DNA from: Defluviitalea saccharophila
GTDB taxonomy: Bacteria > Bacillota > Clostridia > Lachnospirales > Defluviitaleaceae
Assembly: GCF_038396635.1 (NCBI RefSeq)
Contig: NZ_CP121687.1
Coordinates: 372,001-436,000, forward strand
Direction: 5' to 3'
DNA length: 64,000 nt
Shown: one piece after another, positions 1-64,000 of the stretch
Position numbering within the stretch: position 1 is the stretch's first letter
Layout: each line of letters opens with the position of its first letter
Notes under the pieces: model-generated
The model's database searches: none
What the model was told of the DNA's origin: nothing
What the model saw: the letters and a program-made list of their open reading frames with translations, nothing else
Translations under genes and position numbers: made by a program

Positions 1-2
1 TA

Positions 3-110
3 TCCATTGCGAATAGAGCATATGTTCTCGAAACCGGAAAAGTTGTTTTAGAAGGAAATGCAAAAGAGCTTCTTGGAAATGAAAATGTACGAAAGGCTTA
101 TTTAGGCTAA
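3..110 (+). CDS. livF: LivF-type branched-chain amino acid ABC ATPase, C-terminal end only
   Basis: Only the last 35 codons lie in the window; the gene starts upstream. The visible tail ([18 protein letters not shown], then a run ending VRKAYLG) is the usual C-terminus of LivF, the cytoplasmic ATPase of branched-chain amino acid importers. It closely resembles the end of the complete LivF at 30812-31540, so the chromosome carries a second liv-type transporter just to the left of this window. A strong hairpin directly after the stop ends the transcript. Confidence 0.85.
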
Positions 111-140
111 AAAAAAGAAGGCAAACGCCTTCTTTTTTTT
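111..140. terminator. bidirectional intrinsic terminator between livF and the CBS-ACT gene
   Basis: Stem GAAGGC (117-122) / GCCTTC (127-132) with loop AAAC, flanked by an A-run (111-116) on the left and a T-run (133-140) on the right. It serves both convergent genes. Confidence 0.9.
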
Positions 141-143
141 AGC

Positions 144-788
144 CTAATCTTTCTTAATGATTGATAATATATTATATCCGCGATTTTTTAATGAATTTAC
201 CAGATCATCAACCTCGGTTGTATTTAAACGAATGATGATTTCACTTTGCCCTTCTTTTACAGTATAATTGCTCACATGTTGAATATTGATGCCGTATTGT
301 TTAATAATACTTGCAATATCTGCTAAGGTACCTAATTCATCCTTTACTTCAAGAGAAATTCTAGTTCCGTGGTCATTGGCACCAAGAAATTCAATAAAGG
401 CATCAAATAAATCTGTACGGGTTAAAATTCCAACAAGTTCATTATTTTCTATAACAACCGGAAGGGAACCTATATCATTACTTCTTAATAAAACAGCTGC
501 TTCTTCAATGAGCATATCAGGATCAACTGTAATTACTTCAGTTAACATGATATCTTTTACCTTTGTTTTAGAAAGAAGGTAATTGATTTCATAGACACTT
601 AAAGAGGTAGCTTTTGATGGGCTAACTTCCGTAAGAACTTTTTCTGTAACAAGACCGACTAATATACCGTCTCTTACTACAGGAAGCTGAGAAAAGCCAT
701 GTTCCATCATCAACTTAAATGCCTTAGAGATAGAAGCATCTTCGGTGATTGTAATTACATTGGTATTCATTCGATTTTTAACATACAT
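144..788 (-). CDS. CBS-pair and ACT domain protein (AcuB-like)
   Basis: The 214-residue protein has two CBS motifs in the first about 130 residues (each with a QLPVV/SLPVV-type core followed by a GLVTEK or GILTRTDL stretch), then an ACT domain from about 140 to 210. CBS pairs usually bind adenine nucleotides and ACT domains bind amino acids, so it is probably a cytoplasmic metabolite sensor. AcuB of Bacillus has the same layout, but the acetoin utilisation genes are not nearby, so the symbol is not assigned. The start is preceded by GGGGG on the coding strand. It converges on a liv operon, which may or may not be functional linkage. Confidence 0.8.
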   Translation of the reverse strand: MYVKNRMNTNVITITEDASISKAFKLMMEHGFSQLPVVRDGILVGLVTEKVLTEVSPSKATSLSVYEINYLLSKTKVKDIMLTEVITVDPDMLIEEAAVLLRSNDIGSLPVVIENNELVGILTRTDLFDAFIEFLGANDHGTRISLEVKDELGTLADIASIIKQYGINIQHVSNYTVKEGQSEIIIRLNTTEVDDLVNSLKNRGYNILSIIKKD

Positions 789-901
789 AGCAATGCCCCC
801 AATCGTAATATGTATTTTGAATTTTCATAAAGGCTTAGTCAATTATATTATATCACATAATTGTATATTATAATAGAAAAATTATTTTAATATACATAAA
901 G

Positions 902-937
902 TTCATACGGTAAACAATAATTTTCTTATTGTATGAA
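902..937. repeat. inverted repeat upstream of a small gene
   Basis: Arms TTCATAC (902-908) and GTATGAA (931-937), with inner arms ACAATAA (914-920) and TTATTGT (926-932) that partly share bases. It lies about 50 bases before the 65-residue gene and could be an operator or leader hairpin. Function unknown. Confidence 0.4.
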
Positions 938-985
938 TAGATAAAATGGTTTTTTGTTATGATAATGTTAAAAGGAGATGATTGC

Positions 986-1183
986 TTGAATACTAATACA
1001 TTTGAAGATCTAAAAGAAAAATATAAACAAGGCTATCGATGTATTCGTACGGAAAATGAAAATGGTACAATGAAAATATATCTTAAAAATTTTGAAACTG
1101 AAAAAACGGAAACAATGGTTACGAATAATCATGAAGAGATCAGCCAAATCAATCAATATATTCATACTGTAACAGAAGGGTAA
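986..1183 (+). CDS. small hypothetical protein (65 aa)
   Basis: Not recognised as a named family. A start at TTG 986 is preferred because AAAGGAG (971-977) sits eight bases before it; the longer frame from 959 would have no Shine-Dalgarno site. The protein is short, charged, cytoplasmic and without cysteine clusters other than one Cys, with a beta-rich middle (GTMKIYLKNF). A terminator follows at once, so it is a single-gene transcript between acuB-like and fbp. Confidence 0.65.
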   Translation: MNTNTFEDLKEKYKQGYRCIRTENENGTMKIYLKNFETEKTETMVTNNHEEISQINQYIHTVTEG

Positions 1184-1212
1184 AAGAACTACAAAGGGTA
1201 GTTCTTTTTTTA
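1183..1212 (+). terminator. intrinsic terminator after the 65-aa gene
   Basis: Stem AAAGAACTAC (1183-1192) / GTAGTTCTTT (1198-1207), loop AAAGG, followed by T residues. Confidence 0.85.
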
Positions 1213-1239
1213 TGCCATATAACTTTTTTTGCTTTTTTA

Positions 1240-1248
1240 TGTTATAAT
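1240..1248 (+). promoter_or_regulatory. extended -10 promoter for fbp
   Basis: TGTTATAAT, a perfect extended -10 element, 53 bases before the fbp start. The -35 region (about 1220-1225, TAACTT) is poor, as is common with extended -10 promoters. Confidence 0.55.
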
Positions 1249-1300
1249 CAATTTAAAATAAAATTGTGGTAAAGATTTACTTAGAAAGAAGGGATCGAAA

Positions 1301-3292
1301 ATGTCTTACGAAGATAAGGATTTAAAATATTTAGAGCTTTTATCGACCCAATATCCGACAATTGCTTCTGCTTGTAAAGAAATAATCAATTTAAAAGCGA
1401 TTCTAAATCTCCCAAAAGGAACCGAACATTTCTTAACTGATATTCATGGGGAATATGAAGCATTTAATCATGTACTAAAAAATGGCTCAGGCGTTATAAA
1501 ACAAAAAATCAACGATATTTTTGGAAACACTTTAAGCCAAAAAGATATAAAAAGTCTTTCAACTCTTATTTATTATCCTGAACAAAAATTAGAGATTATT
1601 CTAAAAGAGGAACAAAATATCGAAGACTGGTACAAAATTACTTTGTATAGACTAATTGAGATTTGCAGATACGTATCTTCAAAATATACTCGTTCCAAGG
1701 TAAGAAAAGCGTTGCCTGTGGATTTTTCATATATCATAGAAGAACTTTTACATGAACAATCCGATAGATTGGATAAAGAAGAGTATTACAGCGAAATTAT
1801 AAAAACGATCATATCCATAGGAAGAGCCAAGGAATTTATCATTGCTCTGTCTAAACTGATTCAAAGATTGGTGATCGATCGATTACATATCATTGGAGAT
1901 ATATATGATAGGGGACCGGGAGCCCATCTGATCATGGATACTCTAATAAAATATCATTCTGTGGATATTCAATGGGGGAATCATGATATCGTTTGGATGG
2001 GAGCAGCAGCAGGAAGTGAAGCATGTATTGCGAATGTCCTTAGAATATCTTGCAGATATGCTAACTTAGATACGATAGAAGATGGTTATGGAATCAATAT
2101 ACTTCCTTTAGCTACTTTTGCCATGGAGTATTATCAAGATGACGAATGCTTAGCGTTTATGCCTAAAGTTGTTGGTAACAATAATGCCAATGAGAAAGAT
2201 GCTAAACTCATCGCCAAAATGCATAAAGCGATTGCAATCATTCAGTTTAAGCTGGAAGGAGAAATTATAAAGAGACGCCCATATTTTAATATGGATGACA
2301 GGCTTTTATTGGAAAAAATCGATTATAAAGAAGGATTTATTACTTTAGAAGGCAAAAGATATAAATTAAAAGATACTCATTTTCCAACTATAGATCCCTA
2401 TAATCCTTATCAACTGATACCTGAAGAAAAAGAGCTCATAGAGAGACTAAAATCCTCTTTCTTAAATAGTGAAAAACTTCAAAGCCACGTAAGGTTTCTT
2501 TTTTCCAATGGAAGTATGTATTTAAAATATAATTCTAATTTACTTTATCACGGTTGTATTCCTTTAAATAAAGACAAGACTTTTAAAAAAGTAAAGTTAG
2601 ACGCGACAGGAAAAGAATACAGTGGTAAAAATTTACTAGATCGTCTGGATGTTTTAGTAAGAGAAGCTTATTTCCATAATACGAATCCTGAAGCCAAATT
2701 ATATGGCATGGATATTATATGGTATTTATGGAATGGAAGCGATTCGCCGCTTTATGGAAAAGACAAGATGGCAGTTTTTGAAAGGTATTTTATAGATGAT
2801 AAGGAAACCCATTTAGAGAAAAAGTATTATTATTACGAGATAATTGATGAAAAAGTCTGTAATATGATTTTTGAAGATTTCGGATTAGATCCGAAATCTT
2901 CCCATATCATCAATGGCCATGTACCAGTACGAATAAAAAAAGGCGAAAGTCCCATAAAAGCCAATGGGAAACTCCTTGTTATAGACGGAGGTTTTTCAAA
3001 GGCTTATCAAGCCCATACGGGCATTGCAGGCTATACTTTAATCTATAATTCGTATGGTCTTTTATTAGTATCCCATGTGCCTTTCGAGTCTACTTTAAAG
3101 GCAATAGAAGAAGAAAAAGATATTCTTTCTACATATGTCATCTTAGAACAAGAAGCAGAAAGAAAAAGAGTTAAAGACACCGATATCGGAAAAAAACTAT
3201 CGGCTCAAATCCGTGATCTGGAGATGCTGTTAGATGCTTATCAAAAGGGCCTTATTAAAGAAAAAAGACTTACGAAGCAAGAAATATCATAG
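1301..3292 (+). CDS. fbp: fructose-1,6-bisphosphatase, class III
   Basis: Hydrolyses fructose 1,6-bisphosphate to fructose 6-phosphate in gluconeogenesis. The 663-residue length and sequence match the Firmicute-specific class III enzyme, which is unrelated to the E. coli Fbp. It carries the metallophosphatase signatures DIHGEYE (about residue 47), GDIYDRG (about 197) and GNHD (about 225), which bind the metal pair. The start is an ATG after AAGAAGGGA. It stands alone between terminators; no glycolytic genes are near. Confidence 0.95.
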
Positions 3293-3333
3293 ATATGTAT
3301 TCATTGCTTCCAATTATTAGATAGAATATTTTT

Positions 3334-3378
3334 CATCCTTTAGGGCATCAATAAACTTATATATTGATGCAAAGGATG
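3334..3378 (+). promoter_or_regulatory. hairpin that sequesters the Shine-Dalgarno site of the DUF5658-like gene
   Basis: CATCCTTT (3334-3341) is perfectly complementary to AAAGGATG (3371-3378), which contains the Shine-Dalgarno of the next gene. The inner arms GCATCAATA (3345-3353) and TATTGATGC (3362-3370) extend the stem to 17 pairs with a three-base bulge and an eight-base loop. There is no T-run, so it is not a terminator. A thermosensor or ligand-free attenuator is possible. Confidence 0.55.
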
Positions 3379-3384
3379 TTTGTA

Positions 3385-3744
3385 ATGAAGGAAGATGCTC
3401 AAAATATTTCTATCTATGATGCGAAAAAGTATTTTATATTTATTAGTATATTAAACATAGCGGATATGTTCCTTACTTTAGTTGCCACGATTAATGAATA
3501 TGGAAAAGAGATCAACCCTCTTTTATCTAATATAGTAAACGATGTACCGCTATTTATTGTGATAAAAGGGATTATGCCCACACTTTTACTGGCAACCGTT
3601 TATTTAAGATTAAAAAAGGGGAAAATAGAAGACATAAAAAACAGCATCAAATATCTGAGGTTTTGTTATTTTTGGTACATAATTATTTTAAGTTCCCATT
3701 TTATATGGATTTTAACTGTAATTTCAGGATTCTCTAATTTATAG
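3385..3744 (+). CDS. small membrane protein, DUF5658-like
   Basis: Starting at ATG 3385 (AAAGGA eight bases upstream) the protein has 119 residues with about three to four hydrophobic segments. The N-terminal part (LNIADMFLTLVATINEYG followed by KEINPLLS) matches the pattern of DUF5658 proteins, small integral membrane proteins of unknown function. An alternative TTG start at 3364 would put the Shine-Dalgarno inside the gene. Translation may be controlled by the overlapping hairpin. Confidence 0.65.
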   Translation: MKEDAQNISIYDAKKYFIFISILNIADMFLTLVATINEYGKEINPLLSNIVNDVPLFIVIKGIMPTLLLATVYLRLKKGKIEDIKNSIKYLRFCYFWYIIILSSHFIWILTVISGFSNL

Positions 3745-3757
3745 AGAATCTTTTTTA
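3728..3757 (+). terminator. intrinsic terminator overlapping the stop codon
   Basis: Stem GATTCTCTA (3728-3736) / TAGAGAATC (3742-3750), loop ATTTA, then a run of T. The right arm contains the TAG stop. Confidence 0.85.
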
Positions 3758-3868
3758 ATGGAGATTTTTAATTATAAAACTTCATTTCTATGACGACTTG
3801 CAATTATTTGTTCTATTATGTAAAATTAACTTTAAGGCATATAAGAATATTAAGGAGGATTTATATAG

Positions 3869-5299
3869 ATGAGTAGAAGACCGACACCGTGTATTGTGAC
3901 AACTGAGGAAGCATTGCGACAAGAAGAAATCATTAAGCAATTAAGAAACGATAACGATATTCTTAAAGCTAAAACAGGAAAGCAGAAATATTATTATATA
4001 TCTACCTTTGGCTGTCAAATGAATGCCCATGACTCAGAAAAGTTAGAGGGTATGCTGGAGCAGATCGGATATATGAAGACGGATGAAGAAACAAAAGCAG
4101 ATTTCATTATATACAATACCTGTTGTGTAAGGGAGAATGCAGAACAAAAAGTATATGGGAAATTAGGCTATTTAAAGCATCTTAAAGACAAAAATGAAGA
4201 TTTAATCATTGCCATGTGCGGCTGCATGATGCAGCAAGAAGAAGTTTTAAATACCATTAGGACAAAGTATAAGCATGTAGATATTATTTTTGGTACTTTT
4301 AATCTATACAAAATGCCTGAACTTCTTCAAACATATTTGGAGACCAGACGAACAGTCATTGATATATGGAAAGAACATAAGGAAATCGTAGAAGATCTCC
4401 CGAGCATAAGAAAGCATAAATTTAAAGCCAGTGTAAATATTATGTATGGCTGTAATAATTTCTGCACATACTGTATTGTTCCTTATGTTAGAGGAAGAGA
4501 ACGAAGCCGCAAGCCGGAAGATATTCTAAAAGAAATAGAGGATTTGGCAGCTGACGGTGTAAAAGAAATCATGTTATTAGGTCAGAATGTCAATTCATAT
4601 GGCAAGACTTTAGAAGAAAAAATGACTTTTGCTCAGCTTCTTAGAAAAGTCAATGAAATAGAAGGCTTAAAACGTATTAGATTTATGACATCTCATCCAA
4701 AAGACCTTTCCGATGAACTCATTGAAGCCATGAGAGACTGCGATAAGGTATGCAAATCTCTGCATCTTCCATTCCAGGCAGGCAGCACTAAGATTCTTAA
4801 TGCTATGAATAGAAGATATACAAAAGAGCAGTATTTAGAATTGGCGAAAAAGATTCAAAGCGAAATTCCGGATATTGCTTTAACAACAGATATTATTGTC
4901 GGATTCCCGGGGGAAACGGAAGAAGATTTTGAAGATACATTGGATATCATAAGACAAGTTCAATTTAGCGGAGCGTTTACATTTATCTACTCTAAGCGAA
5001 CGGGTACCCCTGCAGCAACTATGGAAGAACAAATTCCCGAAGAGGTTTCAAGCAGAAGATTTAATGCCCTTCAAGAAGTACTTCGTCCTGTTATTGCTGA
5101 AAAAAGTCAGGCAATGCAGGGTAAAATTCTTGAAATATTAGTTGAGGAAGTAAGCAAAAATGATGAAACTCTGCTTACCGGACGTACAGAGAGTGGACAC
5201 TTGGTTCATTTCGAAGGGGACTCTTCTTTAATAGGAGAATTTATCAATGTGGAGATTACAGAAGCTAAGACTTATTATTTGATAGGTAAGAGACTATAG
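3869..5299 (+). CDS. miaB: tRNA-2-methylthio-N6-dimethylallyladenosine synthase
   Basis: Radical SAM methylthiotransferase that turns i6A37 of tRNA into ms2i6A37. It has the N-terminal UPF0004 domain with cysteines in TFGCQMN, NTCCVRE and MCGCMM for the auxiliary iron-sulfur cluster, the radical SAM motif CNNFCTYC (about residues 194-201), and a C-terminal TRAM domain. Length 476 is normal. The start follows AAGGAGG. It begins the run miaB-mutS-mutL-miaA, where MiaA makes the i6A substrate of MiaB. Confidence 0.96.
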   Translation: MSRRPTPCIVTTEEALRQEEIIKQLRNDNDILKAKTGKQKYYYISTFGCQMNAHDSEKLEGMLEQIGYMKTDEETKADFIIYNTCCVRENAEQKVYGKLGYLKHLKDKNEDLIIAMCGCMMQQEEVLNTIRTKYKHVDIIFGTFNLYKMPELLQTYLETRRTVIDIWKEHKEIVEDLPSIRKHKFKASVNIMYGCNNFCTYCIVPYVRGRERSRKPEDILKEIEDLAADGVKEIMLLGQNVNSYGKTLEEKMTFAQLLRKVNEIEGLKRIRFMTSHPKDLSDELIEAMRDCDKVCKSLHLPFQAGSTKILNAMNRRYTKEQYLELAKKIQSEIPDIALTTDIIVGFPGETEEDFEDTLDIIRQVQFSGAFTFIYSKRTGTPAATMEEQIPEEVSSRRFNALQEVLRPVIAEKSQAMQGKILEILVEEVSKNDETLLTGRTESGHLVHFEGDSSLIGEFINVEITEAKTYYLIGKRL

Positions 5300-5328
5300 A
5301 GGAAATGTGAGTATGGAGGGAAAGTAAA

Positions 5329-7962
5329 TTGCCACTTACACCAATGATGCAGCAGTATTTAGATACCAAGAAAAAATGTGAAGGTTGCCTATTATTTTTT
5401 CGTCTTGGAGACTTTTATGAAATGTTCTTTGAAGATGCCCTCACTGCATCAAAAGAATTAGAAATTACGTTAACAGGAAGAGATTGTGGATTAGAGGAAC
5501 GAGCACCTATGTGCGGCGTTCCTTATCATTCTGCGGAAAACTATATCAATAAACTGGTAGAAAAAGGCTATAAAGTTGCTATTTGTGAGCAAGTGGAAGA
5601 TCCAAAGTCAGCAAAGGGAATTGTCAAAAGAGAAATCATCAGAATTGTAACCCCCGGTACTTTAATTGATACCAATGTATTAGAAGAAGGTAAAAACAAC
5701 TATTTAATGAGTATTTATTCTGATGCTCATTCTTACGGAATTGCAATTGTAGATATTACTACAGGAGAATTTCGGGTTACGGAAATTACAGGCAGTGGTA
5801 TTCAAAAGAAGCTTATGGAAGAGATCGCTAAATACAGTCCAGCAGAATTAATTTGCAATAAAGACTTTGCAAACGCTCAAAGCCTGATAGAGGAAATAAG
5901 AAACAGATTTCATACATACATAAATGAATACAATGAATGGAGTTTTGATTACGAAACGGCATATAAAAAATTATGCGAACATTTTCATGTACATCACCTG
6001 GATGGCTTGGGATTAAAAGAATTTTCCCATGGGATCTCTGCTTCCGGTGCTTTATTAGAATACTTAAACGATACACAGAAAGTAAATTTAGGCCATGTTG
6101 TGGAAATCACTCCGTACTATATCGATGAATTTATGAGACTGGACATTTCCTCAAGAAGAAATCTAGAGTTAACGGAAACTTTAAGAGAAAAATCGAGAAA
6201 AGGTTCTTTGCTTTGGGTACTGGATAAAACAAAAACAGCCATGGGGGCAAGGCTCCTTAGAAAATGGCTGGAGCAGCCTCTTTTAGATGCCATTCAAATA
6301 AGAAAACGTTTAGATGGGGTAGAAGAGTTTAAGAACAATGCCATCCTTCGAGAAGAACTCAAAGAGCTTTTAAACGGGATATATGATTTAGAAAGATTAA
6401 TGAGCAAGGTTATTTATGGAACTGTCAATGGACGGGATTTAATCGCTTTAAAAAATTCTATTGCTTTACTGCCCCATATTAAAACCTTACTATCAGAATG
6501 CCATGCTGACTATCAAAAAGAAATATACGATCAGTTGGATATATTAGAGGATATATATCAGCTGATAGATCAAGCAATTATTGATGAACCACCTATATCG
6601 GTCAAAGAGGGAGATATCATCAAAGCAGGGTATCATCCGGAAGTGGATAAGCTGAGAAAAGCTAAGACAGAAGGAAAGCAATGGATTGCAGCACTGGAAA
6701 GCGAAGAAAAAGAAAAAACGGGAATTAAAAACTTGAAAATAAAATACAATAAAGTCTTTGGTTATTTTATTGAGATAACAAAATCCAATTTTGACTCTGT
6801 TCCTGATCGATACATCAGAAAACAAACCTTAGCCAATGCAGAAAGATATATTACTCCGGAATTAAAAGAATTAGAAGAAACTGTTCTGGGTGCAGAAGAA
6901 AAAGTCATGGATCTGGAGTATAAACTCTTCCTTGAAATAAGAGAACATATCTGCGGAGAAGTTGAGAGAATTCAAAAGACGGCAAAACAAATTGCTGTGA
7001 TTGATGTCCTTCAGTCCCTGGGGGATGTAGCAGATAGGCAAAATTACGTAAAACCAGATATTACTGAAGAAGATACAATCCATATTAAGAATGGAAGGCA
7101 TCCGGTTGTAGAAAAAATGATGCCAATGGAACAGTTTATTTCCAATGATACTTATCTTGATGAGAATGAAAATAGGCTGGCCATTATTACAGGACCGAAT
7201 ATGGCAGGAAAATCGACTTATATGAGGCAAGTTGCATTAATTGTATTAATGGCACAGATCGGAAGTTTTGTTCCTGCTGAAAGTGCTGAAATAGGAATTG
7301 TAGATAGAATTTTTACCCGAGTAGGGGCTTCTGATGATTTGGCTTCAGGTCAAAGTACTTTTATGGTTGAAATGTCCGAGGTGGCCAATATACTTCATAA
7401 TGCAACCCATAAAAGTCTCCTGATACTCGATGAAATCGGCAGAGGAACCAGTACCTTTGACGGATTAAGTATTGCCTGGGCAGTGATTGAATATATCAGC
7501 AATAAAAATAAAATAGGTGCTAAAACCTTGTTTGCTACCCATTATCATGAGCTTACGGAATTAGAAGGGAAAATACCAGGGGTTAATAATTACTGCATTG
7601 ATGTGGTGGAAAAGGGAGACACTATCATTTTTTTGAGAAAGATAAAGCGGGGCGGTGCGGACCATAGCTATGGTATTCAAGTAGCGAAATTAGCCGGATT
7701 GCCTAATGAAGTCATTGATAGAGCCAAATACATTTTATCTGAATTAGATGAAGCAGATATCAGTAAACATACAAAAAGTATTACAGCTGCAGAGCCAAAA
7801 CCTAAAACACAGAATGCTCTTCCGACTCAACTGGATTTATTTTCAGCTGCTCAAAAAGAGTTTATTCAAGATATAGTCAATGTTGATGTGTTGAATATGA
7901 CCCCTATGGAAGCCATGCAAAAGCTCTATGACCTTATTAAGAAAGCTAAGACACTGATATAA
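5329..7962 (+). CDS. mutS: DNA mismatch repair protein MutS
   Basis: Recognises mismatches and starts repair with MutL. The 877-residue protein shows the mismatch-probing FYEMF motif near the N-terminus (about residues 28-32), the Walker A motif GPNMAGKST (about 622-630), Walker B LLILDEIGRGTSTFDG and the helix-turn-helix dimer region. A short variable tail contains a QLDLFS stretch resembling a beta-clamp binding motif. It starts at TTG, with GGAGGG (5315-5320) eight bases upstream. It lies 29 bases after miaB. Confidence 0.97.
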   Translation: MPLTPMMQQYLDTKKKCEGCLLFFRLGDFYEMFFEDALTASKELEITLTGRDCGLEERAPMCGVPYHSAENYINKLVEKGYKVAICEQVEDPKSAKGIVKREIIRIVTPGTLIDTNVLEEGKNNYLMSIYSDAHSYGIAIVDITTGEFRVTEITGSGIQKKLMEEIAKYSPAELICNKDFANAQSLIEEIRNRFHTYINEYNEWSFDYETAYKKLCEHFHVHHLDGLGLKEFSHGISASGALLEYLNDTQKVNLGHVVEITPYYIDEFMRLDISSRRNLELTETLREKSRKGSLLWVLDKTKTAMGARLLRKWLEQPLLDAIQIRKRLDGVEEFKNNAILREELKELLNGIYDLERLMSKVIYGTVNGRDLIALKNSIALLPHIKTLLSECHADYQKEIYDQLDILEDIYQLIDQAIIDEPPISVKEGDIIKAGYHPEVDKLRKAKTEGKQWIAALESEEKEKTGIKNLKIKYNKVFGYFIEITKSNFDSVPDRYIRKQTLANAERYITPELKELEETVLGAEEKVMDLEYKLFLEIREHICGEVERIQKTAKQIAVIDVLQSLGDVADRQNYVKPDITEEDTIHIKNGRHPVVEKMMPMEQFISNDTYLDENENRLAIITGPNMAGKSTYMRQVALIVLMAQIGSFVPAESAEIGIVDRIFTRVGASDDLASGQSTFMVEMSEVANILHNATHKSLLILDEIGRGTSTFDGLSIAWAVIEYISNKNKIGAKTLFATHYHELTELEGKIPGVNNYCIDVVEKGDTIIFLRKIKRGGADHSYGIQVAKLAGLPNEVIDRAKYILSELDEADISKHTKSITAAEPKPKTQNALPTQLDLFSAAQKEFIQDIVNVDVLNMTPMEAMQKLYDLIKKAKTLI

Positions 7963-7974
7963 CGAGGTGATTTT

Positions 7975-9849
7975 TTGAATCCAATACATAAATTGGACGA
8001 GCTTACCATTAATAAAATTGCTGCAGGGGAAGTGGTTGAAAGACCGGCTTCTGTAGTAAAAGAGCTTATAGAAAATTCAATAGATGCTCGAGCCAGTGCG
8101 ATTACTGTGGAAATTAAAGACGGGGGAATTTCCCTTATTAGAATTACTGATAATGGTATAGGGATTCCAAAAGAAGAAGTTACTACTGCCTTTTTAAGAC
8201 ATACAACCAGTAAAATTTATAAAGTGGAAGATTTAAATCACATCGATTCTCTTGGGTTTAGAGGAGAAGCTCTGGCAAGTATCGCAGCGGTTTCGCAGCT
8301 GGAAATGATTACAAAGGTTGTAGGAGATATCACTGGGAAAAGAGTTGAAATTCATGGGGGCCAATTGAAAGCCGAGCAAGAAATTGGATGTCCAGAAGGA
8401 ACTACATTGATTATAAAAAATTTATTTTACAACGTTCCCGCCAGGAAAAAGTTTTTAAAGAAGCCTTCTACAGAAAGCGCTTATATTAGTGATATTGTTT
8501 ACAAAACTGCTCTAGGACATCCAGAGGTATCTTTCAAATATATCAATAATAATTCGATTGTATTTCATACCTCAGGAAATAATGATTTAAGGAATGCAGT
8601 CCTTAATGTTTATGGAAAAGAAGTCGTAAAAAAGATGATTTCTATTGACGCGCAAAATCACAATTTAAAAATTATAGGACTAATCGGAAAACCTGAGATC
8701 AATCGTGCCAATAGGTCATACGAAAATTTCTATATCAATGGGCGATATATTAAGAGTAAAATCTTAGAATCCGCTGTGGAGGAGGCATATAAAACCCTTC
8801 TTCCCATCAATAAATTTCCTGTGGTTGTCCTTCATATTTATATCGATCCCAATAAGATTGATGTTAATGTCCATCCAACAAAAATGGAAGTACGGTTTCG
8901 AGATGAAGAAGAAATCTTTAATTTTGTTCTGGAATCCATCCGGAAGAATTTAAAACAAGAAGATTTGATTCCAAAAGTGACATGGGAGACACCTAAAAAA
9001 GAAAAACTCTTTCAAGTGGAGGCAGTGCAGGAAAGACTTCCGGAACCCTTTGAGATCAAAAAAAGTTCTTCATATAATGAAGATATTATGAAAAAAGATC
9101 TCCCAAAAGATTTTCAAAAAGATATTCCAAAAGATATAGGGGTTTCTAATGATGGATATGCTCCTAAAGCAGCTTCTAGTTTAAAGGAAGATGTAAAAGT
9201 TGAAGAAGATCTATTTATAAATATAAATAGTGAAACAAAAGAACCTTCACCAGAACCAAAGACTATCTCGAAAAATTATACAATCGTTGGTCAAATTTTT
9301 AAAACCTATTGGATCGTAGAACAAGAGGGAATGATGTATGTTGTGGATCAACATGCTGCCCATGAAAGAATTCTTTATGAAAGGCTTATGAACAGTTTCA
9401 AATCAGGAAATATCCATTCCCAAACCCTGCTTCAGCCTCTAGTGGTCAATATTTCGCCAAAAGAAAAAGAAGTGATAGACGCCAATAGACAATTGTTTGC
9501 GGATTTTGGATTTGAAATTGAAGAGTTTGGAGACTTAAGTTATGTGATTCGTGCATTGCCGATGCTCTTTGACGGTCCTGTGGACAGTGGATTTTTCTTA
9601 GATATAGTAGATGCGTTTTTAAATGATGAACACATTAAGAATGCCTATGATATGAAATTAAATACCATTGCTACTTTTTCCTGTAAAGGAGCTGTAAAAG
9701 CGAGGGACAAATTAAGCTATGCAGAGAGCAAGGCTTTGATTGAAGAGTTATTTACCCTTGAAAACCCATATACATGTCCTCACGGAAGACCAACTATTAT
9801 ATCTATGAGTCAGTATGAACTGGAAAAAAAGTTTAAGAGAGTTCAGTAA
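7975..9849 (+). CDS. mutL: DNA mismatch repair protein MutL
   Basis: GHKL ATPase that links MutS to strand removal. N-terminal motifs KELIENSIDA and the DNGIGIP box bind ATP. The C-terminal domain contains DQHAAHERILYE, the metal-binding signature of endonuclease-proficient MutL found in organisms without MutH, so this MutL probably nicks DNA itself. Start is TTG after CGAGGTGA; 12 bases separate it from mutS. Between about residues 340 and 430 lies the usual flexible, charged linker. Confidence 0.97.
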   Translation: MNPIHKLDELTINKIAAGEVVERPASVVKELIENSIDARASAITVEIKDGGISLIRITDNGIGIPKEEVTTAFLRHTTSKIYKVEDLNHIDSLGFRGEALASIAAVSQLEMITKVVGDITGKRVEIHGGQLKAEQEIGCPEGTTLIIKNLFYNVPARKKFLKKPSTESAYISDIVYKTALGHPEVSFKYINNNSIVFHTSGNNDLRNAVLNVYGKEVVKKMISIDAQNHNLKIIGLIGKPEINRANRSYENFYINGRYIKSKILESAVEEAYKTLLPINKFPVVVLHIYIDPNKIDVNVHPTKMEVRFRDEEEIFNFVLESIRKNLKQEDLIPKVTWETPKKEKLFQVEAVQERLPEPFEIKKSSSYNEDIMKKDLPKDFQKDIPKDIGVSNDGYAPKAASSLKEDVKVEEDLFININSETKEPSPEPKTISKNYTIVGQIFKTYWIVEQEGMMYVVDQHAAHERILYERLMNSFKSGNIHSQTLLQPLVVNISPKEKEVIDANRQLFADFGFEIEEFGDLSYVIRALPMLFDGPVDSGFFLDIVDAFLNDEHIKNAYDMKLNTIATFSCKGAVKARDKLSYAESKALIEELFTLENPYTCPHGRPTIISMSQYELEKKFKRVQ

Positions 9850-9862
9850 AATGGAGGAAATA

Positions 9863-10810
9863 ATGAAAAAGCCATTAATTGTTATTGCAGGTCCCACCGC
9901 CTCAGGGAAAACAAAAGTCTCTATTGAATTGGCAAAAAAAATTCATGGAGAAATCATATCGGGTGACTCTATGCAGGTATATAAATATATGGATATCGGC
10001 ACTGCCAAACCCACAAAAGAAGAGATGGATGGAGTTCCCCATTATATGATTGATGAAATAGATCCGAAAGAAGACTTTAGCGTAGCAATTTTTCAGCAAA
10101 AAGCAAAAGAATACATGAAGCAGATCTATGCTAAGAATAAACTGCCTATATTAGTAGGAGGAACAGGGTTCTACATCCAATCTGTAGTTTACGATATTAA
10201 TTTTATGGAAACCAATACAGACAATGCATATAGGAACCAATTACAAGAGTTAGCTAGAAAAGAAGGAAACGAATATGTGCATCAAATGTTAAAAGAGGTG
10301 GACCCTGTTTCTGCTGATGCTATTCATCCCAATAATATAAAAAGGGTTATTCGCGCATTAGAATATTATCATCAAACCAATGAACCAATTTCTCAGCATA
10401 ATGAAAGAGAAAAAGCGAAAGAAAGTCCCTACAATACAGCATTTTTCTGTTTAACGATGAATAGGGACACCTTGTACCAGAGAATTGATCAACGGGTGGA
10501 TCTAATGATTCAAGCTGGCTTGGTAGATGAAGTAAAGGGGCTTTTGGATCAAGGATATTCCTCTGAGCTTGTTTCAATGCAGGGGTTAGGGTATAAAGAA
10601 TTGGTTCAATATCTTGAAGGTAGAATATCTCTAGAGGAAGCCATCTATATTCTAAAAAGAGATACAAGACATTTTGCCAAAAGGCAGTTAACATGGTTCA
10701 GAAGGCAGGAAGATCCCTATTGGATTGACGTTGAAGCAATGAATTTTGATGTAGAGAAAATTGTGAGGAATATGATAAATCATATTGAAGAAATTGGTAT
10801 AATCATATAA
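9863..10810 (+). CDS. miaA: tRNA dimethylallyltransferase
   Basis: Adds the dimethylallyl group to A37 of tRNAs reading UNN codons, making the substrate for MiaB. P-loop GPTASGKT and the downstream DSMQVYKYMDIGTAKP stretch are diagnostic. The upstream in-frame start at 9815 would overlap mutL and lacks a Shine-Dalgarno; ATG 9863 has GGAGG five bases before it and gives the normal length of 315 residues. It begins 13 bases after mutL and ends before hfq. Confidence 0.95.
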   Translation: MKKPLIVIAGPTASGKTKVSIELAKKIHGEIISGDSMQVYKYMDIGTAKPTKEEMDGVPHYMIDEIDPKEDFSVAIFQQKAKEYMKQIYAKNKLPILVGGTGFYIQSVVYDINFMETNTDNAYRNQLQELARKEGNEYVHQMLKEVDPVSADAIHPNNIKRVIRALEYYHQTNEPISQHNEREKAKESPYNTAFFCLTMNRDTLYQRIDQRVDLMIQAGLVDEVKGLLDQGYSSELVSMQGLGYKELVQYLEGRISLEEAIYILKRDTRHFAKRQLTWFRRQEDPYWIDVEAMNFDVEKIVRNMINHIEEIGIII

Positions 10811-10862
10811 AATAGGGATATAGATACATACATTACTTAAATTTAAAGAGGAGTGGATTACG

Positions 10863-11108
10863 GTGAGCAAAGCTATCAATCTTCAAGACGTTTTCTTGAA
10901 TCAAGTTCGCAAAGAAAAAATTATGGTAACAGTTTTCTTAACTAATGGATTTCAATTAAAAGGATTAGTTAAAGGGTTTGATAACTTTATTCTTATATTA
11001 GACAGTGAAGGAAAACAACAAATGATTTATAAACATGCCATTTCTACAGTGGTACCTTCCAAACCAATTTACTTTAATTATAATCAAGATAAAAGTGATG
11101 AAGAATAA
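10863..11108 (+). CDS. hfq: RNA chaperone Hfq
   Basis: Hexameric Sm-like RNA-binding protein that helps small RNAs act on mRNAs. Sm1 ([13 protein letters not shown]) and Sm2 (YKHAIST) motifs are intact; 81 residues is usual for Gram-positive Hfq, with the short C-terminus. It starts with GTG, preceded by GAGGAG. The miaA-hfq order is conserved widely. Confidence 0.96.
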
Positions 11109-11126
11109 TAGCATAGTATATACAAT

Positions 11127-11152
11127 AAAAAGGGCGAAAACGTCCTTTTTAT
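11127..11152 (+). terminator. intrinsic terminator after hfq
   Basis: Ten-pair stem AAAAAGGGCG (11127-11136) / CGTCCTTTTT (11141-11150) with one G-U pair and an AAAA loop. Confidence 0.85.
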
Positions 11153-11219
11153 CGTATATACTTTTTTTATTATATATGATAGAATATGTTCGAAATTAAA
11201 AAAGGAGAGACTTAGTGAT

Positions 11220-12506
11220 ATGGCAGAATCTATTGAACAAATACTATCTGAAAAATTTGGACTCACTTCAAAGATTATTCATTTTTGTTATGATATTGAG
11301 AAAGAAATAGAATCTCAGTTTAGAAATATTGATGCGATTGCAGAATATAATCAATTAAAAGTACTGCATGCCATGCAAAAGAATAAACTCAGTGATATTC
11401 ATTTTGCAGCTACAACAGGATACGGCTATAACGATCTTGGAAGAGATACAGTGGAAAACATTTATGCGGATGTATTTAAAACTGAAGCAGGGCTTGTTCG
11501 GCCTCAATTGATGTCCGGTACCCATGCCCTTACTGTTGCTTTATTTGGCAATCTTCGACCGGGGGATGAATTAGTATCGCCAGTGGGGAAACCCTATGAT
11601 ACCCTGGAAGGGGTTATAGGTATTAGAGAAACCAGAGGATCTCTTAAGGAGTATGGAGTGATCTATAAACAAGTAGAATTAAAAGAGAGTGGATTCGACT
11701 ACGAAGGTATTGAAAAAGCGATTACGCCTAAGACAAAGATGGTAACCATCCAACGCTCCAAAGGATATACATGGAGGCCAACACTGTCCGTAGAGCAAAT
11801 AAAAGAACTTATTGCATTCATTAAAAATATCCGTTCGGATATTATATGTATGGTAGACAATTGTTATGGAGAATTTGTAGATTATATAGAACCAACGGAG
11901 GTAGGAGCGGACCTTGTTGTAGGGTCACTCATTAAAAATCCGGGAGGGGGCATTGCACCCATCGGAGGCTATATCGTTGGAAAAGAAGAATACGTGGAAA
12001 ATGCAGCAGTACGGCTTACAGCGCCCGGCTTGGGAAAAGAAGTAGGAGCAACTTTAGGATTAAATCAGCCTGTATTGCAGGGGCTTTTCTTTGCACCTCA
12101 AGTGGTTTCCGGAAGCTTAAAAGGAGCTGTTTTTGCATCTAGAATCTTTGAGAAACTAGGATTTGATGTTATGCCGGCATCTACTGAAAAAAGATATGAC
12201 ATTATTCAAGCTATACAGATGAAAAATCCAGAAAACCTTATTGCTTTTTGTCAGGGGATCCAAAAAGGTTCACCTGTAGACAGTTATGTTGTACCGGAAC
12301 CTTGGGATATGCCGGGATATGATTGTCCTGTTATTATGGCAGCTGGCGCCTTTGTACAAGGTTCATCCATTGAATTAAGTGCCGATGCGCCTATTAAACC
12401 ACCTTATACGGTATTTTTACAGGGTGGACTGTCCTGGCATCATGCTAAAATAGGCATCATGATGGCGGTACAAAAAATGGTGGATCGAAGTTTATTACAT
12501 ATATAA
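11220..12506 (+). CDS. YnbB-like PLP-dependent methionine gamma-lyase family protein
   Basis: Fold-type I PLP enzyme of the family annotated as methionine gamma-lyase or aluminium resistance protein. It contains GTHALTVALFG in the substrate/PLP region and SLIKNPGGGIAP, whose lysine is the likely PLP Schiff base. The family lies next to hfq or miaA in many Firmicutes, as here; its true substrate is not settled. ATG start with AAGGAGAG upstream. 428 residues is normal. Confidence 0.85.
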   Translation: MAESIEQILSEKFGLTSKIIHFCYDIEKEIESQFRNIDAIAEYNQLKVLHAMQKNKLSDIHFAATTGYGYNDLGRDTVENIYADVFKTEAGLVRPQLMSGTHALTVALFGNLRPGDELVSPVGKPYDTLEGVIGIRETRGSLKEYGVIYKQVELKESGFDYEGIEKAITPKTKMVTIQRSKGYTWRPTLSVEQIKELIAFIKNIRSDIICMVDNCYGEFVDYIEPTEVGADLVVGSLIKNPGGGIAPIGGYIVGKEEYVENAAVRLTAPGLGKEVGATLGLNQPVLQGLFFAPQVVSGSLKGAVFASRIFEKLGFDVMPASTEKRYDIIQAIQMKNPENLIAFCQGIQKGSPVDSYVVPEPWDMPGYDCPVIMAAGAFVQGSSIELSADAPIKPPYTVFLQGGLSWHHAKIGIMMAVQKMVDRSLLHI

Positions 12507-12521
12507 AAAAGATAACACTGT

Positions 12522-12557
12522 AAAAAAATGAGAATGGATATCCATTCTCATTTTTTT
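12522..12557. terminator. bidirectional terminator between the YnbB-like gene and nadE
   Basis: Perfect inverted repeat with arms of 17 bases (12522-12538 and 12541-12557) centred on GGATATCC, with A-run and T-run at its ends. It overlaps the nadE stop codon. Confidence 0.9.
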
Positions 12558-14505
12558 ATCTGTTGATTATCTCATCAATTTCATCCAGCCATATTCTTGA
12601 AGAAGCATCGCTGGGCATTCGCCAGTCTCCTCTGGGAGACAGGGAAACCGAACCTACTTTAGGTCCGTCAGGAAGACAAGAACGTTTGAATTGTTGGGAG
12701 AAAAATCTTCTGTAGAAGACCTTTATCCACTTCAAAATAGTATCGCGATCATATTTCTCTTTAAAAGCATGTTCTGCCAAATATACAATTTTAGAAGGAG
12801 AAAATCCAAAACGAACAACATAATACAAAAAGAAATCATGCAGCTCATAAGGGCCTACAATATCTTCAGTTTTCTGATGAATTTCCCCATCTTCTGTAGG
12901 GGGAAGAAGTTCAGGACTGACGGGGGTATTTAAAATATCTACTAAGGTAGCTTTAGCCTTTTCGTCCATTTTGCTGTCAGCAATCCATGAAATCAGACTG
13001 CGTACCAAGGTCTTTGGAATACTTCCATTAACGCCATACATAGACATATGATCCCCGTTATAGGTAGCCCATCCAAGGGCCAGCTCTGAAAGATCTCCGG
13101 TACCGATGACAAGACCGTTTTCTTTATTGGCAATATCCATTAGAATCTGAGTTCTTTCCCTTGCCTGAGTATTTTCATAAGTAGCATCATGGATGGAAGG
13201 ATCGTGTCCAATATCTTTAAAATGCTGCATGCATGCATCAGCAATTGGGATCTCTCGAATGGTTACCCCTAAATTTCTCATTAAATCAAGGGCGTTATTA
13301 TAGGTTCTATCGGTTGTTCCAAAGCCAGGCATAGTTATTCCAAGAATGTTTTTACGATCCAAATTTAATTTATCAAAGGTAGCAACACAAACAAGCAGGG
13401 CAAGGGTGGAGTCCAATCCACCAGAGATCCCTACTACGGCAGTTTTTGATCCTGTATGTTCCAAACGCTTTCGGAGTCCATTGACTTGAATCGAAAAGAT
13501 TTCCTGGCATCTAAGCGCCATTGTCTCTTGATTGGAAGGAACAAAGGGATGGGGATCTATGTATCTAGTTAAATTGTCAATTGCCTGAGGAGATAATTCA
13601 AATGGAATAATTCTGTATTTTTTTGAATCATCCATACTGCCAATTAAATTCATAAAACTTGACGATTTCCTGCGTTCTAAAGCCAATCGTTCCAAATCCA
13701 ATTCACTGAATATAAGAGACATATCGTCGGCAAAGGGCGCTCTTTCTTTTAGCAGTATTCCATTTTCAAAAATCATTGAGTGTCCTCCGAATACTATATC
13801 GGTAGTGGATTCACCGTAGCCGGAGGAGACATAGACATATCCTGCCATACACCTTGCAGATTGCTGACTAATCAGGTTCTTTCTGTAATCACTTTTTCCA
13901 ACAGCTTCGTTGCTTGCAGAAAGATTTAAAATTAAAGACGCTCCGTAAAGACATTGAAAAGAACTGGGTGGAATGGGCGTCCATAAGTCTTCACATATTT
14001 CAACGCCTATACAAAGAGACGAATAATTTTTGCTTTTAAATAAAAGATCGGTACCAAAAGGAACTATTTGGCCGCACAGGTCTATTTCATCACTGATTTT
14101 ACTTAAGGAAGAAGAGAACCATCTTCGTTCATAAAATTCTCCATGGTTCGGAATAGAGGTTTTTGGGATAACTCCTAAAATTTTTCCGTTCAACAGCAGT
14201 ACTGCGCAGTTAAAAAGCTGCTCATCGGCAGCTATAGGCATTCCTACCACAATCAACATATTCAGATGCACAGAGTAGTCCAAAATACGCTGCAACGCTC
14301 CTTTTGCTTCTTCTAAAAGAATTTCTTGTCCGAACAAATCTCCGCAGGTATATCCGGTAATACATAATTCAGGAAACACCAGTATTTGAACTGAGTTTTT
14401 CTTTGCAGCTTCAATGAGCTGAAGGATTTCATCGGTGTTCTTTTTACAGTCGCAAACGGTTACCTTCGGTACGGCTCCGCCAATTCTAATAAATCCATTA
14501 TTCAT
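12556..14505 (-). CDS. nadE: glutamine-dependent NAD+ synthetase
   Basis: Amidates deamido-NAD using ammonia released from glutamine. The N-terminal nitrilase-type glutaminase domain shows the Glu (FPELCITGY), Lys (IPKTS) and Cys (GVEICEDLW) triad; the C-terminal synthetase domain has the PP-loop GISGGLDST (about residue 360). The upstream start at 14532 lacks a Shine-Dalgarno; ATG 14505 follows TTAGGAG and gives 649 residues, the usual length of the two-domain form. It is five bases or so from the end of lexA on the same strand and may be read through from it. Confidence 0.95.
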   Translation of the reverse strand: MNNGFIRIGGAVPKVTVCDCKKNTDEILQLIEAAKKNSVQILVFPELCITGYTCGDLFGQEILLEEAKGALQRILDYSVHLNMLIVVGMPIAADEQLFNCAVLLLNGKILGVIPKTSIPNHGEFYERRWFSSSLSKISDEIDLCGQIVPFGTDLLFKSKNYSSLCIGVEICEDLWTPIPPSSFQCLYGASLILNLSASNEAVGKSDYRKNLISQQSARCMAGYVYVSSGYGESTTDIVFGGHSMIFENGILLKERAPFADDMSLIFSELDLERLALERRKSSSFMNLIGSMDDSKKYRIIPFELSPQAIDNLTRYIDPHPFVPSNQETMALRCQEIFSIQVNGLRKRLEHTGSKTAVVGISGGLDSTLALLVCVATFDKLNLDRKNILGITMPGFGTTDRTYNNALDLMRNLGVTIREIPIADACMQHFKDIGHDPSIHDATYENTQARERTQILMDIANKENGLVIGTGDLSELALGWATYNGDHMSMYGVNGSIPKTLVRSLISWIADSKMDEKAKATLVDILNTPVSPELLPPTEDGEIHQKTEDIVGPYELHDFFLYYVVRFGFSPSKIVYLAEHAFKEKYDRDTILKWIKVFYRRFFSQQFKRSCLPDGPKVGSVSLSPRGDWRMPSDASSRIWLDEIDEIINR

Positions 14506-14537
14506 AGTGTCAACTCCTAAGATATCTATCACTTTTA

Positions 14538-15149
14538 TTAAAATTTCCTAAACAGGCCTATGACTTTACCCAGAATTGTTACGTCTCGAACAATGATCGG
14601 ATTCATAGCAGGGTTTTCCGGCTGTAAGCGAATATGGTCTTTTTCCCTGAAAAAGCGTTTTACAGTTGCGGAATCTTCAATCATAGCCACAACAATATCG
14701 CCGTTTTCAGCACTGCTTTGTTTTCTGACTAACACTAGGTCATTATTGAAGATGCCTGCTTCAATCATACTATCTCCCTGTACATGCAGCATATAAACTG
14801 TGTCATTTTTTACATATTCCACAGGGAGTGGAAAATAATCTTCAATATTTTCTACTGCAAGAATAGGTTGCCCAGCAGTGACATTGCCTACGATGGGAAC
14901 ATTAACCAACTCATGACGTATTTCGTAAAATGTATCATCTAATATTTCAATAGCCCTTGGCTTTGTGGGATCTCTGCGAATCATTCCTTTTTTCTCTAAA
15001 CGATTAAGATGGCCATGAACAGTTGAAGTGGATTTTAGATTCACGGCATCACATATCTCTCTAACTGAAGGGGGATATCCCTTTGCTTTAATTTCTTTTT
15101 TTAAGTATTCTAGTATTTCTTTTTGTTTATCGCCAATTTTAGTACTCAT
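14538..15149 (-). CDS. lexA: SOS repressor LexA
   Basis: Represses DNA-damage genes until RecA filaments trigger its self-cleavage. Winged-helix DNA-binding domain in residues 1-70 ([23 protein letters not shown]), cleavage site Ala92-Gly93, catalytic Ser127 (GDSM) and Lys164. 203 residues is the normal length. GAGGTG lies five bases before ATG. Its promoter carries a LexA-type box, so it represses itself. It is divergent from a YneA-like gene, as in Bacillus subtilis. Confidence 0.96.
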
Positions 15150-15177
15150 ATAGTCACCTCGCTATACAATATGATTT

Positions 15178-15206
15178 ATTATAGCATATACCCTGTAAAA
15201 TATCAA
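15178..15206 (-). promoter_or_regulatory. lexA promoter
   Basis: On the minus strand: -35 TTGATA (15201-15206), 17-base spacer, -10 TATAAT (15178-15183) preceded by TGC, an extended -10. The -35 is overlapped by the first LexA box. Confidence 0.8.
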
Positions 15207-15218
15207 AACTAATGTTCG
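15205..15218. promoter_or_regulatory. LexA box 1 (lexA operator)
   Basis: AAAACTAATGTTCG, 8 of 10 matches to the Firmicute consensus CGAAC-N4-GTTCG. It overlaps the -35 of lexA by two bases, fitting autorepression. Confidence 0.7.
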
Positions 15219-15258
15219 ATAGCAATGATTAAATTTCCCCTAAAACATCATAAAAATA

Positions 15259-15287
15259 TTGACACAGAATATGTGTTCGCATATAAT
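15259..15287 (+). promoter_or_regulatory. consensus sigma-A promoter of the YneA-like gene
   Basis: Perfect -35 TTGACA (15259-15264), exactly 17 bases, perfect -10 TATAAT (15282-15287). A promoter this strong is typical of SOS genes held off by LexA; box 2 fills the spacer and box 3 covers the expected start point. Confidence 0.9.
15266..15279. promoter_or_regulatory. LexA box 2
   Basis: AGAATATGTGTTCG, 8 of 10 matches to CGAAC-N4-GTTCG, lying between the -35 and -10 of the YneA-like promoter. Confidence 0.75.
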
Positions 15288-15292
15288 AAATA

Positions 15293-15306
15293 CAAACAGA
15301 TGTTCG
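15293..15306. promoter_or_regulatory. LexA box 3
   Basis: CAAACAGATGTTCG, 9 of 10 matches to CGAAC-N4-GTTCG, at the predicted transcription start and just before the Shine-Dalgarno site. Confidence 0.8.
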
Positions 15307-15318
15307 GAGGGATTATGT

Positions 15319-15636
15319 ATGCTAAAGAAGAAATCATTCGAAAAATATCGTTTTATATTATTAATTATATTTTTTATCTGTGTATTTCAGCTTATCTCAG
15401 GTATTATGTATAGTTCTACAGGTAAAGAATACAATAGAAAAAATCCAGTTCAAAAATATGAAGAAGTACATATCCAAAAAGGTGATACCCTTTGGGAAAT
15501 TGCTAAAAAGTATAAACCTAACCATCAAAATATCAAGCAATATGTATCTTCCATCAAGGAATTCAATCATATGAAATCGGACAAGCTTTATGCAGGGGAA
15601 AAAATTATTATCCCAATTTATAAGTCTATTCCGTAG
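15319..15636 (+). CDS. YneA-like LysM cell-division suppressor
   Basis: Single transmembrane segment (about residues 12-31) followed by an extracellular LysM domain (about 49-100, core VHIQKGDTLWEIAKKY). Length (105), layout, divergence from lexA and LexA control match YneA of Bacillus subtilis, which delays septation during the SOS response. A start at 15319 is fixed by GGAGGG (15306-15311) seven bases upstream; the longer frame from 15259 would begin inside the -35. An overlapping frame from 15315 is too close to the Shine-Dalgarno. Confidence 0.85.
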   Translation: MLKKKSFEKYRFILLIIFFICVFQLISGIMYSSTGKEYNRKNPVQKYEEVHIQKGDTLWEIAKKYKPNHQNIKQYVSSIKEFNHMKSDKLYAGEKIIIPIYKSIP

Positions 15637-15640
15637 AGAA

Positions 15641-16711
15641 TTATATTTTTCTGAGCTTTACAGCCTTTGCCGCAGATCGTCTTCTTTGGTCATCAATTTG
15701 TGCGTAATGTTTTCTTGTTGTATTAACGTCTTTATGGCCTAATACATCCGCTACTAAGTAAATATCGCCTGTTTCCTGATACAAATGGGTCCCATAAGTG
15801 CTCCTCAGTTTATGAGGAGATATTTTTTTGATTTTAGTTACCAAAGAAGCATATTTTTTAACCAGGTTTTGAACGGAGCGAACAGATAATCGTTGATTTT
15901 GGAGAGATAAGAATAAAGCATCTTCGTGACCCGCTTTTGGCTGCTGTTTATTTCTTTCTTCTAAATAGCACTGTAAAGCTTCTTCCACTTCTTCCCCAAA
16001 ATAGATTACCATTTCATTTCCGCCCTTACGGGTAATTTTTAAGCCATTTACATCAAAATCAATATCTTTTATATCTAATCCTACACATTCGGACACACGA
16101 ATGCCTGTTCCGAGCAAAACAGTGATGAGAGCTAAATCCCGTGCTTTTGTATAATGGTGATATCTTTTTTGTGTGGCGGTGAGTTTCTCACCGCTTTCTA
16201 TTTCATCTAATAATTTTGCTACTTCATCAATTTCCAGTCGCGTAATATTTTTTTCGTGAATTTTAGGGGTTTCTACTAAACTAGAAGGATTCCCGCTAAT
16301 TTTTCTTTTTTTATGAAAGTATGAATAGAAGGTGCGAATGGCTGCCAATTTTCTTGCTTTCCCCTTTTCATCGTTTTGATATTCAATCATTTTATTTGGA
16401 TGATGGGGATGGGGCTTTCTATAATATGTTAGATATTCTAAAAACATTTCAATATGGTCGGGAGTTATGCTCTCTAGGTCCTCTATAGATAATTCATTTA
16501 ATGTTTTATTTTTTAGAACAGGATGATTTTCTAATATATATTCAAAAAATATTCTTAAATCATAAGCATAGCCTATTCTTGTTTTGGGTGAAGTAATAGG
16601 TTCTATCCCTCGAAAAAACTCATAAGCAAAAGCCGGAAGATGAGAGAGCAGCTCCCGAAGGCGAAGTGTATTCTTTTGTTTTTGCTGTTCGTGGTAATTT
16701 AGATCTGCCAT
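15641..16711 (-). CDS. tyrosine recombinase (phage integrase family)
   Basis: 356 residues. N-terminal SAM-like core-binding domain (to about 165) and a C-terminal catalytic domain with Arg in TGIRVSECVGLD, HKLR (His-x-x-Arg), His in LGHKDVNTT and the nucleophile Tyr in RKHYAQ. All catalytic residues are present. Start at ATG 16711 has GGAG nine bases upstream; a TTG five codons earlier would overlap that site. It converges on the YneA-like gene, where Bacillus has the resolvase-like yneB. Its promoter contains a LexA-like box. It could be an accessory Xer-type enzyme or a domesticated integrase. Confidence 0.85.
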   Translation of the reverse strand: MADLNYHEQQKQKNTLRLRELLSHLPAFAYEFFRGIEPITSPKTRIGYAYDLRIFFEYILENHPVLKNKTLNELSIEDLESITPDHIEMFLEYLTYYRKPHPHHPNKMIEYQNDEKGKARKLAAIRTFYSYFHKKRKISGNPSSLVETPKIHEKNITRLEIDEVAKLLDEIESGEKLTATQKRYHHYTKARDLALITVLLGTGIRVSECVGLDIKDIDFDVNGLKITRKGGNEMVIYFGEEVEEALQCYLEERNKQQPKAGHEDALFLSLQNQRLSVRSVQNLVKKYASLVTKIKKISPHKLRSTYGTHLYQETGDIYLVADVLGHKDVNTTRKHYAQIDDQRRRSAAKAVKLRKI

Positions 16712-16746
16712 ATCATCACACTCCAAGTATTTGTATGTATAAAAAC

Positions 16747-16775
16747 ATTATACAAATAGATGTTCTGTATGGCAA
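16747..16775 (-). promoter_or_regulatory. recombinase promoter with embedded LexA-like box
   Basis: Minus strand: -35 TTGCCA (16770-16775), 17-base spacer, -10 TATAAT (16747-16752). The spacer holds AGAACATCTATTTG (16753-16766), 7 of 10 matches to CGAAC-N4-GTTCG, in the same place as box 2 of the YneA-like promoter. Confidence 0.6.
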
Positions 16776-16796
16776 ATTAAATATTCGCATTACCTT

Positions 16797-16889
16797 TTAT
16801 ATTTTCTTCTTCTTTTGAAGATAATAAATAATAAGAATACATGCAACGATAAACAGTATTGTAAGCAAAGCCTGCAGCCATAGTGTCAT
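16797..16889 (-). CDS. 30-residue single-pass membrane peptide
   Basis: Short open frame not usually called. It begins MTLWLQALLTILF, has one hydrophobic helix of about 20 residues (to about Tyr23) and ends in a QKKKKI tail. A near-perfect AGGAGGG lies seven bases before the ATG, which is the main evidence that it is translated. It sits between the recombinase promoter and the divergent YetF-like gene. The form resembles type I toxin or small regulatory membrane peptides; no antitoxin RNA could be identified, so the role is unknown. Confidence 0.55.
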   Translation of the reverse strand: MTLWLQALLTILFIVACILIIYYLQKKKKI

Positions 16890-16970
16890 AATTTTTCCCT
16901 CCTAAGTAACTTGGTGAATTTAGGTATATTATTTGTCTTAAAAATTCTTTTTATGTTTGGAGGCATAATA

Positions 16971-17687
16971 TTGAAGATTGTTATTGAAATTATCATACAG
17001 ACTTTATTGGCTTTTGTTGGAATATGGTTTATTGCAAGACTTCTTGGAAGAAAACAAATCGCACAGCTTACGGTGTATGAATATATCAATGGCATTACCT
17101 TCGGATCTATTGCAGCGACTATGGCAACCGATTTGAGCCAAAGAACATGGCACCATTTAATAGGATTATTCCTTTTTGGTTTTTTTACATGGTGTATGTC
17201 TTATCTATCGATGAAAAGCAAAAAATTAGAGATTTTATTTCAAGGGGAGCCTATTGTAGTCATCGAACAAGGAAAAATATTAGAAGAGAATTTAAAAAGA
17301 TGTTTATACACGGTTAATGATTTGTTAGAGCAGCTGCGTACAGGAAATGTATTTGATATTCGTGATGTAAAATATGCGATTGTAGAAAGCAACGGAACTT
17401 TAAGTATTATGAGGTATGAAGATAAAGAACCCGTTACTTTAAAGGACATTGGAATTATCCCTGATACGAGAGAACCTTTTACTGCGGTGATCTTAAACGG
17501 CAAATTAATCTATGAAAACCTTAAGTTCTTGCAGATCGATGAACAATGGCTGAAAAATCAGCTTCAAACAAAGGGTATTTCTGAGTTCAAAGATGTTATG
17601 TATGCAGCAGTTAATAAGAAGAAGCAAATATATATTGATCTTTTCAGAGACAATTTATTCGGAAACGAAAAAACACCTCAGATTTAA
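16971..17687 (+). CDS. YetF-like DUF421 membrane protein
   Basis: Three N-terminal transmembrane segments, with a conserved GRKQIAQLTVYEYINGITFGS stretch broken across the first loop, then a cytoplasmic or surface DUF421 domain. Homologues include YetF and YrbG-like proteins of spore formers; the molecular function is not established. Start TTG 16971 has GGAGG seven bases upstream and fits the family N-terminus; the longer frame from 16911 lacks a site. 238 residues. Its stop overlaps the convergent ttcA-like stop. Confidence 0.8.
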   Translation: MKIVIEIIIQTLLAFVGIWFIARLLGRKQIAQLTVYEYINGITFGSIAATMATDLSQRTWHHLIGLFLFGFFTWCMSYLSMKSKKLEILFQGEPIVVIEQGKILEENLKRCLYTVNDLLEQLRTGNVFDIRDVKYAIVESNGTLSIMRYEDKEPVTLKDIGIIPDTREPFTAVILNGKLIYENLKFLQIDEQWLKNQLQTKGISEFKDVMYAAVNKKKQIYIDLFRDNLFGNEKTPQI

Positions 17688-17697
17688 GGTGTTTTTT
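17668..17697. terminator. bidirectional terminator shared by the YetF-like and TtcA-like genes
   Basis: Stem AACACCT (17672-17678) / AGGTGTT (17687-17693), extended by A-run and T-run. It overlaps the 3' ends of both genes. Confidence 0.85.
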
Positions 17698-18415
17698 TGT
17701 CGAGATGCCAGCCTTCGATAAAGGACCGCTGAATCGCTCCAAACATACGGCTGTCAAAATGGTCATATTGTTTTCGAAGCTGCTTAATAAATATTTTCAT
17801 ATCTTCCCGCTTTGTCTTTCCGTCTGCAGGACAAGGACTTTTTACAACTGGAAGCTCATATTTTCTTGCAAAAGAAATTACTTCTTTTTCAGGTGCATAG
17901 ATTAATGGACGAATAGAATGTAAATTTATATCTTCTAAACAAGTAACGGGAGAGAAAGTATGTATTCTTCCTTCATAAAACATAGATAGAAGCAAGGTTT
18001 GAATCACATCATCCTTATTATGCCCAAGGGCTATTTTATTACAGTTAAGTTCCTTTGCCACATTATATAATGCGGCTTTTCTCATTTTTGAGCAAAGAGA
18101 GCAGGGGTTTGTCTCCTTGCGTTCTTGAAATATAATTTGGCCTATATAAGTATGTTGGACCGTATATCTTACGCCAATCTCATCGCACATTTTTTTGACA
18201 GCATCAAGATTGAAATTCTCGAATCCTAAGGATATGGTAATGGCTTCTACTTCGAATTTTTTAGGATAAAACCTTTGAAGGCTTTTTAGAGCTTGGAGGA
18301 GAGCCAGGCTGTCTTTACCTCCAGATATGCCTACGGCAATTCGATCCCCATCTTCTATCATACTATAGTCATCAACGGCACGGCGAACATAACTCAGCAG
18401 CTTTTGTAGTTTCAT
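17684..18415 (-). CDS. TtcA-like tRNA 2-thiocytidine synthase / PP-loop ATPase
   Basis: The PP-loop GISGGKDSL (about residues 29-37) binds ATP for adenylation of a tRNA base. CSLCSKMR (about 102-109) supplies the two central cysteines that hold the iron-sulfur cluster in TtcA, which makes s2C32. 243 residues is close to the Gram-positive homologues. GGAAGG precedes the ATG. It could instead be another member of the TtcA/TilS superfamily, because Firmicute members are little tested. Confidence 0.85.
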   Translation of the reverse strand: MKLQKLLSYVRRAVDDYSMIEDGDRIAVGISGGKDSLALLQALKSLQRFYPKKFEVEAITISLGFENFNLDAVKKMCDEIGVRYTVQHTYIGQIIFQERKETNPCSLCSKMRKAALYNVAKELNCNKIALGHNKDDVIQTLLLSMFYEGRIHTFSPVTCLEDINLHSIRPLIYAPEKEVISFARKYELPVVKSPCPADGKTKREDMKIFIKQLRKQYDHFDSRMFGAIQRSFIEGWHLDKKTP

Positions 18416-18501
18416 ACTTATTTTCCTTCCAATTAGTTTATCTGAAATTTTGACTTTATAATTATAGCTATAACATAATGCAGATTCAAGTTAAAAGTAT
18501 A

Positions 18502-18530
18502 TTGACAAAATGAAACGACTATTATATTAT
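18502..18530 (+). promoter_or_regulatory. promoter of the CoA-disulfide reductase fusion gene
   Basis: Perfect -35 TTGACA (18502-18507), 17-base spacer, -10 TATTAT (18525-18530). The -10 lies in an 18-base palindrome. Confidence 0.65.
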
Positions 18531-18542
18531 AATATTATAATA
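18525..18542. promoter_or_regulatory. 18-bp perfect AT palindrome, candidate operator
   Basis: TATTATAATATTATAATA is its own reverse complement and covers the -10 and expected start point. ArsR-family sulfide sensors (BigR type) bind AT-rich palindromes over the -10 of sulfur-detoxification genes, so a polysulfide-responsive repressor is a reasonable guess. Confidence 0.45.
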
Positions 18543-18578
18543 TATAAAAATACTAATAGTAGATTTGGGAGGCAGACT

Positions 18579-21086
18579 ATGTCGAGAAAGATATTAATTG
18601 TTGGAGGCGTTGCCGGAGGAGCAAGTGCTGCTGCCCGGCTTAGACGATTAGATGAAACCCTGGAAATCATATTGTTTGAAAAAGGAGAGTATATTTCTTT
18701 TGCGAACTGCGGCCTTCCATATTATATAGGAGGCTCCATTGAAGACAGAGATATGCTTTTTGTTCAAACGCCGGAGGAAATGAAAGAGAGATTTAATATT
18801 GATGTAAGGGTAAGAAACGAAGTTATAGCTGTTGATGGAGAAAATAGAAAAGTAAAAGTTAAAAACCATATAACCAATACAGTTTATGAAGAAACTTATG
18901 ACGATTTAATTCTATCACCTGGATCTAAACCACTACGGCCCTCAATTCCCGGTATTGATGCCAAGAATATTTTTACCCTTTGGAATATACCTGATGTGGA
19001 TGCCATACAAAAGTATATTTTAGAAAATAATCCACGAAATGCCGTTGTGGTGGGGGGTGGATTTATTGGGCTTGAAATGGCCGAAAATCTCTACAATAGA
19101 GATATACATGTGTCCATTATAGAAGCTGCTGATCAGGTTATGGGGCCAATGGATTATGATATGGCATCTTTAATTCATCATCATATTTTATCTAAAAATG
19201 TTCATCTATATTTAGGCAATGGGGTAAAAGAATTTATATCTGAGGGGAAAAGTACAAAAGTAATCCTGAATGATGGAAAATTCATAGATGCGGACCTTAT
19301 CATACTATCCATAGGGGTTAGACCCAATACAGAGTTTTTAAGAGACTCCTCTATAGAATTAAATGAAAGAGGAGGAATTAAAGTTAATGAATACCTAGAG
19401 ACTTCTGTACCCCATATTTATGCTGTGGGAGATGCCATAGAAGTTGAGGACTTTGTCAATCAATCCATTACAATGATTCCTCTGGCAGGTCCGGCAAATA
19501 AACAAGGCAGGATAGTGGCGAACAATATTGCAGGTCGCCGTGAAAAGTATCATGGCACTCAAGGTACTTCTATAGCCAAGGTTTTTGATTTAACGGTTGC
19601 TTCCACAGGGAATAATGAAAAAACATTAAAATTAAAGGGTATTCCTTATATCACATCTGTTATTGAAGCTAAATCCCATGCAGGATATTATCCTGGTGCC
19701 CTGCCTATGACGATTAAATTAATTTTTAGTTCCAATGGAAAAATATTAGGTGCTCAAATCATCGGATACGATGGGGTGGATAAAAGAATTGATGTGATTG
19801 CTGCAGCCCTTCGCTTTGAAAAAAGTGTATTTGATTTAGAAGAGCTGGAATTGGCTTATGCCCCTCCATATTCTTCTGCTAAAGATCCAGTAAATATGGC
19901 CGGATATGTAGCTTCCAATATTCTTAATAATGACATGGAAATTCTTCATTGGTATGAGATAGAGAAGCTAGATTTGAGTCAATCAATTATTTTAGATATC
20001 AGAGAAAAGATAGAACGGGAACTGGGGTATATTCCAAATTCCTATCATATTCCCCTCAATAGTCTTAGAAAAAGAATGAATGAGCTGCCAAAGGACAAAG
20101 AAATTATCGTTTATTGTCAGGTAGGTTTAAGAGGTTATATTGCATATAGAATGTTGATTCAAAATGGCTTTAACAAAGTTCGCAATTTAATTGGAGGCTA
20201 TAAATTTTATGATACGATTGTTACTACGCAAAAAAAGCTCAAGAATCAAAGCTATGGGCTTGGAGAGGGAGAAATGAAGAATCAAGATCAAAATAAGCAA
20301 GAAGTGCATAATACAGAAACAAGAGATATAAAGTCTAATCAGTTTCATGCAGGAGCAATTGTTCAATTAAATGCCTGCGGCTTATCCTGTCCTGGACCGA
20401 TCATGAAGGTTTATCAGAAAATGAATGAACTTAAAAGCGGAGATATTTTGGAAGTCACTGCAACAGATCCGGGGTTTGCCAACGACATTAAAACCTGGGC
20501 AGAAAAAACGGGTAATACATGTTTATCCATAGATACTAATGGTTCTAATATTATAGCCAGAATTCAAAAAGGAACGTCTGAAGCATCTAATGGGAGTTGT
20601 TTAATCCAGCCCTTAAAAGATCATAAAACCATAGTTGTTTTTAGCGGAGATTTGGATAAAGCCATTGCAAGCTTTATCATTGCCAATGGAGCAGCTTCTA
20701 TGGGCAAAAAAGTAACCATGTTTTTTACCTTCTGGGGGCTGAATATATTAAGAAAAGATCAGTATGTACCGGTTAATAAAGATATGAAGTCAAAGATGTT
20801 TGGAATGATGATGCCAAGAGGCAGCAGAAAATTAGGATTATCCAAAATGAATATGTTTGGCATGGGTTCTAAAATGATTAGAAGGGTTATGCAAAAGAAA
20901 AATATTTCATCCTTAGAGCAGCTGATTGAGCAAGCAAATCAAAACGGTATTAAGCTCATGGCCTGCCAAATGTCAATGGATGTAATGGGCATTCAAAAAG
21001 ATGAACTAATCGATGGGGTAGAAATAGGAGGAGTGGCTACCTATTTAGGAGAAGCAGAAGATTCTAATGTAAATTTATTTATCTAG
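18579..21086 (+). CDS. CoA-disulfide reductase fused to rhodanese, TusA and DsrE2 domains
   Basis: Four domains in 835 residues. Residues 1 to about 440 form a pyridine nucleotide-disulfide oxidoreductase with FAD motif GGVAGGASAA, active Cys44 (FANCGLPYY) and NAD motif VVVGGGFIGLE. A rhodanese follows (active Cys about 513, YCQVGLRGY), then TusA/SirA (NACGLSCPGP, cysteines about 598 and 602), then a DsrE-like domain to the end. Together these can reduce CoA or other persulfides and pass sulfane sulfur between cysteines in the cytoplasm. Start ATG 18579 follows GGGAGG by six bases; the frame from 18510 begins inside the promoter. It is a single-gene unit with its own terminator. Confidence 0.9.
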   Translation: MSRKILIVGGVAGGASAAARLRRLDETLEIILFEKGEYISFANCGLPYYIGGSIEDRDMLFVQTPEEMKERFNIDVRVRNEVIAVDGENRKVKVKNHITNTVYEETYDDLILSPGSKPLRPSIPGIDAKNIFTLWNIPDVDAIQKYILENNPRNAVVVGGGFIGLEMAENLYNRDIHVSIIEAADQVMGPMDYDMASLIHHHILSKNVHLYLGNGVKEFISEGKSTKVILNDGKFIDADLIILSIGVRPNTEFLRDSSIELNERGGIKVNEYLETSVPHIYAVGDAIEVEDFVNQSITMIPLAGPANKQGRIVANNIAGRREKYHGTQGTSIAKVFDLTVASTGNNEKTLKLKGIPYITSVIEAKSHAGYYPGALPMTIKLIFSSNGKILGAQIIGYDGVDKRIDVIAAALRFEKSVFDLEELELAYAPPYSSAKDPVNMAGYVASNILNNDMEILHWYEIEKLDLSQSIILDIREKIERELGYIPNSYHIPLNSLRKRMNELPKDKEIIVYCQVGLRGYIAYRMLIQNGFNKVRNLIGGYKFYDTIVTTQKKLKNQSYGLGEGEMKNQDQNKQEVHNTETRDIKSNQFHAGAIVQLNACGLSCPGPIMKVYQKMNELKSGDILEVTATDPGFANDIKTWAEKTGNTCLSIDTNGSNIIARIQKGTSEASNGSCLIQPLKDHKTIVVFSGDLDKAIASFIIANGAASMGKKVTMFFTFWGLNILRKDQYVPVNKDMKSKMFGMMMPRGSRKLGLSKMNMFGMGSKMIRRVMQKKNISSLEQLIEQANQNGIKLMACQMSMDVMGIQKDELIDGVEIGGVATYLGEAEDSNVNLFI

Positions 21087-21121
21087 ATTCTAATTCATTT
21101 AAATATTCGAAGAACAAAAAG

Positions 21122-21150
21122 AAGCTCCAGTGTTATGAACTGGAGTTTTT
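21122..21150. terminator. terminator between the fusion enzyme and recombinase 2
   Basis: Stem CTCCAGT (21125-21131) / ACTGGAG (21139-21145), T-run on the right and an A-rich left flank; convergent genes share it. Confidence 0.85.
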
Positions 21151-22150
21151 ATATTTTTATAGGTATAAAATCTGTTGCGGTTTCATCTAATTCCTTTAAA
21201 TTGTGCAGATACCTTGAGGGAGTAAGAAGGTTTTTCCACCCAAATTGATCTTTTACTCTGTTGATATCGGCCCCATTCATTAACGCCAAACTGGCAGAAG
21301 TATGTCTAAACCAGTGGGGGGTAACTTTTTTCTTAATTCCTACGTTCATTGTGGCTTGTTCTAATAGCTTTCTAACATAGGAATAAGACAATCGATCTCC
21401 ATGGATATTTACAAAAAGCGGTTCATGATTATTAGGATCTATATCATAAGCCAGGCCAAAGTCCCTTCTATACTGTACGATATGGAACCATAAATCTTTT
21501 CTTATTTTTACAACTCGCCATTCTGTTCCTTTTCCCTTGATATGAACACCAATATTATTAGCATGATCAATATAAAAATTACCCCAATTAATAGAAAGAA
21601 GCTCGTTGATTCTTAACCCCGTAAAAAGCAGCATCACGCCTATTGTATAGTTTCTATTAGAAAGGATTTTATTGCTGCTGCTGGCTTTTAAAGATTTTAA
21701 TAATAAATCTACTTCTTTCATAGAGAGAAACTTATGCTGATTCTTATTATCAAATTTTGGTTTCTTTAGAAGCCTAAAAGGATTTACTGAAAAATAGCCA
21801 GAATCCTTTCCGAAGGTATACAAGCTGCTGATCGTATTAATTCTCTGAGAAATCGTTGAAGGGGCGAGAGACTTACCATTTTCTTTAACATGTGCCTCAA
21901 GGGCCTGTTTATAATTATTGGCATTATAAACTCCAACATCTTTAAGTTTTTCTATTCCTAAACTATTTATAAATAATATGTACTCGTCAACAATTTTTCG
22001 ATATGTCTTTCGAGAGGTCTGAGCTTTTTGATCCAGCCATAATTCAATCAACATAGAATCATCTGAAATATCACAAGGAACTGGAAATTGATCACTATAT
22101 AATGGCTCGATGGAATCATAATGATTTTCTTGAATGATAGGTAAATTCAT
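21149..22150 (-). CDS. tyrosine recombinase (phage integrase family), second copy
   Basis: 333 residues with Arg in TGLRINELL, His-x-x-Arg in HWFRHTS and the nucleophile Tyr in SRYLH. Trp (FGWKNLLT) replaces the usual second histidine, a substitution also known in active recombinases such as Cre. It differs clearly from the recombinase at 15641. ATG with AAGGAAG seven bases upstream. No phage genes, excisionase or duplicated attachment site was seen, so the element it belongs to, if any, is lost or very small. Confidence 0.85.
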   Translation of the reverse strand: MNLPIIQENHYDSIEPLYSDQFPVPCDISDDSMLIELWLDQKAQTSRKTYRKIVDEYILFINSLGIEKLKDVGVYNANNYKQALEAHVKENGKSLAPSTISQRINTISSLYTFGKDSGYFSVNPFRLLKKPKFDNKNQHKFLSMKEVDLLLKSLKASSSNKILSNRNYTIGVMLLFTGLRINELLSINWGNFYIDHANNIGVHIKGKGTEWRVVKIRKDLWFHIVQYRRDFGLAYDIDPNNHEPLFVNIHGDRLSYSYVRKLLEQATMNVGIKKKVTPHWFRHTSASLALMNGADINRVKDQFGWKNLLTPSRYLHNLKELDETATDFIPIKI

Positions 22151-22653
22151 TAAGTCACTTCCTTTTATGTAAAAAAGATGCTATTCAATACTTCTTTATA
22201 TTTGAATCTAGTTTATCACACATCTTTATAGAAGTACATATGTTTGGTGAAGAAAACCTAAACTTTATTGCACCTCATTTATGCTGTGTATTAGTATATT
22301 AATAATCGAGAAAAACACAATATAAAAAATACTACTCTAAGATAGAAATAATTATCTAACATTTAGATGATACAATTATTAATATCACATAAATTTCTAA
22401 TAATATGTAATATGTTGTATTATAATGTTTATCTCATAAAATTAATAAAAATCCAGATGAAAATATAATAATCTTAGATATTCTTTAAATAAATCGTTAT
22501 GACTAATAAAAATTATAAATTTATATATTATCTATGTAATTTTTATATGTTATAATAAAAATATATATTATAATAATGGTTATAAAAATTTATATATATT
22601 TGTAATTTTATACAAATTAATTATTTGAATAATAGATTAGGAGGAAATACAAA
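22151..22653. other. AT-rich intergenic region
   Basis: About 500 bases, extremely AT-rich from 22300 on, with many TATA and TAAT runs and no coding frame of note. It contains the promoters of recombinase 2 (right to left) and of the 113-residue gene. I see no direct repeat that would mark an attachment site. Confidence 0.5.
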
Positions 22654-22995
22654 ATGGACAATCAAAAAAACGACAATATGAAATATTGTAGTTATCATAA
22701 AACCTATCATTCCTTATCAGAATTTGAAGACGATATGAGAACAAAGGATGGAAAAAAGAATATCTGCAAAGCAGCGTATCAAGAAAAGTATGGAAGGAAG
22801 AAAACGACTATGACGGATCCCGTAGAAATAATTAAGAAATATTTTAAAGAAGAACATCCGGAGCTTTTCAAAGTAATACAAATCAAAGCAATCGCAAAAG
22901 AAAGGACCTTTATGGAAGTGCTGGTAGACAGCATTGAAATTGAAGAGGAGTATTGGCAAATTATAAATCAGAGTAAAGGCGAAAGAATTAATTAA
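22654..22995 (+). CDS. hypothetical protein with a degenerate zinc-ribbon-like N-terminus
   Basis: 113 residues, unknown family. The N-terminus has Cys-x2-His then, about 25 residues later, DGKKNICK; this recalls the short CxxC...F...DG...RCxxC ribbon found before HNH-type and phage proteins, but two ligand positions differ. The C-terminal half is charged and helical. AGGAGG lies eight bases before ATG. Its place next to an AT-rich gap and a recombinase suggests accessory origin. Confidence 0.6.
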   Translation: MDNQKNDNMKYCSYHKTYHSLSEFEDDMRTKDGKKNICKAAYQEKYGRKKTTMTDPVEIIKKYFKEEHPELFKVIQIKAIAKERTFMEVLVDSIEIEEEYWQIINQSKGERIN

Positions 22996-23218
22996 CATAA
23001 TAAGTTATGGGAAACAAAATGTGATGGAACAAAATTTATAAAGAAAGAATTCTAAAATTAAATTATTTAGAATGGATTTAAAGAATAAATTTAATTAAAG
23101 TGAGACTGATGATCATAGATTATAAAATCAACTTATACATTGAAGTTGACATTAGAGAAAGGCTATGTACATATTTAATGAAGCAAATAATTGAAAAAAG
23201 TAGAATTGACATAATTAA

Positions 23219-23255
23219 AATGTGCGGAACTGAAAGTGATTCAGAACCGCACATT
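23219..23255 (-). terminator. hairpin downstream of the Cys-rich protein gene
   Basis: Arms AATGTGCGG (23219-23227) and CCGCACATT (23247-23255) with inner CTGAA/TTCAG. On the minus strand it is followed by a T-rich but interrupted tract, so termination is likely but imperfect. Confidence 0.6.
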
Positions 23256-23262
23256 AATAAAT

Positions 23263-23451
23263 TTATCTGTTTTTATAGTCATTATAAAGATTTTCAATTG
23301 AACGGTCATAGGTTCTTTCGCCAGCTGCTGAGAATAAGCAGCCGGGAACTTCTCCGTTTCTTTTATGATAAGCTATGCATTCACAGCATTTCCCATGTCT
23401 TGAACAGGATGCATATGTACATGTACAGTTGATCTTAGGATTACAGCTCAT
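23263..23451 (-). CDS. small cysteine-rich protein, DUF6485-like
   Basis: 62 residues with about eight cysteines, starting MSCNPKINCTCTYASC and continuing GKCCECIAYHKRNGE, then a CLFSAAGERTYDRS stretch. This is the pattern of DUF6485, a small family of unknown role in anaerobic Clostridia that probably binds zinc or an iron-sulfur centre. GAGGAGG is six bases or so before the ATG. A longer plus-strand frame over the same bases is not credible. Confidence 0.75.
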   Translation of the reverse strand: MSCNPKINCTCTYASCSRHGKCCECIAYHKRNGEVPGCLFSAAGERTYDRSIENLYNDYKNR

Positions 23452-23697
23452 AAAATACCTCCTCGAAATGATTATAGCAATATTATAAGACAGCTATGAA
23501 TTCATATGCAAATAGAAATTATCTAAATTTGGATATAGTTTTTATGGATTGATTTTATTCATATTATTAGCCCATAGAGGAATTAAAGCTTTAGATATTT
23601 ATATAGAGAAGAATAAATAAAGCTGAAAAGAATGTAAAAGAATTACTTACATATTTCTCTCCATTTAAAGTCATAGTAACTGTATGGAGGTGAAATT

Positions 23698-23913
23698 ATG
23701 TCGCGAAATGATGGCAATAAAGAACGCCGGCAAGACATTAAAAAGATGGCTAGAACTATGGAGAATATTGCAAAGAACGAAGCATTGTTAGAAGAATCTG
23801 CAGATGATTTAACACCTAGTCAATTGGAAGAAATCCGCGCAGGTCAGCATAATAAAAAGAAATATTTAAAAGAAGCTATGAATACAATTAAAAATAACGG
23901 GCCTGTTCAATAA
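23698..23913 (+). CDS. Tlp-like small acid-soluble spore protein (putative)
   Basis: 71 residues, highly charged, helical and free of cysteine. ERRQDIKKM, ENIAKNEALLEE and KKKYLKEAMNTIKN follow the heptad-like pattern of spore protein Tlp (thioredoxin-like), and the length fits. Sequence similarity is only moderate, so another small helical family remains possible. TGGAGGTG precedes the ATG. Single gene with its own terminator. Confidence 0.55.
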   Translation: MSRNDGNKERRQDIKKMARTMENIAKNEALLEESADDLTPSQLEEIRAGQHNKKKYLKEAMNTIKNNGPVQ

Positions 23914-23941
23914 TAAAACATATGATTTCGAGATAAGCACT

Positions 23942-23972
23942 AAAGGGAGCTGTTGGATAGTTCCCTTTTTTA
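23942..23972 (+). terminator. intrinsic terminator after the Tlp-like gene
   Basis: Ten-pair stem AAAGGGAGCT (23942-23951) / AGTTCCCTTT (23959-23968) with one G-U pair, followed by T residues. Confidence 0.85.
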
Positions 23973-24054
23973 ATGGGATCATTATAAATAATGCTATAAT
24001 TAAAACCTCCTAGGGGAAAGATAATATAGCACCATATATTCGAGGAGGATATTT

Positions 24055-24585
24055 ATGAAAATATATGATTATACTGTAAAAAAGGTGGATGGATCAGAGG
24101 TTTCATTAAGAGATTATGAAGGAAAAGTACTGCTGATTGTTAATACTGCTACGGGCTGCGGTTTTACGCCTCAATATGAAGGATTAGAAATGCTTTATAA
24201 AAAATATAAGGACAGAGGATTTGAAATCCTGGACTTCCCCTGCAATCAGTTTCTAAACCAGGCTCCCGGAACCAATGAAGAAATTGTAAGCTTCTGCAAA
24301 ACCAATTTTAATACCAGCTTTGAAACTTTTGCAAAAATAGAGGTAAACGGGGAAAATGCAGATCCTCTTTATAAAATTTTAAAACATGAGGCGCCAAAGG
24401 ACATAGATAATGGCCAAATGGAAGGACTACGAGAAAAACTAAAAGGAAAGTTCTCAGTAGCTGAGAATGAGATTCAGTGGAACTTTACCAAATTTCTTAT
24501 CGATAGAGAAGGGAATGTTGCAGGCAGATTCGCTCCAACCGTATCCCCTGAAGAATTAGAGGGTCATATTGAAAAGCTACTATAA
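24055..24585 (+). CDS. glutathione peroxidase family protein (thiol peroxidase)
   Basis: 176 residues. The peroxidatic cysteine is in TATGCGFTPQY, replacing selenocysteine; the resolving cysteine is in FPCNQF; and WNFTKF supplies the catalytic Trp and Asn. Bacterial Cys-type members generally use thioredoxin rather than glutathione to reduce peroxides. GAGGAGG lies before the ATG. No redox operon partner is adjacent. Expected cytoplasmic; there is no signal peptide. Confidence 0.92.
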   Translation: MKIYDYTVKKVDGSEVSLRDYEGKVLLIVNTATGCGFTPQYEGLEMLYKKYKDRGFEILDFPCNQFLNQAPGTNEEIVSFCKTNFNTSFETFAKIEVNGENADPLYKILKHEAPKDIDNGQMEGLREKLKGKFSVAENEIQWNFTKFLIDREGNVAGRFAPTVSPEELEGHIEKLL

Positions 24586-24596
24586 TATGTAGATTC

Positions 24597-24625
24597 AAAA
24601 GCTAAGGATAATCCTTGGCTTTTTT
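24597..24625 (+). terminator. intrinsic terminator after the peroxidase gene
   Basis: Twelve-pair stem with arms AAAAGCTAAGGA and TCCTTGGCTTTT (one G-U pair), followed by T residues. Confidence 0.85.
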
Positions 24626-24697
24626 AAATGAATACAAAAGACCATTTACCTAATTATTAATTTATTTAAAATAATATTTATATTTTAATTATATAGA

Positions 24698-24706
24698 TGG
24701 TATAAT
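24698..24706 (+). promoter_or_regulatory. extended -10 promoter of the chemoreceptor gene
   Basis: TGGTATAAT, 57 bases before the ATG. The -35 region is AT-rich without a clear match. Confidence 0.45.
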
Positions 24707-24762
24707 ATATAAACATCGTTTTATGTCCACAATTTTCATTAATAAATCTAAGGGGGAAATCT

Positions 24763-26223
24763 ATGCTAAAAAGAAAAACAAAATGTTATGAAGCTCATTC
24801 CGTTACAAATTATGTTCAAGAGAAATTAAGAGGCAATAACATACCATATCCTAATGTTACCCATGGTCCCCATATATTTATCTTAGAGTTGTTTGAAAAA
24901 CTTTTAAAAATGGGAATGACGAATAAAGAACTTCTTCTCAAATTGATCAATGAATCAGCTGCTTTGAGTAATTTTGATGTAAATATATCTTTTATATCAA
25001 CGGAATTAAATAAATTTGCCAATGATTTAGCCCATTCCAGTGAATCCAATATGGCAGTAGTTGAACAAACAACCGCCAGTATGAATGAAGTGAGCCATGC
25101 TATTAATAACCATACGAGTATTTTAGAAGACCTGTCGATAAAATCCCATAGTTTAATGGATGGAAACAGGGATACATTGCGTTTATTAGAAGAAATCAAT
25201 CAAATTAAAGCCATCGTATTAAAGAATTCAGAGATTATGTCTCAGAAAATTGGATTGCTAGAAGAAATCTCTACTAAAATGGATCATATCGTTGCCGGAG
25301 TAGGCTCTATTGCAGAGCAGACAAATTTATTGGCACTTAATGCCAGCATTGAAGCAGCGAGGGCAGGAGAGCATGGGAAAGGATTTTCTGTGGTCGCCGA
25401 AGAAATTAGAAAACTGGCTTCAGATACCAAGATTAAACTGGAAGATATGCAAATATTCACTGGGAATATAAGAAATGCAACTAAAGAAGGAATGGAAAGC
25501 GTAAATAATACTATTTCTTCTATGTCAGATATGTCTCAAAAACTGGAAGTAGTTAACCGTTCTTTCAAAGAAAGTGTTAATCACTTGGAAATGACTGTGA
25601 AAAGTATTTCGGAATTAGCCAGTATGATGGAACAAATTAATGCTTCCTCAGAAGAAATTTCTGCGGCAATGAATGTCGTTGCAACAGAATCGGAAAATAT
25701 TAGCCAGATGGCAAGAAGAGTCTCTGAAGATTCGCAGAAGGCCCATAAATATGCCAACAATATTGGAAAAGTGGATGACAATATTTCTTATATCGTTAAA
25801 CAGTTAATGGAAACCGTAAATGATGGAACGCACCCATTATCAAACAAAGACTTTATAGCCAATATAGAGGAAGCTACAATAGCTCATACAAAATGGATAG
25901 AAACATTAAAGAAAATGGTTCAGGAGCAACAAGTAATACCAATTCAAACGAATGGTCATAAATGTAAGTTTGGACATTTTTATCATTCAATAGAAATTAG
26001 CCATCCGGATATTAAAAATGACTGGGAAAAAATTGATTCCATACATAATAATTTACATAATCTTGCACATGACATTATTAATGCCATTGAACAAAAAAAT
26101 CAAAATCTATGCATACGCACTTTAAAAAATGCTGAGCAAATGTCTGGTGAAATTATTAAGATATTAAATTCAATTATAGAGAAAGTAAAAGAAATGGATC
26201 AGCAAGGTATAAATGTATTTTAG
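24763..26223 (+). CDS. soluble methyl-accepting chemotaxis protein with C-terminal CZB zinc-binding domain
   Basis: 486 residues with no transmembrane segment. The signalling hairpin tip is [20 protein letters not shown] (about residues 185-204), which contacts CheA and CheW. The C-terminal domain has the CZB signature: His375 in HTKW, Cys401 in CKFGHF, His428 and His432 in HNNLH. CZB domains bind zinc and respond to zinc or oxidants such as hypochlorite. AGGGGGA precedes the ATG. No che gene is adjacent, so it must join arrays encoded elsewhere. Confidence 0.9.
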
Positions 26224-26256
26224 ATAAAATTTTTTGCTTTTATTTTTTTAAGCACT

Positions 26257-26290
26257 TACTATTCGTTAAAGTTGTGTTTCGCGAATAGTA
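26257..26290. repeat. inverted repeat after the chemoreceptor gene
   Basis: Arms TACTATTCG (26257-26265) and CGAATAGTA (26282-26290), perfect over nine pairs with a 16-base loop. No T-run follows, so it is not a standard terminator. Confidence 0.6.
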
Positions 26291-26550
26291 CTATTAATAA
26301 GTAAAATGCATATTTTATACTACTTTACCTTTCTTCTATTCTTTTTTCTTTTATTTTTCATATATTGGAATCTTAAGATAATTTATAAATACTTTATAAA
26401 TACGCTGATGTTCTGAGGTAACCTGCCGTTTCAGAAATATTTTCACATATAAAGTAACTTATTATAATGAATTTTCCAGAGAACTTACAATCGTTTTTTT
26501 GAAAGAAGTAAAAAATCCTGAAAAATATATTCTTTCTCTTGAATTAATGT

Positions 26551-26559
26551 TGGTATAAT
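26551..26559 (+). promoter_or_regulatory. extended -10 promoter of the liv operon
   Basis: TGGTATAAT, 78 bases before livJ; the same nine bases stand before the chemoreceptor gene. Confidence 0.5.
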
Positions 26560-26636
26560 GCTATACTACTAAAATAAAATATTAATAAAAAAACAAATGT
26601 CTTTACCACAAAGACTATTGGGAGGAGAAAAAATTT

Positions 26637-27833
26637 ATGTTGAAACGCAAATTAGTAGCTTTAACTCTTGGCTTCTCCTTGCTTGCAGGTTTATTTACGG
26701 GTTGCAGCAGCTCCCCTGCAGGTAATAATGGAGGAAGTGCAAATGGCGACAAAGTAATTAAGATTGGTGTATTTGAACCTCTTACTGGTGAAAATGGCGG
26801 AGGCGGATTCCAGGAAGTATTAGGTATTCGTTATGCCAACAAGGTTTACCCTACTGTTGATATTAATGGCGAAACCTATAATATTGAATTAGTAGAAGTA
26901 GATAACAAAAGTGATAAAACAGAGGCTGTTAGTGCGGCGCAAAGCTTAATTGCTTCTGGCGTTAAGGTTGTTTTAGGTTCCTATGGTTCCGGTGTTTCTA
27001 TTGCAGCTGGTGATTTCTTTGCAGATGCACAAATCCCTGCAATCGGAGCTTCTTGTACGAACCCTCAAGTAACCTTAGGCAATGATTACTATTTCCGTGT
27101 ATGTTTCTTAGATCCATTCCAAGGTACTGTAATGGCTAACTATGCATATCAAGAAGGTGCTAAAACAGCAGCAGTTATTACACAGCTTGGGGATGACTAT
27201 TCATCCGGTCTTGGAAGCTACTTCGTAGATGCTTTCAAAGCTTTAGCTGGTGAAAACGCTATAGTAAGTGAAGAACAATTCCAAACAAACCAAACAGACT
27301 TTAAAGCAATCTTAACTAATGTTAAGGCAGCAAACCCAGACGTAATCTTTGCTCCATCTTCCATCGCTACTGCTCCACTGATTATCAAGCAAGCACGTGA
27401 ACTTGGAATCACAGCTACAATTATGGCTGGGGATACATGGGAAAACTCTTCTATCATTGAAAATGCAGGAGAACATGCAGAAGGCGTTGTTCTTTCAACA
27501 TTCTATGATGAAGCAGACCCAGCTACCGAAGAAGCTGCTTCCTTCGTAAAAGGCTTTAAAGAGTTCCTGAAAGAAAACAACCAATCTGAAATCATCCCTG
27601 CAGTATCTGCTTTAGGTTATGACGCTTACTTAGTTGCACTTGAAGCGATTAAACAAGCAGGTTCTACAGATTCAGCAGCTATTCGTGATGCATTGGCGAA
27701 TGCTCAGATCGATGGCGTTACTGGTTCCATTTCCTTCGATGAAAATGGGGATGCTAAAAAAGATATGGCATTTATTAAAATAGTTAAGAACGGTGCTTTT
27801 GAATTCTTAAAGACAGTAACAGTTGAGAACTAA
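26637..27833 (+). CDS. livJ: branched-chain amino acid ABC transporter, substrate-binding lipoprotein
   Basis: Captures the substrate outside the membrane. The signal peptide ends in the lipobox LFTGC (Cys about residue 23), followed by a Ser/Gly-rich linker and a periplasmic-binding-protein type I fold beginning KVIKIGVFEPLTGENG. 398 residues. GGAGGAG lies nine bases before the ATG. First of five genes transcribed together; synonymous codon choice looks biased towards highly expressed use compared with neighbours. Leucine, isoleucine or valine are likely, but peptides or amides are also carried by this family. Confidence 0.92.
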   Translation: MLKRKLVALTLGFSLLAGLFTGCSSSPAGNNGGSANGDKVIKIGVFEPLTGENGGGGFQEVLGIRYANKVYPTVDINGETYNIELVEVDNKSDKTEAVSAAQSLIASGVKVVLGSYGSGVSIAAGDFFADAQIPAIGASCTNPQVTLGNDYYFRVCFLDPFQGTVMANYAYQEGAKTAAVITQLGDDYSSGLGSYFVDAFKALAGENAIVSEEQFQTNQTDFKAILTNVKAANPDVIFAPSSIATAPLIIKQARELGITATIMAGDTWENSSIIENAGEHAEGVVLSTFYDEADPATEEAASFVKGFKEFLKENNQSEIIPAVSALGYDAYLVALEAIKQAGSTDSAAIRDALANAQIDGVTGSISFDENGDAKKDMAFIKIVKNGAFEFLKTVTVEN

Positions 27834-27867
27834 TCTATTTCTATTCTTAAGCATTGTCTGATCTATG

Positions 27868-27896
27868 AGGCTGCCTGCAGACTTTTGCGGTAGCCT
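27868..27896 (+). promoter_or_regulatory. intercistronic hairpin between livJ and livH
   Basis: Arms AGGCTGCC (27868-27875) and GGTAGCCT (27889-27896), one G-U pair. Without a T-run it is likely a stabiliser or partial terminator that keeps the binding protein in excess over the permease. Confidence 0.55.
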
Positions 27897-27965
27897 ATGT
27901 TACTTTTATGTATTAATAGAAAATCATTACTTAAATGTAAAGATTAATGTTTTGGAGGGCAGCAC

Positions 27966-28847
27966 ATGACTTTATCGACTTTATTTCAGCATATTTTGAC
28001 AGGCATATCCTTGGGCGGTGCATATGCGTTGATTGCTATTGGTTATACCATGGTATATGGTATTCTTAGATTAATCAACTTTGCCCATGGAGATATTTTT
28101 ATGATGGCAGGATATTTTATGATTTTTGCGATGGTAAGTCTTCCATGGCAAATTGCAATTCCACTGGTATGTATATTAACAATTGTATTAGGTGTGGTTA
28201 TTGAGCGTGTTGCTTACAAACCTCTTCGCTCAGCACCTCGTATGTCGATTATGATTTCGGCTATTGCTATATCTTATTTGCTTCAGAATTTAGCAACATA
28301 TTTATTTACGGCACTTCCCCGTGCTTTTCCGGAAATACCGTTCCTTAAGAAAATATTCCAAATAGGAAATGTATCTTCTTCTTTGGTTACTTTTGTTACA
28401 CCTGTACTGACCATTCTTTTGGTTGTTGGTCTAATATTTTTAATAAACCATACCAAAATTGGTATGGCGATGCGAGCAGTATCAAAGGATTTTGAAACAG
28501 CACAGCTAATGGGAATTCGTATAAATAACGTTATTAGTGCAACCTTTGCAATTGGTTCTTTCTTGGCGGCCGTGGGTGCTATTCTTTACTTTACAGATCG
28601 TATGTCTGTAACGCCCTTTAGTGGTATGCTTCCAGGATTAAAATGTTTCGTAGCTGCAGTTCTTGGTGGAATCGGCAGTATTCCCGGTGCTATGGTGGGT
28701 GGCTTTATTATAGGACTATGTGAGACAATTCTGGTTGCATTGGGATATTCTACATTTAGCGATGCATTTACATTTACACTATTAATTATTATACTATTGT
28801 TCCGTCCGACAGGATTGTTCGGCGAAAAAATTATCGATAAGGTATAG
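27966..28847 (+). CDS. livH: branched-chain amino acid ABC transporter permease LivH
   Basis: 293 residues with about eight hydrophobic segments. The N-terminal GISLGGAYALIAIGYTMVYG, kept here in two parts by the first helix, and the LPGLKCFVAAVLGGIGSIPGA loop, which contacts the ATPases, are typical of LivH. GGAGGG before the ATG. The gene is 132 bases after livJ and 12 bases before livM. Confidence 0.93.
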   Translation: MTLSTLFQHILTGISLGGAYALIAIGYTMVYGILRLINFAHGDIFMMAGYFMIFAMVSLPWQIAIPLVCILTIVLGVVIERVAYKPLRSAPRMSIMISAIAISYLLQNLATYLFTALPRAFPEIPFLKKIFQIGNVSSSLVTFVTPVLTILLVVGLIFLINHTKIGMAMRAVSKDFETAQLMGIRINNVISATFAIGSFLAAVGAILYFTDRMSVTPFSGMLPGLKCFVAAVLGGIGSIPGAMVGGFIIGLCETILVALGYSTFSDAFTFTLLIIILLFRPTGLFGEKIIDKV

Positions 28848-28859
28848 GAAGGAGCTAGT

Positions 28860-29984
28860 ATGAAGACATCAAAAAAACTGATTTACTCTTTAATTCTTGC
28901 AGTCGTAGTTCTTGCTTTACTTTTCTTTCTTGAAGCCAACAAGGCTAAGTATGGAATGGCTTATACAGTATTAACAAAAGGTATTATATTAGCGGTAGTT
29001 GCAGTTTCTATGAATCTTGTTACAGGATTTACCGGACTTTTCTCTTTAGGTCAAGCCGGTTTTATGGCAATTGGCGCTTATGTTACTGCTATTTTTCTCA
29101 TTCCTTTAAATAGTATAGAAGAAGTATATTATATAAGTGGTGTTTCACCAGCAATTCTTACATTTAAAGCCTGGTTGGAATCTACTCCGATTTGGTTCCA
29201 GGCAATGCTCCCATATATAGCCTTAATTGCAGGAGGATTGGTGGCAGCTTTATTTGCAGCATTAATCGGAATTCCTGTATTAAGATTAAAAAGCGATTAT
29301 CTTGCAATCGCAACCCTGGGCTTCTCTGAAATCATGAGAGCAATCATTTCAAGTCCACAAATGGATACCATAACCAATGGCTCCTATGGACTTAAGAAGA
29401 TTCAGGGATTTTCTTCATTGATTCAAGTATTTCTAATTGCTGCAATATGTATTACATTCATGATCTTTTTGATTCGCAGTACCTACGGACGAGCTTTTAA
29501 AGCAATACGAGAAGATGAAATTGCTGCCGAAGCTATGGGAATTAACCTTTTTAAGCATAAATCATTATCTTTTATCATAGGATCTTTCTTCGCTGCTGTC
29601 AGCGGAGGAATGCTTGCGATGTTTATGCGTTCTATCGACGCAAAAACCTTTACTGTAGCTTTAACATACGATATTTTACTGATTGTAGTTGTTGGCGGAA
29701 TCGGCAGTATTACGGGAAGCATACTCTCTTCCCTTCTGGTGACCGCAAGTAAAGAGTGGTGGCTCCGTTTCTTTGACAGTCCCTTGTATATTGGAAGTTT
29801 TCAGGTGCCACTTTTCAAAACAGGATTCCGTATGGTTATTTTCTCAGTAGTATTACTCTTAATTGTACTCTTCTATCAGAGAGGGCTTATGGGAAGAAAT
29901 GAATTTACATGGGAAGGCCTTGCAAGAGCTTTCAATAAGCTAAAATCGAAGTCCTCTAATAAAGGAGGTTCAAAAATTGCCTAA
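28860..29984 (+). CDS. livM: branched-chain amino acid ABC transporter permease LivM
   Basis: 374 residues, second half of the membrane channel. It shows the LivM hallmarks NLVTGFTGLFSLGQAGFMAIGA-type N-terminal region and IREDEIAAEAMGINLFKHK, the coupling helix. The long stretch between helices two and three (about residues 85-110) is hydrophilic and probably extracellular. It overlaps livG by eight bases, so translation is coupled. Confidence 0.93.
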   Translation: MKTSKKLIYSLILAVVVLALLFFLEANKAKYGMAYTVLTKGIILAVVAVSMNLVTGFTGLFSLGQAGFMAIGAYVTAIFLIPLNSIEEVYYISGVSPAILTFKAWLESTPIWFQAMLPYIALIAGGLVAALFAALIGIPVLRLKSDYLAIATLGFSEIMRAIISSPQMDTITNGSYGLKKIQGFSSLIQVFLIAAICITFMIFLIRSTYGRAFKAIREDEIAAEAMGINLFKHKSLSFIIGSFFAAVSGGMLAMFMRSIDAKTFTVALTYDILLIVVVGGIGSITGSILSSLLVTASKEWWLRFFDSPLYIGSFQVPLFKTGFRMVIFSVVLLLIVLFYQRGLMGRNEFTWEGLARAFNKLKSKSSNKGGSKIA

Positions 29985-30825
29985 AAATATTTTAAGACTA
30001 GAAGATATCACAATGCAATTTGGCGGTGTAGTTGCGATAGATAATTTATCATTAGAGGTCAACGAAAATGAAATCGTTTCCCTAATTGGACCTAATGGTG
30101 CAGGGAAAACAACTGCTTTTAATGTTATTACTGGTGTCTATGCTCCTACCAATGGTGCCGTATACTTTAAAGATCAATTAATTGTTAGTAATTTTCCTAA
30201 AGGGCCTATGAAAAAGATTTATGCAGGTCAAAATAACGGGAAATACACAACTACTATAAAGAAAACTCCGGATCAAATAACAAAACTTAATGTAGCACGT
30301 ACATTTCAAAACATTCGACTTTTTAAAGATTTAACAGCCTTTGAAAACGTATTAATTGCAAAGCATATGCGTTCTAAGGCAAATTGGTTTTCTGCCACTC
30401 TATGTCTAAATCATAAAGAAGAACAGAAAATGCGAGAAGAAGCTTTAGAACTTTTAGATATCTTAGGCTTGATTGATGTAAAAGATGAAATCGCCAGCTC
30501 CCTGCCCTATGGTCAGCAGCGACACTTAGAAATTGCCAGAGCTCTTGCTACAGAACCAGAACTATTATTATTAGATGAGCCGGCTGCAGGGATGAATCCT
30601 CAGGAAACCCATGAACTAACTGCATTTATCCATGATATACGTTCAAAGTTTAACTTAACTGTTTTCATGATTGAGCATCATATGGATTTGGTTATGGAGA
30701 TTTCTGATCGTATCTATGTATTGGATTTTGGAAAATTAATTGCTTCTGGAGTTCCGGAGGAAATACAAAACAATCAGCATGTTATAGACGCGTATTTGGG
30801 GGTACCGGAAGATGACGAAGAATAA
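29977..30825 (+). CDS. livG: branched-chain amino acid ABC transporter ATPase LivG
   Basis: Cytoplasmic ATPase with Walker A GPNGAGKTT (about residue 38), signature LPYGQQRHLEIARAL in place of LSGGQ, Walker B LLLLDEPAAGMNP and H-switch EHHMD. TTG start with AGGAGG eight bases upstream. At 282 residues it is about 25 longer than usual because of an insert rich in Lys and Thr (about residues 68-100) before VARTFQNIRLF. The reading frame is intact. Confidence 0.93.
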   Translation: MPKNILRLEDITMQFGGVVAIDNLSLEVNENEIVSLIGPNGAGKTTAFNVITGVYAPTNGAVYFKDQLIVSNFPKGPMKKIYAGQNNGKYTTTIKKTPDQITKLNVARTFQNIRLFKDLTAFENVLIAKHMRSKANWFSATLCLNHKEEQKMREEALELLDILGLIDVKDEIASSLPYGQQRHLEIARALATEPELLLLDEPAAGMNPQETHELTAFIHDIRSKFNLTVFMIEHHMDLVMEISDRIYVLDFGKLIASGVPEEIQNNQHVIDAYLGVPEDDEE

Positions 30826-31540
30826 TTTATTAACGATTGAAAATCTAAGTGTCTCCTATGGTGGTATCAAAGCAGTAAAAGGCATTAATTTAACGGTGCC
30901 GGAAGGTGAAATTGTTACTTTAATTGGTGCCAATGGTGCCGGTAAAAGTACCATTCTGCGAACCATTGCAGGACTTGTTAAACCGGAAAGCGGAAAAATT
31001 TCATATCGTGGGGAAGATATTACTGGAATCTCCACTACTTCCATTGTTGAAAAAGGAATTACCTTAGTTCCAGAAGGGCGTCGAGTGTTTCCAGATCTGA
31101 CGGTATTGGAAAATCTTAAAATCGGTGCATATTTACGAAAAGACAACCTTCAAGAGGATATCAACAGAGTATATAGACTCTTCCCAAGACTTCAGGAGCG
31201 TTCATGGCAATTGGCCGGAACCTTGTCCGGTGGAGAGCAACAGATGTTAGCGGTTGGTCGTGCGCTTATGAGCAGACCGAAACTTATTATGATGGATGAG
31301 CCTTCTTTAGGTCTTGCACCACTTATTGTAAATGATATAATGAATATCATTACAACAGTAAATAAAGAAGAAGGAATGACCATTTTATTGGTTGAACAAA
31401 ATGCAAATCTTGCCTTAAGAATCGCTCACCGTGGTTATGTTTGTGAAACAGGAAACATAACGATGGAAGGAACAGGTATGGAATTATTAAATGATGAAAA
31501 TGTAAAAGCGGCTTATCTTGGAAAATCCAAAAAGAAATAA
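30812..31540 (+). CDS. livF: branched-chain amino acid ABC transporter ATPase LivF
   Basis: Second ATPase of the importer, 242 residues. Walker A GANGAGKST (about 36-44), signature LSGGEQQMLAVGRALM, Walker B LIMMDEPSLGLAP and the EQNA switch are all intact. It starts inside livG (14-base overlap). It ends the operon and is followed by a strong terminator. Its C-terminus resembles the LivF tail at the start of the window. Confidence 0.94.
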   Translation: MTKNNLLTIENLSVSYGGIKAVKGINLTVPEGEIVTLIGANGAGKSTILRTIAGLVKPESGKISYRGEDITGISTTSIVEKGITLVPEGRRVFPDLTVLENLKIGAYLRKDNLQEDINRVYRLFPRLQERSWQLAGTLSGGEQQMLAVGRALMSRPKLIMMDEPSLGLAPLIVNDIMNIITTVNKEEGMTILLVEQNANLALRIAHRGYVCETGNITMEGTGMELLNDENVKAAYLGKSKKK

Positions 31541-31556
31541 TCCGTTAATAAAGTTA

Positions 31557-31612
31557 AATAAAAAGGAATCTTAAACACCTGAAGAGGTTCAGGGATTAAG
31601 ATTCCTTTTTTG
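31557..31612. terminator. strong bidirectional terminator between livF and the P-type ATPase
   Basis: Outer stem AAAAGGAATCTTAA (31561-31574) / TTAAGATTCCTTTT (31596-31609), inner stem CCTGAA / TTCAGG, then T residues. Confidence 0.9.
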
Positions 31613-31644
31613 TGATCAAAAATTTTTTTGTGTTATTCTTCTTT

Positions 31645-34293
31645 TTATTTTAATCTCATAAATACCTTAATGATTTCATTAACGATTAATGGAATTAAAG
31701 CAAATACCATTACCAATCCCCAGTCTTGTAAACTTAAATTATGAACATTAAATGCGTTTGCCAAAATTGGGATTGAAATCACTCCAAGCTGTAGAATAAA
31801 CCCTACGATGATTGCGCCTATTAGATACATATTGGAGAACAGGCCTATTTGGAAAATCGATTTTGTAGAGTGCCTTATGGACAATGAATAAAACAATTGG
31901 GAAGCAGCCAGAACAACAAAGGACATAGTTCTTGCGTAGGTGAGTACATTTTCCGGTATATTTGTGGAACCTAAACTATACCCATGTTCACTTAAGCCAA
32001 AATAGAAAGCAGCCAAGGTGAGTAAACCTATTAAGGTACCCCCTATAATTGCTCTTAGGCCTGCCCCTCTGGCAAAAAAGCTTTCATTAGGATCTCTCGG
32101 TTTCTTTTTCATTACGTCCTTATCGCCGGGATCAATTCCAAGGGCTATCGCCGGCAGTGAGTCGGTAATAAGATTGATCCATAATATTTGGGTTGGCAAT
32201 AATGGTACCGGCCAAAAGAACAGTATCGAAGCAAAAACTGTAATAACTTCTCCCAGATTACAGGATAACAGGAATATGACTGACTTTTTGATATTGTTAT
32301 AAATATTTCTTCCTTCTTCTATTGCATGAACGATTGTTGTAAAGTTATCATCGGTCAGAATCATATCACTGGCGCCTTTAGAAACATCGGTCCCGGTAAT
32401 ACCCATTGCAACACCTATATCAGCATATTTTAGGGAAGGAGCATCATTAACGCCGTCACCGGTCATCGATACGATATTCCCTTGGGCTTTAAAGGCTCTG
32501 ACAATCTTAACCTTGTGCTCAGGCGAAACCCTGGCAAAGACTCTGTAATTATTGATATTTTGTGCAAATTCCTCTTCTGATAATTCGTCTATTTCTGCTC
32601 CAGTTAAGCTCTGCTCAATAGAATCTGCGATTCCTAGTTCTTTGGCAATGGCAACAGCAGTATTTTTGTGATCTCCTGTAATCATTACCGGTGTTATTCC
32701 TGCCCTTTTTGCTTCCTTTATAGAATCTTTCACTTCAAGTCTTGGAGGATCTATCATTCCTACAATACCGATAACTGTTAAATCTTTTTCCATTTCTTCC
32801 GGAGCTAAGATTTCATCCGTATCTTTAAAAGCTGCCCCAAGAACCCTTAAAGCGTTATCTGACATTTCTTCAGCTGCCTTTAAGTAGGCCGATTTTATTT
32901 CTTCTGTTAATGGTACGATTTTGCCACCAATTAGAGCACTGGAAGAAATTTTTAATATATTATCTATGGCACCCTTTGTATGAACCCTGTAACCATTTTC
33001 TTCTTCATTTAAAGTTGACATGAGTTTTCTGTCTGAGTCAAAGGGATTTTCAGAGACTCTCTTATGTTTTGAGTTTAATTCACTTTTTGTAAGATTGTAC
33101 TTATTCCCTAAAACGATTAATGCAATTTCTGTTGGATCTCCGGTACCTTCACCGTTTTCAAAGGTAGCATCTGAACATAGCACTAAGGTTTTAATAAGTT
33201 CTGCCTCATCTTTAGTGGCTTCAGCACTGGTTAATGTAGCTGATACTTCTTTTAAATTATTTAATGTATAGTATTTTACTACTGTCATTTTGTTTTGTGT
33301 GAGCGTTCCTGTTTTATCGGAACATATGATATTTACAGAACCTAAGGTTTCAACTGCCGGCAGTTTTTTGACTATGGCATTGATTTTAGACATTCTTGTT
33401 ACTCCTAGAGCCAGCACAATAGCTACGATAGCTGCCAATCCTTCAGGAATCGCTGCAACTGCTAAACTGATTGCTGTCAGGAACATTTCAAACATATCTC
33501 TTTTTTGGAACAGAGCAATAACAAAGATAAGTGCGCATATTCCAATAGCAATAAACCCAAGGATTTTGCCCAGTTCCTCTAATCGTTTTTGCAGGGGCGT
33601 CATTTGTTCAGTATCTTCATCAAGTATTTTTGCTATTTTACCGATTTCAGTGTCCATTGCTGTTCCAACCACGACACCTTCCCCTCTGCCGTAGGTAGCA
33701 AGGGTGGACATAAATGCCATATTGGACTGATCCCCAACTGGAGTTTTAGGATCGCTGTAGATCGCATTTGCATCCTTATCAGTAGGCACCGATTCACCGG
33801 TTAATGCAGATTCTTCTATTTGAAGATTTGCACTCTCAATTAATCTGAGATCTGCCGGTATAAATCTGCCTGCATCAATAATCACAATATCTCCGGGTAC
33901 GATTTGCTCGGAACTGATTTCTTTAATTTCTCCGTCTCTTCTAACAAGGGATTTAGGCGTAGTCATCTTCTGCAGCGCTTCAATTGCTTTTTCAGCTTTA
34001 TATTCCTGTACGACGCCTATAACTGCATTTAAGATTACAACTAAAAGGATGATAATAGCATCTACGTATTCACCAATTACAACGGTAATTACGGCTGCAC
34101 TTAAAAGAACATAGATAAGCATATCCTTTAGCTGTGCAAAAAATAGTGAAATCAAACTTTTCTTTGGCTTGCCTTTAAGCTTATTCTGCCCGTATCTTTG
34201 GAGCCTCGCTTCAGCTTCTTCACTAGTAAGGCCTACTGCTGGGTTGACGTTAAGTTCTTCCAGAACTTCCTTTTGGGTTTTTGAAAACCACAT
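31645..34293 (-). CDS. P-type cation ATPase (Ca2+/Mn2+ type), riboswitch-controlled
   Basis: 882 residues, SERCA-like type II layout with N-terminal cation-ATPase domain, TGES (165-168), helix M4 motif PEGL (283-286), phosphorylated Asp326 in CSDKTGTLT, MTGDGVNDAP and NLITDSLPAIALG in M6. These ligands fit Ca2+ or Mn2+ export from the cytoplasm. A yybP-ykoY element lies directly upstream; the same element controls Mn2+-exporting P-type ATPases in lactococci and streptococci, so manganese export is the favoured role. ATG with GGAGG ten bases upstream. Confidence 0.93.
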   Translation of the reverse strand: MWFSKTQKEVLEELNVNPAVGLTSEEAEARLQRYGQNKLKGKPKKSLISLFFAQLKDMLIYVLLSAAVITVVIGEYVDAIIILLVVILNAVIGVVQEYKAEKAIEALQKMTTPKSLVRRDGEIKEISSEQIVPGDIVIIDAGRFIPADLRLIESANLQIEESALTGESVPTDKDANAIYSDPKTPVGDQSNMAFMSTLATYGRGEGVVVGTAMDTEIGKIAKILDEDTEQMTPLQKRLEELGKILGFIAIGICALIFVIALFQKRDMFEMFLTAISLAVAAIPEGLAAIVAIVLALGVTRMSKINAIVKKLPAVETLGSVNIICSDKTGTLTQNKMTVVKYYTLNNLKEVSATLTSAEATKDEAELIKTLVLCSDATFENGEGTGDPTEIALIVLGNKYNLTKSELNSKHKRVSENPFDSDRKLMSTLNEEENGYRVHTKGAIDNILKISSSALIGGKIVPLTEEIKSAYLKAAEEMSDNALRVLGAAFKDTDEILAPEEMEKDLTVIGIVGMIDPPRLEVKDSIKEAKRAGITPVMITGDHKNTAVAIAKELGIADSIEQSLTGAEIDELSEEEFAQNINNYRVFARVSPEHKVKIVRAFKAQGNIVSMTGDGVNDAPSLKYADIGVAMGITGTDVSKGASDMILTDDNFTTIVHAIEEGRNIYNNIKKSVIFLLSCNLGEVITVFASILFFWPVPLLPTQILWINLITDSLPAIALGIDPGDKDVMKKKPRDPNESFFARGAGLRAIIGGTLIGLLTLAAFYFGLSEHGYSLGSTNIPENVLTYARTMSFVVLAASQLFYSLSIRHSTKSIFQIGLFSNMYLIGAIIVGFILQLGVISIPILANAFNVHNLSLQDWGLVMVFALIPLIVNEIIKVFMRLK

Positions 34294-34341
34294 ACTACAT
34301 TTGCCTCCTTCATTTTTTTAATACGGGGAAACCTGGAAATC

Positions 34342-34385
34342 AATAAGAAAGTTGGTCCCTTGCAAGCAAGAGAGCCTTTCTTATT
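34342..34385 (-). promoter_or_regulatory. second leader hairpin between riboswitch terminator and ATPase
   Basis: Arms AATAAGAAAG (34342-34351) and CTTTCTTATT (34376-34385), perfect over ten pairs, with an inner CTTG/CAAG. It lies about 50 bases before the ATPase start. Function unknown. Confidence 0.5.
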
Positions 34386-34389
34386 TCAT

Positions 34390-34439
34390 AAAAAAACCTC
34401 TAGCGAATTTTATTATAAAAATAAAATTGCGCTAAAGGT
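34390..34439 (-). terminator. riboswitch expression-platform terminator
   Basis: On the minus strand the arm ACCTTTAGCG plus AATTTTATT pairs with AATAAAATT plus CGCTAGAGGT (one bulged C, one G-U pair), then seven T residues (34390-34396). Its 5' arm shares ACCTTT with the 3' side of aptamer helix P1, so the two folds exclude each other. Confidence 0.88.
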
Positions 34440-34531
34440 CTTACAGCTTTGACGTATCAAAGGATAAAGCCAGGTAAAATGTACCGATTGTTGACTTTAT
34501 CTCCTGTACCAGGTAGTTACTCCCCTTTAAC
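34434..34531 (-). promoter_or_regulatory. yybP-ykoY manganese riboswitch
   Basis: Minus strand begins TTAAAGGGGAGTAACT and closes with CCTGGC and, 3', AAGACCTTT; AAAGG pairs with CCTTT as helix P1. These are the hallmarks of the yybP-ykoY class, which binds Mn2+. Ligand binding should hold P1, block the terminator at 34390-34439 and turn the ATPase on. The outline is read by eye; exact edges of the inner helices are not certain. Confidence 0.87.
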
Positions 34532-34631
34532 AGATAAAGAATAATATTAATTTGTACTTAATTATAGCATTTGGAATATCAATTTACAATATTTAATTTT
34601 TTTAAACACAAAAAGTATAGGGCACAATCAC

Positions 34632-34665
34632 AAAAAGTGGCTTACTAATGTATAAGCCACTTTTT
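34632..34665 (-). terminator. terminator after the sugar-binding protein gene
   Basis: Stem AAAAAGTGGCTTA (34632-34644) / TAAGCCACTTTTT (34653-34665). On the minus strand it ends in T residues. It closes the rbs-type operon. Confidence 0.9.
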
Positions 34666-34688
34666 GAATCATATATAGGAGTTAAGAA

Positions 34689-35663
34689 TTAAAGAGAATC
34701 TTTGTTAATTACTGATACACCTGTATCAAAATAATCTTCACCGGTATTTTCGCCAGCCAAATCTTTAACAGCTGTCTTCATACCTTCATAACCCATAACA
34801 TCTGGATTTTGGGCCATTGTACATACTAAATAACCATCTTTAATGAGGTTAAGTATTGTATCGGATTTATCAAATCCAACACCTAAAACTGTGCCACCAG
34901 CTTCTTGGATTGCATTTCCGATTCCTACTGTAGAACCTTCATTGGTTCCAAAGATACCCACACAACCTTGAGTAATATAGTTTGCAGCGATATCTTTGGA
35001 TTTTGCAGCATCCCCATCACCGTATTGGGTTTCAAGGATTTCAAATTTAGTACCTTCAAATGCAGCACGGAATCCTTCTTCTCTCGCTACGGTTGAAGCT
35101 GTGGCAGCATTAACACTAACAACACCAATTTTACCTTCTGTGATTCCAGCAGCTGCAAGAGCAGCAATCATTTCTTTTCCTGCTGTATTTCCGGCAGCTT
35201 TATTATCCGTTGCCAATGTTTTAACTGCGGGAAAAGCAGCAGCAGAGTCAACATATACAATTTTAACGCCTGCAGCCTCAGCTTCTTCTAGAGCAGCAGT
35301 TACGGCATCGGGACCATTAGCAGCTAAGAGTATAGCATCTGCTCCACCAGCAACCGCATTATTGATACATTCGATTTGCTTTGCGTCATCTTTTACATCC
35401 GGAGCTAACCAGGTATATTTGATATTTCCTAGCTCTTCTACAGCTTTTTTACAGCCGGCATCTACATTTACCCAATGTTGATCCATTTGGTCCATAGTGA
35501 TTAAATAAATATTGTAATTCTCACCTGACTTTGATGATTCTGTGGACTCTGTTGAAGAAGCAGGATCTTGTGCCGGTGTTGTAGTCGTCTGGCTTCCACA
35601 GCCGGCCATGAGACTTACAACCATAACTAGACACAACAATAATGCACTTAACTTACTTTTCAC
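34689..35663 (-). CDS. sugar ABC transporter substrate-binding lipoprotein (RbsB-like)
   Basis: 324 residues. Lipobox LMAGC (Cys about 22), a Thr/Ser/Glu-rich linker to about residue 47, then a type I periplasmic-binding fold (NIYLITMDQMDQHW). Closest in type to ribose, galactose or autoinducer-2 binding proteins; the ligand is not readable. Start is GTG with GGGGGG eight bases upstream. Last gene of the three-gene transporter operon, with a terminator right after it. Confidence 0.87.
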   Translation of the reverse strand: MKSKLSALLLCLVMVVSLMAGCGSQTTTTPAQDPASSTESTESSKSGENYNIYLITMDQMDQHWVNVDAGCKKAVEELGNIKYTWLAPDVKDDAKQIECINNAVAGGADAILLAANGPDAVTAALEEAEAAGVKIVYVDSAAAFPAVKTLATDNKAAGNTAGKEMIAALAAAGITEGKIGVVSVNAATASTVAREEGFRAAFEGTKFEILETQYGDGDAAKSKDIAANYITQGCVGIFGTNEGSTVGIGNAIQEAGGTVLGVGFDKSDTILNLIKDGYLVCTMAQNPDVMGYEGMKTAVKDLAGENTGEDYFDTGVSVINKDSL

Positions 35664-35706
35664 TTTTAAAACCCCCCAGTTTTAATATAATTTTATAATT
35701 AAAGCT

Positions 35707-36741
35707 TTATGCTTTAACTCCATTTTCAGAAACAACCGCTTCTTTTTTCTTTCTTGGTTTGCCACCAGTTCTAACGATAATATCCAGTAGAACTGAAATA
35801 ACAACGATAATACCTATTACAATATTACGAATAGCAACAGGTGCTCCTGCAAATTGAAGACCGTTTTGCAGTACTCCCCAAATGGATGCTCCTATTACTG
35901 TCCCCAGTAGAATACCCTGTCCTCCTAAGGTACTCACGCCTCCAATTACAGAAGCAGCAACTGCATACATTTCATAAACATTACCTGCGTCCATAGTACC
36001 CATACCGCTGGTCGCACAAATGATCAGACCGACTACGCATGAACAAAATGTGCTGACAATATATGCTTTGATTGTAGTAGACACTATATTTACACCAGAT
36101 AGCCTGGATGCTTCAAGATTGCTTCCGATTGCATAAATATGGCGGCCAGTACGGGTTTTGCTTAATATAAAGTTAAATATCAGCCAAAGGATAATGGTAA
36201 TCCATATGGTGTTATAAATACCAAAGGTTCTGCCATAATAGAAAAAGTCTCTGAAACCTTTTGCCCCTGCTCCAATTGAGTCTGTATTGTAGTTGTTATT
36301 TACAATTTGTGCAATACCTCTGGCAACCGTCATTGTACCCAGAGTAGCGATAAAAGGCGGCAGCTTACAATACGCAACCAGTTCACCGTTCATAATACCA
36401 ACGGCAATGCAGCAAATCAATGTAATCAATACAGCGACCCATGGGTTTACACCTTTAGTCATCAGTGTTGCAGAGATCATACAGCTCATACCAACCACAG
36501 AACCTATGGACAGATCAATATTTCCGGTAATTAGAACATAAGACTGACCGATACCAATTAACAAAATCGGTGCGATTTGACGCAGCAGATTGCCTATATT
36601 TCTGCCTGAGAAAAAGGTAGGATTTAAAATACCAAATATGATGCAAAGAATAACAAGACCAAAGGCGACTGTAATCACTTGCCCCATACCTCTAATTGCT
36701 AAAATTCTTTTTAATGTGCTTTGTTTTTCTATCTTTTTCAT
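35707..36741 (-). CDS. sugar ABC transporter permease (RbsC-like)
   Basis: 344 residues with eight to ten hydrophobic segments, the GNIDLSIGSVVGMSCM motif of the RbsC family and IYAIGSNLEASRLSGVN, the coupling loop. The start at ATG 36741 has GGGGAG six bases upstream; the frame to 36819 overlaps the ATPase gene without a Shine-Dalgarno. It stands between its ATPase and binding protein. A basic C-terminal tail (KPRKKKE) is cytoplasmic. Confidence 0.9.
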   Translation of the reverse strand: MKKIEKQSTLKRILAIRGMGQVITVAFGLVILCIIFGILNPTFFSGRNIGNLLRQIAPILLIGIGQSYVLITGNIDLSIGSVVGMSCMISATLMTKGVNPWVAVLITLICCIAVGIMNGELVAYCKLPPFIATLGTMTVARGIAQIVNNNYNTDSIGAGAKGFRDFFYYGRTFGIYNTIWITIILWLIFNFILSKTRTGRHIYAIGSNLEASRLSGVNIVSTTIKAYIVSTFCSCVVGLIICATSGMGTMDAGNVYEMYAVAASVIGGVSTLGGQGILLGTVIGASIWGVLQNGLQFAGAPVAIRNIVIGIIVVISVLLDIIVRTGGKPRKKKEAVVSENGVKA

Positions 36742-36760
36742 CTCTAACTCCCCTATTTTT

Positions 36761-38290
36761 TTATACTGCTTCATGAGCCATATTATCTTTCTCGATTTTA
36801 TTCTCAAATTTAGTTGCATATTCTAGAATAAGATTTTGTGTAGCATCCTTAATATCCAATTCCCCGGTAATTTTCCCGTCGCACATTACGAGGATTCGAT
36901 CACTGATGCCCAGTATTTCAGGCATTTCAGAGGAAACAAAAAGTACACCAATTCCTTTTTGTTTTAAATCGTTCATTAAATTATAAATTTCAACCTTTGC
37001 AGCAACATCAATACCTCTGGTCGGTTCATCAAACATGACTATTCGAGAATTTCTTGCCAGCCATTTGCTCACAACCACTTTTTGTTGATTGCCTCCTGAA
37101 AGGCTATCTGCATTTACCTCCGAGTGAGGTAATTTGATTCTTAAATCTTCAATAGATTTATTAACCATTGCTTTTTCTTTCTTTTTATTTACAATGCCAT
37201 CTAATTTGCATAGAATATCTAAATTAGGTAATGCTATATTCTCTCGAATACTTAATTTAGTGCACAAACCGTCTTTTTTTCTATCTTCAGGAACCAATAC
37301 GATTCCTGCCTTAATCGCATCCATAGGTTTATTAATCTGAACAGGTTTACCATCTAAAATAATTTCTCCAGAGTCTTTAGGATCAACACCAAAAATCGCT
37401 CTGGTAGTTTCCGTGCGCCCGGCACCCATAAGTCCTGCAATACCGACTATTTCTCCTTCATATATGTCAAAGCTTATATCTCTTACAAGTTTCCCTGCAT
37501 TCAGGTTTTTAACTTCTAAGATTTTCTTCCCTTTTTTGCAGGTTACTCTTGGGAACTTTTCTTTGATTTCACGGCCTACCATATTTGCAATGATTTCTTG
37601 CATGGATGTTTCGGAAAAATTCATTGTGGTAATATATTTTCCGTCTCGCATAATCATTACTCGATCAACAATATGCTGTAATTCTTCCAGACGATGAGAT
37701 ATGTATACAATTCCACAGCCCTCATTCTTCAACTTTTTAATGATTTTAAAGAGTTCACTGATTTCCTTTGCGGTTAATGCTGAAGTAGGCTCATCCATAA
37801 TCAGAATCTTAGCATTCGTAGAAAGGGCTTTTGCAATTTCCACCATTTGCTGCTTAGACACTGGAAGATCGCCAACAATTGTTTCCGGTGGAATATCGAT
37901 ATTTAACCGATCAAGAATTGCTTTTGCTTGTCGGTTCATTTCTTTATTAGACAAAATTCCGGAATGGGTTATTTCTCGTCCTAAAAAAATGTTCTCTGCC
38001 ACAGAAAGGTGGGAACACATATTTAACTCTTGATGAATGATCGCAACCCCCAATGCTTGGGCTTTTTTTGGTGTTAAATCTTCTACATATTCCCCAAAAA
38101 TTTTAATCTCTCCACTGTCTTTGCTATGAACACCGCTTAAAATTTTTACCAGAGTGGATTTCCCGGCACCGTTTTCTCCAAGCAGTGCCAGTACTTCTCC
38201 AGATTTCAAATTGAAAGATACATTATCTAAAGCCTTTACTCCCGGAAAGCTCTTATTGATATTTTTAAGTTCAACAATATATTCTTCCAT
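36761..38290 (-). CDS. sugar ABC transporter ATPase, double-domain (RbsA-like)
   Basis: 509 residues with two ABC domains. The first has Walker A GENGAGKST (about 37-45), Walker B ILIMDEPTSALT and ISHRLEE; the second has degenerate P-loop GLMGAGRTE, signature LSGGNQQK and Walker B MFDEPTRGID. This asymmetry is normal for RbsA. ATG 38290 follows AGGTGA; the frame to 38338 extends into the promoter. It contrasts with the neighbouring ABC protein, where both sites are lost. Confidence 0.92.
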   Translation of the reverse strand: MEEYIVELKNINKSFPGVKALDNVSFNLKSGEVLALLGENGAGKSTLVKILSGVHSKDSGEIKIFGEYVEDLTPKKAQALGVAIIHQELNMCSHLSVAENIFLGREITHSGILSNKEMNRQAKAILDRLNIDIPPETIVGDLPVSKQQMVEIAKALSTNAKILIMDEPTSALTAKEISELFKIIKKLKNEGCGIVYISHRLEELQHIVDRVMIMRDGKYITTMNFSETSMQEIIANMVGREIKEKFPRVTCKKGKKILEVKNLNAGKLVRDISFDIYEGEIVGIAGLMGAGRTETTRAIFGVDPKDSGEIILDGKPVQINKPMDAIKAGIVLVPEDRKKDGLCTKLSIRENIALPNLDILCKLDGIVNKKKEKAMVNKSIEDLRIKLPHSEVNADSLSGGNQQKVVVSKWLARNSRIVMFDEPTRGIDVAAKVEIYNLMNDLKQKGIGVLFVSSEMPEILGISDRILVMCDGKITGELDIKDATQNLILEYATKFENKIEKDNMAHEAV

Positions 38291-38328
38291 GAAATTCACC
38301 TGTCTTTGAAATTTACTATCGTAATTAC

Positions 38329-38357
38329 AATATAGCATTTCTATTGTATATCAGTAA
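38329..38357 (-). promoter_or_regulatory. putative promoter of the sugar transporter operon
   Basis: Minus strand: -35 TTACTG (38352-38357), 17-base spacer, -10 TATATT (38329-38334), 39 bases before the ATPase start. A weak promoter, as expected for one that needs the AraC-type activator encoded just upstream. Confidence 0.45.
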
Positions 38358-38407
38358 GGTGACATACTTTGGAATTACTAGCCTTTCTTTTGAACTTATA
38401 CATATTT

Positions 38408-39853
38408 TTATTGATTTTCACGGAAAGATTGGAATTCTCGACTGTGATACTCTTTGGAAAGTTTTCCATGCTCTATGATCATTAAACGATCTGCTACAGC
38501 GAGAGAATCAGAAAGGTTCACTGCCAGAATGATTACGGTAATCTTTTTCTTACGCAGCTGGTTAATGAGGTAAACAATATGACGCCTAAGGTACATATCT
38601 GCGCCTGAGAAAGGCTGAATGCAGAAAACAACCTTAGGATGATAGAGATGAATTCTATAATAAACTAAATTATACAATGACTGAGCATCTAATTCAGTGA
38701 TATCGTTACAGTAAATATCTTTACCAAGAAGTGGTTCATATTCTTGTATAACACTTTTTTTAATTTTCTTGCTGAGCCATAAATTAGGATATTTTTTATC
38801 TAATAAAAAACACAAATTATCAATATAGCTCATTTCTTTAAAAAGCATACTATGAATGGGGTTTTCTTGAATAAAACAGATATTTTTTCTAAGGGAGAGT
38901 ACATCGTTATAGTTTGAGTCGTCAAATAATATCTTTCCCGAATTTGGGCTTATTTCATGGTTCATTAATTTAATAATGTCTTCTAAAACGGTATTATTCA
39001 TATCTAAGAAAACAAGACATTCTCCTTCTGTAGCAGAAAAATTCATATTATGAATATTGTCTGTAGAAACATTTTGAAAGCTTAATATTCCTTCTTTGCT
39101 AATATTACCGGCTGTAGTAGAATCAATACGATTAAAATCAAGGGTATAAGGGGCTATGACTTCTTGTTTAAACTCTTTTTTGCTTAGAACTTTCAGTACT
39201 TTTTCATTTTTCATGATAGAAATCCGGTCACAAATCTTAAAAGCTTCTTCATGATGATTACAAATGTATAAAAAAGATATACCCTGTGTTGAATAGTATC
39301 GTATTATATCGTGTATTTTGATTAAATCGGTGGTGCTGATAAAATTGCTAATGTCTTTTATAACAATCAATTTTACACCGCCAACAATGGCTTTTAGCAT
39401 CTCTACGACACATTTTTCAAAAAAAGATAGATTGGATACTAACTGATTGCCATCAATATGAATACCGAGTTCCTTAGAAAATTGTTTAAACTGATCCTCC
39501 AGTATCTTAGGATTAATTAAGTATTTTTTAAAACCATTGCGCAAAACAAAAATATTGTCTACAACTGTTAAATCTTCTACCAATCGACTCTGTTTTTCAA
39601 TAACAGCTACCCGGTTCATGGTCATAGAACTATGTTTGTAATTATTCACTAAGGTTTCTTGAAAATAAACATAGCCGTAGTGAATGGGAATGTTTTGACA
39701 AATTATACGAACTAAGGCTTCTTGTCCGTGATAATTGATACTCACAAGCCCCATGATCTCCCCTTCAAAAATATGTAAATTAAAATTATCCAGCAGGGTT
39801 GTACCGTCAACAATCTGTGTAATTCTTTCCATTCGTAAAATTTCTTCTTTCAT
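38408..39853 (-). CDS. RbsA-like double ABC protein with both ATP sites destroyed
   Basis: 481 residues aligning by eye with RbsA from end to end, yet lacking every catalytic motif. Half 1: the P-loop reads SINYHGQEA (38-46; Gln44 for Lys), the signature region LSFFEKCVVE, Walker B VIKDIS (Lys-Asp for Asp-Glu) and Asn199 for the switch His. Half 2: P-loop FLDMNNTVL, no LSGGNQQ, and FCIQPFSGAD for Walker B. The frame is open and the start overlaps the kinase stop (TAATG), so it is a kept gene, not a decaying pseudogene. A regulatory, non-hydrolysing role with the adjacent kinase or transporter is inferred. Confidence 0.85.
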   Translation of the reverse strand: MKEEILRMERITQIVDGTTLLDNFNLHIFEGEIMGLVSINYHGQEALVRIICQNIPIHYGYVYFQETLVNNYKHSSMTMNRVAVIEKQSRLVEDLTVVDNIFVLRNGFKKYLINPKILEDQFKQFSKELGIHIDGNQLVSNLSFFEKCVVEMLKAIVGGVKLIVIKDISNFISTTDLIKIHDIIRYYSTQGISFLYICNHHEEAFKICDRISIMKNEKVLKVLSKKEFKQEVIAPYTLDFNRIDSTTAGNISKEGILSFQNVSTDNIHNMNFSATEGECLVFLDMNNTVLEDIIKLMNHEISPNSGKILFDDSNYNDVLSLRKNICFIQENPIHSMLFKEMSYIDNLCFLLDKKYPNLWLSKKIKKSVIQEYEPLLGKDIYCNDITELDAQSLYNLVYYRIHLYHPKVVFCIQPFSGADMYLRRHIVYLINQLRKKKITVIILAVNLSDSLAVADRLMIIEHGKLSKEYHSREFQSFRENQ

Positions 39854-40884
39854 TAGCCAATTTCACTTCCATCCTTAGTTATGAGTGGTAATGTAATTTC
39901 AACATCTGTGCCAACATTTAATGTACTGTAGATATTGATGCCATATTCCTCTCCAAAAAGGAGCTTAATTCTATTATTCACATTAATAATAGCTATGCCG
40001 CCTTTTTCTTCGCTATCCGGTTTTATATAGTCGAAGGAATGGGTATTGAGCTTTTCATTTAATTCTTTTAAACGTTCCTCTTCCATCCCTAAGCCGTCAT
40101 CGGATACGGTAATGATTAAGCGCTTGGTGGTACTTTCAAGTTTTATAACGATATTGCCCTTTCCCATTTTTCTTTCTATGCCGTGAAAAATAGAGTTTTC
40201 TACAATGGGTTGTAAAACAAGCTTAGGCAAACGATATTTTAGAATATCTGTTTTGTCTTCGGCATCGTATTCGATTTTTAGGTTGAGACGTTCCCCAAAA
40301 CGATACTGCTGAATAATATAGTAGTTTTCAATATTTCTTAATTCATCTTCCAGGGTAACCAAATGTTCTACATTGGAAATAGTATAGCGAAAATAAGTGC
40401 TAAGTGCTTCTGTAATCTCAGCAACATTATCAAGTCCTGCCATCAAGGCTTCGCCTCTGATGCCTTCAAGGCTATTGTATAGAAAATGTGGGTTAATCTG
40501 ATTTTGTAAGGCAAGATATTGGGCTTGTTTTTTTGTCGCACTGATGAGTTCATTGGTGTGAATCATAGCTTTTAACTTCGTTACTGCTTCATCCATTTCG
40601 GGACTGAAAGGGAAATTTAGTTCAAAAATGTCTTGAATAGTATATCCTTTTGCAAAGAGCTGCAATACTTTGGAGGTTTCTTTATAGGGAATATAAATCC
40701 ATTTATAACCAATGTAAAAAAGGACAAATAATATGGAGTATCCAAATAATACAGCAAAAATAAGTTTGCTATTAGAAATAGAGAGTACTGTTAAAATAAA
40801 TAATAAATAAAATATACAGAGCATCACTGCCAAAAAGAAATAAAAAATTCGATAGGATAAATATCGGTTGTTTTTGATTTTCAT
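39853..40884 (-). CDS. sensor histidine kinase with minimal extracellular loop (YesM/LytS type)
   Basis: 343 residues. Two transmembrane helices (about 13-34 and 41-62) are joined by only about six residues (35-40), so no extracellular sensor exists. A short cytoplasmic linker leads to the kinase: phosphoacceptor His133 in QINPHFLYN, N-box QPIVENSIFHG, G-box SDDGLGM and a GIAIINVNNRI second G-box. It presumably senses through a partner protein. GGCGGG before ATG; 12 bases after the response regulator. Confidence 0.9.
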   Translation of the reverse strand: MKIKNNRYLSYRIFYFFLAVMLCIFYLLFILTVLSISNSKLIFAVLFGYSILFVLFYIGYKWIYIPYKETSKVLQLFAKGYTIQDIFELNFPFSPEMDEAVTKLKAMIHTNELISATKKQAQYLALQNQINPHFLYNSLEGIRGEALMAGLDNVAEITEALSTYFRYTISNVEHLVTLEDELRNIENYYIIQQYRFGERLNLKIEYDAEDKTDILKYRLPKLVLQPIVENSIFHGIERKMGKGNIVIKLESTTKRLIITVSDDGLGMEEERLKELNEKLNTHSFDYIKPDSEEKGGIAIINVNNRIKLLFGEEYGINIYSTLNVGTDVEITLPLITKDGSEIG

Positions 40885-40896
40885 ATCTTTTCCCGC

Positions 40897-42513
40897 CTAT
40901 GAATACAGTTTTCTAAATTCATTTGGTTTAAGACCAGAGTACTTTTTAAATAACTTTATGAAGTGTTTTAAATCGTTATAGCCCACTGCTTCACAAATAC
41001 AGGCAACGCTTAAATTGGTTTCTTTTAGTAGTTCCTTTGCCTTATTCATTCTAACTTCTGATAGATATTCTAAGAAATTGATACCACATTCTTTTTTAAA
41101 TAAAGAACTAAAATAGGAATCATTAAATCCAACATAATTGCTCACTTCTTTGAGCGTAATAGGCTTCATATAGTTTTGCTGAATATACTGCTTTGCCTCT
41201 CGGATAGGCTTTATATATGCTTGTCTTCTATTTTCGATCGCAGAATTTACAGAATCGCTGATTATGCTTTTCAAATGGTCAAAAAGTTGTGATGCAGAAC
41301 TGCAAAGTTCTATATTCAAAGAAAAGGAATCTAAGAGGATATCCTGATTTTCTACATTAAACTGATGCTTTCTAAGAAGCATAAGGTAAATATTAAAAGC
41401 TTCTTTGACTACGTTTAATAATTCGTGACCTGATATATTAGGATTATTTAATACTTTATTTTGTATGTAATCAATGGATTCGAGCACTCCATAAGGGTCT
41501 AAGAATTCAAGAGCAGCCTCCATATTCTTAGTAAATTCAGAGAGAAGAACATCATTTTCAGTATTATTGCCTTGAAATGGCGCATTTTCAATAAGTTTAT
41601 TTGTTCCTTCAATGAGTCTTTGTTCCATTGCTGCTTCTGCAGTTATAACTGATTTTCTTAAATCGTTTATATTATCAACCGCTATTCCTAATCCAATTGT
41701 AAACTGGATTTTATTAAATATGCTATTTTGTACCAGCAACTCGTCTAAAGAGGCCTTGATCTGTTTTCGGATTCGTTTTTTATTATCACCATCATAATTT
41801 AATAAGCAATAAGTTCTGCTATTTTGAAAACAAATTTCCATATCATAGCATTCTTCTTTTAAAAACAACCGCATAATTTGTGATATTCTGTTTTCAAATA
41901 TTTTAATGCTGCTTTTAAATAAATCCTCATAAGAGCAATCCATTTTTATAATGAAAACTTGAAAACACCCTGATTGAAAGTTAAAGTGATAGGATTCATT
42001 GCATTTTGACATATCGAGCTCTTCTTGGTCTGTAGCTTTTTTAAATAGTATTTCGGTTAAAAACCCAGATCTCAGTTTATCAATATCATTTTGCAAACGA
42101 ATTTTAAGGCGTTCCTCCCGGGTTAACTGCTCAGTTCTCAGTCTTTGTTTCTCACATATTTTATTTAAGCTAGCCAATAACTCGTTCTTTTTTATGGGTT
42201 TTAGCAAGTAATCGCTTACCCCATATTTAATTGCACTTTGGGCATATTCAAAATGGCTATAGCCACTAATTATGATAAAGTCTATATCGTTTTTTATCTG
42301 CTTTCCGCGATTAATCAACTCTAACCCGTCATACCCCGGCATACGGATATCTGTAATCATTATGTCAGGTTGGAGGGATTGTATGAGTTCTAATGCTTCA
42401 ATACTATTATGAGCTACCCCAACGATTTCCATTTCTAATGCTTTCCAATCTATTAGAGAGCAAATCAATTGACAAACCTTCTCCTCATCATCTGCTATTA
42501 CTACTTTAATCAT
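40897..42513 (-). CDS. AraC-family response regulator (YesN type)
   Basis: 538 residues. Receiver domain 1-120 with acidic pair Asp8-Asp9, phosphoacceptor Asp55 (ITDIRMPG) and Lys (LLKPIKK). A poorly conserved middle region follows, including a degenerate GGDEF-like or YesN-type linker, then a C-terminal AraC DNA-binding domain with two helix-turn-helix units (ITLKEVSNYVGFNDSYFSSLF and, later, VACICEAVGY). Start ATG 42513 follows AAGGGG; the ATG at 42534 has a poorer site. Likely activator of the sugar ABC operon downstream. Confidence 0.92.
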   Translation of the reverse strand: MIKVVIADDEEKVCQLICSLIDWKALEMEIVGVAHNSIEALELIQSLQPDIMITDIRMPGYDGLELINRGKQIKNDIDFIIISGYSHFEYAQSAIKYGVSDYLLKPIKKNELLASLNKICEKQRLRTEQLTREERLKIRLQNDIDKLRSGFLTEILFKKATDQEELDMSKCNESYHFNFQSGCFQVFIIKMDCSYEDLFKSSIKIFENRISQIMRLFLKEECYDMEICFQNSRTYCLLNYDGDNKKRIRKQIKASLDELLVQNSIFNKIQFTIGLGIAVDNINDLRKSVITAEAAMEQRLIEGTNKLIENAPFQGNNTENDVLLSEFTKNMEAALEFLDPYGVLESIDYIQNKVLNNPNISGHELLNVVKEAFNIYLMLLRKHQFNVENQDILLDSFSLNIELCSSASQLFDHLKSIISDSVNSAIENRRQAYIKPIREAKQYIQQNYMKPITLKEVSNYVGFNDSYFSSLFKKECGINFLEYLSEVRMNKAKELLKETNLSVACICEAVGYNDLKHFIKLFKKYSGLKPNEFRKLYS

Positions 42514-42757
42514 AACATTACCCCTTTTGTTCATTATGCTTCATTTGATCTAGATATTTTTCTTTTTATCATCATAGCTATAAATATCAATTCATTTAGA
42601 AATACTTTTCATAATATTTCGTTGCTTTTTATTGCCTAAACTTCATTCTTAATATGATCATAATGGCTGAAATAATTTATTCTTCGATTTTAATCGTAGC
42701 TTAAATGATTCTTGGAGTCAATGAATAGATTTATTCTTATGTACATTAATTATGTTA

Positions 42758-44026
42758 TTAGCTCCATATAAACCAAATCAATAGATAGCCAATGGTTACT
42801 GCCGTTAAGGTAAAGGGCACACCGATTTTCATGAATTCTTTAGTACTTACTTCATATCCGTTTTTTCTAAGAATTCCAAGTGCTGTAATATTTGCTGAAG
42901 CACCGATTGGTGTTAAATTCCCTCCTAAGGTTGCACCTGAAAGTAAACCAAAATATAAAATATACGGGTCTATATCTAATAGCTTTGCGATTCCTGCCGT
43001 TACAGGGAGCATGGTTGCAACATAAGGAATATTATCAATGAATGCGGAGAAAAATACGGATGCCCAAACGATTAATGTATAAATCACAAAGATATCATCA
43101 TTGCTGATGGTTACAAAAATCTTACTAATGTCTTCAACAACCCCGGCTTCTGTTATCCCCCCAACCACGACAAAAAGTCCAGCTAATAAAAGAAGGGTAT
43201 AATAGTCTATTTCTCTTAAGGCTTTTAAAACAACTCCAATATTTTTTGTTTTATAAAAACTATTCAATAGGCCTATATAAAATAGTGTTATACAGATGAC
43301 TCCATTGGTCATACTAGGCTTATTAGGTATAAAGGAAGCAAAAATTAACAAAATGATCATTCCAAGAAGAAGAACTGTTGGAAAATAATTTTTCACTGTT
43401 GTTCTTCTCATAGTTTTAATTGGCTTCGTATAGTTTCTAAATAAAAGCATCAACACCAATATAGTAGAAATTGCCCCAGATTGGATGATCCAAAACATCC
43501 CGGGTTTTTGCTTAAAAAAGAAAAAGTCTAAAAAATCAAGGTTTCCATAACTGCCTAAAAGTATGGAGGTTGTATCCCCTACTAAGGTAGCTGCCCCTTG
43601 AAGATTTGATGAAACCGCAATGGCAATGATGCTCTGTACAGGAGAAATTTTGAGTTTTTTTGCTATGTTTAAAGCCACAGGTGCTACCATTAAAACCGTA
43701 GCGACATTATCTACAAAAGCAGAAATAATGCCTGCAAATAGGGATAAGGCTATGATTGACCATTTGATATTTGGCGTTTTCTCAATTAACCAATCTGCCA
43801 ACAGTGCGGGCATTTTTGATTCGATAAATAAAGCTACAATCCCCATGGTACCTGCAATCATTAAAATAACATTCCAATCTACGGTGATTAAGCATTTATT
43901 TAGAGGTATTATTCCAATCAGTACAAAGAGTGAGGCGGAAAGAAGTGCAATATAGGCTCTGATTTTTGGAAAAATTAAAAGCAGTGCATAGGTTGCAATA
44001 AAGATAATCATTGCAGTCATCTTCAT
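42758..44026 (-). CDS. ArsB/NhaD/SLC13-type ion transporter permease
   Basis: 422 residues, about eleven hydrophobic helices in two repeats, with FVDNVATVLMVAPVA in the first and FIDNIPYVATMLPV plus LGGNLTPIGASANI in the second, the hallmark of the ion transporter superfamily that includes ArsB and CitMHS. The substrate cannot be read; anion export or dicarboxylate uptake are possible. No arsR/arsC genes are nearby. GGGGGAG precedes ATG 44026; the upstream start at 44041 would overlap that site. Confidence 0.8.
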   Translation of the reverse strand: MKMTAMIIFIATYALLLIFPKIRAYIALLSASLFVLIGIIPLNKCLITVDWNVILMIAGTMGIVALFIESKMPALLADWLIEKTPNIKWSIIALSLFAGIISAFVDNVATVLMVAPVALNIAKKLKISPVQSIIAIAVSSNLQGAATLVGDTTSILLGSYGNLDFLDFFFFKQKPGMFWIIQSGAISTILVLMLLFRNYTKPIKTMRRTTVKNYFPTVLLLGMIILLIFASFIPNKPSMTNGVICITLFYIGLLNSFYKTKNIGVVLKALREIDYYTLLLLAGLFVVVGGITEAGVVEDISKIFVTISNDDIFVIYTLIVWASVFFSAFIDNIPYVATMLPVTAGIAKLLDIDPYILYFGLLSGATLGGNLTPIGASANITALGILRKNGYEVSTKEFMKIGVPFTLTAVTIGYLLIWFIWS

Positions 44027-44159
44027 TGATATCTCCCCCATATGTAATCTTCAATTTTTATTAATGCTGTATAATTGGGAATAAAAACAAATGCTAAAAA
44101 GACGTTACTATTTATCATTATATGTGAACATACTATTTAGTTATTACTGATCCAATAAC

Positions 44160-44203
44160 ACAAAAAGTGCTGTAATCACTGTTCTGTGATCACAACACTT
44201 TAT
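44160..44203 (-). terminator. terminator after putP
   Basis: Arms AAAGTG, TGT and ATCAC pair with GTGAT, ACA and CACTTT (44164-44201). On the minus strand a T-rich tract follows. Confidence 0.8.
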
Positions 44204-44232
44204 AAGTTAATAAATTCATTATGAATAATTAA

Positions 44233-45795
44233 TTAGCATTCGTATGTCTTGGCCAATTCAAATTCTTTTTGTATTTCCTGAGAAGGTTCTTCGGATAATA
44301 AAGAAACAATTACAATCACAATACATGAAATTACGAATGCAGGCAATAACTCATATATTCCAAAGATTCCTCCTAAAGGCTTAAGCATTAGCTTCCAAAC
44401 AAATACCATTGCACCTCCGGATATCATACCAGCAATAGCTCCAGATCTTGTGGTTCTTTTCCAGAATAATGAGAACAGCATAATAGGCCCAAAGGTTGCT
44501 CCGAAGCCTGCCCATGCAAATGAAACGACGGTGAAGATAACACTTGTTTCATCAAGAGCAATGATCATACCAAGGATGGATATTAAAATTAAAATCACTC
44601 TAGTTACAAACATAACTTCTTTATCGGTAGCATTCTTTTTAATAACCCCTTGGAAGATATTTTTTGCAAATGCAGAGGCAGCAATTAGAAGATATGAGTC
44701 CGATGAACTTATAGTTGCAGCAAGTATTCCTGCCATTGCTACTCCTGCAAATAATGAAGGTAATAATTTAGTAGACATTAAAATAAAGATACTTTCCGCT
44801 GAGCTTTGTGTAAGAAGCTCACTTGGATATAATGCTCTTCCTATAAGACCTATAGCTACTGCCGCAAAAAGAGAAATGAAACACCATATGGTTGCAATTC
44901 TTCTGGATTGTGTAATCTCCTCGGATTTTCTGATTGCCATAAATCTTAATAATACTTGGGGCATACCAAAATAACCTAATCCCCAGGAAAGTGTTGAAAG
45001 GATGGTTAAGAAACCGTAACTTCCTGCATCACCAAATAATGGCTTACCTGCCTCGCTGATTTGCTGTACCCCATCAACCAGTGTAGGCTGTGCAATACCA
45101 AATAGCTCAAAAAAGCCCGGTATTTCTTTTGAATTCTTTAGAACTGCTGAAACGCCTCCAGCCACAGAAGTACCTACGATAAATACAAAAACCAATACAA
45201 AAATCATTACAATTGCCTGCATGAAGTCTGATGCACTTTCAGCTAAAAATCCGCCAACTATTGTATAAAAAACTACGAATAATGCCCCTGCAATCATCAT
45301 ATACTGATATTTTATAGCAAATAATGTACTAAATAATTTTCCAACTGTAACAAAGCAGCTGGCTGCATAAACCGTAAAAAAGATTAAGATAAAGAGACCT
45401 GCAATGGTCATGATCACTTTTTTATCTTCTTTAAATCTATTACTGAAGAAATCCGGAACAGTTATTGAATCTCCGGCTATCGCAGAATATCTGCGCAGTC
45501 TTTTGGCTACGAAAAGCCAATTAACATATGTACCAATACCTAGCCCTATTGCTGTCCAAAAAGCATCGCTTAGACCATACCAATAAGCTACTCCCGGAAG
45601 CCCCATCAAGAGCCATCCGCTCATATCGGAGGCTTCGGCGCTCATGGCAGTAACCCATGGTCCCAGTGTTCTTCCTCCAAGGAAATAATTTTCACTGCTT
45701 TCATTGGCACGCTTTGCATAATATAAGCCTATGCCAATGACAAATGCCATATATGCACACATGGCAATAAATATTTGTAGTTTGTCACCAGTCAT
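44233..45795 (-). CDS. putP: sodium/proline symporter
   Basis: Sodium:solute symporter family, 520 residues with about thirteen helices. ENYFLGGRTLGPWVTAMSAEASDMSGWLLMG, read here across the second helix, and the ISSSDSYLL sodium-site region are typical of PutP. It takes up proline with Na+, for osmoprotection or nutrition. GGGAGG lies seven bases before the ATG. Single gene: a terminator follows and the divergent AmmeMemoRadiSam genes lie upstream. Confidence 0.92.
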   Translation of the reverse strand: MTGDKLQIFIAMCAYMAFVIGIGLYYAKRANESSENYFLGGRTLGPWVTAMSAEASDMSGWLLMGLPGVAYWYGLSDAFWTAIGLGIGTYVNWLFVAKRLRRYSAIAGDSITVPDFFSNRFKEDKKVIMTIAGLFILIFFTVYAASCFVTVGKLFSTLFAIKYQYMMIAGALFVVFYTIVGGFLAESASDFMQAIVMIFVLVFVFIVGTSVAGGVSAVLKNSKEIPGFFELFGIAQPTLVDGVQQISEAGKPLFGDAGSYGFLTILSTLSWGLGYFGMPQVLLRFMAIRKSEEITQSRRIATIWCFISLFAAVAIGLIGRALYPSELLTQSSAESIFILMSTKLLPSLFAGVAMAGILAATISSSDSYLLIAASAFAKNIFQGVIKKNATDKEVMFVTRVILILISILGMIIALDETSVIFTVVSFAWAGFGATFGPIMLFSLFWKRTTRSGAIAGMISGGAMVFVWKLMLKPLGGIFGIYELLPAFVISCIVIVIVSLLSEEPSQEIQKEFELAKTYEC

Positions 45796-45930
45796 TAACT
45801 TTCCTCCCTTAATAATTATAATAAATATAAAACTAGTCGTATAATTATACTAAAAATTTTTGGATATTTCAATGAAATTTGTTATTAAATCATTTATAAT
45901 TAAAATAAATTACAAAAGAGGAGTGATTGT

Positions 45931-47328
45931 ATGAAAATACAAGGTTTTTATCTTCTTCCCCATCCACCTATTATCATTCCAGAAGTGGGAACAGGAGAAG
46001 AAAGAAAAATTAAAAATACCGGGAATGCTTTTAGAGAAATAGCAAAGGAAGTACAGCAAAAAGCCCCTCATACTATCATTCTTATTACTCCCCACGGTAC
46101 CATGTTTAACGATGCTATTAATTTAGTGTATGAAGATACCCTGCGAGGAAGCCTAAAACAGTTTGGGGTTCCGAATGTCAAAATGGAAGTAAAAATAAAT
46201 AAATCCCTTACGAATAAAATATTTGAAATTGCTCGAGAAGAAAACATTCCCGCAGTTATGAGTACTAAAGAATTTCTTAAGGATTATAATATTTCTTTGT
46301 CTCTGGATCATGGGGCAATGGTGCCGCTTTATTTTATTAATCAGTATTATACCGATTATACTCTTGTTCATATTACTTATTCTCCTCTTTCTGTTGTGGA
46401 ATTGTATCAATTTGGAATGGAAATAAAAAGAGCCGTTGAAGAATCTAATGAAAAAACGATCATTATTGCCAGTGGAGATTTGTCCCACAGGCTAAAAGAT
46501 GAAGGGCCCTATGACTACAGCCCCTTTGGAGAAAAATTTGATAATGAATTTTTACATCATCTCCAGGAAGGAGATGTAATGAATGTGTTTAAAATGGATA
46601 AAAAGACTGTACAAAATGCAGGAGAATGCGGCAGAAGATCTGTTCTTATCATGTTGGGTGCATTGGATAGGTCTGCCTTTAAAGGCCATTTATTAAGCTA
46701 TGAAAAAACTTTTGGTGTAGGATATGGTATTATGAGGTTTGAAATTACAGGTGATGAGGATTCAAGATTAGAAACTATTAAGAATTTGAGCTATGAAAAA
46801 AAGCAAAATCAAAAGGACCCTTATGTCAAATTAGCAAGGGACAGCCTTACCTCTTATTTAGAAACAGGAAAATTTTTAGATAAAATTCCGTCCTATGTCA
46901 CTTCAGAAATGAGGAATACTAAGAGAGGCGTTTTTGTATCCTTAAAAAAAGACGGTGAACTCAGAGGTTGTATAGGAACTATTTTTCCCGCCACTTCTTC
47001 CATAGCCCATGAAATCATTAGAAATGCCGTAGAAGCTGGTATCCATGACCCAAGATTTTACCCAGTTGAGGCCCATGAATTATTAGATATAGATTTTTCA
47101 GTAGATGTATTAACAGAACCGGAAAAAGCAGACAAGAGTACTCTTGATCCCAAAGAATACGGTGTAATTGTAAGAAGCAAGGGCAGAACCGGTCTTCTGC
47201 TCCCAGATTTAGAAGGAATAGATACGATAGAAAAACAAATTGATATTGCCCTAAAAAAAGCAGGCATTCAGCCATCGGAGCAATATGATATTGAGAGATT
47301 TAGGGTAATACGACATAGGGAAGAATAA
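45931..47328 (+). CDS. AmmeMemoRadiSam system protein, MEMO1-like and AMMECR1 domains fused
   Basis: 465 residues. The N-terminal part (1-265) is a class III extradiol-dioxygenase-like/MEMO domain with metal-site histidines in LPHPPIIIPEVG, ITPHGTMF, LDHGAMVPL and SGDLSHR. The C-terminal part (about 290-460) is an AMMECR1 domain with the invariant LRGCIGT. The two proteins are separate in many genomes and fused here. With the radical SAM enzyme 16 bases downstream they form the AmmeMemoRadiSam set, whose product is unknown. GAGGAG precedes the ATG. Confidence 0.93.
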   Translation: MKIQGFYLLPHPPIIIPEVGTGEERKIKNTGNAFREIAKEVQQKAPHTIILITPHGTMFNDAINLVYEDTLRGSLKQFGVPNVKMEVKINKSLTNKIFEIAREENIPAVMSTKEFLKDYNISLSLDHGAMVPLYFINQYYTDYTLVHITYSPLSVVELYQFGMEIKRAVEESNEKTIIIASGDLSHRLKDEGPYDYSPFGEKFDNEFLHHLQEGDVMNVFKMDKKTVQNAGECGRRSVLIMLGALDRSAFKGHLLSYEKTFGVGYGIMRFEITGDEDSRLETIKNLSYEKKQNQKDPYVKLARDSLTSYLETGKFLDKIPSYVTSEMRNTKRGVFVSLKKDGELRGCIGTIFPATSSIAHEIIRNAVEAGIHDPRFYPVEAHELLDIDFSVDVLTEPEKADKSTLDPKEYGVIVRSKGRTGLLLPDLEGIDTIEKQIDIALKKAGIQPSEQYDIERFRVIRHREE

Positions 47329-47344
47329 AACAGGAGGGCTTCAT

Positions 47345-48202
47345 TTGAAAATAGAAGGAAAATTTTATGAGAAGTATAAAGATAAAATTCACTGCTATTT
47401 ATGCCCCCATCATTGCATCATTGAAGATGGCAGTTACGGAAAATGTAAGGCAAGAATTCATGAAGGCGGTGTGCTCTATTCAATCAATTATGGAGAAGTA
47501 ACTTCCATTGCTTTAGATCCTATTGAAAAGAAGCCTCTGCACTACTATAAACCGGGCTCATATATTTTATCTATTGGAAGCTTTGGATGTAATTTTACCT
47601 GCTCTTTTTGCCAGAACTATCAAATTTCTCAGTATAAGCACCAAAGCACCTACGTTTCTAAAGAAAATATGGTAGAAACGATTTTAGGTACAAAGAATAA
47701 TATCGGAATTGCGTTTACGTACAATGAACCATCCATTTGGTACGAATATGTCTACGATATGGCAAAACATCTAAAAGAAACTCATCCAGCATCTTCTGTT
47801 GTCCTTGTAACCAATGGGTTTATCAATGAAGAACCCTTACGAGAGCTCCTGCCTTATATAGATGCCATGAATATTGATCTTAAAAGCTTTAATAATGATT
47901 ATTATAAAGAACTTTGCGGAGGAAGAATTCAGCCTGTACTGAAAAGTATTGAATTAGCAGCAACTTCATGCCATGTAGAAATAACCACACTTTTAGTAAG
48001 TGGAGAAAATGACAATATGGAAGAAATTAAAAAAATATCGGAATTTATAAGCTCTATAAATTCCGATATTCCTCTTCATATTACGCGTTATTTTCCAAAT
48101 TATAGGCTCAACAATCCCCCTACGGACAAAAGAATCATGTACGAGGCAGAAAAGATAGCCAAAAAATATCTGTCCCATGTTAAATTAGGTAATATATATT
48201 AA
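47345..48202 (+). CDS. amrS: AmmeMemoRadiSam system radical SAM enzyme
   Basis: 285 residues. The radical SAM cluster motif CNFTCSFC (about residues 80-87) binds the 4Fe-4S cluster; an N-terminal cysteine pair CYLCPHHC-like and CKAR stretch may hold another metal. Homologues resemble pyruvate-formate-lyase activating enzymes but pair with MEMO and AMMECR1 domains. TTG start with GGAGGG six bases upstream. It overlaps the convergent DUF92 gene by 18 bases. Confidence 0.9.
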   Translation: MKIEGKFYEKYKDKIHCYLCPHHCIIEDGSYGKCKARIHEGGVLYSINYGEVTSIALDPIEKKPLHYYKPGSYILSIGSFGCNFTCSFCQNYQISQYKHQSTYVSKENMVETILGTKNNIGIAFTYNEPSIWYEYVYDMAKHLKETHPASSVVLVTNGFINEEPLRELLPYIDAMNIDLKSFNNDYYKELCGGRIQPVLKSIELAATSCHVEITTLLVSGENDNMEEIKKISEFISSINSDIPLHITRYFPNYRLNNPPTDKRIMYEAEKIAKKYLSHVKLGNIY

Positions 48203-49006
48203 TAAAAAGACAACAACCGTAGATAAAAGAATACTGATGAAGTTTACAAAATCATTATTAAATAGCTTACATCCTCTAATGAGCGTGTTAGGTTTTCCAT
48301 TATAAAATGGTTTTTCGGTTTCTTTTTTTAAGCTTTCATTGTAATAAATCCCTTGTAGAGTTGCACCTAGGATTGAATCGATAAGACTTCCTAAAATACC
48401 TCCTAGAAAAATAAATATAAAGGTCTGAACATGAGAAAAGGGATATAGATTTAATTGAAATAAAATCATTGTAATAATTGCGGAAAAAGCGATCAGTAAA
48501 GAACCTAAAAGGGACATAAGCATTCCAAATAAACTAACTGCTCCAGAGGTTCCTTTTGAAACTTTTTTAAAAGTTCTTAGAGATATAGGTGATGATTCTC
48601 TTAGTACGCCCAATTCACTTGCCCAGGTATCCGCATTAGAAGCTGCAATCGAGGCTCCGATTAAAATAAGATACATTGGATGAGAAGTAGAAAAATACAA
48701 CAGAGAATACAACAACCCCACTCCCCCATTGGCGAAGACTTGGTAAATGTCTCTTCCACCACTTTTTTCGTAGTGCTTTTCGATTTCTTTCTTATAATTT
48801 CTTTTTATAAAAGTAAAAATAGTAGAAGTTCCAAAGAAAATAATGATAAGAAAGGAGCCATACAGGCCGGAACCAAAAAAGATTCCAGTACCGAGGATTA
48901 TGGCTCCTATGGCTCCGCTTAGAGTTAATGCATGTTTTTTATATGCTATGTATGAAATGCTAATACTTGCAATAAGACCAATAAAAAGTTTAATAAAATA
49001 CTGCAA
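48185..49006 (-). CDS. DUF92 integral membrane protein
   Basis: 273 residues, six or seven hydrophobic helices, with FANGGVGLLYS, ASNADTWASELG and LGGILGSLIDSILGATLQG, the conserved motifs of DUF92. Plant members (VTE6) act as phytyl-phosphate kinases using CTP, so a polyprenyl-phosphate kinase role is possible but untested in bacteria. TTG start with GAGGTG six bases upstream. It follows an ECF S component by 12 bases and is probably co-transcribed with it. Confidence 0.85.
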   Translation of the reverse strand: MQYFIKLFIGLIASISISYIAYKKHALTLSGAIGAIILGTGIFFGSGLYGSFLIIIFFGTSTIFTFIKRNYKKEIEKHYEKSGGRDIYQVFANGGVGLLYSLLYFSTSHPMYLILIGASIAASNADTWASELGVLRESSPISLRTFKKVSKGTSGAVSLFGMLMSLLGSLLIAFSAIITMILFQLNLYPFSHVQTFIFIFLGGILGSLIDSILGATLQGIYYNESLKKETEKPFYNGKPNTLIRGCKLFNNDFVNFISILLSTVVVFLLIYIT

Positions 49007-49018
49007 AAGCTCACCTCA

Positions 49019-49525
49019 TTAAATCAGAACTCGGTTTTTTAGTATAATGGCAATAATGTTTCCTCCAATAGCACCAGCAACTACCTGAAGTACATTATAA
49101 GGGATTCCAGATAAGCCCGCTGCAATTGCAGGAATAAGACCATCATTTGAAAGCGTTAATATTACGCCTCCGATGAAATATACAAATATCATACAGAAAC
49201 CTCCAGCAACAATTCCTATTAATTTTTGCGGCATAGATCTTGCATTTGAACATAATTTCCCCACAACGTACCCTTCCAAGCCTTTTGCAACTAAAGTGAT
49301 TGGTATCCAAACAGGATATCCCAGGAGTAAATCAGCTAATGCTGAGCCAAGCCCTCCCGTAATCATTCCTACCTGAGGTCCAAACACAAGAGCAGAAGCA
49401 AAAATCATTATATCTCCAAAATTAAGAAATCCTTGACTTCCAATAGGTATTGAAATAGTCATGGTCATAACAGTAACTAACGCTGCCATTAAAGCTGTAA
49501 TTGTTAGCTTTTTTGTAGTCATCAT
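49019..49525 (-). CDS. ECF transporter S component
   Basis: 168 residues, six hydrophobic helices. The helix-one stretch LTITALMAALVTVMTM and FGDIMIFASALVFGP fit the substrate-capturing subunit of energy-coupling-factor vitamin importers. The EcfA/EcfT module must be encoded elsewhere, as usual for group II systems. The vitamin cannot be told: no riboswitch was seen upstream. ATG 49525 follows GGAGG by five bases. Confidence 0.85.
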   Translation of the reverse strand: MMTTKKLTITALMAALVTVMTMTISIPIGSQGFLNFGDIMIFASALVFGPQVGMITGGLGSALADLLLGYPVWIPITLVAKGLEGYVVGKLCSNARSMPQKLIGIVAGGFCMIFVYFIGGVILTLSNDGLIPAIAAGLSGIPYNVLQVVAGAIGGNIIAIILKNRVLI

Positions 49526-49565
49526 ATCGGCCTCCATTCTTTATATATTTTTCCCTTTATTATAT

Positions 49566-49593
49566 TAAAAAATTGTGGCCAAAGCCACAATTC
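49566..49593 (-). terminator. terminator after the M29 aminopeptidase gene
   Basis: Stem AATTGTGGC (49571-49579) / GCCACAATT (49584-49592), then T residues on the minus strand; overlaps the stop codon. Confidence 0.85.
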
Positions 49594-50707
49594 ATTGTAG
49601 ATTTTCTGGATTTAGATTCTCTAATTCAGGAATCACAAATCGTCCATCTTTTCTAATTAGGACATCATCAAAATATATTTCTCCTCCGCTGTATTCCGGT
49701 GTTTGTATATATACTAAATCCCAGTGAATGGCTGAGCGGTTCCCGTTAAAGCAATTGCCATAAGCATTTCCTGGAGTAAAGTGAATGGAACCAGCAATTT
49801 TTTCATCGAATAAAGTTTCTTTCATTGGTTTTGTAATATATGGGTTTACTCCTATGGCAAATTCTCCGATATATCTCGCACCCTCGTCCGTATCTAATAT
49901 TTTATTGAGCCTTTCCGTATTGTTAGAAGTGGCATGAATTATTTTTCCATCTTTAAATTCAAACTGTATATTATCAAAGGTAAATCCCTGATATTCGGAG
50001 GGGGCATTATATGTTATGATCCCGTTGACAGAGTCTTTTACAGGAGCAGTATAAACCTCTCCGTCTGGTATATTCATTTTTCCATCACATTTTATTGCAG
50101 GAAGTCCTTTTATCGAAAAGGATAGATCTGTACCCTTTCCGACAATTCTTACTTTATCGGTATTCTCCATTAATCTCACAAGGGAATCCATAGCTTTTGA
50201 CATTTTGGCATAATCTAGATTACATACATTGAAATAAAAATCTTCAAAGGCTTCCGTGCTCATATCTGCCAGTTGTGCCATAGCAGAGGAAGGATAGCGC
50301 AAAACAACCCATTTGGTTTTAGGAACGCGGATCTCTGTATGCACCTGTTTCCAAAAATACTTATAATAAATATCCATTTTATCATGGGGTACATCTGAAT
50401 ACTCAGATGCATTTCTTAAAGATGTAAAACCAATAAACGCATCCATTTCATTCATTCTATAGGCTTCATATTTAGCCATAGTTTTCATATGTTCTTCAGA
50501 AGTACCTAGATAGAGTTCTCTAAGAATACTATGATCATTTAATTGAACAAAAGGAAAACCTCCTGCTGCATATACTTCCTTGATCAGTGCATTTACAAGG
50601 GAAGGCTCTACTCCATTGCATTGGATAAGTACTTTTTCACCTTTTTGTACATTAACAGAATATTGTACCAATGTTCTTGCGAGAGTAGCAATTCTTGGAC
50701 CATGCAT
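49592..50707 (-). CDS. M29 family aminopeptidase (AmpS-like)
   Basis: 371 residues from the preferred ATG 50707, with AAAGGG nine bases upstream (TTG 50725 and ATG 50713 are alternatives). Begins HGPRIATLARTLVQYSVNV-like N-terminal region of thermophilic aminopeptidases; C-terminal half has FAIGVNPYITKPMKETLFDEK and the SAIHWDLVY metal-site region. It releases N-terminal amino acids from peptides in the cytoplasm, using zinc or cobalt. It begins 26 bases after pyrR, likely same transcript. Confidence 0.88.
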   Translation of the reverse strand: MHGPRIATLARTLVQYSVNVQKGEKVLIQCNGVEPSLVNALIKEVYAAGGFPFVQLNDHSILRELYLGTSEEHMKTMAKYEAYRMNEMDAFIGFTSLRNASEYSDVPHDKMDIYYKYFWKQVHTEIRVPKTKWVVLRYPSSAMAQLADMSTEAFEDFYFNVCNLDYAKMSKAMDSLVRLMENTDKVRIVGKGTDLSFSIKGLPAIKCDGKMNIPDGEVYTAPVKDSVNGIITYNAPSEYQGFTFDNIQFEFKDGKIIHATSNNTERLNKILDTDEGARYIGEFAIGVNPYITKPMKETLFDEKIAGSIHFTPGNAYGNCFNGNRSAIHWDLVYIQTPEYSGGEIYFDDVLIRKDGRFVIPELENLNPENLQ

Positions 50708-50733
50708 ATTCATTCGCCCTTTCAATGTAAAAA

Positions 50734-51285
<552 letters not shown>

Positions 51286-51306
51286 TTAATTAATCTTTTT
51301 TATCTT

Positions 51307-52236
51307 TTATAAATGGGCATTCTTTCGTAGCTTTTCAATAACATCCATAAAATATTTTGGAATAGGAGCTTCAAACTCCATATATTCTTTCTTTGAAGGA
51401 TGAATAAATCCTAAAACTCTAGCATGCAGCATCTGTCCATTGATATTATACGGCTGTGATTTAGGTCCATAGACCGGATCTCCTAAAAGCGGATGTCCTA
51501 TATGCTTCATATGAACTCTAATCTGATGGGTTCTACCTGTCTCTAATTGTGCTTCAATTAAAGTAAACTGTCCAAATCTCTCCAGTACAGTATAATGAGT
51601 AATGGCATGCCTTGAATTTTTTTGCGTCACAGCCATTTTTTTTCTTTCAGTTGGATGCCTTCCGATAGGAGCATTTATTGTACCCTCATCATTTACAATA
51701 TTATGATAAACAATGGCATTGTATTTTCTAGTAATAGAATGTTCTTTTAATTGAAGTGCAAGATGGTTATGGGCATAATCATTTTTTGCAACCATAAGAA
51801 CTCCGGATGTATCTTTATCGATTCTATGAACAATTCCTGGACGCAGAAGTCCATTGATTCCTGACAAATCTTCTTTACAATGATAGAGCAGTGCATTGAC
51901 TAATGTTCCGGTATAATGTCCGGGTGCAGGATGAACAACCATACCCTGAGGTTTATTTACTACAATGATATCTTTATCCTCATATAATATATCTAATGGG
52001 ATAGGTTCTGCAAGAATTTCTACAGGTTCGGGATCAGGAATTTCTACATCAATGATGTCATCTAATCTTAATTTATAGTTTGATTTTATTGTTTTTTGGT
52101 TTACTTTTATTTTTTCATCTGAAATGAGCTTTTGGATAAAAGACCTTGAAACTTCCTCTAATTCATTTGTTAAAAAGACATCTACCCGTTTCCCCGCATC
52201 TTCACTTTCCACGATATATGTATAAAAATCCATCAT
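51307..52236 (-). CDS. rluD: RluD-type 23S rRNA pseudouridine synthase
   Basis: 309 residues. N-terminal S4 RNA-binding domain (to about 75), then the pseudouridine synthase domain with catalytic Asp in HRIDKDTSGVL. Family members modify helix 69 of 23S rRNA; the exact uridines need testing. Overlaps lspA by four bases (ATGA), with AAGGAAG upstream. The lspA-rluD-pyrR order is common in Firmicutes. Confidence 0.93.
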   Translation of the reverse strand: MMDFYTYIVESEDAGKRVDVFLTNELEEVSRSFIQKLISDEKIKVNQKTIKSNYKLRLDDIIDVEIPDPEPVEILAEPIPLDILYEDKDIIVVNKPQGMVVHPAPGHYTGTLVNALLYHCKEDLSGINGLLRPGIVHRIDKDTSGVLMVAKNDYAHNHLALQLKEHSITRKYNAIVYHNIVNDEGTINAPIGRHPTERKKMAVTQKNSRHAITHYTVLERFGQFTLIEAQLETGRTHQIRVHMKHIGHPLLGDPVYGPKSQPYNINGQMLHARVLGFIHPSKKEYMEFEAPIPKYFMDVIEKLRKNAHL

Positions 52237-52712
52237 TCAACTTCCTTCTTTTCGAGATCTTCTTCATTTGTAAAAAGTATAAGCCATGCAAGTAATATCG
52301 TTCCAATGACTACACAAATGTCGGCTACATTAAATACAGGAAAGTTAATTAAACAAAAATCAAAAAAATCGATTACAAAGCCAAGTCGAATGCGGTCAAT
52401 TAAATTGCCTATAGCCCCTGCACTTATTAATATCAATGCAATACGTATAAAACCGTAGGGTTTGTATTTGGGAAGATGTTTATAATAATAAATAATACCT
52501 AATAAAACGGCTATAGTCATAATGATAAAAAACCATCGTTGATTCTGCAGTATTCCAAAGGCTGCCCCTCTGTTTTTAACAAAGGTTAAATGAAAGACAT
52601 CTTTTATAATTGGAATACTTTTTATGCTCTGTAGATAGTTAAATGCGACATATTTTGTTACCTGGTCTAAAGCAACTAATAAGGACACTGCTAAAAAATA
52701 TTGAATAAGCAT
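52233..52712 (-). CDS. lspA: lipoprotein signal peptidase
   Basis: 159 residues with four transmembrane helices. The catalytic aspartates lie in GNLIDRIRLGFVIDF and FNVADICVVIG. It cleaves prolipoproteins such as the two binding proteins in this window before their lipidated cysteine. The acidic-basic tail (NEEDLEKKEVE) is cytoplasmic. Starts the lspA-rluD-pyrR run. Confidence 0.95.
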   Translation of the reverse strand: MLIQYFLAVSLLVALDQVTKYVAFNYLQSIKSIPIIKDVFHLTFVKNRGAAFGILQNQRWFFIIMTIAVLLGIIYYYKHLPKYKPYGFIRIALILISAGAIGNLIDRIRLGFVIDFFDFCLINFPVFNVADICVVIGTILLAWLILFTNEEDLEKKEVE

Positions 52713-52784
52713 TTTCTCTCTCCCTTAAAATAAACTCTCAAAACAAGAAAAATTATATCACCCCTTTTATTTCCTGTAAAGCAG

Positions 52785-53426
52785 TCACTCCAGTGCGTTC
52801 TTTCTGTCTTGATTGGATAATAAATCAACTTCATCTACAGTATCTAGGGGAGTATCATATAAATTATTGATTTCGTCGTAATCTTTAATTCCCCACCCCA
52901 TATCCTGCATATTATCTGCTGAGCCGTAAGCTTCTAACTGTCTGTAAATTTCTGCGCCGTGATTGATGTCTCCATCTTCTTCACGCATAAAATTACGATT
53001 GAAGACAGGGCCAATGACCTCTTCTTCTACAGGACGGTCTTTATCAAAATGGTCCGCAATGATTTGATGTTCTTTGGCACAGGATATACATTCTTTTGCA
53101 TATGGAATCGCTTTTAATCTTTCGTATCCTATTTCCTTAGAACAAGTTTCACAAATTCCATAAGTACCATTTTCAATTTTTTTAAGAGCATCATTAATAT
53201 CTTCAAGATATTTTTGCTGATGGACATTTAATGCCAGTTGTTTTTCCATTTCAAAAGTTTCACTGCCGAGATCTGCCGGATGATTATCGTAGGAGGATAA
53301 TTCATCGGTCCATTCTAGAAGCGAGCCCTTAGGCCCATACTCCTCCATTCTTTTTAACTCTGCTTCGGCTTCTTTTTTTTCTTGGAGCAAATTATTTTTA
53401 ATTTCTTGAAGTTGTTCCTTTGTCAT
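52785..53426 (-). CDS. TraR/DksA C4-zinc-finger protein, YteA family
   Basis: 213 residues. N-terminal coiled coil (about 1-70), C4 zinc finger CETCSKEIGYERLKAI...CISC, and a C-terminal region typical of the YteA sporulation-associated family. DksA relatives modulate RNA polymerase. ATG 53426 has GGAGG seven bases upstream; the frame to 53474 lacks a site. It lies between lspA and aroB, separated from aroB by a terminator. Confidence 0.88.
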   Translation of the reverse strand: MTKEQLQEIKNNLLQEKKEAEAELKRMEEYGPKGSLLEWTDELSSYDNHPADLGSETFEMEKQLALNVHQQKYLEDINDALKKIENGTYGICETCSKEIGYERLKAIPYAKECISCAKEHQIIADHFDKDRPVEEEVIGPVFNRNFMREEDGDINHGAEIYRQLEAYGSADNMQDMGWGIKDYDEINNLYDTPLDTVDEVDLLSNQDRKNALE

Positions 53427-53464
53427 AATATTTCCTCCATTTCTTTTACTTGTTTCTCTATATA

Positions 53465-53488
53465 GGTTTTGCAATACTTTACAAAACC
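53465..53488. repeat. inverted repeat before the YteA-family gene
   Basis: Arms GGTTTTG (53465-53471) and CAAAACC (53482-53488), ten-base loop, about 40 bases before the start codon. Candidate operator or leader hairpin. Confidence 0.4.
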
Positions 53489-53505
53489 ATAATGGAAACT
53501 AAAGC

Positions 53506-53532
53506 AAAAAAATAACGTGCTTTATTGCACGT
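53506..53532 (-). terminator. terminator after aroB
   Basis: Stem ACGTGC (53515-53520) / GCACGT (53527-53532), then TTATTTTTTT on the minus strand; overlaps the aroB stop. Confidence 0.8.
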
Positions 53533-54613
53533 CACTTTTTAAATAAGAAATGGATGATTTGATCAACTCTTCATTTAAATCTCCCACTCTTACAGCATTT
53601 CCTATGGACGATAATAGAACAAATTTAATTTTATTATTCTTTACTTTTTTATCCAATAACATTTGTTGATAAATCTCCTCAGATTCTAATTGATTTATTC
53701 TAATTGGAAGATGATAAGACTGTAGTACTTTCTCGATTCTCTTTAAAATTTCCCATGAAATTAAATTCTTTTTATAGGATAAATACGCTGCGCCTACCAT
53801 TCCGATTGAAACACATTCTCCATGAAGAAGCTCAAAATTAAGAAGAGTTTCTATTGCATGGCCTAAGGTATGTCCAAAATTCAAAATTTCTCTTAAGCCA
53901 AGCTCTTTTTCATCTTGGGATACGATAGATGCTTTTAATTCACAAGAACGCTGAATAATTTTTTCTAATATGGCTTCATCTAAATCAAAAACTAAATCTG
54001 TTGAAGATTCAACAAATGAAAAATAATTATCGTCAAGGATCAGTCCGTGCTTAATCACTTCCGCAATTCCTGAGGATAATTGCTTTTGAGGAAGTGTTTT
54101 TAATGTACTTAAATTAACATAAACAAAGGTTGGCTGATAAAAAGCACCAATCATATTTTTATGCTGAAGAAAATCAACGCCTACCTTTCCTCCTACACTG
54201 CTGTCCACTTGTGCAAGAAGAGTTGTTGGCACTTGAATAAAAGGAATGCCTCGCATATAAGTGGCAGCGGCAAAACCCGCCATATCTCCGGTAACGCCTC
54301 CGCCTAAAGCAAAGATCAGAGAATTTCTATCTAAATGATTTTCGATAAAGAATTTATACATATCCTGAATCGTGTTTAGATGCTTGTTTTCTTCTCCCGC
54401 TTCGAAAATAAATTTAAACACATCATCATAACTTCTTTTTAAAACATCCATTAATTGATTGCCATAATAGGAATCTACGGTATGATCGGTAATTATACAT
54501 ACTTTTCGATGAAGCAAATTATGATGATGGAGTGCCTCTAAAATATGATCAAAGTTTTGAGAAAAATAAATAGGATATGATGATGAAGAGGGAGTTACCA
54601 AAATCTTATTCAT
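53522..54613 (-). CDS. aroB: 3-dehydroquinate synthase
   Basis: Makes 3-dehydroquinate from DAHP, second step of the shikimate pathway. 363 residues; NAD-binding GGGVTGDMAGFAAATYMRG-type loop, EVIKHG and GHTLGHAIE metal histidines are present. It overlaps divIVA by four bases (ATGA), so it is translationally coupled to a division gene; no other aro gene is nearby, an unusual setting. Confidence 0.94.
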   Translation of the reverse strand: MNKILVTPSSSSYPIYFSQNFDHILEALHHHNLLHRKVCIITDHTVDSYYGNQLMDVLKRSYDDVFKFIFEAGEENKHLNTIQDMYKFFIENHLDRNSLIFALGGGVTGDMAGFAAATYMRGIPFIQVPTTLLAQVDSSVGGKVGVDFLQHKNMIGAFYQPTFVYVNLSTLKTLPQKQLSSGIAEVIKHGLILDDNYFSFVESSTDLVFDLDEAILEKIIQRSCELKASIVSQDEKELGLREILNFGHTLGHAIETLLNFELLHGECVSIGMVGAAYLSYKKNLISWEILKRIEKVLQSYHLPIRINQLESEEIYQQMLLDKKVKNNKIKFVLLSSIGNAVRVGDLNEELIKSSISYLKSDVQ

Positions 54614-55131
54614 ATTACATCCTCGTCTCTAGCAATATCATATTCTTCATCAGATTTATATTGGTGTACGCCTTCATCTTCCTTATATAATACCGACGTT
54701 TCTAATATTTCCAGTTGTGTTAATAAGGTCTGTTTCATTTGTATTTTTAATGAAGAATATTGATTTTTTAATCGTTCAATTTCTTGATTGATTCTAAACA
54801 CTTCCTGTTGGGTTTCTTCCAAAATCTGATTCGCTTTTATTTCAGCTTCTTTTCTTATTTGTTCTCCTTTTTGATAAGCTGCAGATTTTGTATCCTCTGC
54901 TGTTTTTTCAGCCAGTATTAATGTATTTTGTAGGGTTTGTTCCAGCGCCTTATAGTGCTGAATACTCTCATTTAGCATAGAAATTTTATCTTTCAGTTCA
55001 ATATTTTCTTTATAAATTTTTTCATAAGATTCAATGACTTCATCTAAAAATTTGTCTACTTCTTCAATAGAATATCCGTACGGCTTTTTTCTAAATTCTT
55101 GCGATTCAATATCCAGTGGCGTAAGCATCAT
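54610..55131 (-). CDS. divIVA: DivIVA-like division-site and curvature protein
   Basis: 173 residues. The N-terminal lipid-binding domain (TPLDIESQEFRKKPYGYSIEEVDKFLDEV across 20-odd residues) marks DivIVA; a long coiled coil runs from about 35 to 145. It recognises curved membrane at poles and septa. GGGGG precedes ATG. Last division gene of the ylm cluster. Confidence 0.93.
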   Translation of the reverse strand: MMLTPLDIESQEFRKKPYGYSIEEVDKFLDEVIESYEKIYKENIELKDKISMLNESIQHYKALEQTLQNTLILAEKTAEDTKSAAYQKGEQIRKEAEIKANQILEETQQEVFRINQEIERLKNQYSSLKIQMKQTLLTQLEILETSVLYKEDEGVHQYKSDEEYDIARDEDVI

Positions 55132-55140
55132 AAGTTCCCC

Positions 55141-55929
55141 CTATACGTACCGATGTATTACAATACTCATGCGATCTTTTTTAGTTTTTCCTCTAACTTC
55201 AACCAATTTAATTTTGCCAAAACCCCTAAGTGTTAAAAAGTCTCCCTCTTTAATATGGGAGGAAGGACTGGCAATTGTTCCATTGATGAGTGCTTTCTCA
55301 GATTTAATTAAATCCACAATCTTGTTTCTTGACAGCTGAAATCCGGCACTTAAAATCGAATCAGCTCTTAAGGATGAAACAGTAGAAGCAATTTCTTTAA
55401 TTTTAGGCTGAGGAGGAATAATATCTTCTAGTAAAATTTCTTTTGCTTCTGCTTTAACACTCTTAATTTTAGATAAATTATTTACGATATAGGATGCTAT
55501 ATCTTTATAAACAAAAACAACGGCTTTTTGCTCATATACTAAAATATCGCCAATTTTACTTCTTTCTATCCCAAGTCCCAAAATGGAACCTAAATAGTCT
55601 CGATGAGAGATGGCTTCTTCTTTAGGACTTTTAAGAAGCACCTCAATTGGTGCGATAGGAAAATCTTTTTCTTCCAATTCTCTATACTCTGGGCAAAAAC
55701 CTATTATTTTTCTTTCACTTTCAGAATATCCTCCGAATGCTTTTATTGTTAAATCAGAAAGATTATGGACCAAAGAAAGAAATTTACTTAATTTATACAT
55801 ATCAATAAAATCGGTAAATGTACTGACATGATCTCTTAATGCAATATTAGCACGATCCAGTATTTTACTGGCAGTCAATCTTTCCTCTACATCGTTAAAA
55901 TTCTTTAAATAAACTTCTTTATTAATCAT
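55141..55929 (-). CDS. ylmH: YlmH-like S4-domain RNA-binding protein
   Basis: 262 residues with a C-terminal S4 domain (about 180-245; LSRNKIVDLIKSEKALING). YlmH relatives sit between yggT and divIVA and have been linked to stalled 50S ribosome rescue. AAAGGA before ATG. The gene is nine bases from divIVA. Confidence 0.9.
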   Translation of the reverse strand: MINKEVYLKNFNDVEERLTASKILDRANIALRDHVSTFTDFIDMYKLSKFLSLVHNLSDLTIKAFGGYSESERKIIGFCPEYRELEEKDFPIAPIEVLLKSPKEEAISHRDYLGSILGLGIERSKIGDILVYEQKAVVFVYKDIASYIVNNLSKIKSVKAEAKEILLEDIIPPQPKIKEIASTVSSLRADSILSAGFQLSRNKIVDLIKSEKALINGTIASPSSHIKEGDFLTLRGFGKIKLVEVRGKTKKDRMSIVIHRYV

Positions 55930-55947
55930 TTTAGTCCTTTCGTTAAG

Positions 55948-56235
55948 CTAGATAAGTGTTGTCAAATATAACAGAATGTTTTTTATAAACTCTAACAGGA
56001 GCAGCGCGATGATTGGAGAAAAATCAACCATCATACCTCTGCCGCCAAGGACTGATCTTTGTATAAGGGCTCGAACAGGACCAAGAATAGGTTCAGTTAA
56101 TTGATAGATCAATGCAACTAAGGGATTATTACGACTAATAGGAAACCAAGATAACAGTACCCTTATAAAAATTAACATATCAAGTAAATTGAAAAAAACT
56201 GCCAAAGCTGAGCTTAAAATTGCACTTAATTCCAT
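55948..56235 (-). CDS. YggT family membrane protein
   Basis: 95 residues with two hydrophobic hairpins. FIRVLLSWFP and LTEPILGPVR are the repeated YggT motifs. Known from the division cluster (YlmG of Bacillus); function is unclear. GGAGG lies seven bases before ATG; 13 bases after sepF. Confidence 0.9.
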   Translation of the reverse strand: MELSAILSSALAVFFNLLDMLIFIRVLLSWFPISRNNPLVALIYQLTEPILGPVRALIQRSVLGGRGMMVDFSPIIALLLLEFIKNILLYLTTLI

Positions 56236-56248
56236 AAATTAGCCTCCA

Positions 56249-56707
56249 TTACTTTGCAGTGCTCATCCAAGGAAGAATTATACCTTTTGTCTTTAATTCT
56301 TCTTTAAAACTATTGGCAATATCAACATTTTCCGGTGCAATGATAAAGATGTTATTGGCAACCCTCTGTACATCTCCATTTAAGGCATAACATGCGCCAC
56401 TTAGAAAATCCATTACTCTTTGAGCAACAAGACGATCCAGATTTTCTAAATTAATTACTACAGGTTTCTTAGCTTTAATATGATCACAAATTTCTTGTGC
56501 TTCTTCATATTTCTCAGGATTTGTAATCACTACTTCCATTTGAACATTTGTATGTATATTTACAATTTTGGAGTTATTTCTTGTGTGATAATTGCGAATT
56601 TGTGGTATTTCAGCTTTCTCTTCTATTTCTTCAACTTCTTCTTCAAAATCTTCTTCTCCATTACCAAATCCCATTACATCCATCATCTTGTCAAAAAGTT
56701 TTGCCAT
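56249..56707 (-). CDS. sepF: cell division protein SepF
   Basis: 152 residues. N-terminal amphipathic membrane anchor (AKLFDKMMDVMGF), acidic linker, then the SepF core (VVITNPEKYEEAQEICDHIK) that polymerises into rings and ties FtsZ to the membrane. AAGGAGG precedes ATG. Follows yggS by 12 bases. Confidence 0.94.
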   Translation of the reverse strand: MAKLFDKMMDVMGFGNGEEDFEEEVEEIEEKAEIPQIRNYHTRNNSKIVNIHTNVQMEVVITNPEKYEEAQEICDHIKAKKPVVINLENLDRLVAQRVMDFLSGACYALNGDVQRVANNIFIIAPENVDIANSFKEELKTKGIILPWMSTAK

Positions 56708-56719
56708 TTGACAACCTCC

Positions 56720-57418
56720 TTATACATTATAATTTCTTTGCCCAAATATGCCTGTCCCAATTCTCACCATATTTGAACCTTCTTCTATTGCAATTTCATA
56801 ATCATTTGTCATTCCCATAGAAAGAACTTCCATGCTTATATTATCAATATTTCTCTTAGCAATGTCAACAGATAATTGCTTTATAGTTCTAAAATGAATC
56901 CTATTATTCTCTGGATTTGTTTCGTATGGGACTATAGTCATAAGACCTTTGACCCGTATATTCTTTAAACTTTTAATTTTATCAATTAGGGGTTCTACCT
57001 CTTCGGCCATTAATCCAAATTTCGTTTCTTCTTTTGCAATATTTACTTGTAAAAGTATATCCATGATTTTATTATGTTTTTCTGCTATTTCATTGATTTT
57101 ATAAGCTAAGCGCTCACTGTCAACAGAATGGATCAAATCAACTTTATCAATGATATATTTTACTTTATTTGTCTGAAGATGCCCAATGAGATGCCAATGA
57201 ATATTTGAATCGATGGCATCATATTTCTTCATAATTTCTTGTACCTTGTTCTCACCTATATGGCATATGTTGCAGGATAAAGCTTCTTTGATTCTTGGTA
57301 TATCAATTGTTTTTGTCACTGCAATTAAGGTTATATCTTTTTCTGTACGACCGCTTTTTTCTGCAGCAATGCTAATTCTTTTTTTGATTTCTTCAATATT
57401 CTTTTTTATATGATTCAT
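56720..57418 (-). CDS. YggS family PLP homeostasis protein
   Basis: 232 residues; PLP-binding Lys in LIAVTKT and the closing SMGMTNDYEIAIEEGSNMVR-type phosphate loop are conserved. It binds PLP without catalysis and balances vitamin B6 and amino acid pools. Partner of sepF in the Gram-positive division cluster (ylmE position). GAGGAG nine bases before ATG. Confidence 0.93.
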   Translation of the reverse strand: MNHIKKNIEEIKKRISIAAEKSGRTEKDITLIAVTKTIDIPRIKEALSCNICHIGENKVQEIMKKYDAIDSNIHWHLIGHLQTNKVKYIIDKVDLIHSVDSERLAYKINEIAEKHNKIMDILLQVNIAKEETKFGLMAEEVEPLIDKIKSLKNIRVKGLMTIVPYETNPENNRIHFRTIKQLSVDIAKRNIDNISMEVLSMGMTNDYEIAIEEGSNMVRIGTGIFGQRNYNV

Positions 57419-57433
57419 TTGCTTGCACTCCTC

Positions 57434-58939
57434 TTAATGGTTCTCAATAATTTCAAACTGGTTTAAAAGTTGATTTTCTTTAGCATTTTTTGCATTCGAA
57501 ACAATCTGATCGTATAATCTGATTCCAGAAGGAGTATCCTGTTTAACAATTGCATAGTCGTTATTCTGTACTAAAATTTCAATCTTTTTAAATCGTGTTA
57601 TTCCTCCATTTACAGCAAAGACTCCTATGCTGGATTGGCTTTCTTTTATAATGTACTCTGCCTGGGCGTTTTCCGGCAAAACTAATGTATCATACATGTT
57701 AAGTGAAGAGGTGTCTTGTAGAATATACATATTTTTTCCCTCTTCAAAAACAATATCAACAGGTATGAGCGTGTCACTTTCATTTCCTTTTTTAATGACT
57801 ACCGTTTGTTTCCCGGATTGCTGAATATATTCTTTAGGAATTTTCAAGAAAGTTTTTTCAACTATTGAGTTAACGGGGATTTTAATTCCTTCATAATTTT
57901 TCCTAATAATTTCAAACTCGATATTTCTCTTAGAAATTATAGGCAATATTTGCTCTGTAATTTGAAGAACAAACATCACATTTTTATCTTGAGGTGCTAT
58001 TTTATAAATTTTTGCTTTAACGGTAGCTGACTGAGCTTCATTGAATTTAATAAAAACATCATTATTTACTTCCCAGTCTTCGGCTAATTCTTTGGAAAGG
58101 CTCCCAACGATATACCAATCATAATTATTGATTACTTTAAATAGTGGAGTATTTTTTTCCACACTCTGTACCTGACTGATGTCTTTGGGTTCTGATTTCT
58201 GGTCTAAATCGTTTATGGTAATTTGATCCAAAGTTTTTGGGTTAAGTTTTTCTTCTAATCCGTCAATATGATAAGATATGATCCCTCCCATTGGTGTTGA
58301 AATTAAATCAGAGTTTGTAGCCAGCTGATTTTCGTACGTATTTTTTTGTAATATTAAGTTTTTAAGGGATGAGGATTCTTCTTGGGATAGAAGCATTTGC
58401 TTTTTTTCTATTTCCATTAGAATAGAATTTTTTAACGAATAAATTTGAACAAAGTTTTTATTTGAATATGTATTTCTTAAGTTATCAATCAAATCGTCAA
58501 TTTGATAATTCACGTTTTGTATATCTTTTTGAATCACAGAAAACTCTTTTCTCTGATTTTGAACTTTTATAATATTCTCGTTGATCTTGTCCAATTCTTC
58601 TCGAATCTGTGACACAGCAGAATGATTTGCAATCATGCAAATTGGTGTACCAGATTTAACTTTTTCTCCTTCATAAATAAAATATTGAATGCTGCCAGCT
58701 TTAGTGCTTTTAACAACAGCTTCGTCACGAATAATGGTACCTTTCACATGGATATTATTATCAATTGTCCCCATTTGTACGACTTCAATGGATAAAGGAG
58801 TTTTCTTTGTTAATTTCAGTCCTGAACCAATTAAATAAATGATGAGAAGGACTGCTAAAAAACCGCCAATTACTATTCTGCGCTCTCTTGATTTTTTTCT
58901 ATGATTCTTTTTCTTTTTCCTAATTTTTGTATTCGCCAT
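57434..58939 (-). CDS. HlyD-like membrane-fusion protein of the sepF cluster
   Basis: 501 residues. A very basic N-terminus (about 25 residues, many Lys/Arg) precedes one transmembrane helix (about 24-42); an extracellular part follows with a barrel-sandwich lipoyl-like domain and a coiled coil (about 105-190). No ABC or other exporter is encoded nearby, and its position beside yggS-sepF suggests an envelope or division role rather than drug efflux. ATG 58939 follows GGGGA by four bases. Function unproven. Confidence 0.75.
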   Translation of the reverse strand: MANTKIRKKKKNHRKKSRERRIVIGGFLAVLLIIYLIGSGLKLTKKTPLSIEVVQMGTIDNNIHVKGTIIRDEAVVKSTKAGSIQYFIYEGEKVKSGTPICMIANHSAVSQIREELDKINENIIKVQNQRKEFSVIQKDIQNVNYQIDDLIDNLRNTYSNKNFVQIYSLKNSILMEIEKKQMLLSQEESSSLKNLILQKNTYENQLATNSDLISTPMGGIISYHIDGLEEKLNPKTLDQITINDLDQKSEPKDISQVQSVEKNTPLFKVINNYDWYIVGSLSKELAEDWEVNNDVFIKFNEAQSATVKAKIYKIAPQDKNVMFVLQITEQILPIISKRNIEFEIIRKNYEGIKIPVNSIVEKTFLKIPKEYIQQSGKQTVVIKKGNESDTLIPVDIVFEEGKNMYILQDTSSLNMYDTLVLPENAQAEYIIKESQSSIGVFAVNGGITRFKKIEILVQNNDYAIVKQDTPSGIRLYDQIVSNAKNAKENQLLNQFEIIENH

Positions 58940-59067
58940 ATAATCCCCACGCTTAATCATAATGAAATATTTTATATGAGCTTAATTGATTTAATATATT
59001 ATTAATTATATTATTAATTAAAAAACACTTGGTTTTAATATAACGGATACAAACAGAAAAAACAAGT

Positions 59068-59093
59068 AAAAAAAACACTCTTTTAAGAGTGTT
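59068..59093 (-). terminator. terminator after the 63-aa gene
   Basis: Stem AACACTCTT (59074-59082) / AAGAGTGTT (59085-59093), T-run on the minus strand. Confidence 0.85.
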
Positions 59094-59283
59094 AGAAAGA
59101 ACCTGTTTCTTTGTCGTTTACAACATAATAGCATTTTTCTTCATTGACATTATAATATAATTTTAATGACTTTACATCTTTTACTTTCATCGACTTATCT
59201 TTCCAGATTTCTTTAAATTGCTTAACTAAGTCCGATGCTACTATCTCCTTCCCGTTAAATTGAATAAATAATTCTTCTTTCAT
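59092..59283 (-). CDS. small conserved-type hypothetical protein (63 aa)
   Basis: 63 residues, beginning with EELFIQFNGKEIVASDLV and ending in CYYVVNDKETGSF. The pattern resembles short Clostridial proteins of the DUF6465 kind, which I recall only loosely; no function is known. AAGGAGAG six bases before ATG. A monocistronic unit between spoIVA and the HlyD-like gene. Confidence 0.7.
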   Translation of the reverse strand: MKEELFIQFNGKEIVASDLVKQFKEIWKDKSMKVKDVKSLKLYYNVNEEKCYYVVNDKETGSF

Positions 59284-59396
59284 TGCTATCTCTCCTTATT
59301 CTTAAATAAAAACAATAAATTTTGTATTTGTTTAAAATTTAATGTATAAATTTTCCTTTATTGTATTACACACCTTTTTTTTTGTCAAGTTTATTT

Positions 59397-59446
59397 AAAA
59401 AATAAAGGCACTTCTCTGAACTCTCAGAGAAATGCCTTTATTTTGA
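59397..59446. terminator. strong terminator after spoIVA
   Basis: Long stem: AAAATAAAGGCA and TTCTCTGA pair with TCAGAGAA and TGCCTTTATTTT (59399-59444), with T and A tracts at its ends. Confidence 0.9.
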
Positions 59447-59455
59447 TCTGTGCAT

Positions 59456-60934
59456 CTACAAAATAATACAGATTAAACCGCCGCTTCCTTCATTAATGAT
59501 TTTTTGCAATGTTTCCTGAAGTTTCATTTGGGCATCTTCAGGCATACGATAGAGCTTATTTTGCAATCCTTCATTCACTAGTTCATGAAGAGACTTTCCA
59601 AAGATATTGGATTCCCATATTTTTTTCGGATCCGTTTCAAATTCGCTCATTAAATAATTTACTAGTTCCTCACTTTGTTTTTCTGTACCAACGATTGGAG
59701 ATACTTCAGTTTCAATATCAGCACGAATTAAATGAATTGAGGGCGCGCTGGCACGAAGTTTTACTCCAAAACGGTTTCCTTGCTTTACAATTTCCGGTTC
59801 TTCCAGTTTTAGTTCATCCAGCATTGGTGTAACAACGCCATAGCCTTTTTGCTTCACTTCATGCAGAGCATAGGCCACTTTATCATATTCTCTCTTCGTA
59901 TCAGCCAGTTTGCGAATGAGAGCAATCAATTGATGTTCTCCTTCAATTTCCATTCCGGTTGTTTCAGATAAAACTCTATAGAATAAGTGATCGGCAGTGG
60001 TTAAATCAATTCTAACAATTCCTGTCCCTAAGTTCGTTTTTTCTTGATATACTTTCTTGATAAAATCATAATTCTTAAAATCATCCATAGAGGCTTTTAA
60101 TTCTCTTAGACGATAAACGGGATACATGGTGTCTTTTACTGCAGAAATCAATTGTTTTTTCATCCAGTGATCTGTATCCAGTGCTTCGACCCATTTAGGA
60201 AAGACGAATTGAATTTCTTGAATGGGGAATTCATATAAAACAGTTTCCATGATTCTATTGATATCATCCATTTTTAACTGTGCACAGTTGCAGGTGATGA
60301 CAGGAACATTATATCTTTCCGATAGTTCTTGGTTTAATTCCTGAGTCTGGGGATCATAAGGCCTAGCAGAATTTAATAATACTACAAAAGGTTTATTAAT
60401 GGCTTTTAATTCACTGATTACTCTTTGTTCTGCTTCTTCATAATCATTTCTTGGAATATCTGTTATGGTTCCATCGGTGGTCACGACAATACCAATGGTG
60501 GAATGATCATTGATTACTTTTTTTGTGCCTATTTCTGCCGCTTCGATAAAGGGTATTTCATACTCATACCAGGGGGTATGAACCATTCTGGGATTTTCAC
60601 CTTCTAAGTGACCTGTTGCACCAGGAACCATATATCCGACACAATCAATCATGCGCACATTAAAATCCAGTTCATCATTTAGAGTAATCGTAACGGATTC
60701 ATTCGGAATAAATTTAGGCTCCGTAGTCATAATGGTTTTTCCCGCTGCACTTTGAGGAAGCTCATCTTTAGCTCTTTCTTTATTGTAATTGTCAGGAATG
60801 TTGGGTATTACAAGCAAATCCATAAATCGTTTGATAAAAGTCGACTTTCCTGTTCTAACGGGTCCAACGACCCCTATGTAAATGTCTCCGTTCGTTCTTT
60901 GGGCAATATCTTGATAGATGTTATAGTTTTCCAT
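59456..60934 (-). CDS. spoIVA: spore coat basement ATPase SpoIVA
   Basis: 492 residues, the same length as in Bacillus subtilis. N-terminal Walker A GPVRTGKSTFIKRFM (about residues 26-40) in a translation-factor-like GTPase fold that hydrolyses ATP and drives coat polymerisation around the forespore. ATG 60934 has AGGAGG seven bases upstream; the frame to 61015 runs through the promoter. A sigma-E-like promoter precedes it. Direct evidence that the host makes endospores. Confidence 0.96.
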   Translation of the reverse strand: MENYNIYQDIAQRTNGDIYIGVVGPVRTGKSTFIKRFMDLLVIPNIPDNYNKERAKDELPQSAAGKTIMTTEPKFIPNESVTITLNDELDFNVRMIDCVGYMVPGATGHLEGENPRMVHTPWYEYEIPFIEAAEIGTKKVINDHSTIGIVVTTDGTITDIPRNDYEEAEQRVISELKAINKPFVVLLNSARPYDPQTQELNQELSERYNVPVITCNCAQLKMDDINRIMETVLYEFPIQEIQFVFPKWVEALDTDHWMKKQLISAVKDTMYPVYRLRELKASMDDFKNYDFIKKVYQEKTNLGTGIVRIDLTTADHLFYRVLSETTGMEIEGEHQLIALIRKLADTKREYDKVAYALHEVKQKGYGVVTPMLDELKLEEPEIVKQGNRFGVKLRASAPSIHLIRADIETEVSPIVGTEKQSEELVNYLMSEFETDPKKIWESNIFGKSLHELVNEGLQNKLYRMPEDAQMKLQETLQKIINEGSGGLICIIL

Positions 60935-60950
60935 ATTGCATCCTCCTAAA

Positions 60951-61024
60951 TAGAATTGATTATTGTATGGGTACATTTTAAATATATGTCTAAAAAAATG
61001 TATTATTACAATCAATCAATTCTA
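60951..61024. repeat. long inverted repeat around the spoIVA promoter
   Basis: TAGAATTGATTATTGTA (60951-60967) pairs with TACAAT (61007-61012) and AATCAATTCTA (61014-61024), one bulged C; the inner arms ACATTTT (60973-60979) and AAAATGT (60995-61001) extend it across a five-by-five internal loop. About 24 pairs in 74 bases. Confidence 0.65.
60962..60990 (-). promoter_or_regulatory. putative sigma-E promoter of spoIVA
   Basis: Minus strand: -10 CATACAAT (60962-60969), a perfect sigma-E -10, and -35 GACATATA (60983-60990), similar to GTCATATT, with a 13-base spacer. Mother-cell control fits SpoIVA. Confidence 0.6.
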
Positions 61025-61027
61025 TAA

Positions 61028-61059
61028 AGAAAAAAGATGAGTAACGATTACTCATCTTT
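61028..61059 (-). terminator. terminator after gpsA
   Basis: Stem AAAGATGAGTAA (61033-61044) / TTACTCATCTTT (61048-61059), then T residues on the minus strand; overlaps the stop codon. Confidence 0.88.
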
Positions 61060-62091
61060 CCATGATACAGAATGGGACCAATGAACTTCTTCCATTAGAT
61101 GTTCAGTTCTCTTATCTCTTAGCATTAAATCAACAACCGCTTCCTTTGGAGACTTGCCTTCAAAAAGTACTTCAATCGTTTGTTTGATAATGGGCATTTC
61201 CACATTATATTTTTGTGATAAAGCATAGGCTGCCTTTGCGCTATGTACGCCTTCTACTACCATTTGAACTTCCGCTAGAGCTTCATCCAAGGATTTGCCT
61301 TTTCCAATTAAAATTCCGGCACGGCGGTTACGGCTGTGCATACTGGTACAAGTAACAATTAAATCTCCGATGCCTGATAGACCGTTAAAAGTTTGGATAT
61401 CTCCGCCCATAGCAACTCCCAGCCTAGTAATTTCAACCATACCTCTTGTCATAAGGGCTGCTTTAGTATTGTCTCCAAATCCTAATCCGTCAACAATTCC
61501 TGCGGCTAAAGCAATAACGTTCTTTAAGGCACCTCCTAATTCCACTCCAATTAAATCTGGATTGGTATACAGTCTAAATTTAGGTGTCATAAAGACATCC
61601 TGCACGAATTCAGCTACTTTTCTTGATTTGGAAGAAATAACGCAAGCTGTAGGAATATCTTTTGCAACTTCTTCAGCATGACTGGGACCTGACAAAACAG
61701 CTACAGCACACTGAGGAGTAACTTCCGAAATAACTTGGGACATTGTAAGAAGCGTATCGTTTTCCAATCCTTTAGAAGCATTGACTATGATCTGGTTTTC
61801 TTTTAAATATGGCGAAAATTTCTCCATATTGCTTCGGATAAATTTTGAAGGTATTGCTATGAGTACAATACTCTTATCCATAAGTGCTTCTTTATAATCA
61901 GAAGTCAAATGAATATTATTTGGAATCAGTACTCCAGGAAGATAAGCTAAATTTTCTCTGGATTTTTCAAGTAAGCGTTTTTCTTCTTCCTGAAAACACC
62001 ATAGGGTAACATTATGTCCATTTTTGCTTAGTAGTATTGCCAGGGCTGTTCCCCAGCTTCCAGCTCCCATAACCGCGATGTTCTGTGTCAT
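61048..62091 (-). CDS. gpsA: NAD(P)H-dependent glycerol-3-phosphate dehydrogenase
   Basis: 347 residues. Makes sn-glycerol 3-phosphate from dihydroxyacetone phosphate for phospholipid synthesis. Nucleotide motif [10 protein letters not shown] (about 9-18), [10 protein letters not shown] and catalytic Lys in [12 protein letters not shown]. The start overlaps the plsY stop by one base (TAATG), so the two are coupled; PlsY uses the product. Confidence 0.96.
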
Positions 62092-62711
62092 TATTGTTTC
62101 TCCTCCACTTTCTTATTTGAACGCTGTCCTAACTTGGATTCTTTGCCTGAAAGCAGTCGTTCAATATTTGTTCGATGTCTGAGTAAAGCAGAACCCATTA
62201 AAAATACACCTAAGATCATTAATTCATAATTTGTTTTCCAAAAGATTGAGAATAAAATAGGAATGGAAATTGCCATCAGAATAGAACCAAGGGATACAAA
62301 GCGGGTTATAAAAATAACCACTGCCATAATAACTGCACAAATGATACCGATTCTATAGTCAAAAGCTAATAATATTCCTATAGTCGTAGCAATTCCTTTT
62401 CCACCCTTAAATTTTAGAAAAACTGGCCAGTTATGCCCTGCTACAGCTGCTGCACCCGCATACAGTCCGGCAGCAACTTGATCAGGAAAAATCAATTTAC
62501 ATATAACTACTGCAAGGATTCCTTTTAAAAGATCGCCTATGAAAGTAATGATTCCCGATTTCCACCCCATTACCCTGATGACATTGGTCGTTCCGGCATT
62601 ACCGCTTCCGAATTGGCGTATATCGATTTTTTTCACCGTTTTTCCTAAAATATAAGCAGTCTGAAAGCAGCCAATAAGGTAACCGATTACTATACAAATA
62701 ATCCTAAACAT
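62091..62711 (-). CDS. plsY: glycerol-3-phosphate acyltransferase PlsY
   Basis: 206 residues, five to six transmembrane helices, with [15 protein letters not shown] and [13 protein letters not shown], the acyl-phosphate and glycerol phosphate sites. First acylation of membrane lipids. ATG 62711 has AAAGGAG seven bases upstream; the frame to 62774 would run far into der. Begins five bases before the der stop, on the downstream side, in a der-plsY-gpsA operon. Confidence 0.95.
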
Positions 62712-62715
62712 ATCT

Positions 62716-64000
62716 TTACTCCTTTCCTTGCTTTTCTCTAACCATAAAACGCAAAGGAGTTCCTTTAAAGCCAAAAGCCTCTCTTAGTTGGTTTTCAATG
62801 TATCTTTCATAAGAGAAATGCATCAGTTCTTTATCGTTTACAAAGAGCACAAAACTAGGAGGTCGTACGCTTACTTGAGTCATATAATAAATTTTTAGGC
62901 GCTTGCCTTTATCCGTAGGAGGCTGGTTCATTGCCATGGCTTCATACAATACGTCATTTAATAAACCGGTACTGATTCGAAGGGAATGATTTTGAGCAAC
63001 CAATTTAATCATTTCAAACAATTTATGAACCCTTTGGCCTGTTAATGCAGAAATAAATAATTTGGGTGCATAAGGCATATAGCTCAGTTTGAATTCGATG
63101 TCTTTCAAGTATTTATTCATTGTTTTATCATCTTTTTCTATTTTATCCCATTTATTGACAACGATAATGGCAGCTTTCCCTTTTTCATGAGCAATTCCTG
63201 CAATTTTAGTATCCTGCTCTGTAATCCCTTCAGATGCATCAATCATCAGAACTGCAACGTCTGCTCGCTCGATGGCAGCAACTGTTCTTACTATACTATA
63301 TTTCTCTATGTCTTCTTTAATTTTATTTTTTCTTCGAACGCCAGCTGTATCGATGAAGACGAATTTATCTTCTCCAATTGTTACAGGAGTATCAATTGCA
63401 TCCCTTGTAGTTCCCGGAATATCGCTAACAATAACCCGTTCTTCACCCAGAATTTTATTAATCAGTGAAGACTTTCCTACATTTGGTTTTCCAATTATTG
63501 CAACCTTAATGACTTCATCTTCGTACTCCGATGTTTCTTGTTCTGGGAAATGTTCAATCACTTTATCCAGCATATCCCCTAATCCCAAGGGCTGTGCTGC
63601 AGATATTGGAATTGGATCTCCCAATCCTAAGTTATAAAATTCATATACATCCATATTGTTTTGAATCATGTTATCCACTTTATTTACGGCCAGTACCACG
63701 GGCTTATGAGATTTTCTAAGCATATTGGCTACTTCATGATCTGAATCCGTAAGCCCCTGTTTCACATCCACAAGAAAAATAACCACATCTGCTGTTTCAA
63801 TGGCAATTTCTGCTTGTTTTCTCATCTGACTTAAAATGATGTCATCAGAATTCGGCTCTATTCCTCCAGTATCAATTAATGTAAATGAATGATTGAGCCA
63901 TTCTACGTCTGCATATATTCTATCTCTCGTAACACCGGGGGTATCTTCCACAATGGATATTCTTTCTCCGGCTAAACGATTAAATAAGGTTGATTTCCCT
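62716..64000 (-). CDS. der: ribosome assembly GTPase Der (EngA), N-terminus outside the window
   Basis: The frame stays open to the window edge; about 427 residues are visible. The first visible residues are [13 protein letters not shown], the end of the first G1 motif, so only a handful of residues are missing. DTPGVTRDR follows; the second G domain has [14 protein letters not shown] and NKWDKIEKD, and the C-terminal KH-like domain is complete. Two tandem GTPase domains define Der, needed for 50S subunit maturation. A GTG at 63951 is not the start. Confidence 0.96.

What the first reader, a model, noticed from the sequence alone, without database searches (positions are those of the whole stretch)
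38408..42513. Response regulator, loop-less kinase and a dead double ABC protein beside a sugar ABC operon
Seen: three genes in tight array (12-base gap, then a TAATG overlap). The ABC protein covers the length of RbsA, but both P-loops, both signature motifs, both Walker B acids and the switch His are replaced (Gln44 for Lys, Lys-Asp for Asp-Glu, Asn199 for His). The frame is open, so it is maintained. The kinase has only about six residues between its two helices and so no extracellular sensor. A normal RbsA-type ATPase, permease and binding protein follow. Known: kinases without sensor domains can read the state of a partner transporter (BceS type). Inferred: the dead ABC protein docks on the permease or kinase, in competition with the live ATPase, and reports sugar transport to the AraC-type regulator. 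I know of no described system of this form.
Basis: partly seen in the sequence, partly recalled or inferred. Interest (0 to 1): 0.78.

Follow-up and report, generated by a model that had tools for sequence, protein, structure and literature searches.

The report
Dead ABC ATPase partnering sensor kinase
Many Clostridia pair a sensor kinase that has no outside sensor with a worn-out copy of a sugar pump's motor protein, which seems to have become a subunit of the kinase and may tell it how the pump is doing.

Summary
The 481-residue RbsA-like protein lost its nucleotide-site motifs and belongs to a selected family paired with YesM-type kinases that lack an extracellular sensor. Of 61 distinct members, 2 keep a P-loop, 1 the Walker B Asp-Glu, 4 the switch His, 0 the C-half signature; 52-53 of 53 neighbouring live RbsAs keep each. 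In 392 genomes of the order, 25 of 25 top-scoring kinases have such a protein directly downstream (24) or fused on (1) (two were in the profile's training set). Two species carry a natural fusion of kinase and N-half, arguing for direct contact. dN/dS is 0.07-0.22 in five of six usable pairs. A 22-bp-period tandem repeat with a -10 box lies before the live RbsA gene in 37 of 44 strong sites; others precede alpha-mannosidases and a chemoreceptor. The window's own copy is weak. Best reading: a pseudo-ATPase third component of a sugar-uptake two-component system. Contact with the permease, competition with the live ATPase, and transport as the signal stay inferred. No description was found in the searched papers.

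The parts
40897..42513 (-). YesN-type response regulator (receiver + AraC HTH), 538 aa from ATG at 42513
   Evidence: Pfam Response_reg 84.7 bits, HTH_18 77.5 bits; neighbour in the relatives
39853..40884 (-). YesM/LytS-type histidine kinase, 343 aa, two membrane helices with about 4-6 residues between them, no outer sensor
   Evidence: Pfam His_kinase and HATPase_c; helices 9-37 and 42-78 in the model; H133, N230 and the G-box residues invariant in 21 sequences
38408..39853 (-). dead double ABC protein (pseudo-ATPase), 481 aa, proposed third component
   Evidence: motif table; dN/dS in relatives; AlphaFold model pLDDT 80.6, closest folds tandem ABC proteins such as OppD/DppD, TM about 0.7
38355..38392 (-). 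tandem direct repeat, 22-bp period, proposed regulator site
   Evidence: best PWM match in 64 kb but weak, 11.1 bits; 5 mismatches to the pattern, reached by 0 of 100 shuffles; 20-41 bits at the same place in relatives
38329..38337 (-). putative -10 box TGCTATATT
   Evidence: read from the sequence; aligned position in relatives
36761..38290 (-). live RbsA-type ATPase, 509 aa
   Evidence: intact motifs; NCBIfam 585-597 bits
35707..36819 (-). CUT2 sugar permease (the true start is probably inside this frame, which overlaps RbsA)
   Evidence: Pfam BPD_transp_2 134 bits
34689..35663 (-). sugar-binding lipoprotein
   Evidence: Pfam Peripla_BP_4 158.9 bits; PDB relatives are ribose-type binding proteins

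Best explanation
The dead ABC protein is a dedicated third component of a sugar-uptake two-component system. Shown by sequence: its family has lost the ATP sites, is under purifying selection, is paired with a sensor-less YesM-type kinase, is fused to that kinase in two species, and a conserved tandem repeat with a -10 box lies before the live transporter gene in most relatives of the main clade. Inferred: it sits on the cytoplasmic part of the kinase and uses its preserved permease-facing surface to feel the state of the CUT2 importer (cycling or idle, seat free or taken by the live RbsA), so that the kinase phosphorylates the YesN-type regulator, which binds the repeat and turns on the importer and, in some relatives, mannosidases and a chemoreceptor. 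In the main clade the sugar is probably mannose or a mannoside.
For: Pairing: same 14 of 391 class genomes have dead ABC and close kinase; 25 of 25 top kinases of the order sample; 7 of 7 short kinases of the phylum sample. Fusion in G651 and G775, separate genes in G770 of the same genus. Loss of motifs in 61 proteins. dN/dS 0.07-0.22 in five of six usable pairs. In G470 the dead ABC left the operon but is kept intact. Site: 37 of 44 strong matches lie directly before live RbsA. Permease-facing helix among the most conserved windows of the dead family while the old catalytic motifs fall in rank. Mannose: GH92 and GH38 genes behind sites, ManA above cut-off beside L034.
Against: No experiment. 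Groove retention is not significantly above the rest (p 0.10). Partial correlation with the outside binding protein (0.45) equals that with the permease (0.44), so co-divergence does not show contact. L052, L053 and some contigs show no transporter nearby. The window's own site is weak, and several loci lack a strong site. L101 lies near other catabolic genes, so the sugar may differ.
Confidence: 0.55

Rival explanations
1. Cytoplasmic ligand sensor: the dead ABC binds a sugar phosphate or another metabolite, perhaps in its former nucleotide pocket, and tells the kinase; the transporter is only the regulated target.
For: Pairing and fusion with the kinase fit equally well; the fusions keep only the N-half; a strand and loop next to the old P-loop are highly conserved.
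Against: The former Walker A and B positions are only middling in conservation (ranks 0.57 and 0.51 in the N-half); the permease-facing helix is conserved; the module keeps company with CUT2 transporters.
Confidence: 0.25
2. Kinase scaffold: the dead ABC only stabilises or locks the kinase dimer, and the kinase senses through its membrane helices (for example by touching the permease itself).
For: Sensor-less two-helix kinases are known to read transporters through the membrane (BceS; passages of PMC6978683 and PMC7828314).
Against: Would not by itself explain why an RbsA copy was recruited and why its permease-facing helix is conserved.
Confidence: 0.14
3. It is still a transport ATPase subunit, for example a partner or brake in a mixed importer, without a signalling role.
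For: End-to-end RbsA relative; L122 and L149 keep a P-loop.
Against: No member keeps a full set of motifs; it is fused to a kinase, not to a permease; it stays next to the kinase when transporters lie elsewhere or are of another clade.
Confidence: 0.04
4. A decaying gene.
For: Loss of all catalytic motifs; faster change than live RbsA.
Against: dN/dS well under 1, open frames in 60-odd loci, conserved order.
Confidence: 0.02

Closest known systems
XylFII-LytS-YesN and CuaD-CuaS-CuaR three-component systems
   Same: A LytS/YesM-type kinase and YesN-type regulator beside a sugar ABC importer, with a spare copy of a transporter part as extra component (CuaDSR passages of PMC10384115; XylFII known there by citation and from recall)
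   Different: There the spare part is a solute-binding protein outside the cell that docks on a large outer kinase domain; here the kinase has no outer domain and the spare part is a dead ATPase inside
BceRS-BceAB type intramembrane-sensing systems
   Same: Kinase without outer sensor whose operon holds an ABC transporter that it reads (passages of PMC6978683 and PMC7828314)
   Different: BceAB is a peptide-antibiotic transporter with a live ATPase and a large outer loop; here a sugar importer, a YesM-type kinase and a dead ATPase
MalK-MalT and PstB-PhoU-PhoR
   Same: The ATPase side of an importer reports transport state to a regulator or kinase (passages of PMC10427625 and PMC6978683)
   Different: MalK and PstB are the working ATPases and PhoU is no ABC protein; here a separate ATPase paralogue without ATP sites
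RbsA (CUT2 transport ATPases)
   Same: Length, tandem ABC fold, sequence relation
   Different: No working nucleotide sites; paired with a kinase

Membership tests
RbsA / CUT2 transport ATPase | P-loop, Walker B Asp-Glu, switch His in the N-half and LSGG in the C-half | tested here: not met
   none of the four in the window protein; 2, 1, 4 and 0 of 61 relatives
RbsA / CUT2 transport ATPase | tandem ABC fold of about 500 residues | tested here: met
YesM/YesN (LytS-type) two-component system | His_kinase PF06580 plus HATPase; receiver plus AraC HTH | tested here: met
YesM/YesN (LytS-type) two-component system | large extracellular sensor domain, as in the ordinary 580-640 residue YesM kinases of the samples | tested here: not met
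   343 aa, helices 9-37 and 42-78; 53 of 63 dead-ABC-linked kinases show two helices, loop at most 17 residues
XylFII/CuaD three-component systems | extra binding protein docking on the kinase's outer domain | tested here: not met
   no outer domain; the only binding-protein gene in the operon is the importer's own
BceS-type intramembrane-sensing kinases | two membrane helices with a very short loop | tested here: met
BceS-type intramembrane-sensing kinases | partner transporter of BceAB type | tested here: not met
   neighbour is a CUT2 importer
Transporter-reading signalling system | output depends on the transporter's state | not testable with these tools
   needs genetics

The most novel reading that the evidence does not exclude
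A family of decoy ATPases: bound to a sensor-less kinase, the dead ABC samples the same permease seat as the live ATPase, so the kinase reads from inside the cell how often the importer's motor seat is free, and thus senses sugar flux without any outer sensor.
Probability: 0.3. Interest if true: 0.92.

Novelty: new variant of a known kind. Interest (0 to 1): 0.8.

Why it matters
If true, bacteria turned a spare copy of a pump's motor into a kinase subunit, an unforeseen way to sense sugar. It would give an input to a group of YesM kinases that have no sensor, a testable role to a sizeable family of pseudo-ATPases, and an inside counterpart to the known sensors made from duplicated binding proteins. 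The natural kinase-dead ABC fusion makes structural work direct.

Tried and rejected
Nearest relatives first: in 57 genomes (own included) the next-best hits were ordinary RbsAs; 29 of 29 fetched non-self loci have a P-loop. Searching with the dead ABC alone drowns in live RbsA; kinase profiles separated the group. A first profile score for the fusion was discarded because the fusion protein was in that profile; one search repeats it without. The IUPAC pattern of the repeat is not specific by itself: 8 hits in 20 genomes against 7 for the reversed control; the PWM scan is the usable result, and 22 training sites are among its hits. Substrate from the binding protein's PDB relatives: not decisive. 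L101 lies near a methylmalonate-semialdehyde dehydrogenase (above cut-off) and an IolB-like gene (below cut-off), so the sugar may differ between clades. A tree of the ABC proteins was not built because long branches would decide it. The kinase tree puts 63 of 64 dead-ABC-linked kinases in one group (support 93/75, not starred; L115 outside), so one origin is likely, not shown. Extra RbsA copies with P-loops upstream of RR-kinase pairs (L112, L113, L117) may be intermediates; not pursued. Decay: rejected on dN/dS.

Limits of the counts. The broad kinase profile (A3) was built from kinases with an extra ABC, so its top scorers are not an unbiased draw; two of the 25 (window, L122) were in it. 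At most 5 candidates a genome were scored. The 61 dead ABCs were picked as scoring higher on the dead than on the live profile, so live-looking extra copies (L112, L113, L117) are left out of that count by construction. Rows dropped: L050 (frameshifts in regulator and dead ABC, left as they are), L097 and L098 (same records as L037 and L038), L048 and L109 (cut by contig ends) in some counts, L110 from the co-divergence test, L147 from the kinase tree (different H-box). In L141 the permease used in that test belongs to the neighbouring transporter set.

Papers: nine searches of open-licence papers gave no description of such a system; passages of four papers were read, the rest seen as listings only. 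The Li et al. XylFII-LytS paper was not read (cited in PMC10384115).
Full report
WHAT IS THERE. The regulator is receiver plus AraC HTH, the kinase is His_kinase (PF06580) plus HATPase, and the ABC protein aligns with RbsA over residues 3-473 but far under the family cut-off. A live RbsA, a CUT2 permease and a sugar-binding protein follow. The kinase model has helices 9-37 and 42-78. Its H-box, N-box and G-box residues are invariant in 21 relatives, so the kinase looks alive although it has no outer sensor. The ABC model keeps the tandem ABC fold.

IT IS A FAMILY. The next-best hits in 57 near genomes are ordinary RbsAs. A scan of one genome for each of 84,980 species gave 23 loci with 38-70% identity. 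In 21 of the 23 the six-gene order is kept as far as the contig reaches (L031 and L032 end before the binding protein, L048 starts inside the kinase, L050 has frameshifts in two genes); L052 and L053 have RR-kinase-dead ABC without a transporter nearby. Of 391 genomes of the class, 14 have the dead ABC (one a fragment at a contig end), and the kinases of 398 bits or more are in the same 14; the next kinase scores 288. In one of the 14, G470, the dead ABC has left its operon and stands intact between unrelated genes, 18 kb inside its contig.

THE WIDER GROUP. A broader kinase profile over 392 genomes of the order gave 25 hits of 293 bits or more, 23 of them with frames of 336-410 residues, one 267 and one 625; the next hits, from 280 bits down, are mostly ordinary kinases of 580-640 residues. 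In 24 of the 25 loci a degenerate RbsA paralogue follows the kinase; in the other it is fused to it. Two of the 25 were in the training set. Three ordinary kinases just under the gap have no dead ABC (L150-L152). Of 11 second-tier kinases of the class sample, 3 have a dead ABC beside them (one convergent), 3 have an extra RbsA with a P-loop upstream of the pair, and 5 have neither. In 398 genomes of the phylum, 8 kinases pass E 1e-78: 7 short ones in 7 genomes, each followed by a dead ABC, and one ordinary 619-residue kinase of the window's own genome without one.

HOW DEAD. Sixty-one distinct proteins that score higher on the dead than on the live profile were aligned with 53 live RbsAs of the same loci. 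P-loop: 2 of 61 against 53 of 53. Walker B Asp-Glu: 1 against 53. Switch His: 4 against 52. C-half SGG: 0 against 52. Q-loop Gln: 13 against 53. The Walker Lys alone remains in 27 of 61. dN/dS of the dead ABC is 0.07, 0.12, 0.07, 0.07 and 0.22 in five close pairs, at or up to about twice the values of kinase and live ATPase; in L052/L053 it is 0.34, where half of the frame compared is not coding.

DIRECT LINK TO THE KINASE. In G651 the kinase frame runs on into an ABC-like half (L146, 625 aa). A profile built without it finds it at E 2.7e-25, residues 409-622; a second species (G775, L173) has the same fusion at E 1.1e-20; a third of that genus (G770, L174) has two separate genes. The fusions keep only the N-half. 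The fusion's ABC part has dN/dS 0.14. Natural fusion of neighbouring genes is classical evidence of contact.

LINK TO THE TRANSPORTER. Over 45 complete loci the dead ABC distances correlate with kinase (0.89) and live ATPase (0.90). Partial values: 0.58 with the kinase given the live ATPase, 0.63 with the live ATPase given the kinase, 0.48 with the permease given the kinase. But the outside binding protein gives 0.45 (given kinase and regulator) where the permease gives 0.44, so these numbers show a module that diverges together and not contact. In the dead family the old catalytic motifs drop in conservation rank (Walker A 0.92 to 0.57, C-half signature 0.89 to 0.51), while the strand before the old P-loop (0.84) and the helix after the Q-loop (0.82; LVEDLTVVDNIF here) are the top two windows. 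In working ABC proteins that helix faces the permease (recalled). Groove retention is above the nucleotide sites (0.64 against 0.38, p 0.004), not significantly above the rest (0.55, p 0.10).

THE TARGET. In the gap before live RbsA many loci carry two direct repeats of the form C.AAA.....CCCC with a 22-bp period, then a -10 box like TGCTATACT. A PWM from 22 sites finds 44 matches of 20 bits or more in 1.34 Mb scanned on both strands; one physical site is counted twice. Mononucleotide shuffles gave 2 in 6.2 Mb. Thirty-seven lie directly before live RbsA, among them loci outside the training set, loci where the transporter lies upstream of the regulator (L130, L131), the relocated case (L121) and the fusions (L146, L173). 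Others lie before a GH92 alpha-mannosidase and a chemoreceptor in G722 and before a gene of unknown function followed by a GH38 alpha-mannosidase in G304. Against this: the window's own copy is the best in 64 kb but only 11.1 bits; L108, L129, L132, L138, L174 and the more diverged loci have no match of 20 bits; and the mismatch pattern search was no better than its control, 8 against 7. With ManA above cut-off beside L034, mannose is the likeliest sugar of the main clade. That the regulator binds this site is inferred.

DISTRIBUTION IN THE SPECIES. The same-species genome G062 (98% complete) and the congeners G001 and G002 (78% complete) have no dead ABC (best 160 bits, matched by paralogues in the window's genome), no permease closer than 37%, and no kinase above 250 bits. 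Regulator and binding protein were not searched there. The module seems to come and go as a unit.

CONCLUSION. Best reading: a dedicated third component, a pseudo-ATPase subunit of a sensor-less kinase that controls a CUT2 importer. Shown: loss of ATP sites, selection, constant pairing, natural fusion, conserved repeat before the target. Inferred: binding of the regulator to the repeat, contact with the permease, competition with the live ATPase, transport state as the signal. The kind (transporter-coupled and three-component YesM/YesN systems) is known; a dead ATPase as the coupling part was not found in the searches.

Noticed in passing
L129, L136, L141, L142, L149 (genome G753): One genome carries at least five RR-short kinase-degenerate ABC modules; at most five candidates were scored in it.
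   Followed up: partly
L112:4896-6440, L113:12187-13716, L117:5779-7467: Extra RbsA paralogues that keep a P-loop lie directly upstream of regulator-kinase pairs; two of the kinases have an outer domain (447, 487 aa), one does not (353 aa). Possible intermediates.
   Followed up: partly
L146:9752-10513, L173:7128-8003, L174:7190-8116: In the genus with the fusion the response regulators are short (254-309 residue frames): receiver and AraC HTH with the middle part missing.
   Followed up: no
L185:8547-8584 and L185:1912-1949 (genome G722): The same tandem repeat precedes a GH92 alpha-mannosidase with carbohydrate-binding modules and a chemoreceptor, suggesting a mannoside regulon with chemotaxis.
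   Followed up: partly
L099:9115-10566 (genome G470): A dead ABC gene relocated away from its kinase operon, intact and alone.
   Followed up: partly
window 45931-48202: Two adjacent + strand frames that look like a MEMO/AMMECR1 fusion and a radical SAM enzyme (my reading, no search made).
   Followed up: no
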